From contig NZ_CP034791.1 of assembly GCF_003999255.1 (NCBI RefSeq), forward strand, positions 639,001-703,000: a stretch of 64,000 nt of DNA, read 5' to 3'. The notes under the pieces were generated by a model that was not told the origin of the DNA, did not search any database, and saw only the letters and a list, made by a program, of their open reading frames with translations. This document shows positions 1-64,000 of the stretch, piece by piece. How positions within the stretch are numbered: position 1 is the first letter of the stretch; every line of letters starts with the position of its first letter. Origin of the DNA: Caldicellulosiruptor changbaiensis (lineage in GTDB: Bacteria; Bacillota; Thermoanaerobacteria; Caldicellulosiruptorales; Caldicellulosiruptoraceae). A program made the translations under genes and the position numbers.

Positions 1-2
1 TT

Positions 3-986
3 GGGAAAAAGGCAATTGACTTTTTGCTCAAAAACTCTGGTTCAAGGAAGAATTTAGAGGTTGACTTTTTTGGTGGAGAGCCTCTTTTGAATTTTGAGAT
101 AGTCAAAAAGATTGTTGAGTATGCAAGAGAAGAAGAGAAGAAGTTTGGCAAGCATATATCATTTACACTGACAACAAATGCAACCGCTCTTAATGATGAA
201 ATTATTGAATACTTGAATGAGAATATGGAAAATGTTGTATTGAGCCATGATGGAAGACCTGAAATAAATGATTTTATGAGAATTGACAAAGAAGGCAGAG
301 GCACTTATGACTTGATTACACAGAATATTTTGAAGTTTATACAAAAACGAAATGGGAAAACTTATTATGTGAGAGGAACATTTACTTCAAAAAACCTCGA
401 CTTTTCAAAAGATGTTTTACACCTTTACAATCTTGGTATAAGAGAGATTTCTGTTGAACCTGTTGTTTTAGACGAGAAAAGTCCATGGGCTATTTTGCCA
501 CAGCATGTAGAAAGGATAAAAGAAGAGTATGATATCTTGGCACAAGAGTATGTAAACGCGAAACTAAAAGGGGAAGGATTTAATTTCTTCCATTTCAATA
601 TAGACCTTACTGGTGGGCCGTGTGTTTCAAAACGCTTAAGCGGCTGTGGTGCTGGGTTTGAATATGTTGCAATTGACCCTGACGGAAATATCTTTCCTTG
701 TCATCAATTTGTTGACAAGCCGCAGTTTAAACTTGGAACAGTGTTTGATGGGATTACACGGGCTGATTTAGTTGAAGAGTTTAAGAAAAACAATGTATAT
801 GAAAAAGAGGAGTGCTCAAACTGCTGGGCAAGGTTTTCCTGCAGTGGAGGGTGTGCTGCTGCAAATTACAATATGTGTGGTGATATCAAAAAATCGTATA
901 CCGTCTCTTGTGAACTTGAAAGAAAGAGGGTGGAGGTTGCAATAGCTGCAAAACTATACCTTATGGAAAAGGGGATTGAAAATTAA
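3..986 (+). CDS. scfB: SCIFF-peptide thioether maturase (radical SAM/SPASM), 5' end cut by window
   Basis: The reading frame is open to the left edge, so the start and the radical SAM CxxxCxxC cluster site lie outside the window. What remains is the later part of the SAM barrel (FFGGEPLLNF, then TLTTNAT) and a C-terminal SPASM region with cysteines at GCGAGFEYVAIDPDGNIFPC, then CSNCWARFSCSGGC and a final C near the end. This layout is that of the maturase that makes thioether links in the Cys-rich SCIFF peptide, found next to secDF in many Clostridia. The peptide gene should lie just to the left. Assignment is from family knowledge; another SPASM peptide maturase is the alternative. Confidence 0.85.
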   Translation, partial: GKKAIDFLLKNSGSRKNLEVDFFGGEPLLNFEIVKKIVEYAREEEKKFGKHISFTLTTNATALNDEIIEYLNENMENVVLSHDGRPEINDFMRIDKEGRGTYDLITQNILKFIQKRNGKTYYVRGTFTSKNLDFSKDVLHLYNLGIREISVEPVVLDEKSPWAILPQHVERIKEEYDILAQEYVNAKLKGEGFNFFHFNIDLTGGPCVSKRLSGCGAGFEYVAIDPDGNIFPCHQFVDKPQFKLGTVFDGITRADLVEEFKKNNVYEKEECSNCWARFSCSGGCAAANYNMCGDIKKSYTVSCELERKRVEVAIAAKLYLMEKGIEN

Positions 987-1194
987 ATGATTATTACTTA
1001 TAAGGGTAAAATGCCAAGGATTGTACAAAACTGCTACATTGCACCAAACGCAACTATCCCTCCAAATACACTTGTATTTGGGAGACCTGCAAAGGTTATA
1101 AGGGAGCTGACACAACAGGAGATAGAACGAATAAGGATTTTATGCAAAAGAGTACATTGAACTTAGCAATGATTATAAAAGTATTTGCAAGTGA
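987..1194 (+). pseudogene. Remnant of gamma-carbonic anhydrase-like hexapeptide protein
   Basis: Starting at the ATG directly after the scfB stop, the frame gives a 57-residue product. Its N-terminus (MIITYKGKMPRIVQNCYIAP) fits the start of gamma-carbonic anhydrase/YrdA proteins and is joined directly to the family's last segment (IPPNTLVFGRPAKVIREL). The central left-handed beta-helix repeats and metal-binding histidines, over 100 residues, are missing. After about residue 52 the natural ending (EYIELSNDYKSICK, stop 1192-1194) continues in another frame, so there is also a frameshift; the open frame stops at 1158-1160. An internal deletion plus a frameshift makes this a dead gene. A functional peptide is unlikely. 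Confidence 0.75.
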
Positions 1195-1207
1195 GAAATT
1201 TAATTTG

Positions 1208-1237
1208 TTGACTTTGGACTAATTTGAGGATTATAAT
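1208..1237 (+). promoter_or_regulatory. Sigma-A promoter for secDF
   Basis: TTGACT at 1208-1213 and TATAAT at 1232-1237 with an 18-base spacer, about 70 bases before secD. It separates secDF from the scfB transcript. Confidence 0.65.
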
Positions 1238-1309
1238 ACTAAAGAGCAAGAAATAAAAAATATTTACAAACTCTTTCAACAAGTTGAAAAAAGAAAGGAG
1301 AAGGGCTTT

Positions 1310-2557
1310 ATGCAAAATAAAAGTTTAGCACAGTTTTTGATAGGATGTTTAGTTATAGCTTTTGCATTTTACATAGTCTTTTTTGGACTCAATATTGGCA
1401 CGGCAAGCATACCATCAGTGAAAGATGTCATAAGATATGGGCTTGATTTGAAAGGCGGCGTGTACATTGTATATGAAGCTGCGAAGAAAAACCCAACAAA
1501 AAGAGAGATGGAATCAGCTGTCCAACTTATCAGAACAAGACTTGATATGAGAAACTTTTATGATGCAACTGCAACATTACAGGGTTCAAAGAGGATTAGA
1601 GTTGAAATTCCAGGTGTAAAAGACCCCGATGAGGCTATTCAGTATATTGGAAGAACAGCCTTAATTGAGTTTAAAGGCCCATCAGGAGATTTGATAGTAT
1701 CAGGAAGAAATGTAGTTGATGCGTATGCACAGCAGACAACATCTGGATATGTTGTTGCACTAAAATTTGACAAAGAAGGTGCAAAGAAGTTTGCAGAAGC
1801 TACAAGAAAGTATTTAAGACAAAATATTGGAATTTATCTTGATGGAAAGCTCATTTCAAACCCTGTTGTACGAGCTGAAATTGACAACGGCGAAGCTGTG
1901 ATTGAAGGTATGAAAGACTTGGAAGAGGCAAAAACACTTGCACAGCAAATTAAAGCAGGTGCACTGCCATTTGCTTTAAATGTTATAGAAAGCAGGGCGA
2001 TAGGACCATCTTTGGGTAATGAAGCATTGAGGACAACATTAAAAGCAGGTATTATAGGACTTCTTTTGGTATTCTTATTTATGATAATCTTTTACAGGCT
2101 GCCAGGGTTTATTGCAGATATTGCATTAGTTGCATATGTTGTTATACTTGTTGCAATAGTAGGGTATGCAAAAATAACACTTACCCTCCCTGGTATTGCG
2201 GGTATAATTCTTTCTGCCGGCATGGCAGTGGATGCTAACATCTTGATATTTGCAAGAATGAAGGAAGAGCTCCGAGCTGGAAAAACACTAAAAGCTGCAA
2301 TGGATGCGGGGTTTAGACGTGCACTTAATGCTGTCATAGACTCAAATATAACAACAATCATAGCAGGACTTGTGCTTTTATTCCTTGGTACAGGTCCAAT
2401 CAAGGGTTTTGCCTGGACACTTACAATAGGTATTGTTGTTTCATTCTTTACTGCAATTACTGTCACAAGGTTCTTGCTTGTATCTATCATAAACACAGGG
2501 TTTTTCAAGGATATAAGATGGTATGGCGGTAAGAAAACCAGGGAGGTGCGCGCGTAA
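1310..2557 (+). CDS. secD: Protein translocase subunit SecD
   Basis: 415 residues. SecD works with SecF at the SecYEG channel and uses the proton gradient to pull secreted proteins across the membrane. The sequence has an N-terminal membrane helix, the DLKGGVYIVYEA motif typical of SecD, a shortened periplasmic-side domain as in other Firmicutes, and five C-terminal membrane helices with the conserved GIAGIILSAGMAVDANILIFARMKEE segment. The ATG follows a strong AAAGGAGAAGG site. The last base of the stop codon is shared with the secF start, so the two are translationally coupled. Confidence 0.95.
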   Translation: MQNKSLAQFLIGCLVIAFAFYIVFFGLNIGTASIPSVKDVIRYGLDLKGGVYIVYEAAKKNPTKREMESAVQLIRTRLDMRNFYDATATLQGSKRIRVEIPGVKDPDEAIQYIGRTALIEFKGPSGDLIVSGRNVVDAYAQQTTSGYVVALKFDKEGAKKFAEATRKYLRQNIGIYLDGKLISNPVVRAEIDNGEAVIEGMKDLEEAKTLAQQIKAGALPFALNVIESRAIGPSLGNEALRTTLKAGIIGLLLVFLFMIIFYRLPGFIADIALVAYVVILVAIVGYAKITLTLPGIAGIILSAGMAVDANILIFARMKEELRAGKTLKAAMDAGFRRALNAVIDSNITTIIAGLVLLFLGTGPIKGFAWTLTIGIVVSFFTAITVTRFLLVSIINTGFFKDIRWYGGKKTREVRA

Positions 2558-3486
2558 TGACAAATATTGATTTTATGGGCAAGAGAAAGTATTTCTATGT
2601 TCTGTCAATCTTGGTTATGGTAATAGGCCTTATTTCATATATAATTCAAGGGTTCAACTATGACATAGATTTTACAGGTGGTACTGTGCTTGAGATTAAC
2701 CTTCACAAAGTTCCAAGTGCTGCTGAGATTACTGATTTAGAGAAGCTGACAAAACAGATTACAGGAACGCAGACACCTATTGTCAGAAAGATTGAAGATG
2801 GAAAAAAGATTATGATAAATGCACATGAGGTACATGGTAAAAAAAGAACAGAACTTTCAAAGGAGACACGCGACAAGCTTTTCAATGCCATCGCAAAAAA
2901 GTATAATCTTAAAAAGGAAGACTTAATTTCATACCAAAATGTTGGAGCTGTGGTATCATCTGAGCTAAAATCTCAAGCTGTTTGGGCTGTTATAATAGCA
3001 TCAATCCTGATGTTAATCTATATTGCGATAAGGTTTGAATTTAAATTTGGCACAACTGCAGTTATAGCACTTTTGCATGACCTTTTGATAATGCTAACTG
3101 TCTACACATTGTTTAAAATACCTCTAAACTCTACATTCATTGCAGCAATGCTAACTGTCCTTGGTTATTCAATAAACGATACCATTGTTGTATTTGACAG
3201 GATAAGAGAAAATAGAAGAATCCAAGGAAAAATGGATTTAAAAGACCTTGTAAATCTGAGCATGAATCAGACAATAGGAAGGTCACTTTCAACTGCTGCA
3301 ACTGTTATAATTGTATTGTTTGTGCTGTACCTGATGGGTGTTCAGTCTATAAAAGAGTTTGCATTGCCCCTTTTAATAGGTATTACATCTGGTACTTATT
3401 CATCGATATTTATAGCAACTGCGCTTTGGTTCGACTGGGAAAGGAGTACAAGAAAGAAACTTCAGACAAAACCAAAGAGAGCTTAA
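2557..3486 (+). CDS. secF: Protein translocase subunit SecF
   Basis: 309 residues, overlapping secD by one base (TAATG). It carries the SecF signature: an N-terminal helix, then DIDFTGGTVLEI, a small extracytoplasmic domain, and helices with LTVLGYSINDTIVVFDRIREN. SecF pairs with SecD in the membrane as the accessory export motor. An intrinsic terminator follows, so secDF forms a two-gene unit. Bacillus has a fused SecDF; separate genes are common in Clostridia. Confidence 0.95.
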   Translation: MTNIDFMGKRKYFYVLSILVMVIGLISYIIQGFNYDIDFTGGTVLEINLHKVPSAAEITDLEKLTKQITGTQTPIVRKIEDGKKIMINAHEVHGKKRTELSKETRDKLFNAIAKKYNLKKEDLISYQNVGAVVSSELKSQAVWAVIIASILMLIYIAIRFEFKFGTTAVIALLHDLLIMLTVYTLFKIPLNSTFIAAMLTVLGYSINDTIVVFDRIRENRRIQGKMDLKDLVNLSMNQTIGRSLSTAATVIIVLFVLYLMGVQSIKEFALPLLIGITSGTYSSIFIATALWFDWERSTRKKLQTKPKRA

Positions 3487-3516
3487 TATTTTGTATATAG
3501 GTTTTTTGTTAAGTTT

Positions 3517-3557
3517 TAAAAAGCTCTTGCGAAAGTCTCTTTCGTAAGGGCTTTTTT
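3517..3557 (+). terminator. Intrinsic terminator after secF
   Basis: AAAAAGCTCTTGCGAAAG pairs with TTTCGTAAGGGCTTTTTT across a four-base loop, ending in a T run. Confidence 0.85.
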
Positions 3558-3597
3558 AAAATGTCTTTATTTATTTTTATTTTTTGGAGGAATTTTT

Positions 3598-5265
3598 ATG
3601 AGAAAAAGAACAGAGCATAGAATCAGAATTATTCCACTTGGAGGCTTGAACGAGATTGGCAAGAACATGACAGTGGTTGAGGTAGACGATGAGATTGTTG
3701 TAATTGACTGTGGGCTTGCGTTTCCAGAAGATGAAATGCTTGGCATTGACCTCGTTATACCTGATGTGTCGTATTTAGTGAAAAATAAGGAAAAGGTAAG
3801 AGCACTGATACTGACACACGGACACGAAGACCACATAGGAGCAATTCCATATGTTTTAAGAGATTTGAACATTCCTATTTATGGAACAAAGCTTACCCTT
3901 GGTCTTGTTGAGATAAAGCTATTAGAGTTTGGTATAGACCTAAACTCTGTCAAGCTCTTTACTGTCAAAGCTGGTGATGTGATTAGTTTTAACAATATGC
4001 GAGTGGAGTTTATCCGAACAACACACTCCATTGCAGACTCTGTTGCAATTGCTATTCACACACCGCTCGGTAGCATCGTCCACACAGGCGATTTTAAAGT
4101 GGACTTTACACCAATTGAGGGTGAGCCAATAGACTTGATTAGGTTTGCAGAGCTGGGTAAGCAAGGTGTTTTAGCACTTTTGTGCGATTCAACAAATGCT
4201 GAACGCCCTGGTTTTACTCTTTCTGAAAAGACTGTTGGCGCTACCTTTGATAGGATATTTTCTCAAGCTCAAGGAAGAGTCATAGTTGCAACATTTTCAT
4301 CACATATTCACAGAGTCCAGCAAGTGATAAACTCTGCTGAGAAACAAGGTAGAAAGATTTGTGTCTTGGGGAGAAGTATGGTAAATGTTGTTAATAAGGC
4401 GCTTGAGCTTGGATATTTGAAGATGCCTGATGGGATGCTGGTTGATGTTGATGAGCTTGAAAACTATCCGCCTAATAAGATAGTGCTTATTACAACAGGT
4501 AGCCAAGGCGAGCCAATGTCGGCTCTTTCGCGTATGGCTTCTGCTGAACATAAAAAGGTTGGTATAATTCCAGGGGATGTTGTGATAATCTCAGCTGCGC
4601 CAATTCCTGGTAATGAGAAGTTTGTCAACAGGGTAATAAACGATCTTTTCAAACAGGGTGCACAGGTGATTTATGAAGACATCGATGATATTCACGTGTC
4701 GGGTCATGCATGCCAGGAAGAGATAAAGCTTATACACAATTTAACACGGCCAAAATATAGTGTGCCTGTGCATGGGGAGTTCAAGCACTTAATCCACCAT
4801 GCTAAACTTGCAATGGAACTTGGAGAAAAAAATGTTTTTGTTTTAGAAAATGGTAAGGTACTTGAGATAACAAAAGATTCTGCAAAGGTTGTTGGTATGG
4901 TCCAGGCAGGAAATGTGCTTGTTGACGGGCTTGGTGTTGGTGATGTTGGGAATGTGGTGTTGCGTGACAGGCGTCATCTTGCTCAAGATGGACTTTTCAT
5001 TGTGGTTCTCACAATTGATTCATCAACAAGAGATGTAATTGCTGGGCCAGAGATAATCTCAAGGGGGTTTATCTATATAAAAGAGTCTGAGCCACTAATT
5101 GAAGAGGCAAAAAAGGTGATAAAGGATGTTTTGTATTTCTGTAGAAAAAATGATATCACAGAGCCAAATGCTATAAAGGTTATATTAAAAGATAATCTAA
5201 AGAATTTCTTGTTTGAAAGGACACGCAGAAATCCCATGATAATTCCTATAATAACTGAAGTTTAA
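3598..5265 (+). CDS. rnj: Ribonuclease J
   Basis: 555 residues, full family length. It has a metallo-beta-lactamase fold with the zinc motif LTHGHEDHIG near residue 75, the beta-CASP region (TTGSQGEPMSALSRMA), and the conserved VHGEFKHL segment near residue 400. RNase J is the 5'-to-3' exo- and endoribonuclease that processes and degrades RNA in Firmicutes lacking a full RNase E system. The start ATG has a clear GGAGG site nine bases upstream. The next small gene begins two bases after the stop. Whether this is the J1 or J2 type cannot be told from sequence alone. Confidence 0.93.
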   Translation: MRKRTEHRIRIIPLGGLNEIGKNMTVVEVDDEIVVIDCGLAFPEDEMLGIDLVIPDVSYLVKNKEKVRALILTHGHEDHIGAIPYVLRDLNIPIYGTKLTLGLVEIKLLEFGIDLNSVKLFTVKAGDVISFNNMRVEFIRTTHSIADSVAIAIHTPLGSIVHTGDFKVDFTPIEGEPIDLIRFAELGKQGVLALLCDSTNAERPGFTLSEKTVGATFDRIFSQAQGRVIVATFSSHIHRVQQVINSAEKQGRKICVLGRSMVNVVNKALELGYLKMPDGMLVDVDELENYPPNKIVLITTGSQGEPMSALSRMASAEHKKVGIIPGDVVIISAAPIPGNEKFVNRVINDLFKQGAQVIYEDIDDIHVSGHACQEEIKLIHNLTRPKYSVPVHGEFKHLIHHAKLAMELGEKNVFVLENGKVLEITKDSAKVVGMVQAGNVLVDGLGVGDVGNVVLRDRRHLAQDGLFIVVLTIDSSTRDVIAGPEIISRGFIYIKESEPLIEEAKKVIKDVLYFCRKNDITEPNAIKVILKDNLKNFLFERTRRNPMIIPIITEV

Positions 5266-5267
5266 CT

Positions 5268-5558
5268 ATGCAAGTTACTTTTGCATATAATGATAAAAGA
5301 CAAGGTTTTTTAAAAAAAGTGATAGAGATGTTTAAGTCGTCTGATCTGAGAGAAAAAGATGTGATAAATATATCAGACGGTAAAAAGCTTGGAAAGGTTT
5401 GTGATTTAGAGGTGGATGTTAAAACAGGCAAAGTTGATGCTATTGTTGTCCCTGCGCCTTTTTCTGTAGGAAGTATCTTTTCAAAGGAAAAAGACTATGT
5501 AATTCCATGGGATAGGATAAAAAAGATTGGTGAAGATGTGATTCTGGTTGAGATATAG
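5268..5558 (+). CDS. YlmC/YmxH-family PRC-barrel sporulation protein
   Basis: Up to 96 residues. The core (DVINISDGKKLGKVCDLEVD ... IVVPAPF ... DYVIPWDRIKKIGEDVILVE) is the short PRC-barrel family YlmC/YmxH, found in endospore formers and of unknown exact role. Family members usually start at the position of the internal ATG at 5328 (MFKSSDLREKD), so the true product may be 76 residues. The upstream ATG at 5268 has no ribosome site but lies two bases after the rnj stop and could be read by re-initiation. A terminator follows. Confidence 0.75.
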   Translation: MQVTFAYNDKRQGFLKKVIEMFKSSDLREKDVINISDGKKLGKVCDLEVDVKTGKVDAIVVPAPFSVGSIFSKEKDYVIPWDRIKKIGEDVILVEI

Positions 5559-5561
5559 GTT

Positions 5562-5600
5562 AAGCCACCTGATGGTTAGAATTTACAGGTGGCTTTTTTG
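5562..5600 (+). terminator. Intrinsic terminator after the YmxH-like gene
   Basis: AAGCCACCTG (5562-5571) pairs with CAGGTGGCTT (5586-5595), followed by TTTTT. Confidence 0.85.
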
Positions 5601-5642
5601 TTTTTTATGCTTTTTTTACTCCCTCTCAATGAAAAATGTAAC

Positions 5643-5648
5643 TATAAT
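5643..5648 (+). promoter_or_regulatory. Possible -10 element of kdp promoter
   Basis: TATAAT lies 54 bases before kdpF. No good -35 is visible 16-18 bases upstream, which would fit an activator-dependent promoter such as one driven by KdpE. No c-di-AMP (ydaO) riboswitch fits in the roughly 100-base leader. Confidence 0.35.
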
Positions 5649-5701
5649 TTTATCTGTGGCTCTGAGGGAAAGCTATTTTGAGGTCGAGGAGGAGAAAGAA
5701 A

Positions 5702-5788
5702 ATGTTAGAACTAATAATAGGTGTGGTAACATTTGTGGGAGTATTGGCCTATTTATTTTATTCCTTATTAAATACTGAGAAATTATGA
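5702..5788 (+). CDS. kdpF: KdpF small membrane subunit of potassium ATPase
   Basis: 28 residues: MLELIIGVVTFVGVLAYLFY, then SLLNTEKL. It is a single hydrophobic helix with a short polar tail (L-x-x-T/P-E-K), as in known KdpF peptides. It sits immediately before kdpA and has a strong GAGGAGGAGAAAG ribosome site. KdpF stabilises the KdpABC complex in the membrane. Confidence 0.85.
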   Translation: MLELIIGVVTFVGVLAYLFYSLLNTEKL

Positions 5789-5807
5789 AACAAGGGGGTT
5801 ACCAGGA

Positions 5808-7511
5808 TTGTTGTTTGATCTTTTACAAGTGCTAATTTATGTTGTAGTATTAATTGTTTTAGCCGTTCCAGTAGGACGTTATATTGCAAAGGTCTTTAGC
5901 AGAGAAAAAACTTTTTTTGATCCTCTTTTCACTCCGATAGAAAAGGTTTTTTACAAAATTGCACGGATTAATCCTAACAAAGAAATGACATGGAAAGAAT
6001 ATGCTTTTTCTTTAACTATTTTCAATGTTTGCGGGATAGTACTTTTATATATTTTACAAAGACTTCAAGGGATATTACCTCTTAACCCTCAGCATTTAAA
6101 AGCTGTTCGCCCAGATTTGGCATTTAATACGGCTATTAGTTTTGTCACTAATACGAACTGGCAAAGCTATATAGGTGAAAAACAACTTAGTTACTTTACT
6201 CAAATGGTAGGCTTAACTGTACAAAATTTTCTTTCAGCAGGAACCGGAATGGCAGTTGCTTTGGCTTTAGTTCGTGGATTTATTAGGAGAGAGACACAGT
6301 ATGTAGGTAATTTTTGGGTTGACCTAATCCGAACAGTTTTATGGGTGCTTTTACCTTTATCTTTTGTATTGGCAATTGTATTAGCCTCACAGGGAGTTAT
6401 CCAGAATTTTTCACCATATTTAAGGATAACTACATTAGAAGGAAAAACTCAAATATTGCCTATGGGCCCAGTTGCCTCGCAAGAAGCTATTAAGCTGCTT
6501 GGTACAAATGGTGGAGGATTTTTTGGGGCAAATTCAGCTCATCCTTTTGAGAATCCTTCTCCAATTACGAACTTTATAGAAATGTTGGCTATCCAAATTA
6601 TACCTGCGGCAATGCCTATAGCTTTTGGCAGATTTGTAAAGGACAAAAAAGAAGGTATTGTATTATTAAGTGTAATGCTTGGTTTGTTTATTTTAAATAC
6701 AAGTATTATCTATTTAAGCGAATATTACGGAAACCCAATAATCTCCCAGTTGGGAATTTCAAAACCCACTGCAATGGAAGGGAAAGAAGTGCGATTTGGC
6801 ATTGGTGGCTCAGCTTTATTTACGTCTGTTACAACAGCTGTAGCGTCTGGTGCTGTCAATAATATGCATGACAGTTTAACTCCCTTAGCAGGTATGATTG
6901 CTCTGCTACAGATGATGCTCGGAGAAGTTATTTTTGGGGGAATAGGTGTAGGACTGTGCGGTATGCTTATATTTGCTATCTTTACAGTTTTTATAATTGG
7001 TTTAATGATAGGGCGCACACCTGAATATTTGGGAAAAAAGATAGAGGCTAAAGAGATAAAAATGGCTACATTGGCAGTCATTATTCCATCAATAGCTATT
7101 TTGCTTGGAAGTGCTTTGTCAGTTAGTATAAAAGAAGGTCTAACTTCTATATCAAACCCAGGCCCACATGGGTTGACAGAGATTTTATATGCTTTTTCGT
7201 CAGCAAGTGGAAATAATGGAAGTGCATTTGCAGGTTTGAAGGCTAATACAGTTTATTATAATATCCTGCTTGGCATTGCAATGCTAATTGGACGGTTTGG
7301 AACTATTATTCCTTCGCTTGCTATAGCTGGAAGTTTGGCAAGCAAGAAAAAAATACCTGTTTCAGCAGGGACATTTCAAAGCGCTACACCCATATTTGGG
7401 GTTTTATTAGGTTTGGTTATTCTTATTGTAGGAGGATTAACCTTTTTTCCGGCTTTAGCTTTAGGGCCAGTTCTTGAACATCTTTTGATGTTACTTCACA
7501 AGCTTTCATAG
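5808..7511 (+). CDS. kdpA: Potassium-transporting ATPase subunit KdpA
   Basis: 567 residues with about ten membrane helices. KdpA is the potassium-binding channel-like subunit of the high-affinity KdpFABC pump. Selectivity-filter-like segments are visible: NTNWQSYIGE, GTNGGGFFGANSAHP and the late SSASGNNGSAFAGL. Translation probably begins at one of the paired TTG codons (5808 or 5811) after GGGGG at 5794-5798. The gene follows kdpF by 19 bases and precedes kdpB. Confidence 0.95.
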   Translation: MLFDLLQVLIYVVVLIVLAVPVGRYIAKVFSREKTFFDPLFTPIEKVFYKIARINPNKEMTWKEYAFSLTIFNVCGIVLLYILQRLQGILPLNPQHLKAVRPDLAFNTAISFVTNTNWQSYIGEKQLSYFTQMVGLTVQNFLSAGTGMAVALALVRGFIRRETQYVGNFWVDLIRTVLWVLLPLSFVLAIVLASQGVIQNFSPYLRITTLEGKTQILPMGPVASQEAIKLLGTNGGGFFGANSAHPFENPSPITNFIEMLAIQIIPAAMPIAFGRFVKDKKEGIVLLSVMLGLFILNTSIIYLSEYYGNPIISQLGISKPTAMEGKEVRFGIGGSALFTSVTTAVASGAVNNMHDSLTPLAGMIALLQMMLGEVIFGGIGVGLCGMLIFAIFTVFIIGLMIGRTPEYLGKKIEAKEIKMATLAVIIPSIAILLGSALSVSIKEGLTSISNPGPHGLTEILYAFSSASGNNGSAFAGLKANTVYYNILLGIAMLIGRFGTIIPSLAIAGSLASKKKIPVSAGTFQSATPIFGVLLGLVILIVGGLTFFPALALGPVLEHLLMLLHKLS

Positions 7512-7543
7512 AGTAAGGAGAAAGGAGGCTGGAGCTGATAATT

Positions 7544-9622
7544 ATGAGTAATTCTCTTAAAAATAAAAGTGACAGTGAAAAATTGGACTTTAGAAGAAAA
7601 TCTAAATTTGATAAAAAGCTGATTTTATCGGCTGTTAAAAATGCATTTATTAAGCTTAATCCCGTGATTCAGGCTAAAAGTCCAGTTATGTTTATTGTTG
7701 AAATTGGAGCTGTGCTTACCACATTTTTCACCTTTTACGATTTTTTAAGAGGTAAGAGAGAGAATTTATTTATAAATCTTCAAATAGCAATCTGGTTATG
7801 GTTAACAGTAATTTTTGCAAACTTTGCAGAAGCTTTGGCCGAGGGGCGTGGAAAAGCTCAAGCAGAAAGTTTGCGAAAAACTAAAAAAGAGATTATTGCA
7901 AAAAAAATAGTTAACGAAAAAATTGAGAAAGTACCAGCATCAGCACTTCGAAAAGGAGACATTGTTTTGGTAGAAGCAGGAGATATAATTCCCGGAGATG
8001 GGGAGGTAATAGAAGGAATTGCTACTGTTGATGAGAGTGCAATCACAGGTGAGTCTGCACCAGTGATTAGGGAGTCAGGTGGAGATAGAAGTTCGGTGAT
8101 GAGTGGGACAAAGGTTCTTTCAGATTGGATTAAGGTAAAAATTACTGCAAATCCTGGTGAAACTTTCCTTGACAAAATGATTAGTTTGGTGGAGGGTGCG
8201 AAGCGACAAAAGACTCCTAATGAGATTGCATTGAATATATTTTTGATAGCCTTAAGCATAATATTTTTGCTCACTACTGCTACGTTAGAGGCTTTTGCAC
8301 GGTATTCACATACCATTGTGTCTATTCCTGTTTTAGTGGCATTGTTGGTATGTCTTATACCTACTACAATCGGAGGGCTTCTGAGTGCTATAGGTATAGC
8401 AGGGATGGACAAGTTGTTGAAATACAATATTTTAGCATTATCCGGGCGAGCAGTGGAGGCAGCAGGAGATGTAGATGTGTTACTTTTAGACAAGACAGGA
8501 ACTATTACCTTAGGCAATAGAATGGCCACTGCCTTTATTCCAGCGCCAGGGGTATCAGAAGAGGAACTTGCTAATGCTGCACAATTAGCCTCATTATCTG
8601 ATGAAACACCTGAAGGCAGAAGTATTGTTATATTGGCTAAGAATAAGTTTAATTTGCGTGAGAGAGAATTGAAAAACCTAAAAATGACATTTGTACCTTT
8701 TTCTGCTCATACCAGAATGAGTGGTGTAAATATTGAAGATAGAGAAATAAGGAAGGGTGCGATAGATGCAATTGAAGATTATGTTCGTAAAAATGGAGGA
8801 GTTATTCCGCCAGAAGTAAAGTTGACTGTTGAAAGGATAGCGATGGAGGGCGGTACCCCTTTGATAGTAGCAGAAAATGCTAAGGTATTGGGTGTTATAT
8901 ATTTAAAAGATGTAGTGAAAGGTGGTATTAAAGAAAGGTTTGCTCAGCTTAGAAAAATGGGTATAAAAACAGTGATGATCACAGGAGACAATCCACTGAC
9001 TGCAGCGGCAATTGCTGCTGAAGCCGGGGTAGATGATTTTGTAGCAGAAGCTACGCCCGAAACTAAACTTAAGCTTATCAGAGAATATCAAGCACAAGGA
9101 CATATGGTGGCTATGACTGGGGATGGAACAAATGATGCTCCTGCTTTGGCACAAGCTGATGTGGGCGTAGCAATGAACACAGGTACACAGGCTGCAAAAG
9201 AAGCAGGCAATATGATAGATTTAGACAGTAATCCGACAAAATTGTTAGAAATTATTGAAATTGGGAAACAATTGTTGATAACGAGAGGAGCTTTAACAAC
9301 TTTCAGTATTGCCAATGATGTTGCAAAATATTTTGCGATTATTCCGGCTTTGTTTGCAAAATCTTATCCGGAGTTACAAGTACTGAACATAATGAAGTTG
9401 GGTAGTCCGAATAGTGCAATACTTTCAGCAGTAATTTTTAATGCTTTAATAATTGTCTTTTTGATTCCTTTAGCTTTGAGAGGGGTAAGTTACAGACCTC
9501 AAAACCCTAACCAAATATTACGGCGCAATTTACTTATCTATGGAGTAGGTGGTTTGGTGACACCTTTTGTAGGTATCAAGATTATAGATTTAATTCTAAC
9601 TGCAATACTTGGCATAAAATAA
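7544..9622 (+). CDS. kdpB: Potassium-transporting ATPase ATP-binding subunit KdpB
   Basis: 692 residues, full length. This P-type ATPase subunit hydrolyses ATP to drive potassium uptake. The sequence shows the actuator motif ITGESAPV, the phosphorylation motif [11 protein letters not shown] with its Asp, the hinge [18 protein letters not shown], and [20 protein letters not shown]. The start ATG is preceded by AAGGAGG. The gene sits in the expected kdpA-kdpB-kdpC order. Confidence 0.97.
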
Positions 9623-9634
9623 AGTAGGAGGGTA

Positions 9635-10231
9635 GTGGAGGTGCTAAAAAAAAGTCTGGCAAATTCTATTTTAGTGCTAATATTAATGACAGTGTTATTA
9701 GGTTTTATTTATCCGTTAATTGTTACAGGTGTAGCAAAGTTACTTTTTCCTTCTCAAGCGTCAGGTTCTTTAATTTACAAAGGAGGAAAAGTAGTAGGTT
9801 CAAAACTTATAGGTCAACAGTTTGATAGTTTACGGTATTTTCATGCAAGACCCTCCATGGCAGGGTTGGGATATGACGCGACCTTGTCAGGCGGGTCTAA
9901 TTTAGGTCCTACTAATAAAAAACTTATTGAACTTATTAAAAGAAGAGCTCAACAGTTTAGATTGGAAAATCAACTATCTGCTAATCAGTATATCCCTGCA
10001 GATATTGTTACTGCTTCAGCAAGTGGGTTAGACCCAGATATTACACCTGAGGCAGCCTTATTGCAAGTTCATAGAATAGCTCAGGTGCGAGGGATTTCTG
10101 AAGTGACATTACGAAAATTAGTAGAGGAACATATTAAAGAAAGAGAGTTTGGTTTTCTTGGTACTCGTAGAGTTAATGTTTTAGAACTTAACCTGGCCTT
10201 AGATAATTTGCAATCAGGGAAAGGTGAATAG
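9635..10231 (+). CDS. kdpC: Potassium-transporting ATPase subunit KdpC
   Basis: 198 residues with one N-terminal membrane helix. KdpC is the assembly subunit of the pump. Family motifs are YFHARPS with GYDATLSGGSNLGPTN, and DIVTASASGLDPDITPEAA. The gene begins 13 bases after kdpB, most likely at GTG 9635 (GTG 9641 is also possible). kdpD begins four bases after its stop. Confidence 0.95.
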   Translation: MEVLKKSLANSILVLILMTVLLGFIYPLIVTGVAKLLFPSQASGSLIYKGGKVVGSKLIGQQFDSLRYFHARPSMAGLGYDATLSGGSNLGPTNKKLIELIKRRAQQFRLENQLSANQYIPADIVTASASGLDPDITPEAALLQVHRIAQVRGISEVTLRKLVEEHIKEREFGFLGTRRVNVLELNLALDNLQSGKGE

Positions 10232-10234
10232 TTT

Positions 10235-12937
10235 ATGCAAGGTAGAAATGAGGATTTTCGCCCAGACCCTGAAGTGTTATTGAAAGAAATACAACAAGAA
10301 AGAAGAGGCAAGCTTACTGTTTTCCTGGGCGCAATGGCAGGAGTCGGTAAGACTTATGCAATGTTAGAAGCTGCGCAAGAGCGAATAAAGGAAGGTATAG
10401 ACGTAGTAGTTGGATGGGTGGAAACTCATGGAAGAAAAGAAACCGAAGAACTGTTAAAAGGCTTGCCAATTATTCCACCAGTACGCATTATATATAGAGG
10501 GAAAGAATTCTTAGAGATGAATGTTGACGCTATCATAAGAAGGAAACCTGCTTTGGTTTTGGTTGACGAATTAGCACACACGAATGTGCCAGGAAGCCGC
10601 CATGTAAAAAGATATCAAGATGTAGAAGAAATACTAAATGAAGGAATTGATGTATATACAACATTGAATATCCAGCATGTTGAAAGCTTAAATGACATAG
10701 TTACTCAGATTACAGGAGTTCCCATTAAAGAGACAGTTCCTGATCGATTGCTTGAAATGGCAGAGATTCAGTTAGTGGATATACCTCCTGAAGAGTTGAT
10801 ATTAAGATTCAAAGAGGGGAAAGTGTATGTACCTGAAAAGGCCGAAGAAGCGTTAAAGCATTTTTTTAGACCTGGCAATATAAATGCTTTAAGGCAACTG
10901 GCTATGCGATATGCTGCAAAAAGAGTTGATTTGCAGTTAGAAAGTTATATGAGAATTCATAGAATAGAGGGACCATGGCAAGTTTCTGACCGCGTAATGG
11001 TATGTGTGAGTTCAAGTCCTTTTTCTGCCCGATTGATAAGAATGGCTAAAAGACTGGCAGAGGGAATTGGAACAGACTGGATAGCTGTTTATGTAGAAAC
11101 TCCTGAGCGATTACTTAGCGGAGCTGATGAAAAAAGTCAATTAAATAAAAATCTTGAGCTTGCCAGGGAGCTTGGGGCTGAAGTCATAACAGTTTCTGGT
11201 GAGGATATAGCAGAAGAAGTGGTGAAGCTGGCAAAAAGGAAAAATGTTACTCATTTGATTATTGGTAAACCATTGCGTTCGAGATTATATGAATTGTTTC
11301 ATGGCTCAGTTGTTAACAAAGTGATAAAGAAAAGTGAAGGTATTATTATACATGTAATTCCTGATAGATCAAACATAGAAAAAAGAAGAAGCATATCCTA
11401 TTTTAAGATTAACGTTTCAACATATATACATTATATTGAAGTATTGATTTTAGATGCTATAATAACTATTTTTAATCATACATTCAAGGAAAACCTTGGT
11501 ATTTTAAATATAGGAATGTCGTTTTTACTTCCTATTTTGATAGTCTCCATTCACGGAGGGATATTGCCAGGTGTAATAGCTGCTGTTATAAACATTGTAT
11601 TGTTTGATATTCTTTTTATTCCGCCTACAGGGAGTTTTTCTGTTTCTGATTTACGATATATTATTACTTTTATAATCTTCCTATTGGTAGGTTTCTTTAC
11701 AGGTAGTTTATCTCAACGAATAAAAGTAGAAATAAAAAAATGGCGTGAAAGAGGCGATAATTTAGAAGCTCTTTATTCTCTCAGTCGTGATATTGCAGCA
11801 TTAGCAGATTTTGAAGAAGTGCTAAACAAAATTGTAGAGAGAATGTATGAGATTCTTCAAAAACCTGTTGCTTTGATATTGCCAAATGAAAGAGGCACTT
11901 TACAAGTGAAGGCAACTTCAGGTGAGTGGACAGAAGATTTTTGGGATGAAAATGAAAAAGGGGTGGCTACGTGGGTATTTCGAAAAGGTGAAAAAGCAGG
12001 AAGAGGTACTGATACTTTGAATAATGCAAAAGGCTTCTACTTACCACTACAGGTGGGAAAAAGGGCAGAAGGTGTTATGGGCATTTATTTGTGTGATGAC
12101 ATTGAAAAGGAAAAATTACTATTAGCAGAAGCTTTTGCTGGATTGATTGCAGTGGCAATCAATAGAGTCAGGCTCTATAAACAGGCGCAAGAGGCTAAAT
12201 TTGTAGCTGAATCTGAAAAAGTACGTTCGGCTATCTTTAATTCTATATCTCATGACCTGAGAACTCCTTTGTCTTCTATTATTGGAGCAGTAACTACATT
12301 GTTAGACAATGATAAAGGTTTTGATTCAGTGCACAAAAGAGAATTGTTGCAAACTATTAAACAAGAAGCCATCCGAATGAATAGATTTATAACAAACTTA
12401 CTGAATGTAGCGAGGTTAGAAAGTGGAGAGTTAAAACTAAAAGATGAGTGGATAGATATCCAAGACGTTATAGGAGTAGCTATTAGGCGGTTAGGAGAGA
12501 TTTTAAAGTCAAGAACATTGGTTTTAAATATTCCCTCTGATTTACCTTTAGTTAAAGGAGATTTTATTTTATTAGAACAAGTGTTTGTGAATCTCTTAGA
12601 TAATGCAGTAAAATATTCTAAATCGAATAGCGAAATATATCTAAATGTTAAGCCAACAAGTAAATGGATAGAAGTTTCAATTAGTAATAAAGGGCCTAAG
12701 CTTTCTGATGAAGATTTGGAAAGAATTTTTGATAAATTCTATCGAGTGCCATCTTCTTCGGATGTCACAGGTACGGGATTAGGCTTAACTATTTGTAAAG
12801 AAATAGTAGAAGCCCATAAAGGTAGAATCTGGGCATATAATCATGCAGAGGGTCTAACAATAGCATTTACCATACCATTGCCAGAAATAGAGATAGGAGA
12901 AATTCCTCCTACTAAAAGAGGTGATGCAGGTGAGTGA
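10235..12937 (+). CDS. kdpD: Potassium sensor histidine kinase KdpD
   Basis: 900 residues, full length. Domains in order are the N-terminal KdpD domain with a P-loop (GAMAGVGKTYAM, about residues 31-42), a universal-stress-like domain (about 250-370), four membrane helices (about 395-490), a GAF domain, and the kinase core. The phosphorylated His is in SISHDLRTPLS near residue 672, followed by the N box NLLDNAVKYS and G boxes. It senses low potassium or osmotic state and phosphorylates KdpE. It overlaps the start of kdpE. The universal-stress domain binds c-di-AMP in some Firmicutes; that is family knowledge and not shown here. Confidence 0.95.
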   Translation: MQGRNEDFRPDPEVLLKEIQQERRGKLTVFLGAMAGVGKTYAMLEAAQERIKEGIDVVVGWVETHGRKETEELLKGLPIIPPVRIIYRGKEFLEMNVDAIIRRKPALVLVDELAHTNVPGSRHVKRYQDVEEILNEGIDVYTTLNIQHVESLNDIVTQITGVPIKETVPDRLLEMAEIQLVDIPPEELILRFKEGKVYVPEKAEEALKHFFRPGNINALRQLAMRYAAKRVDLQLESYMRIHRIEGPWQVSDRVMVCVSSSPFSARLIRMAKRLAEGIGTDWIAVYVETPERLLSGADEKSQLNKNLELARELGAEVITVSGEDIAEEVVKLAKRKNVTHLIIGKPLRSRLYELFHGSVVNKVIKKSEGIIIHVIPDRSNIEKRRSISYFKINVSTYIHYIEVLILDAIITIFNHTFKENLGILNIGMSFLLPILIVSIHGGILPGVIAAVINIVLFDILFIPPTGSFSVSDLRYIITFIIFLLVGFFTGSLSQRIKVEIKKWRERGDNLEALYSLSRDIAALADFEEVLNKIVERMYEILQKPVALILPNERGTLQVKATSGEWTEDFWDENEKGVATWVFRKGEKAGRGTDTLNNAKGFYLPLQVGKRAEGVMGIYLCDDIEKEKLLLAEAFAGLIAVAINRVRLYKQAQEAKFVAESEKVRSAIFNSISHDLRTPLSSIIGAVTTLLDNDKGFDSVHKRELLQTIKQEAIRMNRFITNLLNVARLESGELKLKDEWIDIQDVIGVAIRRLGEILKSRTLVLNIPSDLPLVKGDFILLEQVFVNLLDNAVKYSKSNSEIYLNVKPTSKWIEVSISNKGPKLSDEDLERIFDKFYRVPSSSDVTGTGLGLTICKEIVEAHKGRIWAYNHAEGLTIAFTIPLPEIEIGEIPPTKRGDAGE

Positions 12938-13613
12938 TAAAAATGTAAAAGTATTGGTCATTGATGATGAGGCACAAATTCGTAATCTATTGCGAATGGC
13001 ATTAAGTGGCTATGGATATGAGGTTAAGGAAGCTGCTAACGGTAAGGAAGGGCTAAACTTTGCCCTAACTTTTAAACCTGACATAATCATTTTAGATTTA
13101 GGTTTACCTGATGCAGATGGTATAGAAGTGATTAAAAAATTAAGAGAATGGAGTTCAACTCCAATAATTGTATTGTCAGTAAGAGAACAAGAAAATGATA
13201 AGATTATGGCTTTAGATTCTGGAGCTGATGATTATGTTACAAAACCTTTTGGTATGGGAGAATTACTTGCGCGTATAAGGACTGCATTGAGGCATAGAAC
13301 TATGGTTACTCCTCAAATGTCTATAGAACTTGACGATTTAAAAATTGATTTAGCAACAAGAAAAATAATGGTAGGGGAAAAAGAAGTAAAACTCACACCC
13401 ACCGAATATGAAATATTAAAAATTTTAGCACTAAATGCAGGGAAAGTTGTGACTCACAAGCAATTATTAAAAGAAGTATGGGGACCTATGTATGAAAATG
13501 AAGTTCACTATTTACGAATATATATTGCTCAAATCCGAAAAAAAATAGAAGCTGACCCATCAAGGCCTCGGCATTTAATTACAGAGCCTGGAGTGGGTTA
13601 TAGATTAATATAA
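12930..13613 (+). CDS. kdpE: Potassium response regulator KdpE (OmpR family)
   Basis: About 227 residues. An N-terminal receiver has the acidic pair (VLVIDDE), the phospho-acceptor Asp in IIILDLGLPD, and Lys in YVTKPF. A C-terminal winged helix follows (KLTPTEYEILKIL ... HYLRIYIAQIRKKIE). GTG 12930 is chosen because AAGAGG at 12916-12921 lies eight bases upstream; GTG 12921 and ATG 12924 are in-frame alternatives. It overlaps kdpD, as is usual for this pair. It activates kdpFABC when phosphorylated. Confidence 0.94.
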   Translation: MSDKNVKVLVIDDEAQIRNLLRMALSGYGYEVKEAANGKEGLNFALTFKPDIIILDLGLPDADGIEVIKKLREWSSTPIIVLSVREQENDKIMALDSGADDYVTKPFGMGELLARIRTALRHRTMVTPQMSIELDDLKIDLATRKIMVGEKEVKLTPTEYEILKILALNAGKVVTHKQLLKEVWGPMYENEVHYLRIYIAQIRKKIEADPSRPRHLITEPGVGYRLI

Positions 13614-13614
13614 T

Positions 13615-14340
13615 TTATAATTCTATACTCAACAAATACTCACCGGCTTCATCTGCTTCGCACACCACACAGCCATCGCCGTCTACAATTAAGCTGTGCC
13701 CAAGGCTTATCATATTAAGATGAGGTCCTACTGCATTTGCTAAAAACACAAAGTAACCATTTTCTACAGCTCTTGTTATAGGAATAGCTCTATTTTTGTC
13801 AATCTTCTACCTTGCCTCTTTGGGACTGTAAAAATGTGCAGCTAAGATAAACACACCACTGCATCCAGCTTCTTTATATTTTTTGAATATTTCATAGAAG
13901 TTTTGGTCTCTACAGATTGCAATGCCAAATCTTTTCTGCTTGAATTCAAATACAAGAGTCTCTTCGCCTTGCGAGAATATCTTCTTTTCAAGCTCAGTTG
14001 GATGAATCTTATCATATTTTAAACTTTCACCTGTTGGGAAAATTACTGTTGCTCTGTTTAAAAGCCTTTCTTCTTGCCTAAAAGGATGACCTATTATACT
14101 GCAGATAGAATATTCTTTGCACTTTTTTGATATTTGTTCTAAAAAATCCGAAATTATATGATTCAAATTTTGAGATTGCAAAAGTTCAATGTTATAACCT
14201 GTCAGCGCCATCTCAGGAAAACACACCAAATCCACTTGTTCGTCTTTTGCTTTATCCAAAAAATAAAGTATTTTACAGAAGTTGCTTTCTACCAGATCAC
14301 AAATTTTCATCTGAACAACTCCGATCTTCAATTCTACCAT
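13615..14340 (-). pseudogene. Nitrilase/omega-amidase-family hydrolase with an in-frame amber stop
   Basis: The open part from 14340 down to 13810 encodes 177 residues of the carbon-nitrogen hydrolase family with the catalytic triad intact: Glu in CFPEMALTGY, Lys in YDKIHPTELE, Cys in GIAICRDQNF. A TAG at 13807-13809 ends it after SPKEAR. The same frame then continues for 63 more codons with the expected family ending (NRAIPITRAVENGYFVF, then GHSLIVDGDG) to a TAA at 13615-13617. One nonsense change therefore removes the last quarter. The stop lies one base from the kdpE stop, tail to tail. Confidence 0.8.
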
Positions 14341-14468
14341 CTCCTCAATATTTTTTCTGAAGACCAGCCACCAATTTCTATTTTGACTTTATGATATCAT
14401 TTTTTCAACAGAAGAATCTATTGTCCATTTTAAACAACTGCCAAGTTGCTCAAAAAAGAATATTCTTC

Positions 14469-14497
14469 TTTTCATATTTCGCTACAATAGATATAAT
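14469..14497 (+). promoter_or_regulatory. Sigma-A promoter for murA
   Basis: TTTTCA (14469-14474), a 17-base spacer and TATAAT (14492-14497), about 50 bases before the murA start. Confidence 0.55.
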
Positions 14498-14548
14498 ATA
14501 AAAGAATGGGAATAGTGAAAAGCCTTTTTAGAGAGAGGGTGCAAGAAC

Positions 14549-15808
14549 TTGAAACCAGATCATGAAAAACTAATCATTGAAGGTGGAAATCCCCTTTTTG
14601 GAGAGGTTCAAATAAATGGTGCAAAAAATGCGGCAGTTGCTGTGATTCCTGCTGCCCTGATGGCAGAGGGAGAGAGTATAATTGAAAATCTCCCGCTGAT
14701 TGAAGATGTGTTTGCTATGGATGACATCTTACTTAGACTTGGAGCAAAGATTGAGTATGACAATCATTCATTGAAGATAGATGCAAGCAATTTACAAAGT
14801 TATATAGCCCCATATGAAAGTGTTCGTAAAATAAGAGCTTCGTACTACTTGATTGGAGCGCTTCTTACCCGTTTTGGCAAGGCAGAGGTTGCAATGCCGG
14901 GCGGGTGCAATTTTGGTGCCCGTCCAATTGATCAGCATATAAAAGGTTTTAGAGCCCTTGGTGCTGATGTTAAAATTGAAAATGGTATGATAAAGGCATA
15001 TGCAGAAGAACTTGTTGGAACTAAAATCTATTTAGATGTTGTGTCTGTTGGTGCCACAATTAATCTCATGCTTGCAGCTGTGAAGGCAAAGGGTACCACA
15101 ATAATAGAAAATGCAGCAAAAGAGCCTCATGTTGTTGATGTTGCCAATTTCCTGAATGCTATGGGTGCAAAGATTAAAGGAGCAGGGACTGATGTCATTA
15201 GAATTGAAGGTGTGAAAGAGCTGCACCCTACAAGATACGCGATCATTCCCGATCAGATAGAAGCTGGTACATATATGATAGCTGCATGTGCAACAAAGGG
15301 ACACATTAGAGTAAAAAACATAATCCCAAAACATTTAGAATCCCTGACTGCAAAGCTGCTTGAGATGGGTGCTGAGGTAAATGTATATGAAGACAGTATT
15401 GAAGTGAGGTGCAAAGAAAGACTGAGAGCTTCAAGTATAAAGACAATGCCATACCCTGGGTTTCCCACTGATCTTCAACCCCAGATGACAGTGCTTTTGA
15501 GCCTTTGCAGTGGAACAAGTGTTGTTACAGAAGGTGTGTGGGAAAACAGGTATCAGTATGTAGATGAGCTAAAAAAGATGGGGGCAAATATCAAAGTTGA
15601 AGGAAGAGTGGCGATTGTTGAAGGTGTTGAGAGTTTGCAGGGTGCAGAGGTTTCAGCAGTTGACCTTCGAGCTGGTGCTGCTTTGATTGTTGCGGGGCTT
15701 GCTGCAAAAGGAAGAACAGTGATATACAATACAAAAAATGTTGACAGGGGGTATGAGAATATAGATTATAAACTCAAACTTTTGGGTGCAAGAGTTTCAA
15801 GAGTTTAA
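14549..15808 (+). CDS. murA: UDP-N-acetylglucosamine 1-carboxyvinyltransferase MurA
   Basis: 419 residues, normal length. MurA catalyses the first committed step of peptidoglycan synthesis by moving enolpyruvate from PEP to UDP-GlcNAc in the cytoplasm. Motifs include [13 protein letters not shown] near the N-terminus, [12 protein letters not shown] with the catalytic Cys (the fosfomycin target), and the late [11 protein letters not shown] and [15 protein letters not shown]. It starts with TTG at 14549 after AGAGAGGGTG. The next gene follows 21 bases later. Confidence 0.96.
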
Positions 15809-15829
15809 AACAAAAGGGGAAAGATCATA

Positions 15830-16627
15830 ATGTCTTATGAAATAATCTTTTGTCCGCTTTACAGTGGTAGCAGTGGCAATGTAATCTTAATTTCATACAA
15901 AGATACCACAATCTTGGTGGATGCGGGTGTGAGTTTTAGAAAGCTTACATGCGCTTTGAATAAAATTGGCTTTAACAAAAAAATTGATGCCATTTTACTA
16001 TCCCACGACCATTCTGACCATGTTAAATGTGCAGGAGTGTATTTTAGAAAACTGAATGTACCAATTATAACAAACTACAAAACCTGGGAAGCTATAAAAA
16101 ATTCCATTGGCAAGGTTGACGAAAGAAATGTACATTTGATTGAGACAGGTACAAGTTTTTCAATTGGGAACATTGGCATTGACACATTTTCAATTCCCCA
16201 CGATGCAAAAGACCCGATGGGCTTTTGCTTCTATCTTGGTAGAAAAAAGATTTCAATATCAACCGATTTGGGGCACGTAAATGAGAATGTTGCTCAAAAG
16301 ATTGATTTTTCTGATATTATCCTGCTTGAGGCAAACCATGATGTTGAGATGCTATTGACTGGTCCTTACCCTTATTATTTAAAGCAGAGGATAAAAAGCG
16401 ATATTGGGCATTTGTCAAATGAGCAGGCAGCACAGATGATTTTAAAGCTAAACCTTGAAAAGACAAAGAGGATTTACTTGGGGCATCTGAGTGAGGAGAA
16501 TAACCACCCTGATGTTGCGCTGATGACCGTAAAATCCATCTTAAAAGAAAAAGGCGTGTTTGAGAGTTTTGATTTTAGCTTAGATGTGGCACAAAGATAT
16601 CAGCCATCTTTGTGCTCTGTATTATAA
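15830..16627 (+). CDS. Metallo-beta-lactamase fold hydrolase, WalJ/YycJ-like
   Basis: 265 residues. The zinc motif LLSHDHSDH (about residues 59-67) and the later STDLGH and LEANHD residues define the MBL fold. The N-terminal PLYSGSSGNVILI is typical of the YycJ/WalJ group. Bacillus WalJ is a nuclease linked to cell-wall signalling and DNA repair. The walRK kinase genes normally near it are not present in this window, so the link is by sequence only. Confidence 0.8.
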   Translation: MSYEIIFCPLYSGSSGNVILISYKDTTILVDAGVSFRKLTCALNKIGFNKKIDAILLSHDHSDHVKCAGVYFRKLNVPIITNYKTWEAIKNSIGKVDERNVHLIETGTSFSIGNIGIDTFSIPHDAKDPMGFCFYLGRKKISISTDLGHVNENVAQKIDFSDIILLEANHDVEMLLTGPYPYYLKQRIKSDIGHLSNEQAAQMILKLNLEKTKRIYLGHLSEENNHPDVALMTVKSILKEKGVFESFDFSLDVAQRYQPSLCSVL

Positions 16628-16671
16628 AAATAGTATACATATAAAGTTTTTAAATGGAGGGAGAGATAAAA

Positions 16672-17118
16672 TTGAAATTAGCAATTGGGGCTGACCATGC
16701 AGGTTTTAGATTAAAAGAGGCTGTAAAGAAGCATCTTGACAAAAGAGGAATTGAGTACAAAGATTTTGGCACATATTCAGAAGAGTCTTGTGACTATCCA
16801 GACATTGCGAGGGATGTGGCAGTTGCAGTTAAAAAGGGCGAGTTTGACTTTGGGATTTTAATCTGTGGCACAGGCATTGGTATTTCTATTGCTGCAAATA
16901 AAATAAAAGGCATCAGAGCTGCCCTTTGCCATGACACATTCTCAGCAAAGGCAGCCCGTGCTCATAACAATGCAAACATCCTTGCAATGGGTGCAAGGGT
17001 TATTGGAGAAGGACTTGCATGTGAAATTGTTGATAGTTTTTTGTCAGCCCAATTTGAAGGTGGAAGGCACCAAAGAAGAGTTGACAAGATCCATGAAATT
17101 GAAAATGGTCAGGATTAA
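16672..17118 (+). CDS. rpiB: Ribose-5-phosphate isomerase B
   Basis: 148 residues from TTG 16672. It interconverts ribose-5-phosphate and ribulose-5-phosphate in the pentose phosphate pathway. The sequence shows IGADHAGFRLKEAVKKHL, SCDYPDIA and CGTGIGISIAANKIKGIRAA with the active-site Cys. An ATG at 16654 is in frame, but the ribosome site GGAGGGAGA lies between it and the TTG, so the TTG is preferred. It leads into upp, in line with ribose-phosphate supply for nucleotide salvage. Confidence 0.94.
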   Translation: MKLAIGADHAGFRLKEAVKKHLDKRGIEYKDFGTYSEESCDYPDIARDVAVAVKKGEFDFGILICGTGIGISIAANKIKGIRAALCHDTFSAKAARAHNNANILAMGARVIGEGLACEIVDSFLSAQFEGGRHQRRVDKIHEIENGQD

Positions 17119-17156
17119 ATAATAGTTTCCAAAATTAACAGAAAGGAGAAAGGTTT

Positions 17157-17798
17157 ATGGTTGAGTACAAAAAGAATGTATATGTGTTTGACCATCCATT
17201 GATTCAGCACAAACTTACATTGATTCGTGACAAGAATACAGGTAGCAAAGAGTTCAGAGAGCTTGTGGAAGAAATAGCAATGCTAATGGCATATGAAGTG
17301 ACAAGGAATCTGCCACTAAAAGAAGTCGAGATTGAAACACCTGTTGGAGTTGCTAAATGCAAGGTGATCTCAGGCAGAAAGCTTGCAATTGTCCCAATTT
17401 TGAGAGCTGGGCTTGGCATGGTTGACGGGCTTTTGAAACTCATTCCTGCAGCGAAGGTTGGGCATATTGGTCTTTACAGAGATCCACAGACCCTAAAACC
17501 TGTCGAGTATTATTGCAAGCTTCCGCAAGATGTGCATGAAAGAGACATAATTGTGCTTGATCCAATGCTTGCAACAGGCGGGTCTGCTTCTGCTGCGTTT
17601 GACTACATCAAAAGGTACAACCCACAGAGCCTAAAACTTATGTGCCTGATTGCAGCACCGGAGGGGATTGAAAGATTGACATCTGCCCATCCGGATGTTG
17701 AACTGTACTGTGCAGCAGTTGATGAGAAGCTAAACGACCATGGATACATTGTACCCGGACTTGGCGATGCAGGGGATAGACTCTTTGGTACAAAGTAA
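17157..17798 (+). CDS. upp: Uracil phosphoribosyltransferase
   Basis: 213 residues. It converts uracil plus PRPP to UMP in pyrimidine salvage. The PRPP loop [25 protein letters not shown] and the C-terminal uracil site [17 protein letters not shown] are all present. The start ATG has AAAGGAGAAAGG just upstream. Confidence 0.96.
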
Positions 17799-17823
17799 AC
17801 AAACAGAAGTTGGAGGAAATACA

Positions 17824-18279
17824 ATGAGACCTACCTGGGATGAGTACTTTATGCAGATTGTTGATATTGTAAAGGAAAGGTCAACGTGTTTGAGGCGAAA
17901 AGTGGGAGCACTAATTGTAAAGGACAAGAGGATTTTAGCAACAGGCTACAACGGTGCACCAAGTAACCTGCCTCACTGTGAAGAGGTAGGTTGCTTGAGA
18001 GAAAAGCTGAACGTCCCGTCAGGGCAGAGGCACGAGCTCTGTCGAGGACTTCATGCTGAGCAAAATGCGATAATCCAGGCTGCTAAAATGGGCGTAAATA
18101 TCGACGGCAGCGTTATTTACACAACAACCTATCCATGTGTGATTTGTGCTAAAATGATAGTGAATGCTGGTATCAAAAAGGTGATTTACAAAGGCTCATA
18201 TCCAGATGAGATGAGCCAAAAGATATTTGAAGAAGCTGGTATAGAAGTTGTAAAATTTGAGGAAAATGAAAAAAGGTGA
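17824..18279 (+). CDS. dCMP deaminase, ComEB-like
   Basis: 151 residues from ATG 17824, which has TTGGAGG nine bases upstream; the frame is open further back but into upp. The zinc deaminase motifs are HAEQNAI (His and catalytic Glu) and [12 protein letters not shown] (two Cys). It makes dUMP from dCMP for thymidylate synthesis. In Bacillus the homologue is comEB, although it is not itself required for DNA uptake. It ends six bases before glmU. Confidence 0.9.
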
Positions 18280-18285
18280 TGGAAA

Positions 18286-19677
18286 ATGAGCAAGAAAAGT
18301 ACGTTTATAATTTTAGCTGCTGGCGAAGGAAAGAGAATGAAATCTAAATATTCCAAGGTTGTCCAAAAGATTATGGGAAAGCCCATGATACTTTATATAA
18401 TAGACGAGATTGAAAAAAACTTTGAAGATGGTAAGATTGTGGTTGTTGTAGGAAATAAAAAAGAGGATGTGTATAAGGTTTTAGAAGGAAGGAATGTAAA
18501 GTTTGCATATCAAGAAAAACAGCTTGGCACAGCACATGCTGTGATGTGTGCTATGGATTATGTCTCAGATGATTCGAAGGATGTATTTGTTTTATATGGT
18601 GATGCACCTTTTATAAAGGCTGATACTTTAAAGAGGCTTTCTCAAAAGAGAGAAGAGGAAGCTGCAGCACTTTGTCTTCTGACAGCTATTTTTGAAAATC
18701 CATACGGTTATGGTAGGATAATTGCAGATGAAAATGGCAATGTAATAAAGATTGTTGAAGAGAGGGACGCAACTGAAGAACAAAGAAAAATAAGGGAGAT
18801 AAATCCCGGATTTTATTGCTTTGAAAAACACGAGCTTGTGAATGTTTTGAGCAAGATTGACAATAAAAATAGCCAGAATGAGTATTATCTAACAGATGCC
18901 ATTGAGATACTAAACAGAAGTGGCAAAAAGGTTGTAAAAGTAACTGTAGAAGACAATTTTGAGGTTATGGGAATTAACTCAAGGTATGAGCTTTTTGTTG
19001 CTGAGCAGGAGTTAAAACTCAGGATAAATAAAGAACATCTCTCAAGAGGCGTGCAGATAATAGACATATATAATACCTATATTCATCCAGATGTTCAAAT
19101 TGGAAAGGATACAGTAATTTATCCGGGTACGTTTATCCTTGGCAAAACTTCAATTGGGGAGGACTGTGTAATTGGTCCACAGTCTTACATTGTAGACTCA
19201 AAAATAGGAAATAACTGTCATATCCAGTTTTCTGTGATAGAAAATTCTGAAATAAGGGATAATGTCAAGATAGGACCATATGCGCACCTGAGACCAAACA
19301 GTTTCTTGGAAGAAGGGGTAAAGATTGGCAACTTTGTTGAGGTAAAAAATTCTAAACTTGGCAAGAACACAAAGTCAGCCCATCTTACATACATTGGGGA
19401 TGCTGATATTGGCGAGAATGTGAATTTAGGCTGCGGAACAATATTTGTAAACTATGATGGATATAAAAAACACAGAACAGTTGTGGAGAACAATGCCTTT
19501 ATAGGCTGCAATTCTAATCTCATTGCGCCAGTTAAAATTGGAGAAAATGCCTACGTTGCAGCAGGTTCTACAATAACAGAGGACGTGCCAGCAAATGCGC
19601 TTGCAATTGCGAGAGAGAGGCAGACAAATAAAGAGGGCTGGGTACTGAGACGAAAACAGATGTATGAAAGCAGGTAA
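18286..19677 (+). CDS. glmU: Bifunctional UDP-GlcNAc pyrophosphorylase / glucosamine-1-P acetyltransferase
   Basis: 463 residues, full length. An N-terminal nucleotidyltransferase domain (LAAGEGKRMKS; YQEKQLGTAHAV; YGDAPF) is joined to a C-terminal left-handed beta-helix acetyltransferase (HLRPNSFLEEGVKIGNFVEVKNS, then GTIFVNYDGYKKHRT). It makes UDP-GlcNAc for cell-wall precursors and so feeds MurA upstream. The glmU-prs order is shared with Bacillus. Confidence 0.96.
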   Translation: MSKKSTFIILAAGEGKRMKSKYSKVVQKIMGKPMILYIIDEIEKNFEDGKIVVVVGNKKEDVYKVLEGRNVKFAYQEKQLGTAHAVMCAMDYVSDDSKDVFVLYGDAPFIKADTLKRLSQKREEEAAALCLLTAIFENPYGYGRIIADENGNVIKIVEERDATEEQRKIREINPGFYCFEKHELVNVLSKIDNKNSQNEYYLTDAIEILNRSGKKVVKVTVEDNFEVMGINSRYELFVAEQELKLRINKEHLSRGVQIIDIYNTYIHPDVQIGKDTVIYPGTFILGKTSIGEDCVIGPQSYIVDSKIGNNCHIQFSVIENSEIRDNVKIGPYAHLRPNSFLEEGVKIGNFVEVKNSKLGKNTKSAHLTYIGDADIGENVNLGCGTIFVNYDGYKKHRTVVENNAFIGCNSNLIAPVKIGENAYVAAGSTITEDVPANALAIARERQTNKEGWVLRRKQMYESR

Positions 19678-19734
19678 TTTTTTAAAGATGAAAAAATTTT
19701 AAAAATATTTTAAAGATGGATTATTTTTTTGTGT

Positions 19735-19740
19735 TATAAT
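19735..19740 (+). promoter_or_regulatory. Possible -10 element before prs
   Basis: TATAAT in an AT-rich glmU-prs gap of 117 bases. No convincing -35 is seen. Confidence 0.35.
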
Positions 19741-19794
19741 ATAGATTGCGCATAAAAGATGTTTAAATTAACTTTTGTGCTGGGGGTAAAAAAA

Positions 19795-20772
19795 GTGATA
19801 ACACATGGCAAAGAGATAAAGATATTTGCTGGAAATTCTAACAGAGAGTTAGCAGAAGAAATAGCCAAAAAGCTCAACAAAAAACTTGGCGATGCAGAAA
19901 TAGGCAGGTTTTCAGACGGTGAGATTTCAGTTAAGATTAATGAAACTGTACGTGGGGCGGATGTGTTTGTTGTTCAGTCAACATGCCACCCTGTCAATGA
20001 GAATCTCATGGAACTTTTAATTATGATTGACGCTTTTAAAAGAGCCTCAGCTGGAAGGATAACAGCTGTCATTCCTTACTATGGATATGCAAGACAAGAC
20101 AGAAAAGCCCGAGCTCGTGACCCAATTACTGCAAAGCTTGTTGCAAACTTGATTACCTCTGCTGGTGCTGACAGGGTACTCACAATGGACCTTCATGCGC
20201 CACAGATTCAAGGATTTTTTGACATCCCTCTTGACCATTTGATTGGTGTTCCGATATTGGCAAAATACTTCCTTGAAAATGTCAATCTTGAGAATGCAGT
20301 TGTTGTATCACCCGATTTGGGAAGTGTTACAAGAGCTCGCAACTTTGCAACAAAGCTTGATTTGCCGCTTGCTATCGTGGACAAAAGACGTCCCAAGGCA
20401 AATGTCGCTGAGATAATGAACATTATTGGTGATGTGAAGGACAAGACTGCCATAATGGTTGATGATATGATAGACACAGCAGGGACAATTGTTGCAGCAG
20501 CACAGGCTCTCATGGACTATGGCGCAAAAGAGATTTATGCTTGCTGTACACACCCGGTTTTGTCTGGTCCTGCTGTTGAGAGAATCCAAAACTCGCCAAT
20601 TAAAGAGCTGATTGTGTTGAACACTATTCCTCTGCCACCTGAAAAGAGAATAGACAAAATTAAAGTGCTCTCTGTTGCTGACCTGTTTGCTGAGGCAATT
20701 AACCGAATATATGAAGATGTTGCAATTTCGACTTTGTTTGATGAATACATCAGCACAAAGCCAAATAGATAA
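19795..20772 (+). CDS. prs: Ribose-phosphate pyrophosphokinase
   Basis: 325 residues from GTG 19795, which follows GGGGGT by eight bases; the ATG at 19759 in the same frame would add 12 unlikely residues. It makes PRPP from ribose-5-phosphate and ATP for the nucleotide and tryptophan/histidine pathways, including Upp and Hpt in this window. Motifs: [42 protein letters not shown], and the PRPP loop [12 protein letters not shown]. Confidence 0.95.
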
Positions 20773-20810
20773 CTTATATAGAAAGATTTTTTGTAATAAA
20801 ATGAATCTAA

Positions 20811-20852
20811 AGGCTGTCTTTTGCTCAAAATTTGAAAGGCAGCCTAATTTTT
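20811..20852 (+). terminator. Intrinsic terminator between prs and pth
   Basis: AGGCTGTCTTT pairs with AAAGGCAGCCT, followed by AATTTTT. It lies about 18 bases before the pth start, so it may only partly reduce read-through. Confidence 0.7.
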
Positions 20853-20869
20853 ATAAAGAAGGAGTGAAT

Positions 20870-21445
20870 TTGAGTTTGGATTACATCATTGCTGGGCTTG
20901 GGAATCCTGGAGAGAGATATACTTTTACACGCCACAACGCAGGTTTTTTGGCAATTGATTATTTAGCACAGGCCTTCAACACAAAAGTGGACAGAATAAA
21001 GTTCAAAGGACTTATTGGAAGTTTTGAGTATGCTGACAAGAAAGTACTTCTTTTAAAACCCATGACATACATGAACTCAAGTGGTGATAGTATTGTAGAG
21101 GCAGTAAACTTCTACAAAATAAAGCCTGAAAAGCTAATTGTCATCTACGATGACATTGCATTTGATGTTGGAGTTGTTAAGATGAGAAAAAAAGGCTCAG
21201 ATGGTGGGCACAACGGTGTAAAGTCTATCATCCAGCGCCTTGGCACAGAAGAGTTTCCAAGGATTAGAATTGGCATTGGAGTGCCAAAGGAGGATATGGT
21301 AAAATATGTACTGTCAGAATTTGAAGATTTTGAGAAACAAAAGATCTTCAAAGCTATTGAAAAGGCAGCACAAGGTATTAAGATTTTACTCGAAAGTGGC
21401 ATTGACAGAGCTATGAACTATATAAATGGAGATGTGGTGGTGTAG
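20870..21445 (+). CDS. pth: Peptidyl-tRNA hydrolase
   Basis: 191 residues from TTG 20870 with AAGGAGTG upstream; the frame is open further back, into prs. It frees peptides from stalled peptidyl-tRNA. Motifs: IIAGLGNPGERYTFTRHNAG with the catalytic His, LKPMTYMNSSG, and YDDIAFDVG followed by KKGSDGGHNGVKSI. The prs-pth-mfd order matches Bacillus. Confidence 0.95.
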   Translation: MSLDYIIAGLGNPGERYTFTRHNAGFLAIDYLAQAFNTKVDRIKFKGLIGSFEYADKKVLLLKPMTYMNSSGDSIVEAVNFYKIKPEKLIVIYDDIAFDVGVVKMRKKGSDGGHNGVKSIIQRLGTEEFPRIRIGIGVPKEDMVKYVLSEFEDFEKQKIFKAIEKAAQGIKILLESGIDRAMNYINGDVVV

Positions 21446-21447
21446 AT

Positions 21448-24400
21448 TTGCTTAAAATTTTTGAAAAACTTGATGAATTTTTGAAAGTTGAGGAAGCAAT
21501 TTTAAAAAAGCGCCTTCCCATACTTGTCACAAACCTTGGCGAAATGGGGAAGGCCCTCTTGGTCCATGCAATATGTCAAAAATTTAACAAAAAGGTTCTC
21601 TTTATAACGCATCAAAAAAGCAAAAGTGAGTGGGAAAAGAGGTTTAAAAATCTTTTTGACAAGGTAATAGTTTTACAAGAGAGAGAAAATCCTCTTATAA
21701 ACTCATTTGCAAAGAGCAAGGACTCTGAGATCCAAAGGGCGGAGGAGTTTGTCAGAATTTTTGAAGAAGGATTTGATGTGCTTATTTTAAGCCCTCAAAA
21801 TTTGCTTGAAAAGTATTCTGATTTTAAGTTTGAGTCTCTCATCCTTGAAGAGAACAAGGAGTTAGGCTTTGAGGAATTTTTAACCACACTTACAAGGTAT
21901 GGTTATGAAAGAGTTAAGGTTGTTGAGAAAAAAGGTCAATTTTCTCAAAAAGGTGGAATAGTAGATATATACCCTATTTTCAGCAAATACCCTGTTAGAA
22001 TAGAATTCTTTGGTGATACAATTGACACTATAAGGTATTTTGATGTTGAGACTCAAAAGTCGTTTGAAAGGGTCTCTAATGTAAAGATTTATAAAGCTTG
22101 TGAATGGGATTTAAGTATTGACTTTTCGGATGGTATTAAAAAGATAGTAGCAGATTTTAAAAAACTTCAAAACAAACTCAAAGGCGATGCAAGAAAAAAC
22201 TTGGAAGAGAGTTTCAAGGATGTAGTGGATGGGCTTGATTTAAAAATTGACAGACTATATCCCTACTATTACCAAAAGTTTAGCTCCATTTTTGATATTT
22301 TCAATGATTGCCTTGTTATAATTGACGAGTATAATCAGGTTTACGGCGGCTTGAAAACTTTTGAAGAGCAGACTGAAGATCTTTACAAAGACCTTTTAGA
22401 AAAAGGATATGTTCTGCCAAAAATGGCAGAGTGCTATTTCAAAGTCTATGACATATTGGAAAAACTTTCCTCTTCAATTATCCTTCAAACGTTTGCACAA
22501 AGCATAAAAGAGATTCAAGTAAAAGATATCTTTTCTTTTAATAATCTCCGGGAGATTCCTTCATACAATGGTCAAAAAGAACTTTTAATAGAGGATATAA
22601 AGTATTACCAGTCAAAGGGTTATTTGATAAATGTCTTTGCTGGAAGTGAGACTTCACTTGAGGATTTAAAATCAGAACTTGAAAAGAGTAGAATAGAGTT
22701 TAACAAGACAGATGAAGTTTTAACAGATAGACAGGGAGTTTATCTTCTTCCACGGTCGATTGAAAAAGGGATTGAAATACAAAACTTAAAATGGGTTTGT
22801 CTTAGCTTTTTCAATGTTGAAAAGAAGAAAGGAAGAGATGTCAAAAAAAGACCAAAGTCAAAAAAGGAAGCATTTTATACAATTGAAGACTTAAAGTACG
22901 GAAGCTATGTTGTTCATAGGACATATGGTATAGGAAGATTTTTGGGATTTGAGAAGATAACTGTTGAGGGTGTGACAAAGGAATATTTAAAGCTTGAATA
23001 TGCCAATGGTTCTTATTTATATGTACCAACTACAAACTTAGATGTAATTGAAAAGTATATAGGTACTGATGATTCAGAACCCAAACTCTCAAAGCTTGGA
23101 ACTTTAGATTGGCAAAAACAAAAACAAAAGGTTAGAAAATCCCTTGAGGTTGTGGCAAAAGACATAGTTGAGCTGTATGCAAAGAGGCAGCTCAAAAAAG
23201 GGTTTAAGTTCTCACCTGACACCATTTGGCAAAAAGAGTTTGAGGAAAAGTTTCCATACACCGAAACAGAAGGTCAGCTTCAGGCAATTGAGGAGATTAA
23301 AAAGGACATGGAAAGCGAAAAGCCTATGGACAGGATACTTTGTGGTGATGTTGGATATGGCAAGACAGAGGTTGCAATGCGCGCAGCATTTAAAGCTGTG
23401 ATGGACTCAAAGCAGGTAGCGGTGCTTGTTCCAACTACAATCTTGGCTCAGCAGCACTATATGACATTTGTACAACGGATGAAGGATTTTCCAATAACAA
23501 TTGAAGTACTTTCGCGTTTAAAAAGTGAGAGCCAGCAAAAGAAGATATTAAGAGGGTTAAAAGACGGTACAATTGATATAATTATTGGAACTCATAGACT
23601 TTTATCAAATGATGTAAAGTTTAAAGACTTAGGGCTTTTGATTATTGACGAGGAGCACAAATTTGGAGTTGAACACAAGGAAAAGATAAAAAAGTTGAAA
23701 GAAAATGTGGACGTTTTGACTCTTACAGCAACACCAATTCCAAGAACACTCAATATGGCGCTGTTGGGCATAAGAGATTTGAGTGTCATTGAAGACCCTC
23801 CAGAGGATAGGTTTCCTGTGCAGACTTTTGTCATGGAGTACAATGAAAAGGTGATAAAAGAAGCTATCTTAAAAGAGGTTTCAAGAGGAGGTCAAGTATT
23901 TTACCTTTACAACAGGGTAAAAGGTATAGAAGAAGTGGTAAATAGGCTTCAAACACTTTTAGTGGAAGACGTCAAGATTGCATATGCGCATGGCCAGATG
24001 GATGAAAGACAGTTAGAAGAGGTGCTTATTGACTTTATAAACGGCAAATATGACGTACTTGTCTGCACAACAATAATTGAATCAGGTGTTGATATGCCAA
24101 ACGTCAATACACTCATTGTGGAGGATGCAGACAGACTTGGTCTTGCCCAGCTTTACCAGCTTCGCGGAAGGGTTGGGCGTTCAAACAAGCTTGCGTATGC
24201 ATATTTCACATTCAGAAAAGACAAAGTACTTTCTGAGGAGGCTGCAAAGAGACTTTCTGCTATAAAGGAGTTTACAGAGCTTGGCTCAGGTTTTAAGATT
24301 GCAATGAGAGACCTTGAAATAAGAGGTGCAGGCTCGATTGTGGGGAAGCTCCAGCATGGGCACATTAATGCTGTTGGTTATGACATGTATATAAGACTTT

Positions 24401-24879
24401 TGTCAGAAGAAATAAGAAGGCTCAAAGGAGAAGATATCCAGCCGGAGATTGAGCCGCAGATAGATATAAAGATAAATGCTTATATTAGTAGTGAATACAT
24501 CGACGATGACAAGGAAAGAATTAACATGTACAAGAAGATTTCTTCTATTGATACAAAAGAAGATGTTCAAGAAATCTATGATGAGCTTATTGATCGATTT
24601 GGAGATATTCCAAAAGAGGTTGACAACCTCATAAAAATTGCTTATATTAAGTTTCTCTGCAAAAAATTAGGAATTCTCTCTATTTCACAAAACGATAGCG
24701 AAAAGGTTAAGTTGCAATTTGTGGCCCAGGAAAATATTCCTTTGATCAAGACCTTGTTTTGTGAAAAAGGTATTTTGTACAGCGAAGGTAAAGATGGCAC
24801 ATTGATATTTTCTTTGTCGAAAGATTCTTTGGACTTTTTAGTAAATCTTTTGGAAGATTTAGCTGAAAAAGTTTGCTGA
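21448..24879 (+). CDS. mfd: Transcription-repair coupling factor Mfd
   Basis: 1143 residues, full length. Mfd removes stalled RNA polymerase from damaged DNA and recruits UvrA. In order: a UvrB-like N-terminal domain (KKGQFSQKGGIVDIYP), the polymerase-interaction domain near residues 490-550 (YGSYVVHRTYGIGRFLGFE), the helicase/translocase domains with GDVGYGKTEVAMRAAFKA and DEEHKFGVEHKE, QLRGRVGRS, and the C-terminal TRCF domain. TTG 21448 is two bases after the pth stop, so the genes are coupled. Confidence 0.96.
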   Translation: MLKIFEKLDEFLKVEEAILKKRLPILVTNLGEMGKALLVHAICQKFNKKVLFITHQKSKSEWEKRFKNLFDKVIVLQERENPLINSFAKSKDSEIQRAEEFVRIFEEGFDVLILSPQNLLEKYSDFKFESLILEENKELGFEEFLTTLTRYGYERVKVVEKKGQFSQKGGIVDIYPIFSKYPVRIEFFGDTIDTIRYFDVETQKSFERVSNVKIYKACEWDLSIDFSDGIKKIVADFKKLQNKLKGDARKNLEESFKDVVDGLDLKIDRLYPYYYQKFSSIFDIFNDCLVIIDEYNQVYGGLKTFEEQTEDLYKDLLEKGYVLPKMAECYFKVYDILEKLSSSIILQTFAQSIKEIQVKDIFSFNNLREIPSYNGQKELLIEDIKYYQSKGYLINVFAGSETSLEDLKSELEKSRIEFNKTDEVLTDRQGVYLLPRSIEKGIEIQNLKWVCLSFFNVEKKKGRDVKKRPKSKKEAFYTIEDLKYGSYVVHRTYGIGRFLGFEKITVEGVTKEYLKLEYANGSYLYVPTTNLDVIEKYIGTDDSEPKLSKLGTLDWQKQKQKVRKSLEVVAKDIVELYAKRQLKKGFKFSPDTIWQKEFEEKFPYTETEGQLQAIEEIKKDMESEKPMDRILCGDVGYGKTEVAMRAAFKAVMDSKQVAVLVPTTILAQQHYMTFVQRMKDFPITIEVLSRLKSESQQKKILRGLKDGTIDIIIGTHRLLSNDVKFKDLGLLIIDEEHKFGVEHKEKIKKLKENVDVLTLTATPIPRTLNMALLGIRDLSVIEDPPEDRFPVQTFVMEYNEKVIKEAILKEVSRGGQVFYLYNRVKGIEEVVNRLQTLLVEDVKIAYAHGQMDERQLEEVLIDFINGKYDVLVCTTIIESGVDMPNVNTLIVEDADRLGLAQLYQLRGRVGRSNKLAYAYFTFRKDKVLSEEAAKRLSAIKEFTELGSGFKIAMRDLEIRGAGSIVGKLQHGHINAVGYDMYIRLLSEEIRRLKGEDIQPEIEPQIDIKINAYISSEYIDDDKERINMYKKISSIDTKEDVQEIYDELIDRFGDIPKEVDNLIKIAYIKFLCKKLGILSISQNDSEKVKLQFVAQENIPLIKTLFCEKGILYSEGKDGTLIFSLSKDSLDFLVNLLEDLAEKVC

Positions 24880-24964
24880 GGAACAGGTGCTTTAAAATAA
24901 TCCTTCATTGTTTTATAATATTGTTACTATCAAAAAATACTTTTAGACAAAGGAGTAGAGATAT

Positions 24965-25972
24965 ATGACCAAGAAAACAAAGATTGCAATTTTTGCATCT
25001 GTAGCAGTTGTGCTACTGATAATCCTCATTGCCATAACCCCAGAGATAGTAAAGTACATTGATGAAAACAGAGCTGTTGCCATTGTAAATGGCGAGAAGA
25101 TTACAAAAAAAGAGTTTTCTATTAACTACAAATCTCAAATTGATTACTATGGACTTGACAAAGCTTTTTTGGCGCAGAAGGTTGGCAGCAAGACTTATGA
25201 GGAGCAGATAAAGGAGAATGTACTCGATGGTCTTATCGTAAGACAGATTGAATTTCAGCAGGCTAAAAAAAGAAATATAACATTAACTGCTCAGGAGAAA
25301 AAGGCAATAGAAGACCAAATTAACCAGTACAAAAATGACTCACAAAACGGATTGCAGTTTAAACAATATCTTCAAACTATTGGTGCAACAGAGGATGAGT
25401 ACAAAGACCAGATTATAAAATCCCAGATTGTTTCAAAGCTTTTTGATGAGCTAACAAAAAATCAAACAGCCTCTATGTCTGAGATAGAAAACTACTATAA
25501 TTCACATAAGTCTGATTATATCCAGGTAAAGGCAAGTCATATTCTATTTAAAGTTTCAGACTCAAAGGAGGAAGCTACAAAAAAGAAAAAAGCAGAAGAA
25601 GTTTTGCAGATGATTAAAAGTGGCCAGAACTTTGAAAAACTTGCTAAAAAGTACTCTGAGGATGAGAACACAAGACAAAAAGGAGGAGACCTTGGGTATT
25701 TTAGAAAAGGTGAAATGGTAAAAGAATTCGAAGATGTAGCATTTTCTCTTGGCATTGGGGAGATAAGTGGAATTGTCAAGACAAGCTATGGGTTTCACAT
25801 TATAAAGGTGACAGATAGAAAACAGCTTGCTTTGAACGATGTAAAGGACGAGATAAAATCAACAATAGAAACTCAGAAAAAACAACAATATTTCCAAAGC
25901 TTGCTTGAAAAGTGGAAAAAAGAAGCAAAGATAAAGAAGTTTGAAAATGTCCTAAAGAGTGTTTCTATATAA
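24965..25972 (+). CDS. Membrane-anchored parvulin-type peptidyl-prolyl isomerase (PrsA/SurA-like)
   Basis: 335 residues. One N-terminal membrane helix (about 7-29) is followed by a SurA-N-like helical domain and a rotamase domain at about 185-300 (VKASHILFKV ... GGDLGYFRKGEMVKEFEDVAF ... TSYGFHIIKV). It should fold exported proteins outside the membrane. There is no lipobox Cys, so unlike Bacillus PrsA it is held by the helix or released by cleavage. A weak promoter (TTTAAA, 17 bases, TATAAT at 24914) precedes it. Confidence 0.88.
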   Translation: MTKKTKIAIFASVAVVLLIILIAITPEIVKYIDENRAVAIVNGEKITKKEFSINYKSQIDYYGLDKAFLAQKVGSKTYEEQIKENVLDGLIVRQIEFQQAKKRNITLTAQEKKAIEDQINQYKNDSQNGLQFKQYLQTIGATEDEYKDQIIKSQIVSKLFDELTKNQTASMSEIENYYNSHKSDYIQVKASHILFKVSDSKEEATKKKKAEEVLQMIKSGQNFEKLAKKYSEDENTRQKGGDLGYFRKGEMVKEFEDVAFSLGIGEISGIVKTSYGFHIIKVTDRKQLALNDVKDEIKSTIETQKKQQYFQSLLEKWKKEAKIKKFENVLKSVSI

Positions 25973-26005
25973 ACATCCTTTTTAGAGGTTTGTATTTGAG
26001 GTGTT

Positions 26006-27379
26006 TTGAAAGTGGACTTTTTAGAAAAGGTAAGATGGACAATTGAAAAACATAACATGCTCAAAAAAGGCGACAAGGTTTTAATAGGCTGTTCTGGTGG
26101 AATCGATTCAATGGTTCTTTTGGATTGTATTTACAGATTAAAGGATGAGTATGAACTTGATATTACCGTTGCGCACCTTAACCATATGCTAAGACAAGAG
26201 GCAAAGGAGGATGAACAATTTGTAATTGATGCTTGTAAGAGGTATAATATTAAATGTATAACAAGGTCAATTGATGTTAGAAAAATCAAAGAAGAACGAA
26301 AACTTTCAGAAGAAGAAGCGGGAAGACTTGCAAGGTACAATTTTTTTTATGAACTTGTAAATAGTTTAGGACTCAGCAAGATTTTATTAGGACATAATAA
26401 AAATGATGTTGTTGAAACCTTCTTTTTGAATCTATTCAGAGGAAGTGGACTTGATGGTCTTGCATCAATCCCACCTGTGCGCGATATTGTTGCAAGACCA
26501 CTTATATATATGTCAAGAGAAGAGATTGAAGAGTATGCGAAAGAAAATGGCATAAAGTATGTCATAGATAAGACAAACTTTTCTTCAAAGTATAAGCGAA
26601 ATGTCGTAAGAAACGAGATTTTACCAGTCGTGAAAGAAAAATTTGGAGACGGAGTAATTGATACTATTTTCAGGACAATAAATATAATAAGAGATGAAAA
26701 TATCCAGATAAATGAACTTGTTGAAGACGCTTTTAATGAGTGTGTCAGGAAAGAAGATTTTTACTATGTCCTTGACATAAAACACGTAATCACCTTACAA
26801 CCTTTTTTACAGAGAAGACTTGTAAAAAGGACTCTCAAAGAGTTTGACATGCCAATTTCAGTTGAGATAGTTGAAGACGTATTAAAGCTCTTTTCACTTC
26901 CTTCTGGTAAAAAGAAGGTATTTGATGATTTGATTGTTGAGAAGCAAAATGAAGCTATTGTATTTTACAAAAAGGCAGAGGAGAAAACCTTTTGCTTTGA
27001 AATTCCATTAAAAGAGGAGTATGATATAAGATATAGAAATTTTGAATTCAAATTTAAAGTTACAAATGAAAAGGAAAAAGAAGATAGCATTTATATTGAT
27101 GCTGAACAAATAGTTGATGGGAAACTATTTTTCAGAACAAGAAGAGATGGTGATTTTATACAGCTAAAAGTGGGTAAGAAAAAACTAAAAGAATGGTTTA
27201 TTGATAAAAAGATTCCGAAGCGTTGGCGAGATAATATTCCACTTCTTACCAAAGACAGTGAAGTAATTGTCATATTTGATATATATTCAAATGCAGTAAC
27301 AATAAATCAAAAATATAAAGTAAAACCACAAACAAGGCAATTTTTAAAGATAAAATTCACAAAACTGGAAGGAGTTTGA
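26006..27379 (+). CDS. tilS: tRNA(Ile)-lysidine synthase
   Basis: 457 residues. It changes the wobble C of the CAU-anticodon tRNA-Ile to lysidine so that AUA is read as isoleucine. The PP-loop GCSGGIDSMVLLD is at about residues 28-40, followed by VAHLNHMLRQEA and GHNKNDVVET. The C-terminal TilS domain (FFRTRRDGD, KKLKEWFIDKKIPKRWRD) is complete. Its stop overlaps the hpt ATG (ATGA-type). tilS-hpt-ftsH is the conserved Firmicute order. Confidence 0.95.
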   Translation: MKVDFLEKVRWTIEKHNMLKKGDKVLIGCSGGIDSMVLLDCIYRLKDEYELDITVAHLNHMLRQEAKEDEQFVIDACKRYNIKCITRSIDVRKIKEERKLSEEEAGRLARYNFFYELVNSLGLSKILLGHNKNDVVETFFLNLFRGSGLDGLASIPPVRDIVARPLIYMSREEIEEYAKENGIKYVIDKTNFSSKYKRNVVRNEILPVVKEKFGDGVIDTIFRTINIIRDENIQINELVEDAFNECVRKEDFYYVLDIKHVITLQPFLQRRLVKRTLKEFDMPISVEIVEDVLKLFSLPSGKKKVFDDLIVEKQNEAIVFYKKAEEKTFCFEIPLKEEYDIRYRNFEFKFKVTNEKEKEDSIYIDAEQIVDGKLFFRTRRDGDFIQLKVGKKKLKEWFIDKKIPKRWRDNIPLLTKDSEVIVIFDIYSNAVTINQKYKVKPQTRQFLKIKFTKLEGV

Positions 27380-27918
27380 TGGTAGTGAAAGACATAACAA
27401 TGAAAGTAAAAGAGATTTTGATAACAGAAGAGCAGATTCGTCAAAAAGTAAAAGAGCTTGGTCAGAAAATATCTGAGGACTATAAAGACAGTGATGATTT
27501 CTTGATGGTGTGCATATTAAAAGGCGGAGTTGTGTTCATGGCAGATTTGCTGAGGCAAATAACAATTCCTGTTAAGATAGAATTCATGGCTGTTTCCAGC
27601 TATGGTAATTCAACCTCTTCGTCAGGGATTGTCAGAATACTAAAAGACCTTGATACAAGTATTGAAGGGAAAGATGTTCTACTTGTTGAGGACATTGTTG
27701 ACACAGGCCTTACTCTAAAATACATCACAGAATACTTAAAAGGGAGAAGACCCCGAAGCCTCAGGATTTGCACAATGCTTGACAAACCAAGCAGAAGGAA
27801 GGTTGATGTGGAGATACATTATAAAGGGTTTGAGATACCAGACAAGTTTGTTATAGGGTATGGTCTGGATTATGCAGGTCTTTATAGGAATCTACCTTAT
27901 ATTGGTGTTTTAGAGTGA
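27379..27918 (+). CDS. hpt: Hypoxanthine phosphoribosyltransferase
   Basis: 179 residues from ATG 27379, which overlaps the tilS stop by one base; GGAAGGAG lies six bases upstream. It salvages hypoxanthine and guanine with PRPP. Motifs are CILKGGVVFMADL, EFMAVSSYGNSTSSSG, the PRPP loop LLVEDIVDTGLTL, and FVIGYGLDYAGLYRNLPYIG. Confidence 0.94.
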   Translation: MVVKDITMKVKEILITEEQIRQKVKELGQKISEDYKDSDDFLMVCILKGGVVFMADLLRQITIPVKIEFMAVSSYGNSTSSSGIVRILKDLDTSIEGKDVLLVEDIVDTGLTLKYITEYLKGRRPRSLRICTMLDKPSRRKVDVEIHYKGFEIPDKFVIGYGLDYAGLYRNLPYIGVLE

Positions 27919-27968
27919 GAAAACCTTAAAGTTTAACTTTATAAATTGAAAGGAGTGCCTATCTACAA

Positions 27969-29816
27969 TTGAGGAACTTATTCAAAACAGCAACAATTTA
28001 CATTTTAATTGCTCTGGTAATTTTATTGCTGGTTGATATTTTAAGTGGTGGACTTAGTTACAACCAGCTTTGGAATATGAGTGAAAAGAGAAACGTCATT
28101 TACTCAGAGCTGATAAACGACATCAATGATGGAAAAGTCTCACGGATAATACTTAGCTATAACAATGTCTCTGGCCAGTATAAGGATGGAACAAAGTTTG
28201 ACAATGTGTTTGTGCCGTCACCTGACAAGTTTTTAGACCAGATACAGCCAGCAATTGAATCAAAGCAGATAGAGATTGTGACAAAAGAACCTCCTCAGGT
28301 TCCATGGTGGCTATCAACGTTTTTACCAATGTTGATTTTTGCGGGACTTATGATTTTTGTATGGATCTTCATGCTCCAGCAGACACAAGGCGGCGGCAGT
28401 AAAATAATGTCTTTTACAAAGTCAAGAGCAAAGACCATTCAGGACTTAAAAAAGAAAGTCACATTTGCTGATGTTGCAGGAGCTGATGAAGAAAAGGAAG
28501 AGTTAAAAGAGGTTATAGATTTTCTCAAAAATCCGAGAAAGTATATAGAGCTTGGTGCAAGGATTCCAAAAGGTATTTTGCTTGTTGGACCGCCTGGCAC
28601 AGGTAAAACACTTTTAGCAAAGGCTGTTGCGGGTGAGGCAGGTGTTCCGTTTTTCAGTATATCTGGTTCTGACTTTGTTGAAATGTTTGTTGGTGTTGGT
28701 GCTGCAAGGGTAAGAGACTTATTTGACCAGGCAAAGAGAAATGCACCTTGTGTTGTATTTATAGATGAGATAGACGCAGTTGGTCGTCACAGAGGAGCAG
28801 GGCTTGGCGGAGGCCATGACGAAAGAGAGCAAACCTTAAACCAGCTTCTTGTTGAGATGGATGGTTTTGGAACAAATGAGGGAATAATTGTCATGGCGGC
28901 AACAAATAGACCGGACATATTAGACCCTGCGCTTTTGCGACCTGGTAGATTTGACAGGCAGATTGTTGTAAACATTCCAGATGCAAAGGCAAGAGAAGAG
29001 ATTTTAAAGGTCCACGCGAGAAACAAACCACTCGGGTCTGATGTTGACCTTTCTCAAATAGCAAAGATAACAGCAGGCTTTACAGGTGCAGACCTTGAGA
29101 ACCTTTTAAATGAAGCTGCGCTTTTGGCTGCGCGAAAAGGCAAAAAACAAATCAATATGGAAGAAGTTCAAGAGGCTGTTGCAAAGGTTTTGATGGGCCC
29201 TGAAAAGAGAAGCAGAGTGTACACAGAAAAAGAAAAGAAACTCACTGCATACCATGAAGCAGGTCATGCTATTGTAAGAACCATGATTCCTGACGCAGAG
29301 CCTGTTCATGAAGTTTCAATTATACCACGAGGATATGCTGGCGGGTATACAATGTATCTGCCCAAAGAGGATAAGTTCTATGCATCAAAGTCTGATATGA
29401 TGAGAGAGATTATTACTCTTCTTGGTGGAAGAGTAGCAGAGAAACTTGTTTTGGAGGATGTATCAACTGGAGCATCGTCAGACATAAAGCGTGCAACCAA
29501 GATTGCAAGGGATATGGTTACAAAGTATGGCATGTCTGATAAACTTGGTCCTATGACATTTGGGACAGAGCAGGAAGAAGTATTTTTAGGCAGAGACCTT
29601 GCACTTGCAAGAAATTACTCTGAAGAGGTTGCAGCTGAGATAGATAGAGAAATCAAGAGTATAATTGAAGAGGCTTATAAAAAAGCTGAGGAGATACTAA
29701 AACAAAACATTGACAAACTACACAAGGTGGCGAATGCACTTTTAGAGAAGGAAAAGCTGACAGGCGAAGAGTTCAGAAAGCTTGTATTCGAAGATGCACA
29801 GCCACAACCTGCGTAA
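27969..29816 (+). CDS. ftsH: ATP-dependent zinc metalloprotease FtsH
   Basis: 615 residues. Two N-terminal membrane helices flank a small outside domain, followed by the AAA domain (Walker [20 protein letters not shown], Walker [12 protein letters not shown], second region of homology [18 protein letters not shown]) and the peptidase domain (zinc motif HEAGH, third ligand Asp in [14 protein letters not shown]). It degrades membrane and regulatory proteins. It starts with TTG 27969; GAAAGGAG lies upstream, somewhat far. Confidence 0.97.
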
Positions 29817-29877
29817 TGTATGAGGTTTAAAGGTATTTTGAGGTGGATAGAGTGAGTATGAAATTTAAAAATAGATA

Positions 29878-29906
29878 TTGCAATTTTATACTGAATGTAA
29901 TATAAT
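29878..29906 (+). promoter_or_regulatory. Sigma-A promoter for glnA
   Basis: TTGCAA (29878-29883), an exact 17-base spacer, TATAAT (29901-29906). The expected RNA start is near 29913. Confidence 0.75.
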
Positions 29907-29917
29907 AATAAATGTGA

Positions 29918-29963
29918 GGACAAAGGCGTTCTCAGTAGAAGAGGGATGCCTTTGTCCTTTTTT
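29918..29963 (+). terminator. Leader terminator/attenuator before glnA
   Basis: GGACAAAGGC (29918-29927) pairs perfectly with GCCTTTGTCC (29948-29957), then TTTTTT. It begins about five bases after the predicted start of the glnA transcript and ends about 45 bases before the glnA ATG, so it must either be bypassed or serve as an attenuator. Confidence 0.8.
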
Positions 29964-30007
29964 GTTTATAGAATCAAAAAAATCTAATAAATGGAGGGGA
30001 AGGTCGG

Positions 30008-31345
30008 ATGAAGAACTACACCAAGGAAGACATTATTCGCATCTGCAAAGAGCAGGATGTTAAATTTATCAGACTCCAGTTTGTAGACATTTTCGGTATT
30101 TTAAAGAACGTTGCTGTTCCAGTTGAGCAACTGGAAGCTGTACTGAACAATGAGGTTATGTTTGACGGCTCATCAATTGAAGGGTTTGTAAGAATTCAAG
30201 AATCAGACATGTATTTAAGACCAGACCTAAATACATTTACAATCTTTCCATGGAGACCAACACCAAACAAGGTCGCAAGACTTATTTGTGATGTATATCT
30301 ACCAGATGGTACACCATTCCCTGGCTGTCCACGTGGTGTTTTGAAGAAGATGCTCAAAAAAGCAGAGGAAATGGGCTTTAAATTCTATGTTGGTCCAGAG
30401 ATTGAGTTCTTCTTGTTCTTGACAGACGAAAATGGCAATCCAACCTTGCAGACACATGACAAAGGCGGATACTTCGATTTGGCCCCGGTTGATTTAGGCG
30501 AGGATGCAAGAAGAGATATGGTTTTGACATTAGAGGAAATGGGATTTGAGATAGAGGCATCTCACCATGAAGTTGCACCTGGCCAGCACGAGATTGACTT
30601 CAAATATGATGACGCACTCTACACAGCTGACAACGTTGTTACATTTAAACTTGTTGTAAAGACAATTGCACAAAGACATGGGCTTCATGCAACATTCATG
30701 CCAAAGCCAATATTTGGTATTAACGGTTCTGGTATGCACACAAATATGTCTCTTGCAAGGGTTTCTGATGGTAAGAATGCGTTCTTGGACCCAAATGACA
30801 AGCTTCAACTTTCAAAAGAAGCATACTATTTCATTGGTGGTCTTATGAAACACGCAAGAGAGTTTGCACTTGTTACAAATCCGCTTGTAAATTCATACAA
30901 GAGACTTGTGCCAGGTTATGAAGCTCCTGTTTACATTGCATGGTCACCAAGAAACAGAAGCCCACTTATAAGAGTTCCTGCAAAGAGAGGTCAAGCAACA
31001 AGAGTTGAGCTGAGATGTCCAGACCCATCAGCAAATCCATACCTTGCATTTGCAGCAGTTTTAGCAGCAGGGCTTGATGGAATAAAGAATAAGATTGAGC
31101 CACCAGAGCCAATTGAAGAGAACATCTTTATTATGAGCGATGAAGAAAGGGCAAAGCGTGGCATTGGCAGCCTGCCAGGAAGCCTTGAGGAGGCAATTAA
31201 AGAGTTTGAGAATAGCCAGCTCATGAGAGAGACTCTTGGCGACCATATATTTGAGAAGTACTTAGAAGCAAAGAAGCTTGAATGGGATGACTACAGAACA
31301 AAGGTACATCAATGGGAGATTGACTCATACCTCACAAAGTACTAA
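30008..31345 (+). CDS. glnA: Glutamine synthetase, type I
   Basis: 445 residues, the length of the GSI-alpha group found in Firmicutes (no adenylylation insert). It makes glutamine from glutamate, ammonia and ATP. Motifs: [55 protein letters not shown], and [13 protein letters not shown] followed by [13 protein letters not shown]. It has a strong GGAGGGGAAGG ribosome site and its own promoter, attenuator and terminator, so it is a single-gene unit. Confidence 0.97.
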
Positions 31346-31356
31346 TCACACACGAA

Positions 31357-31391
31357 AACGGGTGGGAATTGGAGACCCACCCGTTTTTTTT
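31357..31391 (+). terminator. Intrinsic terminator after glnA
   Basis: AACGGGTGGG pairs with CCCACCCGTT across a nine-base loop, then a T run. Confidence 0.9.
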
Positions 31392-31522
31392 ATTTTCTTA
31401 ATTTTGGTTCATAAATACTTATCAGTGCCTCATACTGCCTTTTTGGCCATTGCTATTTACAGATATCTTTGAAAATCCGCCCATAAAGTTTGACAGAATG
31501 CCAACAGAATAGAAACTTTGGG

Positions 31523-31551
31523 TCAAATAAAAAAGAGTTGGTGCATATAAT
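31523..31551 (+). promoter_or_regulatory. Candidate sigma-E (mother-cell) promoter of spoIIID
   Basis: TCAAATAA at -35 and CATATAAT at -10 with 13 bases between, close to the Bacillus sigma-E consensus. spoIIID is a sigma-E gene in Bacillus. Confidence 0.55.
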
Positions 31552-31584
31552 CCTAAGTAGAAAGCTATTTTGGAGGACAAGGTT

Positions 31585-31869
31585 TTGAAAGAAGATATAG
31601 AAAAAAGAGCAGTTTTGGCAGCTGAACTTTTGATTAGGTACAATTCAACTGTTAGAAAGGTTGCTAAGGTCTTAGGTGTGTCAAAGTCAACAGTCCACAA
31701 TGACCTTACCTACCGCCTTAATAAAATAAACAAATGGCTTTATAAGCAGGTAAGAGCAATTCTTGAGAAGAACAAGCAAGAAAGACATATTCGTGGTGGT
31801 GAAGCGACAAAGAAGAAATATTCTGCAAAAAAAGAGCAGCTTGTCTCAAAAAATAGTGGTATAATATAA
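31585..31869 (+). CDS. spoIIID: Sporulation transcription factor SpoIIID
   Basis: 94 residues from TTG 31585 with GGAGG eight bases upstream; TTG 31570 would place the ribosome site inside the gene. The helix-turn-helix TVRKVAKVLGVSKSTVHNDL and the basic tail ending RHIRGGEATKKKY are diagnostic of SpoIIID. It acts in the mother cell after sigma-E to switch on and off sporulation genes on the way to sigma-K. Confidence 0.95.
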   Translation: MKEDIEKRAVLAAELLIRYNSTVRKVAKVLGVSKSTVHNDLTYRLNKINKWLYKQVRAILEKNKQERHIRGGEATKKKYSAKKEQLVSKNSGII

Positions 31870-31916
31870 TCTATAAATATCAAAGCACCTTTTAAATGTA
31901 GAGGAGAGAAATTAAA

Positions 31917-32687
31917 ATGAGAGCAAACTTTGAAGAACTGGTCAAAATAATGGATATCTTGCGCGAGAAATGTCCATGGGATAGGCAGCAAACACATAAA
32001 AGTTTGAAAAAATACCTGATTGAAGAGACATATGAGGTTATTGAGGCGATAGATGAAAATGACTACAGTAAACTTAAAGAAGAGCTGGGAGATTTGCTTT
32101 TGCAGGTTGTGTTTCACGCAAAGATAGCTCAGGAAAAAGGCGCTTTTGATATTTATGAGGTAATCTATGATATATGCCAAAAGATGAAAAAAAGACACAC
32201 TCATGTGTTTGGAGAAGATAATTTTAAAACTGCCGATGAGGTTTTGCAAAATTGGGACAGAATAAAAAGTAAAGAAAAAGAAATCAAGACAGTGACAGAG
32301 GCAATGCAAAGTATTCCAAAACATCTTCCTGCTCTTATGCGAAGCTATAAAGTTCAAGAGAAGGCAGCAAAAGTTGGTTTTGACTGGGAGGATTACAAAG
32401 ATGCTTTAAAAAAGGTATATGAAGAGCTTGGCGAATTTGAGGAGAGTTTGTCGAAAAATAGCGCTCAGGATAAGTTGGAAGAGGAGCTGGGGGATATTCT
32501 TTTTGCAGTTGTAAATGTTGCAAGGTTTTTTAACATTGACCCAGAGGGAGCACTTTCCAAAACAATCCAAAAGTTTATAACCAGATTTTCATATATAGAG
32601 GAACAAGCAGAAAAACAAGGTAAGAAATTGAATGAGATGACGTTAAAAGATATGGACAAATTTTGGGAAGAGGCAAAAAAAATTTAA
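31917..32687 (+). CDS. mazG: Nucleoside triphosphate pyrophosphohydrolase MazG
   Basis: 256 residues with two MazG domains. The first shows CPWDRQQTHKSL and EETYEVIEAI ... EELGDLLLQVVFHA; the second shows VGFDWEDYKDAL and EELGDILFAVVNVARF, with the E-x-x-E metal ligands. It hydrolyses house-cleaning nucleotide triphosphates. The Bacillus YabN version also carries an N-terminal methylase domain, which is absent here. It heads the mazG-hup-rqcP-yabPQ-divIC cluster. Confidence 0.93.
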   Translation: MRANFEELVKIMDILREKCPWDRQQTHKSLKKYLIEETYEVIEAIDENDYSKLKEELGDLLLQVVFHAKIAQEKGAFDIYEVIYDICQKMKKRHTHVFGEDNFKTADEVLQNWDRIKSKEKEIKTVTEAMQSIPKHLPALMRSYKVQEKAAKVGFDWEDYKDALKKVYEELGEFEESLSKNSAQDKLEEELGDILFAVVNVARFFNIDPEGALSKTIQKFITRFSYIEEQAEKQGKKLNEMTLKDMDKFWEEAKKI

Positions 32688-32694
32688 AAAAGGC

Positions 32695-32722
32695 TTGAAA
32701 AAAGAAGGATTTTTGATATAAA
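32695..32722 (+). promoter_or_regulatory. Sigma-A promoter for hup
   Basis: TTGAAA (32695-32700), a 16-base spacer, TATAAA (32717-32722). Confidence 0.5.
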
Positions 32723-32775
32723 TATAGAATAGAAATATTTAGAATATCACAAAATACGCGAGGAGGTAAGAAGTA

Positions 32776-33051
32776 ATGAACAAAACAGATTTAATATCGG
32801 CAATGGCAGAGAAGAGTGGGCTTACCAAAAAGGACGCGGAAAAGGCACTCAATGCGTTTGTAGATGCTGTTACAGAGGCACTCTCTAAGGGGGAAAAGGT
32901 TCAACTTGTCGGATTTGGTTCATTTGAAGTAAGAGAAAGAGCAGAAAGAGTAGGAAGAAACCCACAGACACAGGAAGAGATTAAGATTCCAGCAACTAAG
33001 GTTCCTGTATTCAAAGCAGGCAAGATGTTAAAAGACGCTGTTGCAAAGTAA
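32776..33051 (+). CDS. hup: DNA-binding protein HU
   Basis: 91 residues, the standard HU length. The sequence shows [40 protein letters not shown] (the DNA-contacting arm), and [13 protein letters not shown]. It bends and packs chromosomal DNA. It has a strong GAGGAGG site, its own promoter and a terminator. Confidence 0.96.
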
Positions 33052-33085
33052 GATTTTTAAAGAGGGGCTGTGAATTTTTAGTGTT

Positions 33086-33133
33086 AAGGCTGCAGCAAAA
33101 ATGAGAAAATAAGAGCTGCAGCCCTAAATTTTT
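33086..33133 (+). terminator. Intrinsic terminator after hup
   Basis: GGCTGCAGC (33088-33096) pairs with GCTGCAGCC (33115-33123), then CTAAATTTTT. Confidence 0.8.
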
Positions 33134-33162
33134 GTGTACAAAAAAGGGTGAGGGTTTGTAAG

Positions 33163-33405
33163 ATGCGGATAGACAAATATCTAAAAGTGTCGAGAATTAT
33201 CAAAAGAAGAACGCTTGCTCAAGAAGCATGCAATAGTGAAAGAGTTTTTGTAAATGGCAAGGTGGCAAAACCTTCGACAGAGGTAAAGGTTGGCGATGTT
33301 ATTGAGGTGCGCTTTGGTGATAAGATTTTTAAATGCAGAGTTACAAGCGTGGATGAAAAGGTTCAAAAAAATGTTGCAAGCAATATGTATGAGATAATTG
33401 AGTAG
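33163..33405 (+). CDS. rqcP: S4-domain RNA-binding protein RqcP
   Basis: 80 residues from ATG 33163, with GAGGG nine bases upstream; GTG 33148 is in frame but would put that site inside the gene. The S4 fold (MRIDKYLKVSRIIKRRTLAQEA, VFVNGKVAKPSTEVKVGDVIEV) covers nearly the whole protein. The family (YabO/Hsp15-like) binds the 50S-peptidyl-tRNA complex in the RqcH Ala-tailing rescue pathway. Its place before yabP matches Bacillus. Confidence 0.9.
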   Translation: MRIDKYLKVSRIIKRRTLAQEACNSERVFVNGKVAKPSTEVKVGDVIEVRFGDKIFKCRVTSVDEKVQKNVASNMYEIIE

Positions 33406-33412
33406 ATTTGGG

Positions 33413-33441
33413 TCATATTTTGATAGTAAAGAGAATATAGT
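33413..33441 (+). promoter_or_regulatory. Candidate sigma-E promoter of yabPQ
   Basis: TCATATT (33413-33419) matches the sigma-E -35 consensus exactly. After 14 bases comes AATATAGT, a partial match to the -10 consensus CATACAAT. Confidence 0.5.
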
Positions 33442-33479
33442 TTATTATGTAACTTGTATGTGTTTAAAGGGAATTCAAA

Positions 33480-33761
33480 ATGGTAGCTGATGATAGAAAA
33501 AATGTAAAGTCAAAGTTTCACAATGTTCTTATAGAAAATAGAGAAAAGATTACAATAAACGGCGTTGACGATGTTGAAAGCTTTGACGATAATAACGTCA
33601 TGTTGGTGGTTGACGAAGAACTTCTCATCATCAAAGGGTTTGATTTGAAGATAAACAAAATCAATACAGAGACAGGAGAGGTATTTATAGAAGGTCAAGT
33701 TTATTCACTTGAATATGGTGAGCCGCCCAAAAAAGGACTGATTGGAAGACTTTTTAAATAA
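33480..33761 (+). CDS. yabP: Sporulation protein YabP
   Basis: 93 residues. The N-terminal half (HNVLIENREKITINGVDDVESFDD followed by LLIIKGFDLKINKI) and the ending (EGQVYSLEYGE) are those of the YabP/YqfC spore family. It is required for normal spore cortex formation in Bacillus. It starts at ATG 33480 just after a candidate mother-cell promoter and precedes yabQ. Confidence 0.92.
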   Translation: MVADDRKNVKSKFHNVLIENREKITINGVDDVESFDDNNVMLVVDEELLIIKGFDLKINKINTETGEVFIEGQVYSLEYGEPPKKGLIGRLFK

Positions 33762-33774
33762 AGAGGTTATTAAA

Positions 33775-34095
33775 ATGATGCAGGGCGTTTTTGATCAGCT
33801 TTCAGACTTTCTTTCTTGTTTGATTATTGGGGCGGTAGTTGGATTAATATACGATACCTTCTTTTTCAAAAAAATCTTGAAAAGGCGCAAAAGAGATTTA
33901 CTATTTTTTATGTCTTCTACTTTATCCACTATTGCAGTAATTTCAGGTTTGTATTTTATAAACTACTATACTATTAGGTGGTATACATTTTTGGCTATCG
34001 TGTGTGGTTTTTGGCTCTACAAAAATTCAATATCTTTTTTCTACAAAAGTATTCTAAAAAGCGTGAACAAAGTTTTATCTTTTAACAACAATTAA
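33775..34095 (+). CDS. yabQ: Spore cortex biosynthesis protein YabQ
   Basis: 106 residues from ATG 33775 with AAGAGG seven bases upstream; the frame is open back into yabP, but that part is not YabQ-like. Three or so membrane helices are visible: LIIGAVVGLIYDTFF, LLFFMSSTLSTIAVISGLYF and WYTFLAIVCGFWLY. In Bacillus YabQ sits in the forespore outer membrane and is needed for cortex peptidoglycan. Confidence 0.88.
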   Translation: MMQGVFDQLSDFLSCLIIGAVVGLIYDTFFFKKILKRRKRDLLFFMSSTLSTIAVISGLYFINYYTIRWYTFLAIVCGFWLYKNSISFFYKSILKSVNKVLSFNNN

Positions 34096-34148
34096 TTTGT
34101 GATAAAATATAACTACACTTTTTGGAATACTCAAAAGGAAGACAAGCT

Positions 34149-34448
34149 GTGAAAAAGATTTTTAAAGTAGTAAAAAGGCTTTTTGTACTTGCATTTGTAA
34201 TACTTTTTTTAATATATTCTGTGACAACAGTTGTAAAACAACATATGATTTTGCAACAGGTAAAAGCTCAACAATATGAGACAATCAAGCAAATTGAAAA
34301 GCTGAAAAAAGAAAATGAATATTTAAGAAGACTTGCCCAGTATGTCCAGACAAAAGAATACATCCAGCAGGTTGCACGAGAAAAACTTGGGCTTGTAGGA
34401 AAGGATGAAATTGTGTTTATTGACAAGAATAAAAAGAGAAGGCAATAA
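34149..34448 (+). CDS. divIC: Septum formation initiator DivIC/FtsB family
   Basis: 99 residues from GTG 34149 with AAGGAAG eight bases upstream. A short basic N-terminus, one membrane helix (VLAFVILFLIYSVTTVV), and then a coiled coil (QQYETIKQIEKLKKENEYLRR) ending in YIQQVAREKLGLVGKDEIVF match the family. It forms part of the division complex with FtsL and DivIB. The yabQ-divIC-S1 order is shared with Bacillus. Confidence 0.9.
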   Translation: MKKIFKVVKRLFVLAFVILFLIYSVTTVVKQHMILQQVKAQQYETIKQIEKLKKENEYLRRLAQYVQTKEYIQQVAREKLGLVGKDEIVFIDKNKKRRQ

Positions 34449-34461
34449 AGGAGGCTTTTTT

Positions 34462-34830
34462 GTGTCGGTTAAAAAAGGCGGTGTAGTGGAGGGAAAGGTA
34501 AAGAGTATAACAAAATTTGGTGCATTTGTGGAGCTTCCAACTGGTGCAGTTGGGCTTGTTCACATCTCAGAGATTGCAAATGAATATGTTGATGACATCA
34601 GAAAATATCTAAAGGAACAGCAAACTGTCAAGGTAAAGGTGCTTGACATCAAAGAAAATGGGAAGATAAGTCTTTCGATTAAAAAGGCAAATGAGATAGG
34701 AAAATCTAAAAGGCCTTTAGAAAGGAAAAATAAAGATACTGAGTTTGAAGCGAAACTTTCAAAATTTCTAAAAGACAGCAACCAGAAACTAAGCGAGTAC
34801 AACAAACGATTTGACGGCAAAAGAAGATAA
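34462..34830 (+). CDS. S1 RNA-binding domain protein (YabR-like)
   Basis: 122 residues from GTG 34462, with AAAGGAGG just upstream. One S1 domain fills residues 1-75 (VVEGKVKSITKFGAFVELPT, GLVHISEIAN, VKVKVLDIKENGKISLSIK). A basic, low-complexity tail follows. Bacillus YabR/general stress protein 13 proteins share this shape and appear at the same place after divIC. The role is probably in translation or RNA binding, but no exact function is known from sequence. Confidence 0.88.
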   Translation: MSVKKGGVVEGKVKSITKFGAFVELPTGAVGLVHISEIANEYVDDIRKYLKEQQTVKVKVLDIKENGKISLSIKKANEIGKSKRPLERKNKDTEFEAKLSKFLKDSNQKLSEYNKRFDGKRR

Positions 34831-34864
34831 AGCCTGTTTTAAAATCAAAACAGGCTTTTAATTT
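34830..34864 (+). terminator. Intrinsic terminator after the S1 protein gene
   Basis: AAGCCTGTTTT pairs with AAAACAGGCTT across a six-base loop, then TTAATTT. Confidence 0.8.
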
Positions 34865-34911
34865 AAGAAGGTATGTCAAAAAAATATCAAAGAGGATGAG
34901 GAGGATAAAAA

Positions 34912-35571
34912 TTGTTTAAAAAAAAGAACGTCTCTCTTGCGGTTGTAAGAAGACTGCCAAGGTATTTGCGGTATGTAGAAGATTTGTTGAACCATGACAT
35001 TATGAGGATTTCCTCATCAGAGCTAAGCCAGAGGATGGGGTACACAGCTTCTCAGGTAAGGCAAGATTTTAACAACTTTGGCGGGTTTGGTCAGCGAGGG
35101 TATGGTTACAGTACTCAAGTTCTCTATGAGAACCTTGTTAAAATATTAGGGCTTGATAAGAACTTCAAGATGATAATTGTTGGTGTGGGCAATTTGGGAC
35201 AAGCTTTAGCAAATTACGCCAATTTTTATAAAAAGGGATTCAAGCTTGTGGGACTATTTGATATCGACCCTCAAAAGGTTGGAAAAAGTATCAGGAATAT
35301 AAAGATACAGCATGTTGATGAACTCAAAGATTTTATAAAGAAAAACGATGTTGACATTGGAGTTTTATGTGTGCCATCAGAGGTTGCTCAAGAAGTTGCA
35401 AATCTGATGGTTGAAGGCGGCATCAAAGGAATCTGGAATTTTACTGCAAAAGAGATTGAGGTAAAAGATGATGTTGTTGTGGAAAATGTCCATTTGATAG
35501 ACAGTCTGATGGTACTATCGTATAAGTTAAATGAGAAACTGATAGAAAAGCAGGAAGCAAGTCAAAAATAA
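34912..35571 (+). CDS. rex: Redox-sensing transcriptional repressor Rex
   Basis: 219 residues. The N-terminal winged helix (RRLPRYLRYVEDLL, SQRMGYTASQVRQDFNNFGGFGQRGYGY) is joined to a Rossmann domain (IVGVGNLGQALANY, GLFDIDPQKVGK). Rex reads the NADH/NAD ratio and represses fermentation and respiration genes. It starts with TTG 34912; GATGAGGAGG lies about ten bases upstream. Confidence 0.96.
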   Translation: MFKKKNVSLAVVRRLPRYLRYVEDLLNHDIMRISSSELSQRMGYTASQVRQDFNNFGGFGQRGYGYSTQVLYENLVKILGLDKNFKMIIVGVGNLGQALANYANFYKKGFKLVGLFDIDPQKVGKSIRNIKIQHVDELKDFIKKNDVDIGVLCVPSEVAQEVANLMVEGGIKGIWNFTAKEIEVKDDVVVENVHLIDSLMVLSYKLNEKLIEKQEASQK

Positions 35572-35593
35572 ATTCTATTGAGGTGGCAAAAAA

Positions 35594-37075
35594 ATGGAGT
35601 ATGTAAGTACGCGAGGAGAGCAGAAGGTGCTCTCAAAAGAAGCAATCTACCTTGGAATAGCGAATAACGGTGGACTTTTTACCCCAGTTGAAATACCAAA
35701 GCTTGATTTTGAGTATTTAAAAGAGCTAAATTCTTACCAAAAGGTTGCAAAGTATATATTTTCACTTTATCTTACTGACTTTTCTGAAGAAGAGATTGAC
35801 GAGTGCGTAGAAAAAGCGTATGCATCTGACAAGTTTAACACAAAAGATGTGGTTGAGCTAAAGAAGCTTGATAGTAGCTTGTTTGCGCTTGAACTTTGGC
35901 ATGGGCCAACTTATGCCTTTAAAGATGTTGCGCTACAAGTGCTACCACACCTTTTGATAAGGTCAATGCCAGATAGCTATAAAAAAGCACTCATATTAGT
36001 TGCGACATCAGGCGATACAGGAAAGGCTGCCCTTGAGGGTTTTAGAGATGTCGAGAAGACGAAGATTGTAGTCTTTTATCCTTCTGAAGGTGTGTCTGAC
36101 GTACAAAAAAGACAGATGACAACTCAGGAAGGCAAGAACACTTATGTGGCAGGGATAATAGGTAACTTTGACGATGCTCAAAGTGGTGTAAAAGAGATCT
36201 TTACAAATCCAAGATATGTAGAGACAATCAATAAAATGGGCTATTTCTTCACATCAGCAAACTCTATAAACTTTGGGCGACTTTTGCCTCAGATTGTCTA
36301 CTATATCTGGAGCTACTTAGATCTTTCGAAAAAAGGATTTATAAAAGAAGGCGAAAAGATAAACTTTGTTGTGCCAACAGGAAATTTTGGAAATATTTTA
36401 GCTGGGTATTTTGCAAAGCGCATGGGAATTCCAATAAATAGACTTATTGTTGCATCAAACATAAACTCTGTTGTTTCCGATTTTATTAAAACAGGTATTT
36501 ATGACAGACGAAGAGAGTTTTACAAAACAATCTCACCATCTATGGATATATTGGTTGCCAGCAATTTAGAAAGGCTTTTGTACTTGGTCACAGGTAACTT
36601 TGAAATGGTAAAAGGATACATGTTAAATTTGAAAGAAAATGGGTATTTTAAGGTTGAAGACGATGTTTTAAAGTCAATACAATCAGATTTCTGGGGAGAT
36701 TTTTCAACAGATATTGAAACTAAAAAGGCAATAAAACGAGTTTACAAAGAGTTTTCTTATCTTATTGACACGCATTCAGCAGTTGGATTTGATGTTTATA
36801 GAAAATACCACGATAAAACTTCTGATATGACAAAGACAGTAATTTTACAGACTGCGAACCCATACAAATTTGCTAAGGATGTTCTCAACGCCTTGTTTGA
36901 TGATGAATATAATAATATTGATCCGTTTGAAGCAGTTGAAGTTCTGTACCAAAAGACAAAGGTCGAAATCCCAGAGGGAATAAAGAGGCTTTTGTCAAAA
37001 GCGGTTTTGCACCATGCTGTGATTAAAAAAGACAAAATGTTTGATTTTATATTAGAGAAAATAAAAGATAACTGA
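35594..37075 (+). CDS. thrC: Threonine synthase
   Basis: 493 residues, the long class seen in E. coli, yeast and many Clostridia, not the 350-residue Bacillus class. It makes threonine from O-phosphohomoserine with PLP. The Lys that holds PLP is in GPTYAFKDVALQ near residue 110, and the N-terminal YVSTRGEQ is typical. ATSGDTGKAALEGF and VPTGNFGNILAGYFAKRMG are the phosphate-binding loops. It follows rex by 22 bases, with GAGGTGG upstream. Confidence 0.95.
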   Translation: MEYVSTRGEQKVLSKEAIYLGIANNGGLFTPVEIPKLDFEYLKELNSYQKVAKYIFSLYLTDFSEEEIDECVEKAYASDKFNTKDVVELKKLDSSLFALELWHGPTYAFKDVALQVLPHLLIRSMPDSYKKALILVATSGDTGKAALEGFRDVEKTKIVVFYPSEGVSDVQKRQMTTQEGKNTYVAGIIGNFDDAQSGVKEIFTNPRYVETINKMGYFFTSANSINFGRLLPQIVYYIWSYLDLSKKGFIKEGEKINFVVPTGNFGNILAGYFAKRMGIPINRLIVASNINSVVSDFIKTGIYDRRREFYKTISPSMDILVASNLERLLYLVTGNFEMVKGYMLNLKENGYFKVEDDVLKSIQSDFWGDFSTDIETKKAIKRVYKEFSYLIDTHSAVGFDVYRKYHDKTSDMTKTVILQTANPYKFAKDVLNALFDDEYNNIDPFEAVEVLYQKTKVEIPEGIKRLLSKAVLHHAVIKKDKMFDFILEKIKDN

Positions 37076-37126
37076 AGATAGTTTAAAAAAAGTGCACAAA
37101 AATATAAAAATTTAAGCTAAAAAGGG

Positions 37127-37154
37127 TTGAAAAACGAGTTTTTTGTGCTAAAAT
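37127..37154 (+). promoter_or_regulatory. Sigma-A promoter of the magnesium operon leader
   Basis: TTGAAA (37127-37132), a 16-base spacer, TAAAAT (37149-37154), just before the M-box. Confidence 0.6.
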
Positions 37155-37171
37155 AGAAGTTGAAAAAAGTG

Positions 37172-37393
37172 AATATTGCAAAAATATCTCGGTAGGCGAG
37201 GCTCCTACAGGGATATAGGCTGCTGCCGCGAAAGATTGGAGACAATCTGAGCTGGTAAACAGGTTTTGCCGAATCCAAGGCATAACCTAATGCAGCTTTT
37301 TATGCCGTGTAGTGCCAAAGCTTGTACGAGGTAGCTAAAAAGGGTAAAGTGTGCTTTCACCTCGTTTTAAGCTTTGGGTGAAAGCACTTTTTG
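37172..37393 (+). promoter_or_regulatory. M-box (ykoK) magnesium riboswitch with terminator
   Basis: The M-box core is plain: GGTAGGCGAGGCTCCTACA (37191-37209), GCTGCCGCGAAAGATTGGAG (37221-37240) and AACAGGTTTTGCCGAA (37258-37273) match the family's conserved blocks in order and spacing. The expression platform is GTGCTTTCACC (37351-37361) with GGTGAAAGCAC (37377-37387) and a T run. CTTGTACGAGG upstream can pair with CCTCGTTTTAAG in the terminator's loop as an antiterminator. In known M-boxes high magnesium folds the aptamer and ends transcription. Confidence 0.9.
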
Positions 37394-37454
37394 TTTGTAT
37401 GCAAAATTTAAACTAACCTCTAAAACTTTATGATTAAAGGAGATGAGAGGACAG

Positions 37455-37550
37455 ATGGATTCTGGTCCTGTGAGTAGACAGGATTGGGGGAAAGAAAAAG
37501 TAAAAAGCTCTTTTTCGAATGCGTGGAGGGGTGCTAACTTTTTGAGTTAA
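37455..37550 (+). CDS. Candidate leader peptide (uORF) in the magnesium operon leader
   Basis: 31 codons from ATG 37455, or 35 from the in-frame ATG 37443, ending in tandem stops TAA TAG. The peptide begins MDSGPVSRQDWGKEK and ends SNAWRGANFLS. AAAGGAGATGAGAGG lies just upstream. The codons for WRGAN overlap the first copy of the repeat that controls the downstream ribosome site. It is unlike any protein I recognise. Coding is inferred from position, ribosome site and double stop; it could be chance. Confidence 0.45.
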   Translation: MDSGPVSRQDWGKEKVKSSFSNAWRGANFLS

Positions 37551-37662
37551 TAGCCGAAAGAAAGCACGAGGTTTTTTTGTCCCTTTTTACAAATAGATTT
37601 TGTCAAACTATTTAGCACCCCTCCACAAAAGGAAAAACTAATTTAAAAGGAGGGGTGCTAAG
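37523..37662 (+). promoter_or_regulatory. Three-copy repeat able to hide or free the mgtE-N ribosome binding site
   Basis: GTGGAGGGGTGCTAA (37523-37537) is an exact reverse complement of TTAGCACCCCTCCAC (37612-37626). A third segment, GGAGGGGTGCTAAG (37649-37662), repeats the first over 13 bases, contains the ribosome site and touches the ATG at 37663. The middle segment can pair with only one of the others at a time. Pairing with the third hides the ribosome site; pairing with the first frees it. The exact pairing is seen; the switching is inferred. Confidence 0.75.
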
Positions 37663-38913
37663 ATGGCTAATGTCACAAGTTTTTACCTCAGCAGAGTTAT
37701 TGGCAACAAGGTATACTCAGAAGACAAAAAAGTTCTGGGAAGACTCGTGGACCTAATTGTTGACGCAAAGAACATCAGGCCCAAAGTAATTGCTGCAAAA
37801 GTCAAAAGCGGAAAGAATGTCCAAATAGTAGACTTTTCGTTCTTTATAATTTACAAGGAAAAAGGGCAATATGTAATTGAGACCAGGAACTTAAAGCCAA
37901 TTGATGTGCAAAAAGAAGATACGATAATGCTTGTAAAGCATATCCTTGACAAGCAGATAGTTGATATGAACGGCAGAAAGGTTGTAAGGGTAAATGATAT
38001 AAGACTTGCAATTTTATCAACAGGCGTTTATGTAATTGCAGTTGATATTGGATTAGAAGGGTTGTTGAGGAGGCTTGGTCTTGCAAAGCCTCTCAAAAAG
38101 GTATTAAAACCTCTTGGCAAGAGCATCCCATCTCGACTCATCTTATGGGATGACGTTGAGCCTCTTGCATCACCGCGCTCGGATTTAAAACTTTCAACCA
38201 CATACTCAAAGCTCTCAACTTTACATCCGTCGGATTTAGCAGATATCATTGAAGAGCTTGACAAAAAGACTCAAGCATATGTATTTTCAACTTTGGACGA
38301 GGAAAAGGCAGCAGATGTTTTGGAAGAGCTTGATGTTGAGGCACAGCGGAATGTCCTCGAGAGTCTTCCTGTTGAAAAGGCTGCAGATTTGCTTGAAAAG
38401 ATGCCAGCAGACGAGGTTGCAGACATATTGGATGAGATAAAAGAGGAAAGAGCAGAAGAGCTTTTGAACGAGATGGAAAAAGAGGCATCAGAGGAAGTAA
38501 AAGAGCTGATGGAGTATCCCGAGAACACTGTTGGAAGTATTATGACAACAGATTTTATCGCGTTCAAGACCCACTTTACAGTTGAGCAAACAATAGAAGA
38601 ACTAAGACGATTAAAACCAGAGCCAGATGAAATTTACTATTTATACGTTGTTGACAATGAAGAGAGGCTTTGCGGTGTTGTGTCTTTGCGCGACTTGGTA
38701 ATTTCTGAGCCACAAACTCCACTTTATGAGATTATGAGCAGAAATGTTGTGTATGTAAAAGATATGGACAATGTAAACTCTCTTGTATCGATTATTTCAA
38801 AATACAGCTTATTGGCTGTCCCTGTGGTTGATGATGACAAAAGACTCATTGGCGTTGTGATAATAAATGACATAGTTTATGAACTACTCAAAGTACGAAA
38901 AAAATTAGTATAG
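37663..38913 (+). CDS. PRC-barrel / MgtE N-domain / CBS protein without channel domain
   Basis: 416 residues, all soluble. A PRC-barrel-like region fills about 1-150, then the MgtE N superhelical repeat at about 185-285 (HPSDLADIIEELDKKTQAYVF ... PADEVADILDEI), then a CBS pair (VGSIMTTDFIAF ... VSLRDLVISEP; IMSRNVVYV ... LIGVVIINDIVYELL). In true MgtE these domains sense cytosolic magnesium and gate a C-terminal five-helix channel, which is absent here. Its place under an M-box and 33 bases before an NRAMP-like transporter suggests it senses magnesium for that transporter. It should not be named a full MgtE. Confidence 0.88.
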   Translation: MANVTSFYLSRVIGNKVYSEDKKVLGRLVDLIVDAKNIRPKVIAAKVKSGKNVQIVDFSFFIIYKEKGQYVIETRNLKPIDVQKEDTIMLVKHILDKQIVDMNGRKVVRVNDIRLAILSTGVYVIAVDIGLEGLLRRLGLAKPLKKVLKPLGKSIPSRLILWDDVEPLASPRSDLKLSTTYSKLSTLHPSDLADIIEELDKKTQAYVFSTLDEEKAADVLEELDVEAQRNVLESLPVEKAADLLEKMPADEVADILDEIKEERAEELLNEMEKEASEEVKELMEYPENTVGSIMTTDFIAFKTHFTVEQTIEELRRLKPEPDEIYYLYVVDNEERLCGVVSLRDLVISEPQTPLYEIMSRNVVYVKDMDNVNSLVSIISKYSLLAVPVVDDDKRLIGVVIINDIVYELLKVRKKLV

Positions 38914-38946
38914 CCGAAGTATTGACGGTAAATGAGGTGATAGAAG

Positions 38947-40194
38947 ATGCCACAGATAGCAAAAGGGCAGCGTCTTAAGAATATACTTTTCATATTAAGT
39001 ATTATTGGACCAGGGCTTGTGACTGCAACTGCTGATAATGACGCATCAGGAATTGCGACATACGCAATGGTTGGTGCAATGTTTGGCTACAAGATGCTTT
39101 GGGGGCTATTTTTAATAACAATCAGTTTAGCAGTTATCCAAGAAATGGCTGCACGAATGGGCGTTGTAACAGGGAAAGGTCTTTCTGACCTTATCAGGGA
39201 GCACTTTGGTGTCAAGATGACATTTTTTGCGATGATTACCCTGCTTATTGCTAATCTTACAACGACAATTGGTGAGTTTGCAGGTATTGCAGCAAGTCTT
39301 GAGATATTTGGAGTCTCAAAATATATCTCAGTTCCTTTAACAGCTATTTTTGTATGGTATATTATAAACAAAGGTTCATATAAAAAAACAGAGAAATTTT
39401 TTCTTGCTCTCATGGTAATATATATAAGCTATATAATTTCAGGTTTTTTAGCAAAGCCGGAGTGGAAAGAGGTATTTAAAAATACATTTGTTCCTTCTTT
39501 CAGTTTCAATTCGAGTTTCATTTTAATTTTTATTGCGATGATAGGAACAACAATTACTCCTTGGATGCAATTTTATCTGCAGTCATCTGTGGTTGACAAA
39601 GGTGTTGATGTAAAAAACCTCAAATACCAAAGATGGGATGTGTTTTTGGGAGCGTTCTGGACAGATTTTATTGCATTTTTCATTGTTGTTGCAACAGCAG
39701 CAACCTTGCACAAACATGGGATTGTGATTGAAACAGCGGAAGATGCAGCAAAAGCTCTTCAGCCCTTTGCAGGAAAATATGCATCAGCACTTTTTGCAGT
39801 TGGACTTTTTGGGGCATCACTATTGGGAGCGCATATTTTACCTTTATCTACTGCATATGCTGTAACTGAAGCTTTTGGGTTTGAAAATGGACTGAACAAG
39901 AAGATGAGAGAAGCGCCTGTTTTTTATGGTTTAATACTTTTGTTCATTGTCATAGGAGCAGGTGTTATTTTACTTCCAAATATTCCTTTAATAAAACTTA
40001 TGATAATCGCTCAAGAAATTAATGGTATATTGCTACCAATAATCTTAATTTATATGTTAAAGCTGACAAATGACAAAGAGATTATGGGGGAGTATGTAAA
40101 TTCGAGAACATTTAATATAATTGCGTGGATAACAGTTGTATTTATAATAATTCTCACATTAATACTGCTTGTCGAGCCTTTCTTAGGTGTGTAA
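38947..40194 (+). CDS. NRAMP-family transporter, magnesium-type (NRMT-like)
   Basis: 415 residues, about 11 membrane helices. It is an SLC11/NRAMP-fold protein (SIIGPGLVTATADNDASGIAT at the first helix). The classic helix-1 DPGN reads DASG (Asp 32 kept, Asn lost), and the helix-6 A-x-x-M-P-H reads T-x-x-T-P-W at about residues 201-206. Loss of the soft Met ligand is a feature of NRAMP-related magnesium transporters, and the upstream M-box agrees. Substrate magnesium is therefore favoured over manganese or iron, as inference. The start ATG has GAGGTGATAG upstream. Confidence 0.85.
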   Translation: MPQIAKGQRLKNILFILSIIGPGLVTATADNDASGIATYAMVGAMFGYKMLWGLFLITISLAVIQEMAARMGVVTGKGLSDLIREHFGVKMTFFAMITLLIANLTTTIGEFAGIAASLEIFGVSKYISVPLTAIFVWYIINKGSYKKTEKFFLALMVIYISYIISGFLAKPEWKEVFKNTFVPSFSFNSSFILIFIAMIGTTITPWMQFYLQSSVVDKGVDVKNLKYQRWDVFLGAFWTDFIAFFIVVATAATLHKHGIVIETAEDAAKALQPFAGKYASALFAVGLFGASLLGAHILPLSTAYAVTEAFGFENGLNKKMREAPVFYGLILLFIVIGAGVILLPNIPLIKLMIIAQEINGILLPIILIYMLKLTNDKEIMGEYVNSRTFNIIAWITVVFIIILTLILLVEPFLGV

Positions 40195-40222
40195 AAGTAA
40201 ATCAACTTTTGATTTTTAAACT

Positions 40223-41353
40223 ATTATACAGAGGTTGTTGAATAAAAGAAATAACCATATAAAGTAAACATAGTAACAAATGAAAAAAACCCCTTGTGTT
40301 ATAATTTAATTTAAGAGAAAACCACAACAAAACACAAGGGGGAAAAGATATACTCATGAATATTAAAGCACAAAATAAGAAATTTTTAAAGCTACTTTTT
40401 GTAGTGAAAAAGGTTACTGAAGCTCTGACAAGGAGAATAAAGCACAATAGAAGAGGACGCCCAAGGAAATTTAATTTGTTTCAAATAATAGCTTGTCTGG
40501 TTTACAAAGTTAAGAAGGGGATAAAGAGTTTCAGAGAATTAGAATATCGAATAAATCAAGACACAGAGTTTAAGCAAGTAGTAGGTATAGAAGAAAGTCC
40601 GGACTATTCATATTTTGCGAAGTTGTCAAGAAAAATAGAAAAAGAATACATGCAAGATATAAAAGACATATTAATAGCTAAGATAGAACCTGATATGAGT
40701 ATAGCGATAGTAGATTCTACACCTTTGAGAAGTGCCAAAAATGATTCAGAAGCAAAAATAGGTATACATATTACAATAGGATTTTACAGGGGATACAAAT
40801 TACATCTTTTGTGTACAGGTAAAGAAGAAGTAATACCACTTTTCTGGATTTTAACAGGGGCAAATGAACATGACTCAAGACAAGAAGAGCTTTTATATAG
40901 GGCATGGGGCTTTGGCTGTGAGATTGTATTAGCAGATGCGGGATACGATTGTAGCAGATGGTTTAATATAGCAAATGAGCTTAAGGTTAAATTTGTTGCT
41001 GGGATAAACAAAAGAAACATGAAAGATAAAAACAATGTTAAGAATGTTTTTAGAAGAAATAACATAAGATTTTTAGAAACTGAAGAGGGCAAAAAGCTAT
41101 ACAAGCATAGAACAAAGATTGAAAGACTATTTAGTAAATTAAAAGGTGAATATAATCTTGAGAATGTAAGGCTCAGGAGGTTTAAGAATTATAAAAGGTA
41201 TATTGATTGGATACTAATTACTTTTTTGTTTGAGCAACTTCTCAGAAAAGTAGAAGGTAAGAAGTTTTCTTTCGCATATGAATGGAATCAATAACTTTTG
41301 CTCATTTTATGTATTATTGGTAATAATTTTTATTCAACAACCTATATTATACA
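40223..41353 (+). mobile_element. Insertion sequence, about 1.1 kb, with terminal inverted repeats
   Basis: The ends AGGTTGTTGAATAAAA (from 40232) and its inverse (to 41343) are imperfect inverted repeats over 25 bases with 16 outer bases identical. ATTATACA occurs just outside both ends (40223-40230 and 41346-41353), which may be an eight-base target duplication. One transposase gene fills the inside. It landed between the NRAMP gene and tRNA-Ser and looks intact, so it may be recent. IS family is uncertain (IS4/IS5-type DDE). Confidence 0.85.
40356..41294 (+). CDS. DDE transposase (IS4/IS5-type)
   Basis: 312 residues. The N-terminal part has the helical region with GRPRKFNLFQIIACLVYKVK. 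The DDE residues are likely Asp in AIVDSTPLRS, Asp in IVLADAGYD and Glu in RTKIERLFSKLKGEYNLENVR. The YREK-like ending and length fit IS4/IS5-group enzymes. It cuts and rejoins the element ends. There is no frameshift or stop. Confidence 0.9.
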   Translation: MNIKAQNKKFLKLLFVVKKVTEALTRRIKHNRRGRPRKFNLFQIIACLVYKVKKGIKSFRELEYRINQDTEFKQVVGIEESPDYSYFAKLSRKIEKEYMQDIKDILIAKIEPDMSIAIVDSTPLRSAKNDSEAKIGIHITIGFYRGYKLHLLCTGKEEVIPLFWILTGANEHDSRQEELLYRAWGFGCEIVLADAGYDCSRWFNIANELKVKFVAGINKRNMKDKNNVKNVFRRNNIRFLETEEGKKLYKHRTKIERLFSKLKGEYNLENVRLRRFKNYKRYIDWILITFLFEQLLRKVEGKKFSFAYEWNQ

Positions 41354-41362
41354 AAATAAAAA

Positions 41363-41455
41363 TGGCGGAGAGAGTGGGATTCGAACCCACGGTACCGCTT
41401 TTGGCGGTACGCGCGATTTCGAGTCGCGTGCCTTCGACCACTCGGCCATCTCTCC
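41363..41455 (-). tRNA. tRNA-Ser (anticodon CGA)
   Basis: Read on the minus strand: acceptor GGAGAGA with TCTCTCC, anticodon stem CGCGACT-CGA-AATCGCG, a long variable arm (GTACCGCCAAAAGCGGTAC) as expected for serine, T loop GGTTCGAATCC, and an encoded CCA end. 93 bases. It reads UCG codons. Confidence 0.95.
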
Positions 41456-41480
41456 GCCTCTTTTTATTTTTGCACTATCG

Positions 41481-41509
41481 ATTATAATCTATCTTTTGCT
41501 CATTTTCAA
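41481..41509 (-). promoter_or_regulatory. Sigma-A promoter of tRNA-Ser
   Basis: On the minus strand TTGAAA, a 17-base spacer and TATAAT, about 25 bases before the tRNA. Confidence 0.6.
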
Positions 41510-41531
41510 GACAAAGATTTTCATTTTGCAA

Positions 41532-41560
41532 TTGACAATTCCACAAAATAGAAGTAATAT
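41532..41560 (+). promoter_or_regulatory. Sigma-A promoter before the broken thioesterase gene
   Basis: TTGACA (perfect -35, 41532-41537), a 17-base spacer, TAATAT (41555-41560). Confidence 0.6.
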
Positions 41561-41656
41561 ATTTATTAAAGTGAATATTGTGAACAAAATTGTGCACCAT
41601 AATAAAGTACTAATACATGAGAGACTTTATTACCCAACTTTAAGGAGGCAAGAAAG

Positions 41657-42054
41657 TAGAAAAAACTAGGGCTTGTAGTTGGACTAAGGAAAGAAATAGC
41701 AGCCACAGTCACAGATGACATGCTTGCTTCGCATTTTCAAAGTGGGTTTTTAGATGTGTTTGCAACACCTTCAATGATAACACTGATGGAGAAGGCAGAA
41801 CTTTCGTGTGATCAGGAGCGTTTAGAAGATGGGTATACAACAGTTGGAAGCAGAGTTGAAATTTTTCACATAGCACCAACTCCAAAAGGAATGGAAGGGA
41901 AGGCTGTTGCTAACTAATTGATATCCAAGACAGAAAACTCATTTTTAAAGTTGAGGCTTATGACAAGTTTGAGAAGATAGGCAAGGGAATTCACGAGAGG
42001 TTTATTGTTAACAAAGAGAAGTTTTTGCAAAAGACATATCAAAAGGCAAGGTGA
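41657..42054 (+). pseudogene. FlK-like hotdog-fold thioesterase, broken
   Basis: The frame reads KKLGLVVGLRKEIAATVTDD then SGFLDVFATPSMITLMEKAE and GYTTVGSRVEIFHIAPTPKG, clearly the fluoroacetyl-CoA-thioesterase-like family. Two lesions are visible. The expected start, eight bases after TAAGGAGG, is a TAG (41657-41659), as if TTG or ATG had mutated. A one-base loss near 41916 moves the ending (LIDIQDRKLIFKVEAYDKFE ... NKEKFLQKTYQKAR) into another frame, and the frame before it stops at 41915-41917. A good promoter and ribosome site remain. No other start is plausible except an internal ATG at 41720. Confidence 0.75.
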
Positions 42055-42060
42055 TCTTGT

Positions 42061-43725
42061 TTGAAAAGCACATCAAAACTACAAGAGATGAAGTTAAAAA
42101 ATATTACCGAGATAGCAGAAAGTGTAGGTCTGAGCGAAGATGACATTGAGCTTTATGGAAAGTACAAAGCAAAGATAAGTTTAAATGTTCTAAAGCGAAA
42201 ACCCCAGCAAAGAGAAGGTAAAGTAATTTTGGTCACATCAATAAACCCAACGCCATACGGTGAGGGCAAGACAACAACAGCAATTGGCCTTTCGATGGCT
42301 ATAAACAGGCTTGGATTTAAATCAATTGTAACACTGAGAGAGCCTTCCTTAGGACCATATTTGGGAATTAAAGGTGGGGCAACAGGGGGTGGAGTTGCTC
42401 AGGTTTTGCCGAGCACTGATATAAACCTTCACTTTACAGGCGACATTCACGCGGTGACAAGCGCAAATAATCTACTTTGCGCCGCGGTTGACAATCACAT
42501 CTACCATGGAAATGAACTAAATATCAATCCAAAAGCTGTAATGGTAAAAAGAGCAATGGATATGAATGATAGGGCTTTAAGAAATATTGTCATTGGGCTT
42601 GGAGATGGGCAAAGAGGTGCTGTGCGTGAAGACGGATTTATCATTTCTGTTGCTTCAGAAGTGATGGCAATACTTTGCCTGTCAAATGGGTTAGATGACT
42701 TAAAAGAGAGGCTTGGGAACATCTTAGTAGGTTTTTCTTATGACAAAAAGCCTATATACGCCAAGGACTTGAAGGTTCATGGGGCAATGGCGCTCTTGTT
42801 AAAAGACGCTATAAAACCAAATCTTGTTCAGACATCAGAAGCTACTGCTGCAATAATCCATGGAGGGCCGTTTGCAAACATTGCACACGGCACAAACAGC
42901 ATAATTGCAATTAAGATGGCACAAAAGCTTTCAGATTATGTTGTTGTTGAAGCTGGGTTTGGAGCAGACCTGGGTGCTGAAAAGTTTGTCAATATAGTAT
43001 CAAGAAAAAGTGGTATATACCCATCAGCTGCAGTTATGGTTGTGACTACAAAAGCGCTAAAATACCATGGCAGCATGGGGGCAATAGAGAATTTGACAAG
43101 TGAAAATATAGATACGCTAAAAAAAGGCTTTAAAAACTTAGAAAAGCACATAGAGAATTTAAAGCTATTGGGGCTTGAGACTATTGTAACTTTAAATAGA
43201 TTTCCACATGATACTGCTGCTGAAATTTCAGAGATAGAATCTTTTTGCAAAGAGCGCGAAGTTGAATTTGCTGTCTCAGAAGCCTATGAGCTTGGTTCAG
43301 AAGGTGCTTTGGATTTGGCACAAAAAGTTATTGAGGTAGCAAGTAGAAAAAGGAAAATAAACTTTGTTTATGAGGATTCAGACCCTGTTGAAGAAAAGAT
43401 AAGAAAGGTTGCAAAGACAATTTATGGTGCTGCAGATGTGCAGTTTTCAAAATCAGCACTTTTGGGTTTAGAACTAATCAAAAAGCTCAATATTGAGCAT
43501 TTTCCCATTTGCATGGCAAAGACCCAGTATTCCTTGTCAGATGACCCAAAACTTTTAGGCAGGCCAAAGGACTTTGTTTTGAATGTTAATGAGATAAGGA
43601 TTAACAATGGTGCGCAGTTTATTGTAGCAATCTGTGGTGACATTATGACAATGCCAGGGCTTTCAAAAGACTATGCTGCACTTCATCTTGACATTGATGA
43701 AGATGGAAATGTGGTGTGGGTTTGA
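42061..43725 (+). CDS. fhs: Formate-tetrahydrofolate ligase
   Basis: 554 residues, full length. It makes 10-formyl-tetrahydrofolate from formate with ATP for one-carbon metabolism. The P-loop is TPYGEGKTTTAIGL near residue 67. EPSLGPYLGIKGGATGGG, DIHAVTSANNLL and the ending AGDIMTMPGLSKDYAA-like (CGDIMTMPGLSK) are all family features. It starts with TTG 42061, six bases after the broken thioesterase gene. Confidence 0.96.
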   Translation: MKSTSKLQEMKLKNITEIAESVGLSEDDIELYGKYKAKISLNVLKRKPQQREGKVILVTSINPTPYGEGKTTTAIGLSMAINRLGFKSIVTLREPSLGPYLGIKGGATGGGVAQVLPSTDINLHFTGDIHAVTSANNLLCAAVDNHIYHGNELNINPKAVMVKRAMDMNDRALRNIVIGLGDGQRGAVREDGFIISVASEVMAILCLSNGLDDLKERLGNILVGFSYDKKPIYAKDLKVHGAMALLLKDAIKPNLVQTSEATAAIIHGGPFANIAHGTNSIIAIKMAQKLSDYVVVEAGFGADLGAEKFVNIVSRKSGIYPSAAVMVVTTKALKYHGSMGAIENLTSENIDTLKKGFKNLEKHIENLKLLGLETIVTLNRFPHDTAAEISEIESFCKEREVEFAVSEAYELGSEGALDLAQKVIEVASRKRKINFVYEDSDPVEEKIRKVAKTIYGAADVQFSKSALLGLELIKKLNIEHFPICMAKTQYSLSDDPKLLGRPKDFVLNVNEIRINNGAQFIVAICGDIMTMPGLSKDYAALHLDIDEDGNVVWV

Positions 43726-43786
43726 ATATTAATTTTTTTAAACTAAGTATGTGCACAAAATTGTGAGCAAGGAGGTTGAGATTGAT

Positions 43787-45037
43787 ATGATTGACACAAC
43801 CAAATTTTCACTTGCTGATTTTATGAAGAGTGAAGACAAAAACATAATGGAACTTGCAAAGGAGTTTTGGGAATACAAAGAAGACTATGTCAGAAGAAGA
43901 CATTATCAGTACAGACGAGTTTCTATCACAGGTTCTGGCCCAACTATGAAGATAATTGACCACTATACAGGCGAAATTAGAGAGATGATAAACCTTGCGT
44001 CAAATGACTATCTAAATCTTACCAAACATCCAAGGACTATAAAGGCAGGGATTGAGGCGCTTAAGAAATATGGAACGGGTGCTGGGTCTGTGCCACTTCT
44101 GGGTGGAACACTTGATATACATGTTGAACTTGAGAAGAAGATTGCAAAATTCAAAGGATGCGAAGATGCACTCATATACACAAGCGGATATGGTTCTAAC
44201 TTAGGAACAATATCTGCAATTTTACATGAAAAAGATGTTGCTATCTTAGACATGTACGTTCATGCAAGTATAATTGACGGATGCAGAAATACAAATGTAG
44301 AGTTTTTTAGGCACAACAACATGGACTCGTTAGAGAAGGTACTTAAAAAAGTAAAAGACAAATACAATACAAAACTTGTAATAGTTGATGGTGTTTACTC
44401 AATGGATGGTGACATTGCACCACTTGACCAGATTGTTGAGATTGCTCACGCTTATGGTGCATTTGTAATGGTAGATGAAGCACATGCAACAGGTGTGATT
44501 GGCAAGAATGGGCGTGGTACACCTGAACACTGCAATGTTGAAGGAAAGGTTGACATAGTTGCAGGTACACTTTCAAAAGCTTTGGGTGCAGTTGGTGGAT
44601 TTATTGCAACAAACAAGGAACTTGTGAATTATCTACACTTTTACTCAAGAGCGTATATGTTCTCAACAGCACCAACTCCACAAGCAACTGCTTCACTGAT
44701 TGAGGCTTTGAATGTCATTGAAGAAGAACCAGAGCTAAGACAGAGGCTTTGGGATAATATAAGATACTTCAGAGAAAACTTATTAAAGCTTGGGTTTAAT
44801 ATTGGCAATCAGCAGACAGCAATATTCCCGATTATAATAGGTGATGATTATAAAGTGAAAGAGATGTGTAGAGAACTTCACGAGGCAGGTATCTATGTGA
44901 ACCCTGTATTCTACCCGGCTGTTCCAAGAAGGTTGTCACGCATAAGAATTTCACTTACAGCAGGGCATACAAAAGAGCATCTTGACAGGACATTAGATGT
45001 TCTTCAACACTTAGGGAAGAAATACGGTATAATATAA
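43787..45037 (+). CDS. kbl: Glycine C-acetyltransferase / alpha-oxoamine synthase (Kbl-like)
   Basis: 416 residues from ATG 43787, with AAGGAGG 11 bases upstream; GTG 43751 is also in frame. This is a PLP enzyme of the alpha-oxoamine synthase family: NLASNDYLNL, YGTGAGSVPLLGGT, VDEAHATGVIG, and GTLSKALGAVGGF with the PLP Lys. It has an N-terminal extension of about 50 residues compared with short Kbl proteins. The Tdh-like dehydrogenase next door points to threonine breakdown via 2-amino-3-ketobutyrate. BioF or serine palmitoyltransferase-like activity is the alternative. Confidence 0.8.
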   Translation: MIDTTKFSLADFMKSEDKNIMELAKEFWEYKEDYVRRRHYQYRRVSITGSGPTMKIIDHYTGEIREMINLASNDYLNLTKHPRTIKAGIEALKKYGTGAGSVPLLGGTLDIHVELEKKIAKFKGCEDALIYTSGYGSNLGTISAILHEKDVAILDMYVHASIIDGCRNTNVEFFRHNNMDSLEKVLKKVKDKYNTKLVIVDGVYSMDGDIAPLDQIVEIAHAYGAFVMVDEAHATGVIGKNGRGTPEHCNVEGKVDIVAGTLSKALGAVGGFIATNKELVNYLHFYSRAYMFSTAPTPQATASLIEALNVIEEEPELRQRLWDNIRYFRENLLKLGFNIGNQQTAIFPIIIGDDYKVKEMCRELHEAGIYVNPVFYPAVPRRLSRIRISLTAGHTKEHLDRTLDVLQHLGKKYGII

Positions 45038-45062
45038 ATCAAGGCATGCTTTTAAGTTGCAA

Positions 45063-45102
45063 AGAGGCTGCAATTTTAATTGTTGCAGCCTCTAAAAATT
45101 TA
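45063..45102 (+). terminator. Intrinsic terminator after the Kbl-like gene
   Basis: AGAGGCTGCAA (45063-45073) pairs with TTGCAGCCTCT (45083-45093), then AAAAATTT. It lies inside the gap before the dehydrogenase, about 35 bases from its start. Confidence 0.7.
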
Positions 45103-45138
45103 TCACTGATTATTTATAGGAAGGAGTTGAATTACGAA

Positions 45139-46356
45139 ATGAAAGCAGTTGTCTTTGACGCGAGTGTAGGAAAATATATAAGAACCTTAGTTTTAGGGAA
45201 AATTTCAAAGAAATTTTTCTACAATAGGCTATCGTGTATCCAGCTCAAAGATATTCCCGAGCCAAAACTTCCATCTGAAAACTATGTCAAGATAAAAACA
45301 ATGTACGCAGGGATTTGTGGTTCTGACCTGAACCTAATTTTTTTGCATGACTCGCCTTCAACCTCGCCATTTGCTTCATTCCCATTTGTAATTGGCCATG
45401 AAAACCTTGGAGTGATAGTTGAAAAGGGGGAGAATGTAACAGAATTTGAGATAGGTGACAGGGTGATTGTAGACCCAGTTTTGGACTGTGACGCAAGAGA
45501 ACTTCCAAGATGTCCTTCATGCCAAGAGGAAGAGTTTTCAACCTGTTTAAATATTACAGAAGGCAAGCTCAAGCCAGGTACCATAATGGGTGCCTGCAAC
45601 TCAACAGGTGGTTCATGGGGAGAGTATTTTGTTGCTCACAAGTCACAAGTTATAAAGGTACCTAATTCTGTTAAAGATGAAGAAGCAATTTTGGTAGATC
45701 CATTAGCGTCTGCCCTTCATCCTGTTATGAGAAATTTCCCGAAAGATTCTGATATGGTTTTGGTATACGGTGCTGGGATAATAGGACTTTTGGTGGTCTG
45801 GAGTCTGAGAAAACTTGGTTGCAAAGCAGACATCACAACAATTGCAAAATATAAGTTTCAAGCTGACTTGGCAATGGAATTTGGCGCAAACAGGGTTGTA
45901 AGGCCGTCAGAAGATTATTTAGAAGAGCTTGCAAAGGTGTGCGGTGCTAAGATTTTCAAGCCAATGATTGGGGAGAAAGTCTTGCTTGGCGGGTTTGACA
46001 AGGTGTTTGACTGCGTTGGTTCAAAGAAAACTATTCGAGATGGTATGTGGCTTACAAAGCAGCGCGGAAGCTATGTTTTGGTTGGCCTTGCTTCAGTTGT
46101 GAAGGATTTGGATTTGACTCCAATTTGGTTCAAAGAGCTAAATGTAAAAGGAGCTTATTGCTATAGTACAGAGAATGTGAACGAGTATAGAATCTCTACC
46201 TACCAGCTTGCATTAAATCTTATACAGCAATTTGGAATTCCGTATGATAAATTGATCACTCACTATTTTAACATAAATGACTATCAAAAAGCGATAGAGG
46301 TAGCGTCTTCAAAGGGAAGTGAGAAGAGTATAAAAGTTGTGTTTAAATTTTTGTGA
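45139..46356 (+). CDS. Zinc-dependent medium-chain dehydrogenase, threonine dehydrogenase-like
   Basis: 405 residues from ATG 45139, which has AAGGAGTTG just upstream. The catalytic zinc residues lie in AGICGSDLN and GHENLGVIVEKG. A structural-zinc cysteine set appears at ARELPRCPSCQEEEFSTC. The NAD fold is at VLVYGAGIIGLLVVW. It is longer than usual in the first 60 residues. With the Kbl-like gene before it, L-threonine 3-dehydrogenase is a reasonable guess; another alcohol or polyol substrate cannot be excluded. Confidence 0.75.
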   Translation: MKAVVFDASVGKYIRTLVLGKISKKFFYNRLSCIQLKDIPEPKLPSENYVKIKTMYAGICGSDLNLIFLHDSPSTSPFASFPFVIGHENLGVIVEKGENVTEFEIGDRVIVDPVLDCDARELPRCPSCQEEEFSTCLNITEGKLKPGTIMGACNSTGGSWGEYFVAHKSQVIKVPNSVKDEEAILVDPLASALHPVMRNFPKDSDMVLVYGAGIIGLLVVWSLRKLGCKADITTIAKYKFQADLAMEFGANRVVRPSEDYLEELAKVCGAKIFKPMIGEKVLLGGFDKVFDCVGSKKTIRDGMWLTKQRGSYVLVGLASVVKDLDLTPIWFKELNVKGAYCYSTENVNEYRISTYQLALNLIQQFGIPYDKLITHYFNINDYQKAIEVASSKGSEKSIKVVFKFL

Positions 46357-46532
46357 TTTTTGTATAGATAAGAGGGTATTGATGAATACATTGAAAAGAT
46401 ATTAAAATTGAATTGATATGAAGTAGAGAATTTTTCATGTATCTTTACAAAAACTTAATGTGTATATTTATCAAGAAAATGGGTATATATTTAGAAGAAA
46501 ACATGAAAGGAATTAGGTAGTTGGTGAGATGA

Positions 46533-47447
46533 ATGAAAGAGAGATTCAATAGAGTATTTGTCATAGTGATATTTACAGAACTTTTATTATTTTGTGCGCT
46601 GGTTGCATATGTACAGTTTTAGACTAATACATATAATTTTCTTGCTTGGGTTCTCATATGTTGCAGCGCAGTTTTGATAAATATAGCGGGGTATGTGTTT
46701 GGAATACTTCCTTATGTCCAAGAGGTCTGTAATCGGGTTGATAAGATTCAAGAGGTATTAAGAGAGATAGACAATCATTTTAATTTGATGGTAGAGGACA
46801 ATGCTGAATTTGAAAACTCTATAAATGTTCTCAAAAATCAATTAAAGATTTTAAAGGTTGAGAGTCAAAGAGAAGATGTCTTTTTTGAACAGTATAAAGA
46901 GATGATAATACGAAATGTAAAACTTATCTATGATATGTCTAAAAATAAAAATGACAGAGAGATAGAAGGGCTTGCAAAGTCTCTTTTAGACATTATTGAG
47001 AAAAGCATATATTCAAGACGTATATTTGTTCCACTATGGTATGAGGTAATGTATTTTCAAACAATTCTATCAGGATGTGTATACTCGGCGATGAATAACC
47101 TCGAGATAGTAATAAATATCCAAGAGGAGGAGCTAAAACAGTCACTTGTATTACATGGGATTTTGACATCAGTTGCAACGCTTTTTATTGACTGTGTTAG
47201 AAGGCAGTTGCCTATTAAGAATATCATTCAGCTTTCTATAATCAACTTGTCAGGGCATTTAAGCTTACGGCTATATTACAACAATACTATACAGGATTTA
47301 AATAAAGCAGAAGAAGTACTCAATATTCTAAAACAGCGATTTTCTCTTTATTATCCTGAAGGTACATATGCTGTAAATTATTCCTTAGGGGGAAATCACT
47401 TTATAATCGAGATGTCACTTCCCATAATTGAGTCTTTTGAGAAATAA
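46533..47447 (+). pseudogene. Two-helix membrane protein, degenerate sensor-kinase-like, split by an in-frame TAG
   Basis: ATG 46533 opens a 29-codon frame with one membrane helix (VFVIVIFTELLLFCALVAYV) that ends at TAG 46620-46622. The same frame runs on through a second helix (FLAWVLICCSAVLINIAGYV) and a 230-residue soluble part to TAA 47447. Together these look like one two-helix sensor. The soluble part has a coiled coil and weak ATPase-like boxes (GHLSLRLYYNNTIQD; SLGGNHFIIEMSLPI) but no clear phospho-His motif. The second part could also start at TTG 46674. Function is unknown; it precedes a LacI regulator. Confidence 0.55.
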
Positions 47448-47554
47448 AAATTAATCGATATTCAGCTTCAAAAGATATTTGAAATATTTCAGAAAATTTA
47501 GTATTATTGATATTAAGTTCAGAACAAGACAAGAAGGAATAGGATGAGAATGAA

Positions 47555-48568
47555 ATGGTAACCATAAAGGATATAGCGAGAGAAGCAGGTGTGTCACCTT
47601 CAACAGTGTCACGGGTACTTTCAGGTAAGGCAAAGATCTCACCTGAGACAACAAAAAGAGTAATGGAAGCAATAGAGCGGCTTGGATACATTCCAAATGC
47701 GAGTGCCAAAAGCCTGGTGATGAAAAAGGCATATTCTATAGGACTTTTCATGCCACGAAGACTTGAACAAACACTTACAAGCACCTTTTTTGACCAAGTT
47801 GTATCTGGAATTTGCAGTTATATTAACAATACAGAATATGAAATTGTACTGACTATTGTGCCGCCAGAAAAGGAAAAAGAAAGCTTAGAAAGGCTCATAA
47901 AAAGTAGAAAAGTGGACGGCTTTATCCTGCTGACTTCTCGTATAAATGACTATGCTATTAAATATCTTCGATCTATAAAATTTCCTTTTGTCTTAATAGG
48001 CTCACCTGATAGGGATAAGGATTATGTGAACTGGGTTGACAATGACAACAAAAGAGCAGGGTTTGACGCAACAGAGTATTTAATCAAGCTTGGACACACT
48101 CAAATAGGTTTTTTGGGTGGTATGGAAAATCTTGTTTTGACTCAAGATAGGCTCTCTGGTTACAAAAGCGCTTTGAACAAATATAAACTTCCGATTGAGA
48201 GCCAGTATATAATGTTTACTGAGTTTGACGAGCAAAGTTCATATGAAAAGGCAAAGGAAATGCTGATGCTAAAAAACAGACCAACTGCCATTGTTTGTAT
48301 TGACGAGGTTGTTGCCTATGCAGCAATAAAGGCATGCAAAGAGCTTGAATTGAAAGTAGGCTATGACGTGTCTGTAATTGGGTTTAATGAGTCCATCTTT
48401 TCTAAACTGTCTTCACCAAGGCTTACCACAGTTAATACAAACATATTTTATTTGGGCTATTATGCAGCTGAGATGCTGATAAAAGAATTAGAAGAACCAT
48501 ACAAAACTTACAAGAGGCTCATTGTCGAGCACTCTATTGTAGATGGGGAGACATGTAGTGCTATATAG
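47555..48568 (+). CDS. LacI-family transcriptional regulator
   Basis: 337 residues. The N-terminal helix-turn-helix is VTIKDIAREAGVSPSTVSRVLSG, followed by the hinge helix (NASAKSLVMKKAYSIGLFMP) and a periplasmic-binding-protein-like sugar-sensing domain (VDGFILLTSR, WVDNDNKRAGFDATEYLI, PTAIVCIDEVVAYAAIKA, RLTTVNTN). It probably represses sugar-use genes, but no such genes lie next to it, since the neighbours are a broken sensor and a transposon. Confidence 0.9.
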   Translation: MVTIKDIAREAGVSPSTVSRVLSGKAKISPETTKRVMEAIERLGYIPNASAKSLVMKKAYSIGLFMPRRLEQTLTSTFFDQVVSGICSYINNTEYEIVLTIVPPEKEKESLERLIKSRKVDGFILLTSRINDYAIKYLRSIKFPFVLIGSPDRDKDYVNWVDNDNKRAGFDATEYLIKLGHTQIGFLGGMENLVLTQDRLSGYKSALNKYKLPIESQYIMFTEFDEQSSYEKAKEMLMLKNRPTAIVCIDEVVAYAAIKACKELELKVGYDVSVIGFNESIFSKLSSPRLTTVNTNIFYLGYYAAEMLIKELEEPYKTYKRLIVEHSIVDGETCSAI

Positions 48569-48631
48569 AATAGTAAAGAAGAGGTAGCAACAGTTGAAAA
48601 TAGTCGTGTAAAAAGGTACAATTTTAATTAG

Positions 48632-48931
48632 GTGATGATGGATGTTATTAAGTATGCAAAAAGTAAAAGAAATATATTCAATCAGTCGAAGGGCACTTAT
48701 AAACTGGGAGAAAGAGGGATTAATTTACTGGTTTTAGAACTCCAAAGGGTAGAAGAAGGTATTGAAAAAGAGGACATTGAAAAGTTACCTAAGTATGATA
48801 GAAGAAAAACCAAAGTAGGCTGTAGTTTTAGAGGATTTAATAGCGGCAGTATACATCTTTTGCAGCAAGGATTTATGATTAAAAGAGGTGCAAAAAAGCA
48901 TGATAACAGTTCAAGCCAAGCTAATTTTTGA
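48632..48931 (+). CDS. Small basic protein of unknown function upstream of tnpB
   Basis: Up to 99 residues from GTG 48632; ATG 48638 is also possible. It is rich in Lys and Arg (KYAKSKRNIF, KYDRRKTKVG), with no membrane helix or known motif. It overlaps the tnpB start by about 30 bases. I do not recognise it. It could be an accessory protein of the element, a remnant of other DNA, or non-coding. Confidence 0.4.
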   Translation: MMMDVIKYAKSKRNIFNQSKGTYKLGERGINLLVLELQRVEEGIEKEDIEKLPKYDRRKTKVGCSFRGFNSGSIHLLQQGFMIKRGAKKHDNSSSQANF

Positions 48932-50370
48932 CAGCAGCGAAGATAAGCAAAAAGTCCTGGACCTTATGAGAAGATGGTCATCATGCATGAGGTATGCCAT
49001 ACAAGAGGTTACTTGAAGGGTATAAAAGGAATGAACTCAAAAGGGAGTTGCAGGGGATTTTCAATCTTAATTCCCGATACGTCGATGATGCAATTATGAA
49101 AGCAAAAAGTGTTTTGACCTCATGTAAAGAAAGAGGAGAAGACCCTGAGAAGGTCATTTTTGGCGGCAGGCAGCTTTTTGAAAAGCTAAAGAAGCGGCAT
49201 ATGAACGGCAAGCCTTACAAAAAACTCAAGATTGAATGGCAGGAGAAAAGGAAGGGGAATCTGTACTCAAGAGGAGACAGGAGCAAGAAAGGTAATCTCA
49301 ATACAAGGATTGAGACAGATGAAGATTGTACCAAACTCAGAATCAACGTAGGAGAAATGGAGTATGTATATGCGAGGATACAGCCCGGATGGAAGATAAA
49401 AGATGGAACGTACATTGATAGAAATCAACTTCTTGAGGCGATAAGTATTTCTGGACAGCCTTACTCTGTCCAGCTGAAACTTAAAAGTGGTATAGTATAT
49501 GCCTACTTTGCTATTGAGGAAGTTTTCCCAAAACCTGCAATAACGAGAGCGAATGGAGTTATAGGGATAGACACTAACGCATATCCGAAGAATGTGGCAT
49601 GGGTAGAAACAAATGAGCACGGACAGTTTCTGGGATATGGCAGAATACCACTTGAGAAGCTTGAAAGTGGCAGCTTTGATAAAAGAGAGTATTACAGGTG
49701 GCAGTATGCCTACATGTTAGTACAGATGGCAAAGGAGAAACAAAAAGCCATAGTGATTGAGAACCTTAGTATACAGGACAGGGGAAGAAGAGGAGACTTT
49801 TCAGGTAGAAAATCAAGACGGATAAGGCATTATTTTGGGTACAGGTCACTTTTGGAGAAGGTAAAACTTTTAGCAAAGCGAGAAGGGATAGAGGTTATAG
49901 AAGTAGACCCTGCATACACTTCTGTAATAGGAATTTTGAAGTACGCTCCGCAGTTTATGGTGACAAAGGATGTAGCTGCAGCGTATGTGATAGCAAGAAG
50001 GGGACTTGGGTTAAAGGAGAGGATACCGTCAAACTATATGGAGCTTCTTAGCAGGCTTGATGTAAGTAGTTTAGGAGAACTAAAAGAGTATGTAAGCAAA
50101 ATGGTGAAGAATGTATGTTTGAGGAAGAAGCAGATAAAGGAGATTGAATATGTAATGCGGATGATACAAAGCCCTGGGAGTGAGTCAGGGAAGGTATCAG
50201 GACCTCTGGATGGAACAAGTTCTGGTACCTGTGGTAAAGACCACAATCTCTGGCGAGTTCTCAGGGTAGCGGTGGTAACGCCACTTTCCCCTGACAGGGT
50301 GTTGCGTGATATGTCTGTCCTGAAATCGGTATTGATTTCAGGGCAAGTGGGGAGACCCGTAAGGGCGTGA
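48900..50370 (+). pseudogene. TnpB RNA-guided nuclease lacking a zinc ribbon, frameshifted near the N-terminus
   Basis: From ATG 48900 the frame reads MITVQAKLIFDSSEDKQKVL to RRWSSCMRYA and then stops at TGA. A one-base insertion near 48996 moves the rest (YKRLLEGYKRNELKRE onward) to another frame, open from ATG 48994 for 458 residues. RuvC acidic residues are intact: Asp in GIDTNAYPKN, Glu in AIVIENLS, Asp in TKDVAAAYVIARRG. The CxxC zinc ribbon normally between the last two is missing (SVIGILKYAPQFMVTKD is there instead). The shorter frame lacks the first beta strand, so activity is doubtful. Confidence 0.8.
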
Positions 50371-50500
50371 GTTCCTGCTTCTTGGGGCAGGGGCTATGGT
50401 TGTTCCAAATACCGCCTGCTGGGTGTGGAACAACCTGAAAAGGCGGACTACAAATAGCCCAGCCATCTAAACTTGTGCGGTTTTGCACAGTTTGGATGAC
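50172..50500 (+). ncRNA. Candidate omega (re)RNA at the 3' end of the TnpB element
   Basis: A GC-rich tail overlaps the end of tnpB. Stems: GTGGT/ACCAC (50231-50244), CCTGAAATC (50319-50327) with GATTTCAGG (50334-50342), and GGGCTAT (50391-50397) with ATAGCCC (50454-50460) enclosing GGTTGTTCC (50398-50406) with GGAACAACC (50427-50435). CCGCCT inside that loop can pair with AGGCGG (50440-50445), which makes a pseudoknot. A terminal hairpin (CATCTAAACTTGTGC with GCACAGTTTGGATG) follows. This is where TnpB guide RNAs end, with the guide lying just beyond. Confidence 0.65.
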
Positions 50501-50513
50501 CAGGGAATATTTA

Positions 50514-51272
50514 ATGCAAAAGCATGTTGAGATCAAGAATAAGATTGGGCAGGTATTACGCGGGTACTTACATGTACCAAATGAGTATGAAGGAAAGATT
50601 CCTGCAGTTGCAATCTTTCACGGCTTTACAGGTAACAAAATGGAACCACATTTCATATTTGTAAAGTTATCGCGGCTACTTGAAAACCATGGCATTGCAA
50701 GTGTTAGGTTTGACTTTGCAGGGTCTGGTGAGTCAGATGGTGAATTTTATGACATGACTGTAACACGGGAAATTGATGATGCAAGATGTATACTTGACTA
50801 TCTATTTTCACTTGACTTTGTTGACAAACAAAAAGTGTCAATTGTAGGACTCTCTCTTGGTGGAGCAATTTCCTCATATCTTGCTGGTGAGTATAGGGAA
50901 AAGCTTCACAAGGTTGTATTGTGGGCACCTGCAGGAAATATGAAGGAAATTGCAAAGAATGTAGTTGAAAGTAATCCTCTAATAAAGGAGAAAGGATATA
51001 TCGATTTAGGAGGTCTTCTTTTATCTGAAGATTTTTATTATGATTTACAAAAGTATGACTTTTTTGAAGCAATAAAGAAATATCCAAATAAAGTTTTAAT
51101 TTTACATGGTACAAACGATACAGCAGTTCCGGTTGAAGTAGGAAGAAAGTACAAAGAGATTTTAGGTGATAGGGCAACACTTGTTGAAATAGAAGATGCA
51201 GATCACACGTTTAACAAATACGAATGGGAGAGAGTTGTTTTAGACAAGACAGTTGAATTTTTAAAGGACTAA
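50514..51272 (+). CDS. Alpha/beta hydrolase (serine esterase-like)
   Basis: 252 residues from ATG 50514; the frame opens at 50475, but that part is TnpB-element hairpin DNA. The catalytic triad is visible: Ser in VGLSLGGA, Asp in LHGTNDTAVP, His in DADHTFNKYEW. FHGFTGNK marks the oxyanion side. The protein resembles feruloyl/cinnamoyl esterases and acyl-esterases of gut and plant-degrading bacteria, but substrate is not certain. The mobile element has replaced the DNA up to the ribosome site (CAGGG), which may affect expression. Confidence 0.82.
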   Translation: MQKHVEIKNKIGQVLRGYLHVPNEYEGKIPAVAIFHGFTGNKMEPHFIFVKLSRLLENHGIASVRFDFAGSGESDGEFYDMTVTREIDDARCILDYLFSLDFVDKQKVSIVGLSLGGAISSYLAGEYREKLHKVVLWAPAGNMKEIAKNVVESNPLIKEKGYIDLGGLLLSEDFYYDLQKYDFFEAIKKYPNKVLILHGTNDTAVPVEVGRKYKEILGDRATLVEIEDADHTFNKYEWERVVLDKTVEFLKD

Positions 51273-51280
51273 GAAAAGCC

Positions 51281-51340
51281 AAAAAGGGCTGGAAAATTAA
51301 CACCTTTTAGAGTCCAAAAACATTCCCAGCCCTTTTTATT
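51281..51340 (+). terminator. Intrinsic terminator after the hydrolase gene
   Basis: AAAAAGGGCTGG (51281-51292) pairs with CCAGCCCTTTTT (51326-51337) over a long loop. Confidence 0.75.
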
Positions 51341-51409
51341 TTTATCACACCTCAAGTTTGTTGTGAATATAATAGAATAAAACCAGCTACAAAGAGAATA
51401 TATTAACTT

Positions 51410-51580
51410 ATGAGCAAGCATTTTCATCATAAGAACAAAAAACAATTAGGTTTTGTTCTTTTATTACTTGGCTTTGGTATTTTAATTTCAATTATAACAC
51501 CGCCATGGCTTTTTGCACTTATTATTGCTCTTGGGTTAATTGCCGCTGGAATTTATATATTTTTTAAAGATGGGAGATGA
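51410..51580 (+). CDS. Small two-helix membrane protein next to spoVM
   Basis: 56 residues: a His/Lys-rich start (MSKHFHHKNKKQ), then two hydrophobic helices (LGFVLLLLGFGILISII and LFALIIALGLIAAGIYIFF) joined at a TPPW turn, and a short KDGR tail. I do not recognise a named family. It lies seven bases before spoVM and is probably co-expressed with it, which hints at a spore role. Confidence 0.6.
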   Translation: MSKHFHHKNKKQLGFVLLLLGFGILISIITPPWLFALIIALGLIAAGIYIFFKDGR

Positions 51581-51587
51581 AATAAAA

Positions 51588-51668
51588 ATGAGGATAATGG
51601 TACTCAAAATGCCAAGGTTTTTAAGTAGAATAATTAAAAGGCTATTTAAACTCAGTGATGAAAAATAA
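51588..51668 (+). CDS. spoVM: Stage V sporulation protein M (SpoVM)
   Basis: 26 residues, the same length as Bacillus SpoVM: MRIMVLKMPRFLSRIIKRLF, then KLSDEK. The K-x-P-x-F-L pattern followed by an amphipathic helix matches the family (Bacillus: KLPKFL). SpoVM lies on the curved forespore membrane and anchors SpoIVA at the base of the spore coat. The spoVM gene next to an opposite-strand rpmB is the same arrangement as in Bacillus. GGGAGATG is the likely ribosome site. Confidence 0.8.
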   Translation: MRIMVLKMPRFLSRIIKRLFKLSDEK

Positions 51669-51670
51669 AG

Positions 51671-51716
51671 AAAAAGTTCAAGATAAACCTCTTTTGCTTA
51701 TCTTGAACTTTTTTAT
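51671..51716. terminator. Two-way terminator between spoVM and rpmB
   Basis: AAAAAGTTCAAGATAA (51671-51686) pairs with TTATCTTGAACTTTTTT (51698-51714). T runs on both strands allow it to serve both converging genes. Confidence 0.85.
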
Positions 51717-51717
51717 T

Positions 51718-51903
51718 TTAAGCACGGACAACCTTGCCTGCCTTAATACAACTTGTGCAAACATAAATTCTTTTCCTTTGACCGTTTATAATTACTCTAA
51801 TTTTCTTTACATTTGGTTTCCACGTTCTTCTTGACTTTTTGTTTGAATGGCTTACCTTGTTTCCAAATGACACCTTTTTATTACAAATTTCACACATTGC
51901 CAT
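51718..51903 (-). CDS. rpmB: 50S ribosomal protein L28
   Basis: 61 residues from the ATG at 51903, with AAAGGGAGGG upstream on the minus strand; an upstream in-frame start would give an unlikely 14-residue extension. MCEICNKKVSFGNKVSHSNK and RRTWKPNVKKIRV are typical. It keeps two Cys pairs (C-x-x-C at the N-terminus and C-x-x-C near the end), the zinc-binding form of L28. Confidence 0.95.
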   Translation of the reverse strand: MAMCEICNKKVSFGNKVSHSNKKSRRTWKPNVKKIRVIINGQRKRIYVCTSCIKAGKVVRA

Positions 51904-51985
51904 CTTATTTCCCTCCCTTTTATAAGAAGCAAGATAAAAAACCAAGTACTATTCTAACACAAAAAAGGGGAAAAGGCAAGCTACT

Positions 51986-53050
51986 TTATTCCTTGTACAA
52001 GATTGCCTCATTGTCTATATAAAGTTCACAGTTGATATACTCATTTACAATTTCAATGTCCTTTACAAGCTCAATTCTGTACATGCTGGATGTGTACCAG
52101 TTGAGTTTTGGCTGTACATTTACAAAATTGAGCTTACTGTCTAATGAAGGAAGGAGATAATTCCAGTTTACGTAATGATTGAAGTTCTCAATGATGTCTG
52201 TAATAACTGCATTGAATTTATTCAAAAGAAGTTTCTGAAATTCGTGCCATTTTGAAAGTGATGCCTCAATGTTTGTAAGACCAAAATATCCCGCACAGCC
52301 TGCTCCTTTTAAGCTTGATGTTGTCCTTGTAAAGCACAAATCCAAAGCTTCAATTGTCTCTGGTGGATCAATTGTGAATGTGTCAAAGCTCTTTACAAGC
52401 TCATCAGGAAGCTTGTTTCTGAAGTCATACTCAATTGCTTTCAAATTGAGATTATGTTCTTTTGCAGCTTGGTTTATAAAATCTACAAGCCTTTTATCGA
52501 TTTCTAATACTAAAACCTCTTGTGGAAGTTTTGTCAAAGCTGCTGCGATTGATACCAAATCATCATCGCCAAATACAATAAGTCTCTTTCCAACAAGGTC
52601 TCCTTTTTTAATCATAAGAGCAATTCTTGAGAATGCTGTTTCTTCAGTAACATAACCTTGGTCATATTCAACTATAGCATCAGGTCTTGTCTTTACTATC
52701 TCTTTGAACTTCTCGTAAGCAACTTTTATTTCGTCAAATACAATGCCGCGTCCTTCGCAGCATTGACATGTGTAATTTTTTACAACAGGAATACCATTCT
52801 TTTCGATAAACTCTTTTCCTTTTTGTGTGGGTTCTAAATTACCGCTATCATCTGATTTTACGAAATCTATTGAAATGAGATAATTAATTGTTTCCCTCAC
52901 AACAGCAAACGGCTTTTGTGAAAGAAATACCACTTCCCAAAAATGACTTGTAGAGTTCAGTGCTGCCAAAACCTTTTCAATATCTCTTTCATTTACATTA
53001 ACCTTTGTTTTGTTCTTTACAAATTCAACTGCACCCTTTAGTTCATCCAC
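51986..53050 (-). CDS. bpsA: N4-bis(aminopropyl)spermidine synthase-family protein
   Basis: 354 residues from GTG 53050, which has GAGGAGG eight bases upstream; GTG 53059 is in frame but too close to that site. An N-terminal winged-helix-like domain with a Cys cluster (YTCQCCEGRG) is followed by an AdoMet-methylase-like domain with the family's GDDDLVSIAAALT motif and TIDPPET. BpsA adds aminopropyl groups to spermidine to make branched polyamines that protect nucleic acids in hyperthermophiles. Found in thermophilic bacteria and archaea, so it fits a hot-living host. Confidence 0.85.
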   Translation of the reverse strand: MDELKGAVEFVKNKTKVNVNERDIEKVLAALNSTSHFWEVVFLSQKPFAVVRETINYLISIDFVKSDDSGNLEPTQKGKEFIEKNGIPVVKNYTCQCCEGRGIVFDEIKVAYEKFKEIVKTRPDAIVEYDQGYVTEETAFSRIALMIKKGDLVGKRLIVFGDDDLVSIAAALTKLPQEVLVLEIDKRLVDFINQAAKEHNLNLKAIEYDFRNKLPDELVKSFDTFTIDPPETIEALDLCFTRTTSSLKGAGCAGYFGLTNIEASLSKWHEFQKLLLNKFNAVITDIIENFNHYVNWNYLLPSLDSKLNFVNVQPKLNWYTSSMYRIELVKDIEIVNEYINCELYIDNEAILYKE

Positions 53051-53183
53051 TTCTACCACCTCCTCATGAGTTTAAATGTAGCTTTTTAATAGTTTGTTGA
53101 CAACAATATATAATAATATCATAATAAAATGAGGTGTCAATAAGAGCTTTATAAAAAGAGACTTTAAAAAGGGTGAGAAAAAC

Positions 53184-54350
53184 TTGAAGATTAAAGTACT
53201 ACCTGAAGATTTTATAGTCAAAGAGGAAATTGACATTGAAATAAAACCAAGCGGAAAATACAAGATTTATCTTTTGAAAAAGAAACACTGGAACACAGTT
53301 GATGCTTTAAGGTTTATATCAAGAGAGAACAAGATTCCGTTTGAGAAGATAGGCTGTGCAGGGAGAAAGGATAGACATGCTCTTACTTATCAATATATTT
53401 CTGTTCCCAGAGAATATGACATAAATTTCAATAAGGAAAATGTTAAACTTGAGTTTCTCGGATATTCGGATGATTTTGTTTCACCTATGACACTCAAAGG
53501 CAATTACTTTGAGGTAGTAATAAGAAAGATAAAAAACAAAGACGAAAGAATTTTTCAAAGGCTTGATGAGATAAAAAAATTCGGTTTTCCAAACTATTTT
53601 GATGATCAGCGTTTTGGAAGTGCTGAGAATGACCAAGAGTTTATCGGCGAGAAAATAGCAAAAAAACATTACAACGGTGCACTTAAACTCTATTTTACCA
53701 CCATTCATCCTGAAGATAAAAGAGAAGAAAAGGAAAGAAAGAAAAAGATATTTGAGCTTTGGGGGGACTTCGAAAAGATACTTCCTCTTTGCAAAACAAA
53801 GGTTGAAAAGGATATAATAAAAACTTTAATGAAAGGAAAAAGCAGACATTATTTAATCGAGGCTGTAAACCTTATTCCAAAAGAAGAGATGTCAATGTTC
53901 TTCTCAGCTTACCAGAGCTATATTTGGAACAGGATTTTGAGCACAGTTTTACCATATTATACTGATTTGCTAAGACCTGTTAAGGGGAAGATTATGGAAT
54001 ATCTTATTTATAGAACGCTTTCTGAAAAGGCTTTGGAGGAATTAAAAAATCTTCAAATTCCGACCGTATCATCAAAAATACCTTACGTAAACAATTTTGT
54101 TAACAATACAATCTTGGAGGTTTTAAATGAACGAGGGCTTAAACCTTCAGACTTTGACCTCAAAAAGATAAAAAAATCTTTTTACAAATCATTTTTAAGA
54201 CCTGCAATAGTCTTTCCAGAAAACCTTGAGGTTTCAAACTTTGAAGAAGATGACTTTTATAGCGGATATTTTAAACTAAAATTGAAATTTCATCTTCCAG
54301 CCGGCTCATTTGCCACAATGCTGATAAAGAGTTTAACCATTTTATACTAA
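53184..54350 (+). CDS. truD: tRNA pseudouridine(13) synthase TruD
   Basis: 388 residues. The catalytic Asp is in GCAGRKDRHALTYQY near residue 60-70, the TruD family signature. The conserved NYFDDQRFGS block and the ending PAGSFATMLIKSL support it. It converts U13 of tRNA-Glu and other targets to pseudouridine. It starts with TTG 53184; AAGGGTGAG lies upstream. Family members are patchy in Firmicutes but found in Clostridia and archaea. Confidence 0.92.
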   Translation: MKIKVLPEDFIVKEEIDIEIKPSGKYKIYLLKKKHWNTVDALRFISRENKIPFEKIGCAGRKDRHALTYQYISVPREYDINFNKENVKLEFLGYSDDFVSPMTLKGNYFEVVIRKIKNKDERIFQRLDEIKKFGFPNYFDDQRFGSAENDQEFIGEKIAKKHYNGALKLYFTTIHPEDKREEKERKKKIFELWGDFEKILPLCKTKVEKDIIKTLMKGKSRHYLIEAVNLIPKEEMSMFFSAYQSYIWNRILSTVLPYYTDLLRPVKGKIMEYLIYRTLSEKALEELKNLQIPTVSSKIPYVNNFVNNTILEVLNERGLKPSDFDLKKIKKSFYKSFLRPAIVFPENLEVSNFEEDDFYSGYFKLKLKFHLPAGSFATMLIKSLTILY

Positions 54351-54374
54351 GTAATTTCAGGTGTGGTGATATTA

Positions 54375-54788
54375 ATGATAATACGTGAAATGAAAGTGGA
54401 AGATTGGCAGGAAATGAGGAACTTGTGGCAAACAACAGAAGGAATAGGCCTTGGCAGAAGTGATACTATAGAAGGATTGGAAAAATTCCTAAATAGGAAT
54501 AAAGGTATGAGCTTTGTATGTGAGATTGACAGCAAAATAGTAGCCACCATTATGTGCGGACATGATGGGCGACGTGGCTTTATATATCATTTGGCAGTTG
54601 CTAAGAATTTTAGATTGCAGGGCATAGGGAAAAGCCTGGTTGAAAAGGCACTGCAAGAGCTGAGAAAGCAAGGAATACATAAATGCCATATTTTTGTAAT
54701 GAAAGATAATGAAAAAGGGAAAAATTTTTGGTCTAAGATAGGTTTTCAAAAGCGGAATGATATAGAAGTGTTCTCAATAGATATTTAA
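54375..54788 (+). CDS. GNAT-family N-acetyltransferase
   Basis: 137 residues from ATG 54375, with AGGTGTGGTG upstream. The GNAT acetyl-CoA site is at HLAVAKNFRLQGIGKSLVEKALQ; the first beta strands show IREMKVEDWQEMRNLW. Members acetylate amines of small molecules or proteins. Substrate is unknown. It follows truD by 24 bases and may be co-transcribed. Confidence 0.88.
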   Translation: MIIREMKVEDWQEMRNLWQTTEGIGLGRSDTIEGLEKFLNRNKGMSFVCEIDSKIVATIMCGHDGRRGFIYHLAVAKNFRLQGIGKSLVEKALQELRKQGIHKCHIFVMKDNEKGKNFWSKIGFQKRNDIEVFSIDI

Positions 54789-54858
54789 CAAAAAATAGAC
54801 TGAATGTTATATAAAGTTACCTCAAATTTTCCACAAAACTGCGAACACATAATCGCTA

Positions 54859-54887
54859 TTGACTGCCAATATGATTGTCTTTATAAT
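54859..54887 (+). promoter_or_regulatory. Sigma-A promoter of the tRNA-His/tRNA-Gln operon
   Basis: TTGACT (54859-54864), a 17-base spacer, TATAAT (54882-54887). Confidence 0.75.
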
Positions 54888-54912
54888 ATAATCTGCTTGC
54901 TAAAAAAGAGGC

Positions 54913-54990
54913 GGTGGATATAGCTCAGTTGGTTAGAGCGCCAGGTTGTGGCCCTGGAGGTCATGGGTTCGAGTCCCATTATCCACCCCA
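54913..54990 (+). tRNA. tRNA-His (anticodon GTG)
   Basis: The acceptor GTGGATA pairs with TATCCAC, with the extra 5' G opposite C73 that marks histidine tRNAs. Anticodon arm CCAGGTT-GTG-GCCCTGG, T loop GGTTCGAGTCC, encoded CCA. Confidence 0.96.
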
Positions 54991-55004
54991 TATATAAAAT
55001 AAGT

Positions 55005-55080
55005 TGGGGTGTCGCCAAGCGGTAAGGCACAGGACTTTGACTCCTGCATTCCGGTGGTTCGAATCCACCCACCCCAGCCA
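55005..55080 (+). tRNA. tRNA-Gln (anticodon TTG)
   Basis: The acceptor TGGGGTG pairs with CACCCCA; the anticodon arm is CAGGACT-TTG-ACTCCTG; the T loop is GGTTCGAATCC; CCA is encoded. It lies 14 bases after tRNA-His in the same transcript. Confidence 0.96.
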
Positions 55081-55107
55081 TTTTTGTTTTATACGATATT
55101 TTCAAGC

Positions 55108-55282
55108 GTTACAGGGAACAGTTAAAAAGTGTAAAATGGCAAACGAAAACCTCAAGTCCTGCAGCCAATTTTTAAGGCAAAATTGGGTGCAGGATTTTAA
55201 GAAGAATAATGCATACATTCTCTTGAAGAAGTCCACACCACCAATCGCAGAGTTTAAAAACTTTGCGAGAGGTGTTTTTTTT
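55108..55282 (+). ncRNA. Candidate small RNA after tRNA-Gln, three hairpins and terminator
   Basis: A possible promoter (GTTACA 55108-55113, 18 bases, TAAAAT 55132-55137) is followed by a long hairpin at 55154-55197 (AAGTCCTGCAGCCAATTTT with AAAATTGGGTGCAGGATTT), a short one near 55202-55226, and a terminator (CGCAGAGTTT with AAACTTTGCG inside CACC/GGTG, then eight T) at 55236-55282. No convincing protein is encoded. It does not match an RNA family that I can name with confidence. Confidence 0.5.
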
Positions 55283-55685
55283 ATGTCCAATAAGGTGTCT
55301 TTGAATTTATGCAGAGGAAACATATAAAAAATTTGGGTTGTTTGATTGGTTGAATGGGGTTTAAATTATAAAAGTCAGATTGTTCAAGAAATTTTCTCTG
55401 GATCAGTTCACCACAATCATTTCAGGTAATTTTTTCCTTAGGATTTATATTTGTTTTATCAGTGTATAATTAGAATGCAAGAAATAAAATAAGTGGTTTG
55501 ATTTAACAACAGGAAACAATAAGAGGTAAATTTTTTTACTTTGACAAGACAAAAAAATACAAATATGGGTACAAAATATTGCAAAAAAAAACAATATTAT
55601 GAATTGAAATTAAAAACAGCAGTTATAAATTATAATTAAAGGTTCTTAAATGAAATAGAACTAAAAAACGAAAGGATGAGGAGAT
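55283..55685 (+). other. Intergenic region without a recognisable gene
   Basis: About 400 bases, AT-rich. A TTGACA at 55541-55546 lacks a good -10 at the right distance (TATGGG). The ribosome site GGATGAGGAG of the next gene is at its end. Nothing else is supported. Confidence 0.5.
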
Positions 55686-56303
55686 ATGGTCAAAAAATTA
55701 CTAAAAAAGGGAAGGTACAAAAGAATCGTGATTAGTGCTATTGTGTTTTTTACATTACTCTTACTGAACCTTAGTGATGCATTTGCAGAAAATACAGTTA
55801 CGTATGTTGAACTTCCAGTTAAAAAGGTAAGTCAGGCATATTCAAATTGGTGCTGGGCAGCAGGGTGTGAGTCGATATTGTACTATTGCAAAAACTATTT
55901 AGGTTTTGGGAGAGAGGCAACACAGTGGGATATAGTGAAATATATCTATGGAAGTTACGTAAATCAAGGCGCAACGCTTTCTGATATACAAAGAGCGCTC
56001 AGCTATTATGGTGTTGGTTCTTCGCGTATGTATCCTATAAGCGGTAATACAATAACCTACGGTCAAATATGTGAGCAGATAGTCAATTTAAGAAGTCCAA
56101 TAGGAATAAATGTTGTTGTTGGTGCTGGTCATTTTGCAGTATTGTGTGGAATATGGCAATATTTTGATAATGGTAGTTTAAAAAATTTTGTATTGGTAAT
56201 GGATCCAGCAGTTGGTTATATAAGAACTATACCTGATTCAGAATTGAGAGATAATGATTTTGATTGGGAATTAATAGATGCCATAAAAGTTTATAAGCCT
56301 TGA
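55686..56303 (+). CDS. Secreted papain-like cysteine protease (C39/C70-like)
   Basis: 205 residues. A signal peptide (basic start, hydrophobic 13-30, cut near AFA) is followed by the papain-like core with the catalytic Cys in SNWCWAAGCESIL, His in GAGHFAVLCG, and an Asp in VLVMDPAVG. The NWCWAA block is like the AvrRpt2/C39-like family. It likely cuts peptides outside the cell. It is followed 28 bases later by a membrane-anchored protein gene, so the two may work as a pair. Confidence 0.82.
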   Translation: MVKKLLKKGRYKRIVISAIVFFTLLLLNLSDAFAENTVTYVELPVKKVSQAYSNWCWAAGCESILYYCKNYLGFGREATQWDIVKYIYGSYVNQGATLSDIQRALSYYGVGSSRMYPISGNTITYGQICEQIVNLRSPIGINVVVGAGHFAVLCGIWQYFDNGSLKNFVLVMDPAVGYIRTIPDSELRDNDFDWELIDAIKVYKP

Positions 56304-56331
56304 TAAAAAGATGGAGAGGAGAGAAGAGACT

Positions 56332-57294
56332 ATGAGAAGGTCCAGCATCTTTTTAATAATATTTGTCTTTATATTGGTATGTTTACTTAACATGACAGTA
56401 TTAGTGTTTGCTAATTCAAATTCTATTATAAACCATAACGAAGAAGTTATGAAACTTAGAAGACAGCTTGCGGCTGAACACCATTTGAACGCTCTGCTTG
56501 AACTTCTAAATAGAGATAGTTCTTTTAAAATGAAATTGGATGAACTTACTGGCAACAAAGGTTCTTATGATTTCAAGAAGTTTAAATTGAGTGATGAGTA
56601 TGAACTCTATAAATTGTTTGTATTTCCTTTAGAATCGAAATTAGCGTCTAACGGGCACACAAAAATTTTATACTTAAAAGAGGGTTTCAAAAATAAAATA
56701 GAAAATTTAAAATTAGAAACATTTGAAGATGCACTCAATACAGAATTTGTTCATAATATGTGGGCAAGAATAATCTTTTACGACGGAAAACCTGTTGGAT
56801 ACATGTTAATTGATTGGGATAAAAATTATAATGATTATATTATTTCAGAATCAACAATGGGATACAGTGGGTTAGGAGAAGCAATTATATTTATGAAAGA
56901 ATTTTTAAGAAGCAAAGGACAACATCCAAATGTTAAAATTGTTGACGCTCTTGAAAGGTCATTATATGTTGTTTCTGAAGATGGCAACTGGTGGTGCACT
57001 GATGCTGCAGATTCTTCAAATCCACAAATGTATAGAAAGCAAATCTGGAGTTTTAAAGAAATTAAAGAGGGCTTGAATAATAGACCTAAGGAAATATTAA
57101 AACTATTAGAAGATATGCAAAAAGATCCGCACAATGTTCTTTTAGGCGGTAGTAGTTATAAGCCTTTGTATGAAACTGCAATTGAAATAAAAAAGATGAA
57201 AAACATTTTAATAGCAATATTAATGCTATTTATAACAGTCGTTTTTATTGTAGTTGTAAACTTAACTTCTAAAATACAAAAGAGGAATATCTAA
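56332..57294 (+). CDS. Membrane-anchored extracellular protein of unknown function, paired with the protease
   Basis: 320 residues from ATG 56332, which has GGAGAGGAGAGAAG upstream. An N-terminal signal helix (IFLIIFVFILVCLLNMTVLVFA) and a C-terminal membrane helix (ILIAILMLFITVVFIVVVNL) bracket a soluble outside domain with WARIIFYDGKPVGYMLIDWD and a Trp-rich part (DGNWWCTDAADSS). I recognise no family. The gene order suggests a partner, substrate or inhibitor of the protease, which is inference only. Confidence 0.65.
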   Translation: MRRSSIFLIIFVFILVCLLNMTVLVFANSNSIINHNEEVMKLRRQLAAEHHLNALLELLNRDSSFKMKLDELTGNKGSYDFKKFKLSDEYELYKLFVFPLESKLASNGHTKILYLKEGFKNKIENLKLETFEDALNTEFVHNMWARIIFYDGKPVGYMLIDWDKNYNDYIISESTMGYSGLGEAIIFMKEFLRSKGQHPNVKIVDALERSLYVVSEDGNWWCTDAADSSNPQMYRKQIWSFKEIKEGLNNRPKEILKLLEDMQKDPHNVLLGGSSYKPLYETAIEIKKMKNILIAILMLFITVVFIVVVNLTSKIQKRNI

Positions 57295-57385
57295 AAATTG
57301 AGCCATTTGAATTTAAATTAAATTGAAACTGTCAAGTTTGTAGTTTGAAAGAAAATTGTTTGTTTGATAATAAAATGAAGATAAC

Positions 57386-57422
57386 AAAAAGAGGATGTGC
57401 TTACAAGAGGCATCCTCTTTTA
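57386..57422 (+). terminator. Intrinsic terminator after the protease pair
   Basis: AAAAGAGGATG (57387-57397) pairs with CATCCTCTTTT (57411-57421). Confidence 0.8.
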
Positions 57423-57497
57423 TTGCGCAACTCAGGAATTTTTGATAAAATAATTCTAAAAATGCTTTGAATCACTATAGGAGAGAGTTGATAAAAA

Positions 57498-57674
57498 GTG
57501 AAACTCAGAAAAGGTGCACTCTCTTATCTACTGGGTGTTTTTATTATCTCATTTTTTCTTATGTTTATAGTTGTGTTTGTATTTCAGTATTCTAATAGTC
57601 CTGGAATAGATTTTTTGTTATCTTTGTTGGTTGCACATTATATCTGCAAGAGTATATTTTCGTTCGAAGATTAG
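57498..57674 (+). CDS. Small membrane protein, unknown
   Basis: 58 residues from GTG 57498, with GGAGAGAG about ten bases upstream. A basic start is followed by a hydrophobic helix (LLGVFIISFFLMFIVVFVF) and a weaker second one. No family is recognised. It is too short for firm proof of coding. Confidence 0.45.
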   Translation: MKLRKGALSYLLGVFIISFFLMFIVVFVFQYSNSPGIDFLLSLLVAHYICKSIFSFED

Positions 57675-57780
57675 TTGGTAAGTTGTTGTATTACAATTTT
57701 TCTAAACTAAACTTGGGGATAAGACGAAGGTGAAAAAAGTTAAGTAGAACAAAAATTTGATAATAGAAGGTGCTTTGAAA

Positions 57781-58218
57781 GTGATAAGAAGAAATAAAAT
57801 TGATATTGATCATGCTAAAAAAGTTATTAAAGATTTGGGTGCATTTTTCAGCAGGTTTGGGAACAAGGTTGTTGCTGCTTATCTTTTTGGTTCATTTGCA
57901 ATGGGCACGTATACTCCGCTTTCTGATATAGACATAGCAATTTTATTTGACAAGGAACTTTCCAAAGGAATAGTAGAAGAACTTGAAAATGAGATTCTTG
58001 ATGGGCTTATAAAAATATTTAAAACTGATGAAGTTGATCTTGTTGTTCTCAATAGCGCACCTTTATCTGTTAGATACGGAGTATTAAAAACTGGGAAGAT
58101 AGTTTACTGTAGCAATACAGAAAAAATGGTTGACTTTCAAACAGAGGTCATATCAAAATATCTTGATATAAAGCCTTACAGGGAAGAATTTTATAGGGAA
58201 TTTTTAAAATCTTTATAA
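57781..58218 (+). CDS. mntA: MNT-type nucleotidyltransferase, MntA antitoxin
   Basis: About 145 residues from GTG 57781, with GAAGGTG upstream; TTG 57757 or 57775 are in-frame alternatives. The nucleotidyltransferase motif GSFAMGTYTPLSDID is the G-S-X10-D-X-D pattern, and the third acid lies in DEVDLVVLN. MntA proteins add AMP to the HEPN toxin partner and switch it off. The HEPN gene follows 31 bases later, the order of the type VII toxin-antitoxin pair. Confidence 0.88.
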   Translation: MIRRNKIDIDHAKKVIKDLGAFFSRFGNKVVAAYLFGSFAMGTYTPLSDIDIAILFDKELSKGIVEELENEILDGLIKIFKTDEVDLVVLNSAPLSVRYGVLKTGKIVYCSNTEKMVDFQTEVISKYLDIKPYREEFYREFLKSL

Positions 58219-58249
58219 AGATTTATTGAGAGGAGTTTGTTTTTAGGAT

Positions 58250-58681
58250 ATGGACGAAAAAATATTATTTCATTTAAAGCTCTTAAAAAAATATACAGAG
58301 TTGTTGAAAGACATATCAAAAGTTGATTTTGAAGAATATATGGCAAATGAAATCTTAAAAGGTGCAGTGCAAAGGTATTTGCAAATTGCAATTGAAACAT
58401 GTATCAACATTGGAAATAGAATAATTTCAATAGAACAAACAAAAGGTAAAAATATAAAAACGCCTGAAACATATGCAGATATATTTTTGGCATTGTCTCA
58501 ATTAGGTATTATTAATGACGAATTTAGCACAAGGCTTTCTCAAATGGCAAGGTTTAGAAACAAACTGGTACATCTTTATTGGGAAATTGATGATAGTTTG
58601 GTTTATAGGTTTATAAAAGAAAAGATACAAGATTTTGAAGAATATATTTGTTGTATAAAAAAGTATGTCCAAAATAATTGA
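58250..58681 (+). CDS. hepT: HEPN-domain ribonuclease toxin HepT
   Basis: 143 residues, all helical. The RX4HXY motif (RNKLVHLY) near residue 108 is intact; Arg and His form the RNase site and the Tyr is the AMP target of MntA. In other systems HepT cuts tRNA or mRNA when not modified. With the MntA gene before it, this is a complete HEPN/MNT pair and so may act as an anti-phage or stress module. Confidence 0.88.
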   Translation: MDEKILFHLKLLKKYTELLKDISKVDFEEYMANEILKGAVQRYLQIAIETCINIGNRIISIEQTKGKNIKTPETYADIFLALSQLGIINDEFSTRLSQMARFRNKLVHLYWEIDDSLVYRFIKEKIQDFEEYICCIKKYVQNN

Positions 58682-58761
58682 TATTTATTGTAAACTTTAC
58701 AAACTTTACAGTATAATCATTTTAAGTTAATTGTTCGTATATTTCGAACAAAAGTTTGGTA

Positions 58762-58790
58762 TTGTAGAGTCAGGAGACATCAGCTATAAT
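58762..58790 (+). promoter_or_regulatory. Sigma-A promoter of tRNA-Lys
   Basis: TTGTAG (58762-58767), a 17-base spacer, TATAAT (58785-58790). A 7-base-arm palindrome (TTGTTCG and CGAACAA, 58731-58751) lies just upstream. Confidence 0.55.
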
Positions 58791-58809
58791 AACAATGCAC
58801 CTTATATAT

Positions 58810-58885
58810 GGGCCATTAGCTCAGTAGGCAGAGCACCAGCCTTTTAAGCTGGGTGTCCCGCGTTCGAGTCGCGGATGGCTCACCA
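58810..58885 (+). tRNA. tRNA-Lys (anticodon TTT)
   Basis: The acceptor GGGCCAT pairs with ATGGCTC; the anticodon arm is CCAGCCT-TTT-AAGCTGG; the T loop is CGTTCGAGTCG; CCA is encoded. 76 bases. Confidence 0.96.
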
Positions 58886-58900
58886 TCTTCAAAAACATAA

Positions 58901-58922
58901 GCCCTTGAAAAAGGGCCTTTTT
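58901..58922 (+). terminator. Intrinsic terminator after tRNA-Lys
   Basis: GCCCTT pairs with AAGGGC across a four-base loop, then CTTTTTG. Confidence 0.75.
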
Positions 58923-58994
58923 GTTTATATTGAAAAATAAAATTTGCTGTGATAAAGTTTTAATAAAAAAAGGAAAGGAAAAGCTATATAAAAA

Positions 58995-60527
58995 ATGCTT
59001 GCAAAAGTTTTGACATCTTCTTACCTTGGCATAAAAGGCTATATTGTTACAGTTGAAACAGACATGTCAAATGGCCTTCCAAGCTTTGATATAGTCGGCC
59101 TTCCTGATGCGACTATTAAAGAGGCAAAAGAAAGAATAAGGGTGGCAATAAAAAACAGTGGTTTTGAATTTCCAACCAGAAAAATAATTGTTAATCTTGC
59201 ACCTGCAAGCACCAGAAAGGAAGGTTCATCTTTTGATCTGCCTGTGGCTATTTCTGTACTAAAGTCGTCTGAGCAGATAAACCCTAAAATCAGCCCATAT
59301 GAGGTTGCAATAATTGGAGAGCTTTCTCTTGATGGAAGTGTCAAAAGAGTGGATGGAGCTTTACTTATGACAATTGCAGCTTTGGAAAATGGTATCAAAA
59401 AGATTATTGTTCCTTATGAGAACAGGGCAGAATGTAGCGTTGTGAGAGGAATTGATGTTTTTCCTGTGAAAACTTTAAAAGAAGCTGTGGAGATTTTGGA
59501 TGACCCTCAGAGTGCCACACCTTATAAGGTTGAAATAGATGAGATGAATCTTCTTGATATCTTTACATATGATGTTGACTTTTCAGAGGTAAAAGGACAA
59601 GAATATGTCAAAAGAGCAGTTGAGGTAGCAGTGGCAGGAATGCACAACCTACTTTTGATTGGCCCACCAGGTAGCGGCAAAACCATGATTGCTCAGCGTA
59701 TTCCCACAATTTTACCTCCAATGACCTTTGAAGAGAGCTTAGAAGTGACAAAAATTTATAGCTGTGCAGGACTTTTGAAAGATGGTCAGGCGCTTATCAC
59801 TGCAAGGCCTTTTAGAAGTCCACATCACACCTCTTCATCAATTGCTATAATTGGTGGCGGTAAGATTCCAAAACCAGGTGAGGTTTCTCTTGCGCACAAT
59901 GGCGTTTTGTTTTTAGATGAGTTTCCTGAGTTTGATAAAAAGACAATAGAGGTTCTCCGCCAGCCTCTTGAGGATGGATATGTGACAATTTCAAGAGTAA
60001 ATGCATCAATTGAATATCCTGCAAGGTTTATGCTTGTATGTAGCATGAACCCTTGCAAATGTGGCTATTTTTTGTCAGATGAGAGGGAGTGCACATGCAC
60101 ACCTGCTCAAATTAAGCAGTATCTTGGAAGGATTTCTGGTCCTATTTTGGACAGAATTGATGTTCAGGTTGAAGTAAAGTCTGTAAAGCTTGAAAACTTC
60201 AATTCCTCAATTTGCAAAGATTCAGCAGCTATGAGAAAAGAAGTAGAGAGAGCAAGACAAATTCAGCTTGAAAGGTTCAAAGGGCTTGGCATATTTTATA
60301 ATTCTCAGATGAAAGGGTCGCTTGTGAATAAATTTTGTAAACTTTCGAAAAAAGAAAAGCAGCTGCTTGAAAGAGCGTTTACTACTTTGGGGCTATCGCT
60401 AAGAGGATATACCAAAATTTTGAAGGTTGCAAGAACAATTGCTGATTTAGAAGGAAGCGAAGAGATAAAAGCAGAGCACCTGCAAGAGGCAATCTCTTAC
60501 AGGCTGTTGGAAAGAAGACTTATTTAG
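58995..60527 (+). CDS. comM: YifB/ComM-family magnesium-chelatase-like AAA ATPase
   Basis: 510 residues, full length. An N-terminal Lon-protease-like fold (GLPSFDIVGLPDATIKEAKER) is followed by the AAA core (Walker A GPPGSGKTMIA, Walker B NGVLFLDEFPEF) and a Cys pattern (CSMNPCKCGYF, ECTCTP). ComM in other bacteria drives branch migration during natural transformation; the Firmicute role is less certain. It starts at ATG 58995 and has its stop overlapping the end of znuB on the other strand. Confidence 0.9.
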   Translation: MLAKVLTSSYLGIKGYIVTVETDMSNGLPSFDIVGLPDATIKEAKERIRVAIKNSGFEFPTRKIIVNLAPASTRKEGSSFDLPVAISVLKSSEQINPKISPYEVAIIGELSLDGSVKRVDGALLMTIAALENGIKKIIVPYENRAECSVVRGIDVFPVKTLKEAVEILDDPQSATPYKVEIDEMNLLDIFTYDVDFSEVKGQEYVKRAVEVAVAGMHNLLLIGPPGSGKTMIAQRIPTILPPMTFEESLEVTKIYSCAGLLKDGQALITARPFRSPHHTSSSIAIIGGGKIPKPGEVSLAHNGVLFLDEFPEFDKKTIEVLRQPLEDGYVTISRVNASIEYPARFMLVCSMNPCKCGYFLSDERECTCTPAQIKQYLGRISGPILDRIDVQVEVKSVKLENFNSSICKDSAAMRKEVERARQIQLERFKGLGIFYNSQMKGSLVNKFCKLSKKEKQLLERAFTTLGLSLRGYTKILKVARTIADLEGSEEIKAEHLQEAISYRLLERRLI

Positions 60528-61335
60528 AAGTTTTTTTAATATGTTTTTTTCTTGTAATATTGATGATTTCAGCTATAAAAAATATGACCAAAAATGTCAA
60601 AACTGTTGCACCGCCAGGTGGGATATCGATATAGTAAGAGGAAGTAAGTCCTGCTATTATTGCAATTAAAGATACTAAAAGTGAAACTACTTGAAGCATT
60701 CCGAAATTTTTTGAAAATCTCATCGCAATTGCTGTTGGGAAAACAATCATGCTTGAGATTAAAAGACCGCCCACAATCTTAAGTGAAACAGCAATTATTG
60801 TTGCTGAAACAATACTCAGCAAATAATCAAGTAGTTTTGTGTTTATTCCAGAGACCTTTGCGCTAACTTCATCAAATGTAGCAAGAATAAGTCTTTTTCT
60901 GAACATTGCTATAAAAGTGACTGTTAAAAGGCATACTGCAAAGATAATCCATACATCTTCATTCCCAATTGCGACTATGCTTCCAAAAAGGAAGCTCATT
61001 AAGTTGCTACTGCTTTTTAAAATTCCAAACAGAACTGATGCAAGCCCTAAAGCAGTGATTGAAACAAGGGCAAGAGATACTTCTTCAAACCTTTTAAATC
61101 TTGATTTGAAATACTCAAGAACTATAGCAAATCCAACTGTTGAGATAATTGCGCCAATGGTTGGACTAAAATTTAAAAGAAGTGCTGCTGCAACACCAAC
61201 AATTGCCGTGTGTGAAAGAGAATCTCCCATCTGTGAAAATCTTTTGAGTACAAGAAAGTTTCCAGCAAGCGAGGTCATGATGCTAACCAGCACACCTGCT
61301 AAAAAAGCCCTTTGCATAAATTCATATTGAAGCAT
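60520..61335 (-). CDS. znuB: Metal ABC transporter permease ZnuB
   Basis: 271 residues from the ATG at 61335 (MLQYEFMQRAFLAG), which has AGGATGTGAT upstream; the frame opens earlier but without the family's start. About eight membrane helices are seen, with GNFLVLKRFSQMGDSLSHTAIVGVA typical of the ABC-3 permease family. It forms the membrane channel of the zinc importer with ZnuC and ZnuA. Last gene of the zur-znuA-znuC-znuB run. Confidence 0.9.
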   Translation of the reverse strand: MLQYEFMQRAFLAGVLVSIMTSLAGNFLVLKRFSQMGDSLSHTAIVGVAAALLLNFSPTIGAIISTVGFAIVLEYFKSRFKRFEEVSLALVSITALGLASVLFGILKSSSNLMSFLFGSIVAIGNEDVWIIFAVCLLTVTFIAMFRKRLILATFDEVSAKVSGINTKLLDYLLSIVSATIIAVSLKIVGGLLISSMIVFPTAIAMRFSKNFGMLQVVSLLVSLIAIIAGLTSSYYIDIPPGGATVLTFLVIFFIAEIINITRKKHIKKTSK

Positions 61336-61354
61336 AATATCACATCCTGTTATT

Positions 61355-62107
61355 TTATTCTTTTTTAGTATAAGAGTGTCTGTGTTCAATTTTCTTAATC
61401 TTATATTTGTACACACTTTCAAATTTTGAGGGGGAAAACTCTTTTGCGCTGCAAGCAGTGTAAATCATACCATCCCCCATACAGATTATGGTATCAGCAT
61501 GCTGAGTTACAGCATACACATCGTGTGTTACCATTAATATTGTTGTTCCTTCTTTCTTTTTCTCCCCAAGAATTTCAAAAAGAAGCTGCTCAGAGAGACT
61601 GTCTATCCCCACAGTTGGCTCATCTAAAAGAAGTATTTGAGGGTCTGATATGAGCGCGCGGGCTAAAAATACTCTTTGCTGCTGTCCGCCAGAAAGCTGA
61701 CCTATCAGCCTGTTTTTGAGCTGCTTTATTTGAAGCTTTTCTAAAATGCTTTCAGCTTTTTCAAAGTCCTGCTTTGAAAATCTCTGAAGCAATCCTTTTT
61801 TTGGCACTAGTCCTAAAAGTACAGTTTCAAAAACGCTCAAAGGGAAGCTCTGATTAAAATTTGTGACCTTTTGAGGGACAAAGGATATTTTCTGCTTATC
61901 CTGTGGGGTAAGATGTTGTTTGCCAAATATTAGTATTTTTCCGCTTGTTGGTGTGTAAATCCCTGAGATTATATTCAAAAGTGTGGTCTTACCAGAACCG
62001 TTTGGTCCGACTATGGCAACAAACTCACCTTTTTGAATTTTGAGGTTTATGTCTTTTAGGATTCTTTTCTGGTCAATATAAAAGTTTACATCTATAAGTT
62101 CAATCAT
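61355..62107 (-). CDS. znuC: Metal ABC transporter ATP-binding protein ZnuC
   Basis: 250 residues. Walker A GPNGSGKTTLL, signature LSGGQQQRVFLARAL, Walker B ILLLDEPTVG, and H-loop MVTHD are all present. It powers zinc uptake with ZnuB and the lipoprotein. The minus-strand start has AGGAGAG ten bases upstream. It precedes znuB by 19 bases. Confidence 0.93.
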   Translation of the reverse strand: MIELIDVNFYIDQKRILKDINLKIQKGEFVAIVGPNGSGKTTLLNIISGIYTPTSGKILIFGKQHLTPQDKQKISFVPQKVTNFNQSFPLSVFETVLLGLVPKKGLLQRFSKQDFEKAESILEKLQIKQLKNRLIGQLSGGQQQRVFLARALISDPQILLLDEPTVGIDSLSEQLLFEILGEKKKEGTTILMVTHDVYAVTQHADTIICMGDGMIYTACSAKEFSPSKFESVYKYKIKKIEHRHSYTKKE

Positions 62108-62130
62108 TCTGATTTTCTCTCCTGCAACAT

Positions 62131-62994
62131 TTATTTTAAAACCATCTCAAATGCTTTTAAGTTCTTTTCCATAAGGCTGAGTATTGTCTCATTTCTTGCT
62201 TGAGATGAATTTACAATTCCCATTCCATAGATATTTACAATTTTGATGCCAGTATCTTTTGCGATAGTCTTTACAGCAGGCAAATTTTCATTTGGGTCAA
62301 CAAGAATGTACTTTATGTTCTTTTCCTTTATAAACTGAACAATCTCTTTCATTTTTTGAGCCGATGGCTCTTCTTCTTCGTTCACACCGGTAATTGAATA
62401 CTGCTTGAGGCTGTAGTCTCTTGCTAAGTAGCCAAAAGAGGGATGAGCAATTAGAAATTCTTTTCTTTTTGAGTTTTTCACAACAGAAGAAAATTCCTTA
62501 TCAAGCCTATCAAGACTTGCAATCAGTTTTGAAGCATTTTGTTGGTAATAACTTTTATTTTTTGGATCTAAGCTTGTCAAGGCATTTTCAATATTTCTTG
62601 TTATTTTCTTTAAAAGCCTTGGTGATGTCCATATATGAGGGTCACTATCTATAAACTCTATACCTTCAGATGCTCTAAAGATTTTGACCTTTGTTCCCTC
62701 AAGAGGTTTTTTAACCCACTCATCAACAAGCCCAAGATATATCACCGCTTTTGCTGATGTGAGCTTGGCAATGTCACGTGAAGATGGTTCAAATGAGTGA
62801 ATTTCCGCACCGTCCTTTACAAGCTTTTCAACTGTTATCTTCTGTCCTGCTATAAGTTTTGTAATAGAATACAAAGGATAGATTGTAGTGTAGACTGTGC
62901 CTTTGGTGGTAGTTAAAGCTTCATTTTTGCAGCTACTTAAGAAAACCATGAAGCTAATAAGAAGGGGTATAGTTAGCAGCTTTATCCTCTTCAT
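62131..62994 (-). CDS. znuA: Zinc-binding lipoprotein of the ABC importer (ZnuA)
   Basis: 287 residues from the ATG at 62994, which overlaps the zur stop (ATGA). The lipobox is FLSSC, so it is held at the outer face. Metal ligands expected from the family are the His in GAEIHSFEPS, the His in DPHIWTSP, and the His in LIAHPSFGYLA, with a late Asp/Glu. Cluster A-I proteins bind zinc or manganese; the Fur-family partner supports zinc. Confidence 0.9.
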   Translation of the reverse strand: MKRIKLLTIPLLISFMVFLSSCKNEALTTTKGTVYTTIYPLYSITKLIAGQKITVEKLVKDGAEIHSFEPSSRDIAKLTSAKAVIYLGLVDEWVKKPLEGTKVKIFRASEGIEFIDSDPHIWTSPRLLKKITRNIENALTSLDPKNKSYYQQNASKLIASLDRLDKEFSSVVKNSKRKEFLIAHPSFGYLARDYSLKQYSITGVNEEEEPSAQKMKEIVQFIKEKNIKYILVDPNENLPAVKTIAKDTGIKIVNIYGMGIVNSSQARNETILSLMEKNLKAFEMVLK

Positions 62995-63416
62995 TGTTCT
63001 TCCCTCCCACAACATTTATCGCATATCCCATACACTTCCAAATTGTGGTCCAGAATTTTAAAGTTCATTTTGTTTAATTCCTCTTCAATTAGATTTATCT
63101 TACAGTCTACAATTTCGGCTTTTGCATTGCATTTTATACATACAAAATAGTGGTGATGCTCATTTTTCTTTATTTCAAAAAAATGTTTTCTATTTATAGT
63201 AGATTTCACTACAATTCCATTTTGAACAAAAAGTTCAAGGTTTCTATATACAGTTGCGAGGTTAATTTTGAAATTTTTGTTTTTTAGCATATTGAGTATT
63301 TCATCAGCTGATAAACATTGATTTGAACTATTTAAAACCTTGTATATTTCAATCCTTTGCCAGGTAGCTTTGATATTGTGTAAATTTAAAATAGACTTAA
63401 TGTCCTGGTTTATCAT
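62991..63416 (-). CDS. zur: Fur-family metal regulator, probably Zur
   Basis: 141 residues from the ATG at 63416; a GTG nine bases upstream is in frame. A winged helix (KATWQRIEIYKVL, INLATVYRNLELFVQNG) precedes a dimer and metal domain with EHHHYFVCIKCNAKAEIVDC and CDKCC. The first C-x-x-C and last C-x-x-C form the structural zinc site. It leads the znuACB operon, so it most likely represses it when zinc is enough. A PerR or Fur role is less likely from context. Confidence 0.87.
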   Translation of the reverse strand: MINQDIKSILNLHNIKATWQRIEIYKVLNSSNQCLSADEILNMLKNKNFKINLATVYRNLELFVQNGIVVKSTINRKHFFEIKKNEHHHYFVCIKCNAKAEIVDCKINLIEEELNKMNFKILDHNLEVYGICDKCCGREEQ

Positions 63417-63429
63417 TCCTTCCACCTAC

Positions 63430-63446
63430 TTGCAAATAGTTTGCAA
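63430..63446 (-). promoter_or_regulatory. Palindromic operator candidate for zur-znuACB
   Basis: TTGCAAATAGTTTGCAA is a 7-3-7 perfect inverted repeat lying 14 bases upstream of the zur ATG and just after a minus-strand TATAAT (63455-63460). A repressor bound there would block transcription start. Confidence 0.6.
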
Positions 63447-63586
63447 CTAAATATATTATACATAATATTTTAAGAAAAACAAGAGTTGACTAAGAAAAAG
63501 AAAGCAAAGTTTTAAAAACATATTTGACAAATGAAGAACAAAAACTTATAATACTAATATCGCAAATATATCCAATAAGAGGTGAT

Positions 63587-64000
63587 ATGGTGCAAAAGAG
63601 GTGTTTATCAGTTATAATAATTTTGGTTGTATGTTGTGTATGTTTACTACTTTCATTTCCAAATACAAGTAGCTGGAGTTTTACAATGGATTATCGATAT
63701 GTTAATTGAGCTGAAAATGGTATATATTATAAAATGGATGCTGGAAAAATGAGCATAAGTGGTAAAATATGGATTTACTCAAAAGATAGCTGGTTTGGTG
63801 AAACTCCAAACAGAATTAAGTATGAAGTTTGGAAATCAAGTTTTGGACTTGATGAAAATGTTGGAAAGGGAGATGTTATACCACAATTACCTGAAGGAAC
63901 AGAAGTCGAGTTTTCAAAATCTTTTGGAGAACAAAAGTCAGGACAATATTATCTTGTATTTTACAAAATAGAAGATGATGGATACAATATAAAAGGTAGT
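63587..64000 (+). pseudogene. Secreted protein gene interrupted by in-frame TGA, runs off the window
   Basis: ATG 63587 (or GTG 63590) after AAGAGGTG opens a signal peptide (CLSVIIILVVCCVCLLLSF, then PNTSSWSFTMDYRYVN). TGA at 63707-63709 stops it. The same frame continues without a break for the rest of the window (AENGIYYKMDAGKMSISGKI onward to DGYNIKGS), rich in Tyr, Gly and Trp as in extracellular beta proteins. A single change such as GGA to TGA would explain it. No family is recognised. Confidence 0.6.

Follow-up and report, generated by a model that had tools for sequence, protein, structure and literature searches.

The three segments around the ribosome binding site (RBS) of the mgtE-N/CBS gene are best interpreted as the arm through which a leader-peptide attenuator gives its output. 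In the window, which is the whole 64 kb stretch of DNA analysed, they probably form part of a ribosome-operated translational attenuator, located 3' of an M-box terminator and controlling the mgtE-N/CBS-nrmT operon. The tandem of M-box and leader peptide is widespread. With a little less confidence, and still leaning in its favour, we propose that Bacillota M-boxes commonly serve as the first of two sensors in a magnesium gate. The second would be an M-[DE]-x-[DG]-P leader peptide that reads Mg2+ via ribosome stability and swaps the RBS helices in nrmT operons, analogous to MgtL and either of independent origin or ancient.

The features of the leader and its operon all lie on the + strand. The M-box (ykoK, RF00380) Mg2+ riboswitch aptamer is found at 37181-37341, with 130.4 bits against a cut-off of 44. 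Its intrinsic terminator, a stem-loop and T run at 37351-37392 (GTGCTTTCACC ... GGTGAAAGCACTTTTT), has a stem-loop that is near-identical in 12 of 12 genus members. The first gene (37663-38913) encodes a soluble MgtE-like protein with Pfam matches to PRC, MgtE_N and CBS. The second (38947-40194) encodes NrmT, an Nramp-related Mg2+ transporter by its Pfam Nramp match and by its nearest solved chain, 7qia, which we take to be the Eggerthella lenta NRMT structure. Against solved chains, the NrmT product matched 7qia with E 2e-123 and the best other chain with E 2e-31, and judged by sequence this Nramp-family protein is far closer to 7qia than to any MntH. M-box control of NrmT genes, with an MgtE-like fragment co-transcribed, has been described (PMC4072509). 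Directly downstream of the nrmT gene there is an IS-type transposase-like ORF (40356-41294). A tRNA gene on the opposite strand (41366-41455) is overlapped by an ORF at 41298-41669 that is unlikely to be a real gene.

Copy 1 (GTGGAGGGGTGCTAA, 37523-37537) is the anti-sequester strand. Copy 2 (TTAGCACCCCTCCAC, 37612-37626) is its exact reverse complement and forms the middle, anti-RBS strand, with either copy 1 or copy 3 as partner. Copy 3 (GGAGGGGTGCTAA, 37649-37661), of 13 bases, holds the RBS of the mgtE-N/CBS gene, directly 5' of the ATG at 37663. The original prediction had described a 15-base segment, its exact inverse and a third 13-base copy with the RBS, and all three are present as claimed within 37523-37661. 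It was equally right that the middle strand pairs with one partner at a time, giving mutually exclusive helices at this RBS, and that the M-box terminator comes first and the triad after it; the arrangement of the two in series is also supported. Such a triad (13-mer, reverse complement and 13-mer within 200 nt) occurs only once in the whole window. For a 12-nt stretch of copy 2, the pairing energy is about -25 kcal/mol whether the partner is copy 1 or copy 3. With dinucleotide-shuffled intervening RNA the value was -9.7 ± 1.5, and none of 60 shuffles was as good as the real copy 2 pairings.

Some other readings of this region were rejected. The triad belongs neither to the M-box aptamer nor to another known aptamer, the M-box having its own terminator. 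As for a second riboswitch, no Rfam family reached threshold in 37342-37700, after the M-box, and the sub-threshold matches there (miRNA, lncRNA and similar) were at chance level only. Neither helix 1:2 nor helix 2:3 is a transcription terminator, with no U run after either. An apparent structure near 37565-37585 (GCACGAGG/T-run) is not kept in relatives.

Copy 1 lies within a small upstream ORF (uORF) that was absent from the original prediction. This uORF (37455-37550; 31 codons, MDSGPVSRQDWGKEKVKSSFSNAWRGANFLS, and a stop) is located 3' of the M-box terminator, starts with MDSGPVSRQDW, runs through copy 1 and ends 61 nt 5' of copy 2 and 98 nt 5' of the main RBS. Its Shine-Dalgarno (SD) site, AAAGGAG, is at 37436-37442, with a spacing to the ATG of 12 nt, above the usual length. 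Conservation was followed in 13 leaders, from 12 genus members and one sister genus. AAGGAG, the start site and MDSGPV are kept in 13 of 13, and MDSGPVS in 12. The tail of the uORF varies among these leaders in sequence, length and even reading frame; within the genus, copy 1 is read in each of the three frames. The stop never comes before copy 1 ends and always precedes copy 2. Inside the uORF, over codons 4-10, a small hairpin TCCTGT/ACAGGA (37466-37483) is kept in the genus, also across a frame shift in one member (L004), whereas the sister genus has not kept it. This hairpin may play a part in holding or shedding the ribosome.

These features correspond to those of a translational attenuator: a leader ORF with its SD site is present upstream of the regulated gene and conserved in 13 relatives, and of two mutually exclusive helices one covers the RBS, with segment 1 placed in the leader ORF. 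Furthermore, MDSGP brings an acidic residue and a proline into the first residues upstream of an Mg2+ transporter, as in peptides of the MgtL and MgtQ type, a class also defined by ribosome drop-off that depends on Mg2+ and is modulated by bL31 or EttA. Since the uORF that contains copy 1 is conserved and its N-terminus is like those of leader peptides that sense Mg2+, the switch is probably operated by the translating ribosome.

Nearly all substitutions in the 13 leaders keep the 1:2 and 2:3 pairings intact. For helix 1:2, 98.8% of cells are paired, with changes on both sides at three pairs, and only 2 of 500 shuffles reached as high. Helix 2:3 is 98.6% paired with one double change and is not significant alone (61 of 500 shuffles), as expected if RBS function holds copy 3 fixed. 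Base changes that keep both pairings in relatives, on which the original prediction had staked its case, are thus seen in the 12 genus members and the sister genus, and are compensatory in 1:2.

Folds were modelled at 37 and 70 °C, the latter being a fitting temperature judging from genome content. When copy 1 was masked, the SD site of the main gene had an unpaired probability of 0.00-0.05 in 13 of 13 genomes at both temperatures. In nascent RNA ending before copy 3, helix 1:2 formed with a probability of about 1, again in 13 of 13. For the full-length RNA of the window at equilibrium, P(1:2) was 0.00 at 37 °C and 0.04 at 70 °C, so the finished RNA is predicted to be mostly RBS-closed, with helix 2:3 winning. 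An equilibrium two-state switch is therefore rejected for the window, and the open state must come from the order of events during transcription, through kinetic trapping; the decision would be taken while the RNA is being made, as in classical attenuators. The natural on/off choice of the original prediction survives in that the mutually exclusive helices are kept, while a stand-alone RNA toggle is probably not what they form. Masking the whole uORF in 16 distant leaders gave a mixed result, with the RBS clearly closed in few, so the case for the polarity proposed below draws chiefly on the window's own family.

From this anatomy, and by analogy with MgtL and MgtQ, we infer the following sequence of events. 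At low Mg2+, the M-box would let RNA polymerase past the terminator, and ribosomes would initiate on the uORF. If the uORF is completed, the ribosome would sit on copy 1 during the synthesis of copies 2 and 3, and helix 2:3 would form and close the RBS. When Mg2+ is low, the acidic and proline-containing N-terminus MDSGP would lead to ribosome drop-off or stalling within the first codons, leaving copy 1 free to trap copy 2 during transcription, with the RBS open. The operon would in this way ask two questions, whether free Mg2+ is low (M-box) and whether ribosomes are failing for want of Mg2+ (peptide), and both would agree in direction, low Mg2+ meaning ON. Several points count against this mechanism. 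MDSGP, with a single acidic residue and a single proline, is poorer in such residues than MgtL; the open state depends on kinetic trapping; helix 2:3 by itself covaries weakly; the SD spacing of the uORF is long; most CorA-type M-box leaders have the peptide but no detectable three-strand switch; and in the scan of ribosome positions given below, the RBS opened most from the middle of the uORF and not from its first codons.

The leader peptide is not restricted to the window. In the phylum sample, a search for an SD site plus MDSGPV matched the genus only, and the class was located through M-boxes and the neighbouring gene rather than by this pattern. Here a uORF was counted when an ATG ORF that follows an SD site and has Asp or Glu in second position lay within 220 nt of the aptamer. 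Among 96 M-box loci from the class and phylum, where loci of related species are not independent, 49 are followed by such a uORF, against 2.3 ± 1.4 in dinucleotide shuffles (maximum 6 in 100 runs). The 49 loci hold 40 distinct N-termini after duplicate removal. The uORF is not universal to M-boxes, as the other 47 lack one by the strict criterion. After SAM riboswitches, none of 30 sampled from the phylum has a uORF with Asp or Glu at residue 2 (Fisher p 4e-8 versus M-boxes).

Across distinct peptides, Asp makes up 14% of residues 3-8 and 3% of residues 9-30, and Pro 15% and 3% (p 1e-9 for each), with a proline peak at residue 5 (22 of 52). The most common N-terminal form is M-[DE]-x-[DG]-P, as in MDSGP, MDAGP, MDTDP, MDGDP and MDPDP, and M[DE]x[DEGAN]P is present in 33 leaders with 21 distinct hexapeptides. 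The codons of MDSGP differ synonymously between clades, including TCT versus AGT for serine, which argues for selection on the peptide and not on the RNA and against nucleotide-level conservation as the source of MDSGP. Enrichment of ATGGA by initiation context alone is unlikely, with Ala, Gly and Val at residue 2, which also give ATGG, not being enriched.

A few leaders stand apart. One genus member has a second M-box (L065, G004:C1:699201-699368) together with a gene resembling those of P-type ATPases and an MDGGGSS uORF that is almost the same as in leaders of another family (f3, g5); this suggests that the whole leader was horizontally transferred. In eight M-box leaders (L072, L085, L094, L095, L108, L127, L137 and L164) the uORF overlaps the predicted transporter start out of frame, and this points to direct occlusion or to coupling, either in place of hairpin exchange or in addition to it.

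The best surviving alternative, which we nonetheless consider unlikely, is an arrest peptide. Here the ribosome would stall at or after MDSGPVSRQDW on some signal, Mg2+ or other, and leave copy 1 free, with the RNA logic unchanged from that of a destabilising peptide and a different sensor. A scan of ribosome positions at 70 °C agrees with it, as the RBS of the window opened most with the ribosome at codons 11-14 and not at codons 2-7, and so does the DW at residues 10-11, which is kept together with the codon 4-10 hairpin in most of the genus. To our knowledge, arrest peptides need a defined, longer sequence, whereas residues beyond 5-7 of the uORF are not common to different genera, and the feature shared phylum-wide is Asp plus Pro or Gly in residues 2-5. 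The destabilising peptide remains our preferred sensor.

The three-strand design also extends beyond the genus. Homologues of mgtE-N/CBS in named genomes include those of Clostridium, Desulfosporosinus and Paenibacillus. Among 36 scanned, 12 have an M-box at threshold, and 11 of these 12 have such a uORF. In most of these distant leaders, the triad recurs in unrelated letters, made up of a uORF segment, the complement of that segment and the main RBS, as in Desulfosporosinus (GTATGGAGGGAA / AATCCCTTCATA / AATGGAGGGATTT; L198), Paenibacillus (GTCCGGAAGGATGC / CATCCTTCCGGA / ACCGGGAGGGTT; L195) and Clostridium manihotivorum (ATTAGGGTGTACT / TGTGCACTCTAA / GAGAGTGTACAA; L243). A three-strand score, requiring both pairings of one and the same stretch of copy 2 and compared with 60 shuffles, was significant (0 or 1 of 60 as good) in 13 of 13 family leaders and in most distant ones. 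Copy 1 is inside the uORF or at most 1 nt from its stop in 34 of 34 leaders, these being picked for a positive score.

By the same score the switch is undetected in most CorA-type M-box leaders, though the peptide is present, and the design is therefore not universal. Six leaders of this kind (L124, L126, L132, L134, L136 and L138), followed by genes assigned as CorA-type by eye, have an N-terminus MDDP... and are mostly without a detectable three-strand switch. On the other hand, five homologues without an M-box at threshold (L202, L208, L215, L217 and L246), among them one from a Candidatus Kapaibacterium MAG, have the uORF (MD or ME) and the three-strand layout. The peptide module can thus do without the riboswitch, and seems to exist on its own.

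A rather improbable reading is translational coupling, in which translation of the uORF aids the downstream gene, by re-initiation or by unwinding of the sequestering helix, and a translated uORF means ON. Some uORFs do end near or overlap the main start, and in two leaders (L063 and L115) the uORF stop adjoins the main SD. In the window, the distances from the uORF stop to copy 2 and to the main RBS are too long for ordinary coupling, and the fold model has the RBS closed once copy 1 is masked. Least probable is the pure RNA switch of the original prediction, in which an ion, temperature or a bound protein would decide whether copy 2 pairs with copy 1 or with copy 3, and the ORF would have no role: both helices are conserved, and the states are close in energy at 70 °C in several species (P(1:2) 0.03-0.93), but the start site, SD and peptide are conserved too, with synonymous codon changes across distant clades, the uORFs are enriched after M-boxes and not after SAM riboswitches, copy 1 is in or at the uORF in the 34 leaders mentioned above, and no Rfam aptamer follows the M-box.

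In the literature searched, ribosome-destabilising leader peptides are described for a few enterobacterial Mg2+ genes. If the pattern reported here holds, about half of the M-box leaders in the phylum combine such a peptide, in series, with a riboswitch that senses the same ion, and they do so ahead of Mg2+ transporter genes of several unrelated types. Gauging magnesium by ribosome instability would then be a general bacterial strategy, and dozens of natural peptides would be at hand to define the destabilising motif. Reporter studies of M-boxes would have to control for a hidden translational switch 3' of the terminator.

Translational attenuators of the erm type have their segment 1 in the leader ORF, and the partner of segment 2 is either segment 1 or the segment with the RBS; their inducer is an antibiotic, and no riboswitch stands in series. 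Their segment layout is like that of the window, from which the inducer and the missing riboswitch set them apart. The M-box-controlled nrmT genes with an MgtE-like fragment share with the window the aptamer, the terminator logic and the target genes, while the excerpted text of PMC4072509 mentions no uORF or second translational switch. As for pe20 of Mycobacterium tuberculosis (PMC12810186), it is also an M-box followed by small ORFs, with SD, anti-SD and anti-anti-SD pairing. There, unlike in the window, it is the M-box itself that acts as translational switch, with control over the uORF and with termination by Rho; uORF1 shows poor conservation, and uORF2 is the product under regulation rather than a sensor that has been proposed (PMC12810186).

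The claim that no leader with this layout had been described has to give way in part to mgtQ of the Salmonella mgtCBR operon (PMC8092293), which is similar; what was not found is the same layout with an M-box in series. An M-box with a destabilising leader peptide or attenuator in Bacillota was likewise without report in the literature searched, which covered few subscription journals. In mgtQ, an 8-codon ORF carrying Asp2 and Glu5 controls which of the alternative stem-loops forms at the mgtB RBS, and poor translation of this uORF raises translation of the transporter (PMC8092293). Both leaders have a small ORF with an SD site, an acidic residue 2 and alternative stem-loops over the RBS of an Mg2+ transporter. 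Unlike the window's, the mgtQ ORF lies between two genes in Gammaproteobacteria, with four stem segments (1:2, 2:3, 3:4), a different transporter and no M-box described, and we claim no homology past the acidic residue near the N-terminus.

Lastly, mgtL of E. coli and Salmonella mgtA (PMC11282234, PMC11552253) shares with the uORF class an N-terminus of the M-[DE]-x-[DE]-P type. In E. coli MgtL, EPDP comes right after Met and ribosomes are shed there in low Mg2+; changing Glu2 and Asp4 to Gln and Asn made expression of a downstream mgtA fusion undetectable (PMC11282234). The consensus M-[DE]-x-[DG]-P matches EPDP as quoted there, a likeness that does not imply homology to MgtL or MgtQ. The output of mgtL differs, being Rho-dependent transcription termination, with neither RBS sequestration nor an M-box. 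Efficient translation of the mgtL leader means OFF and drop-off at low Mg2+ means ON, the same polarity as we propose for the window.
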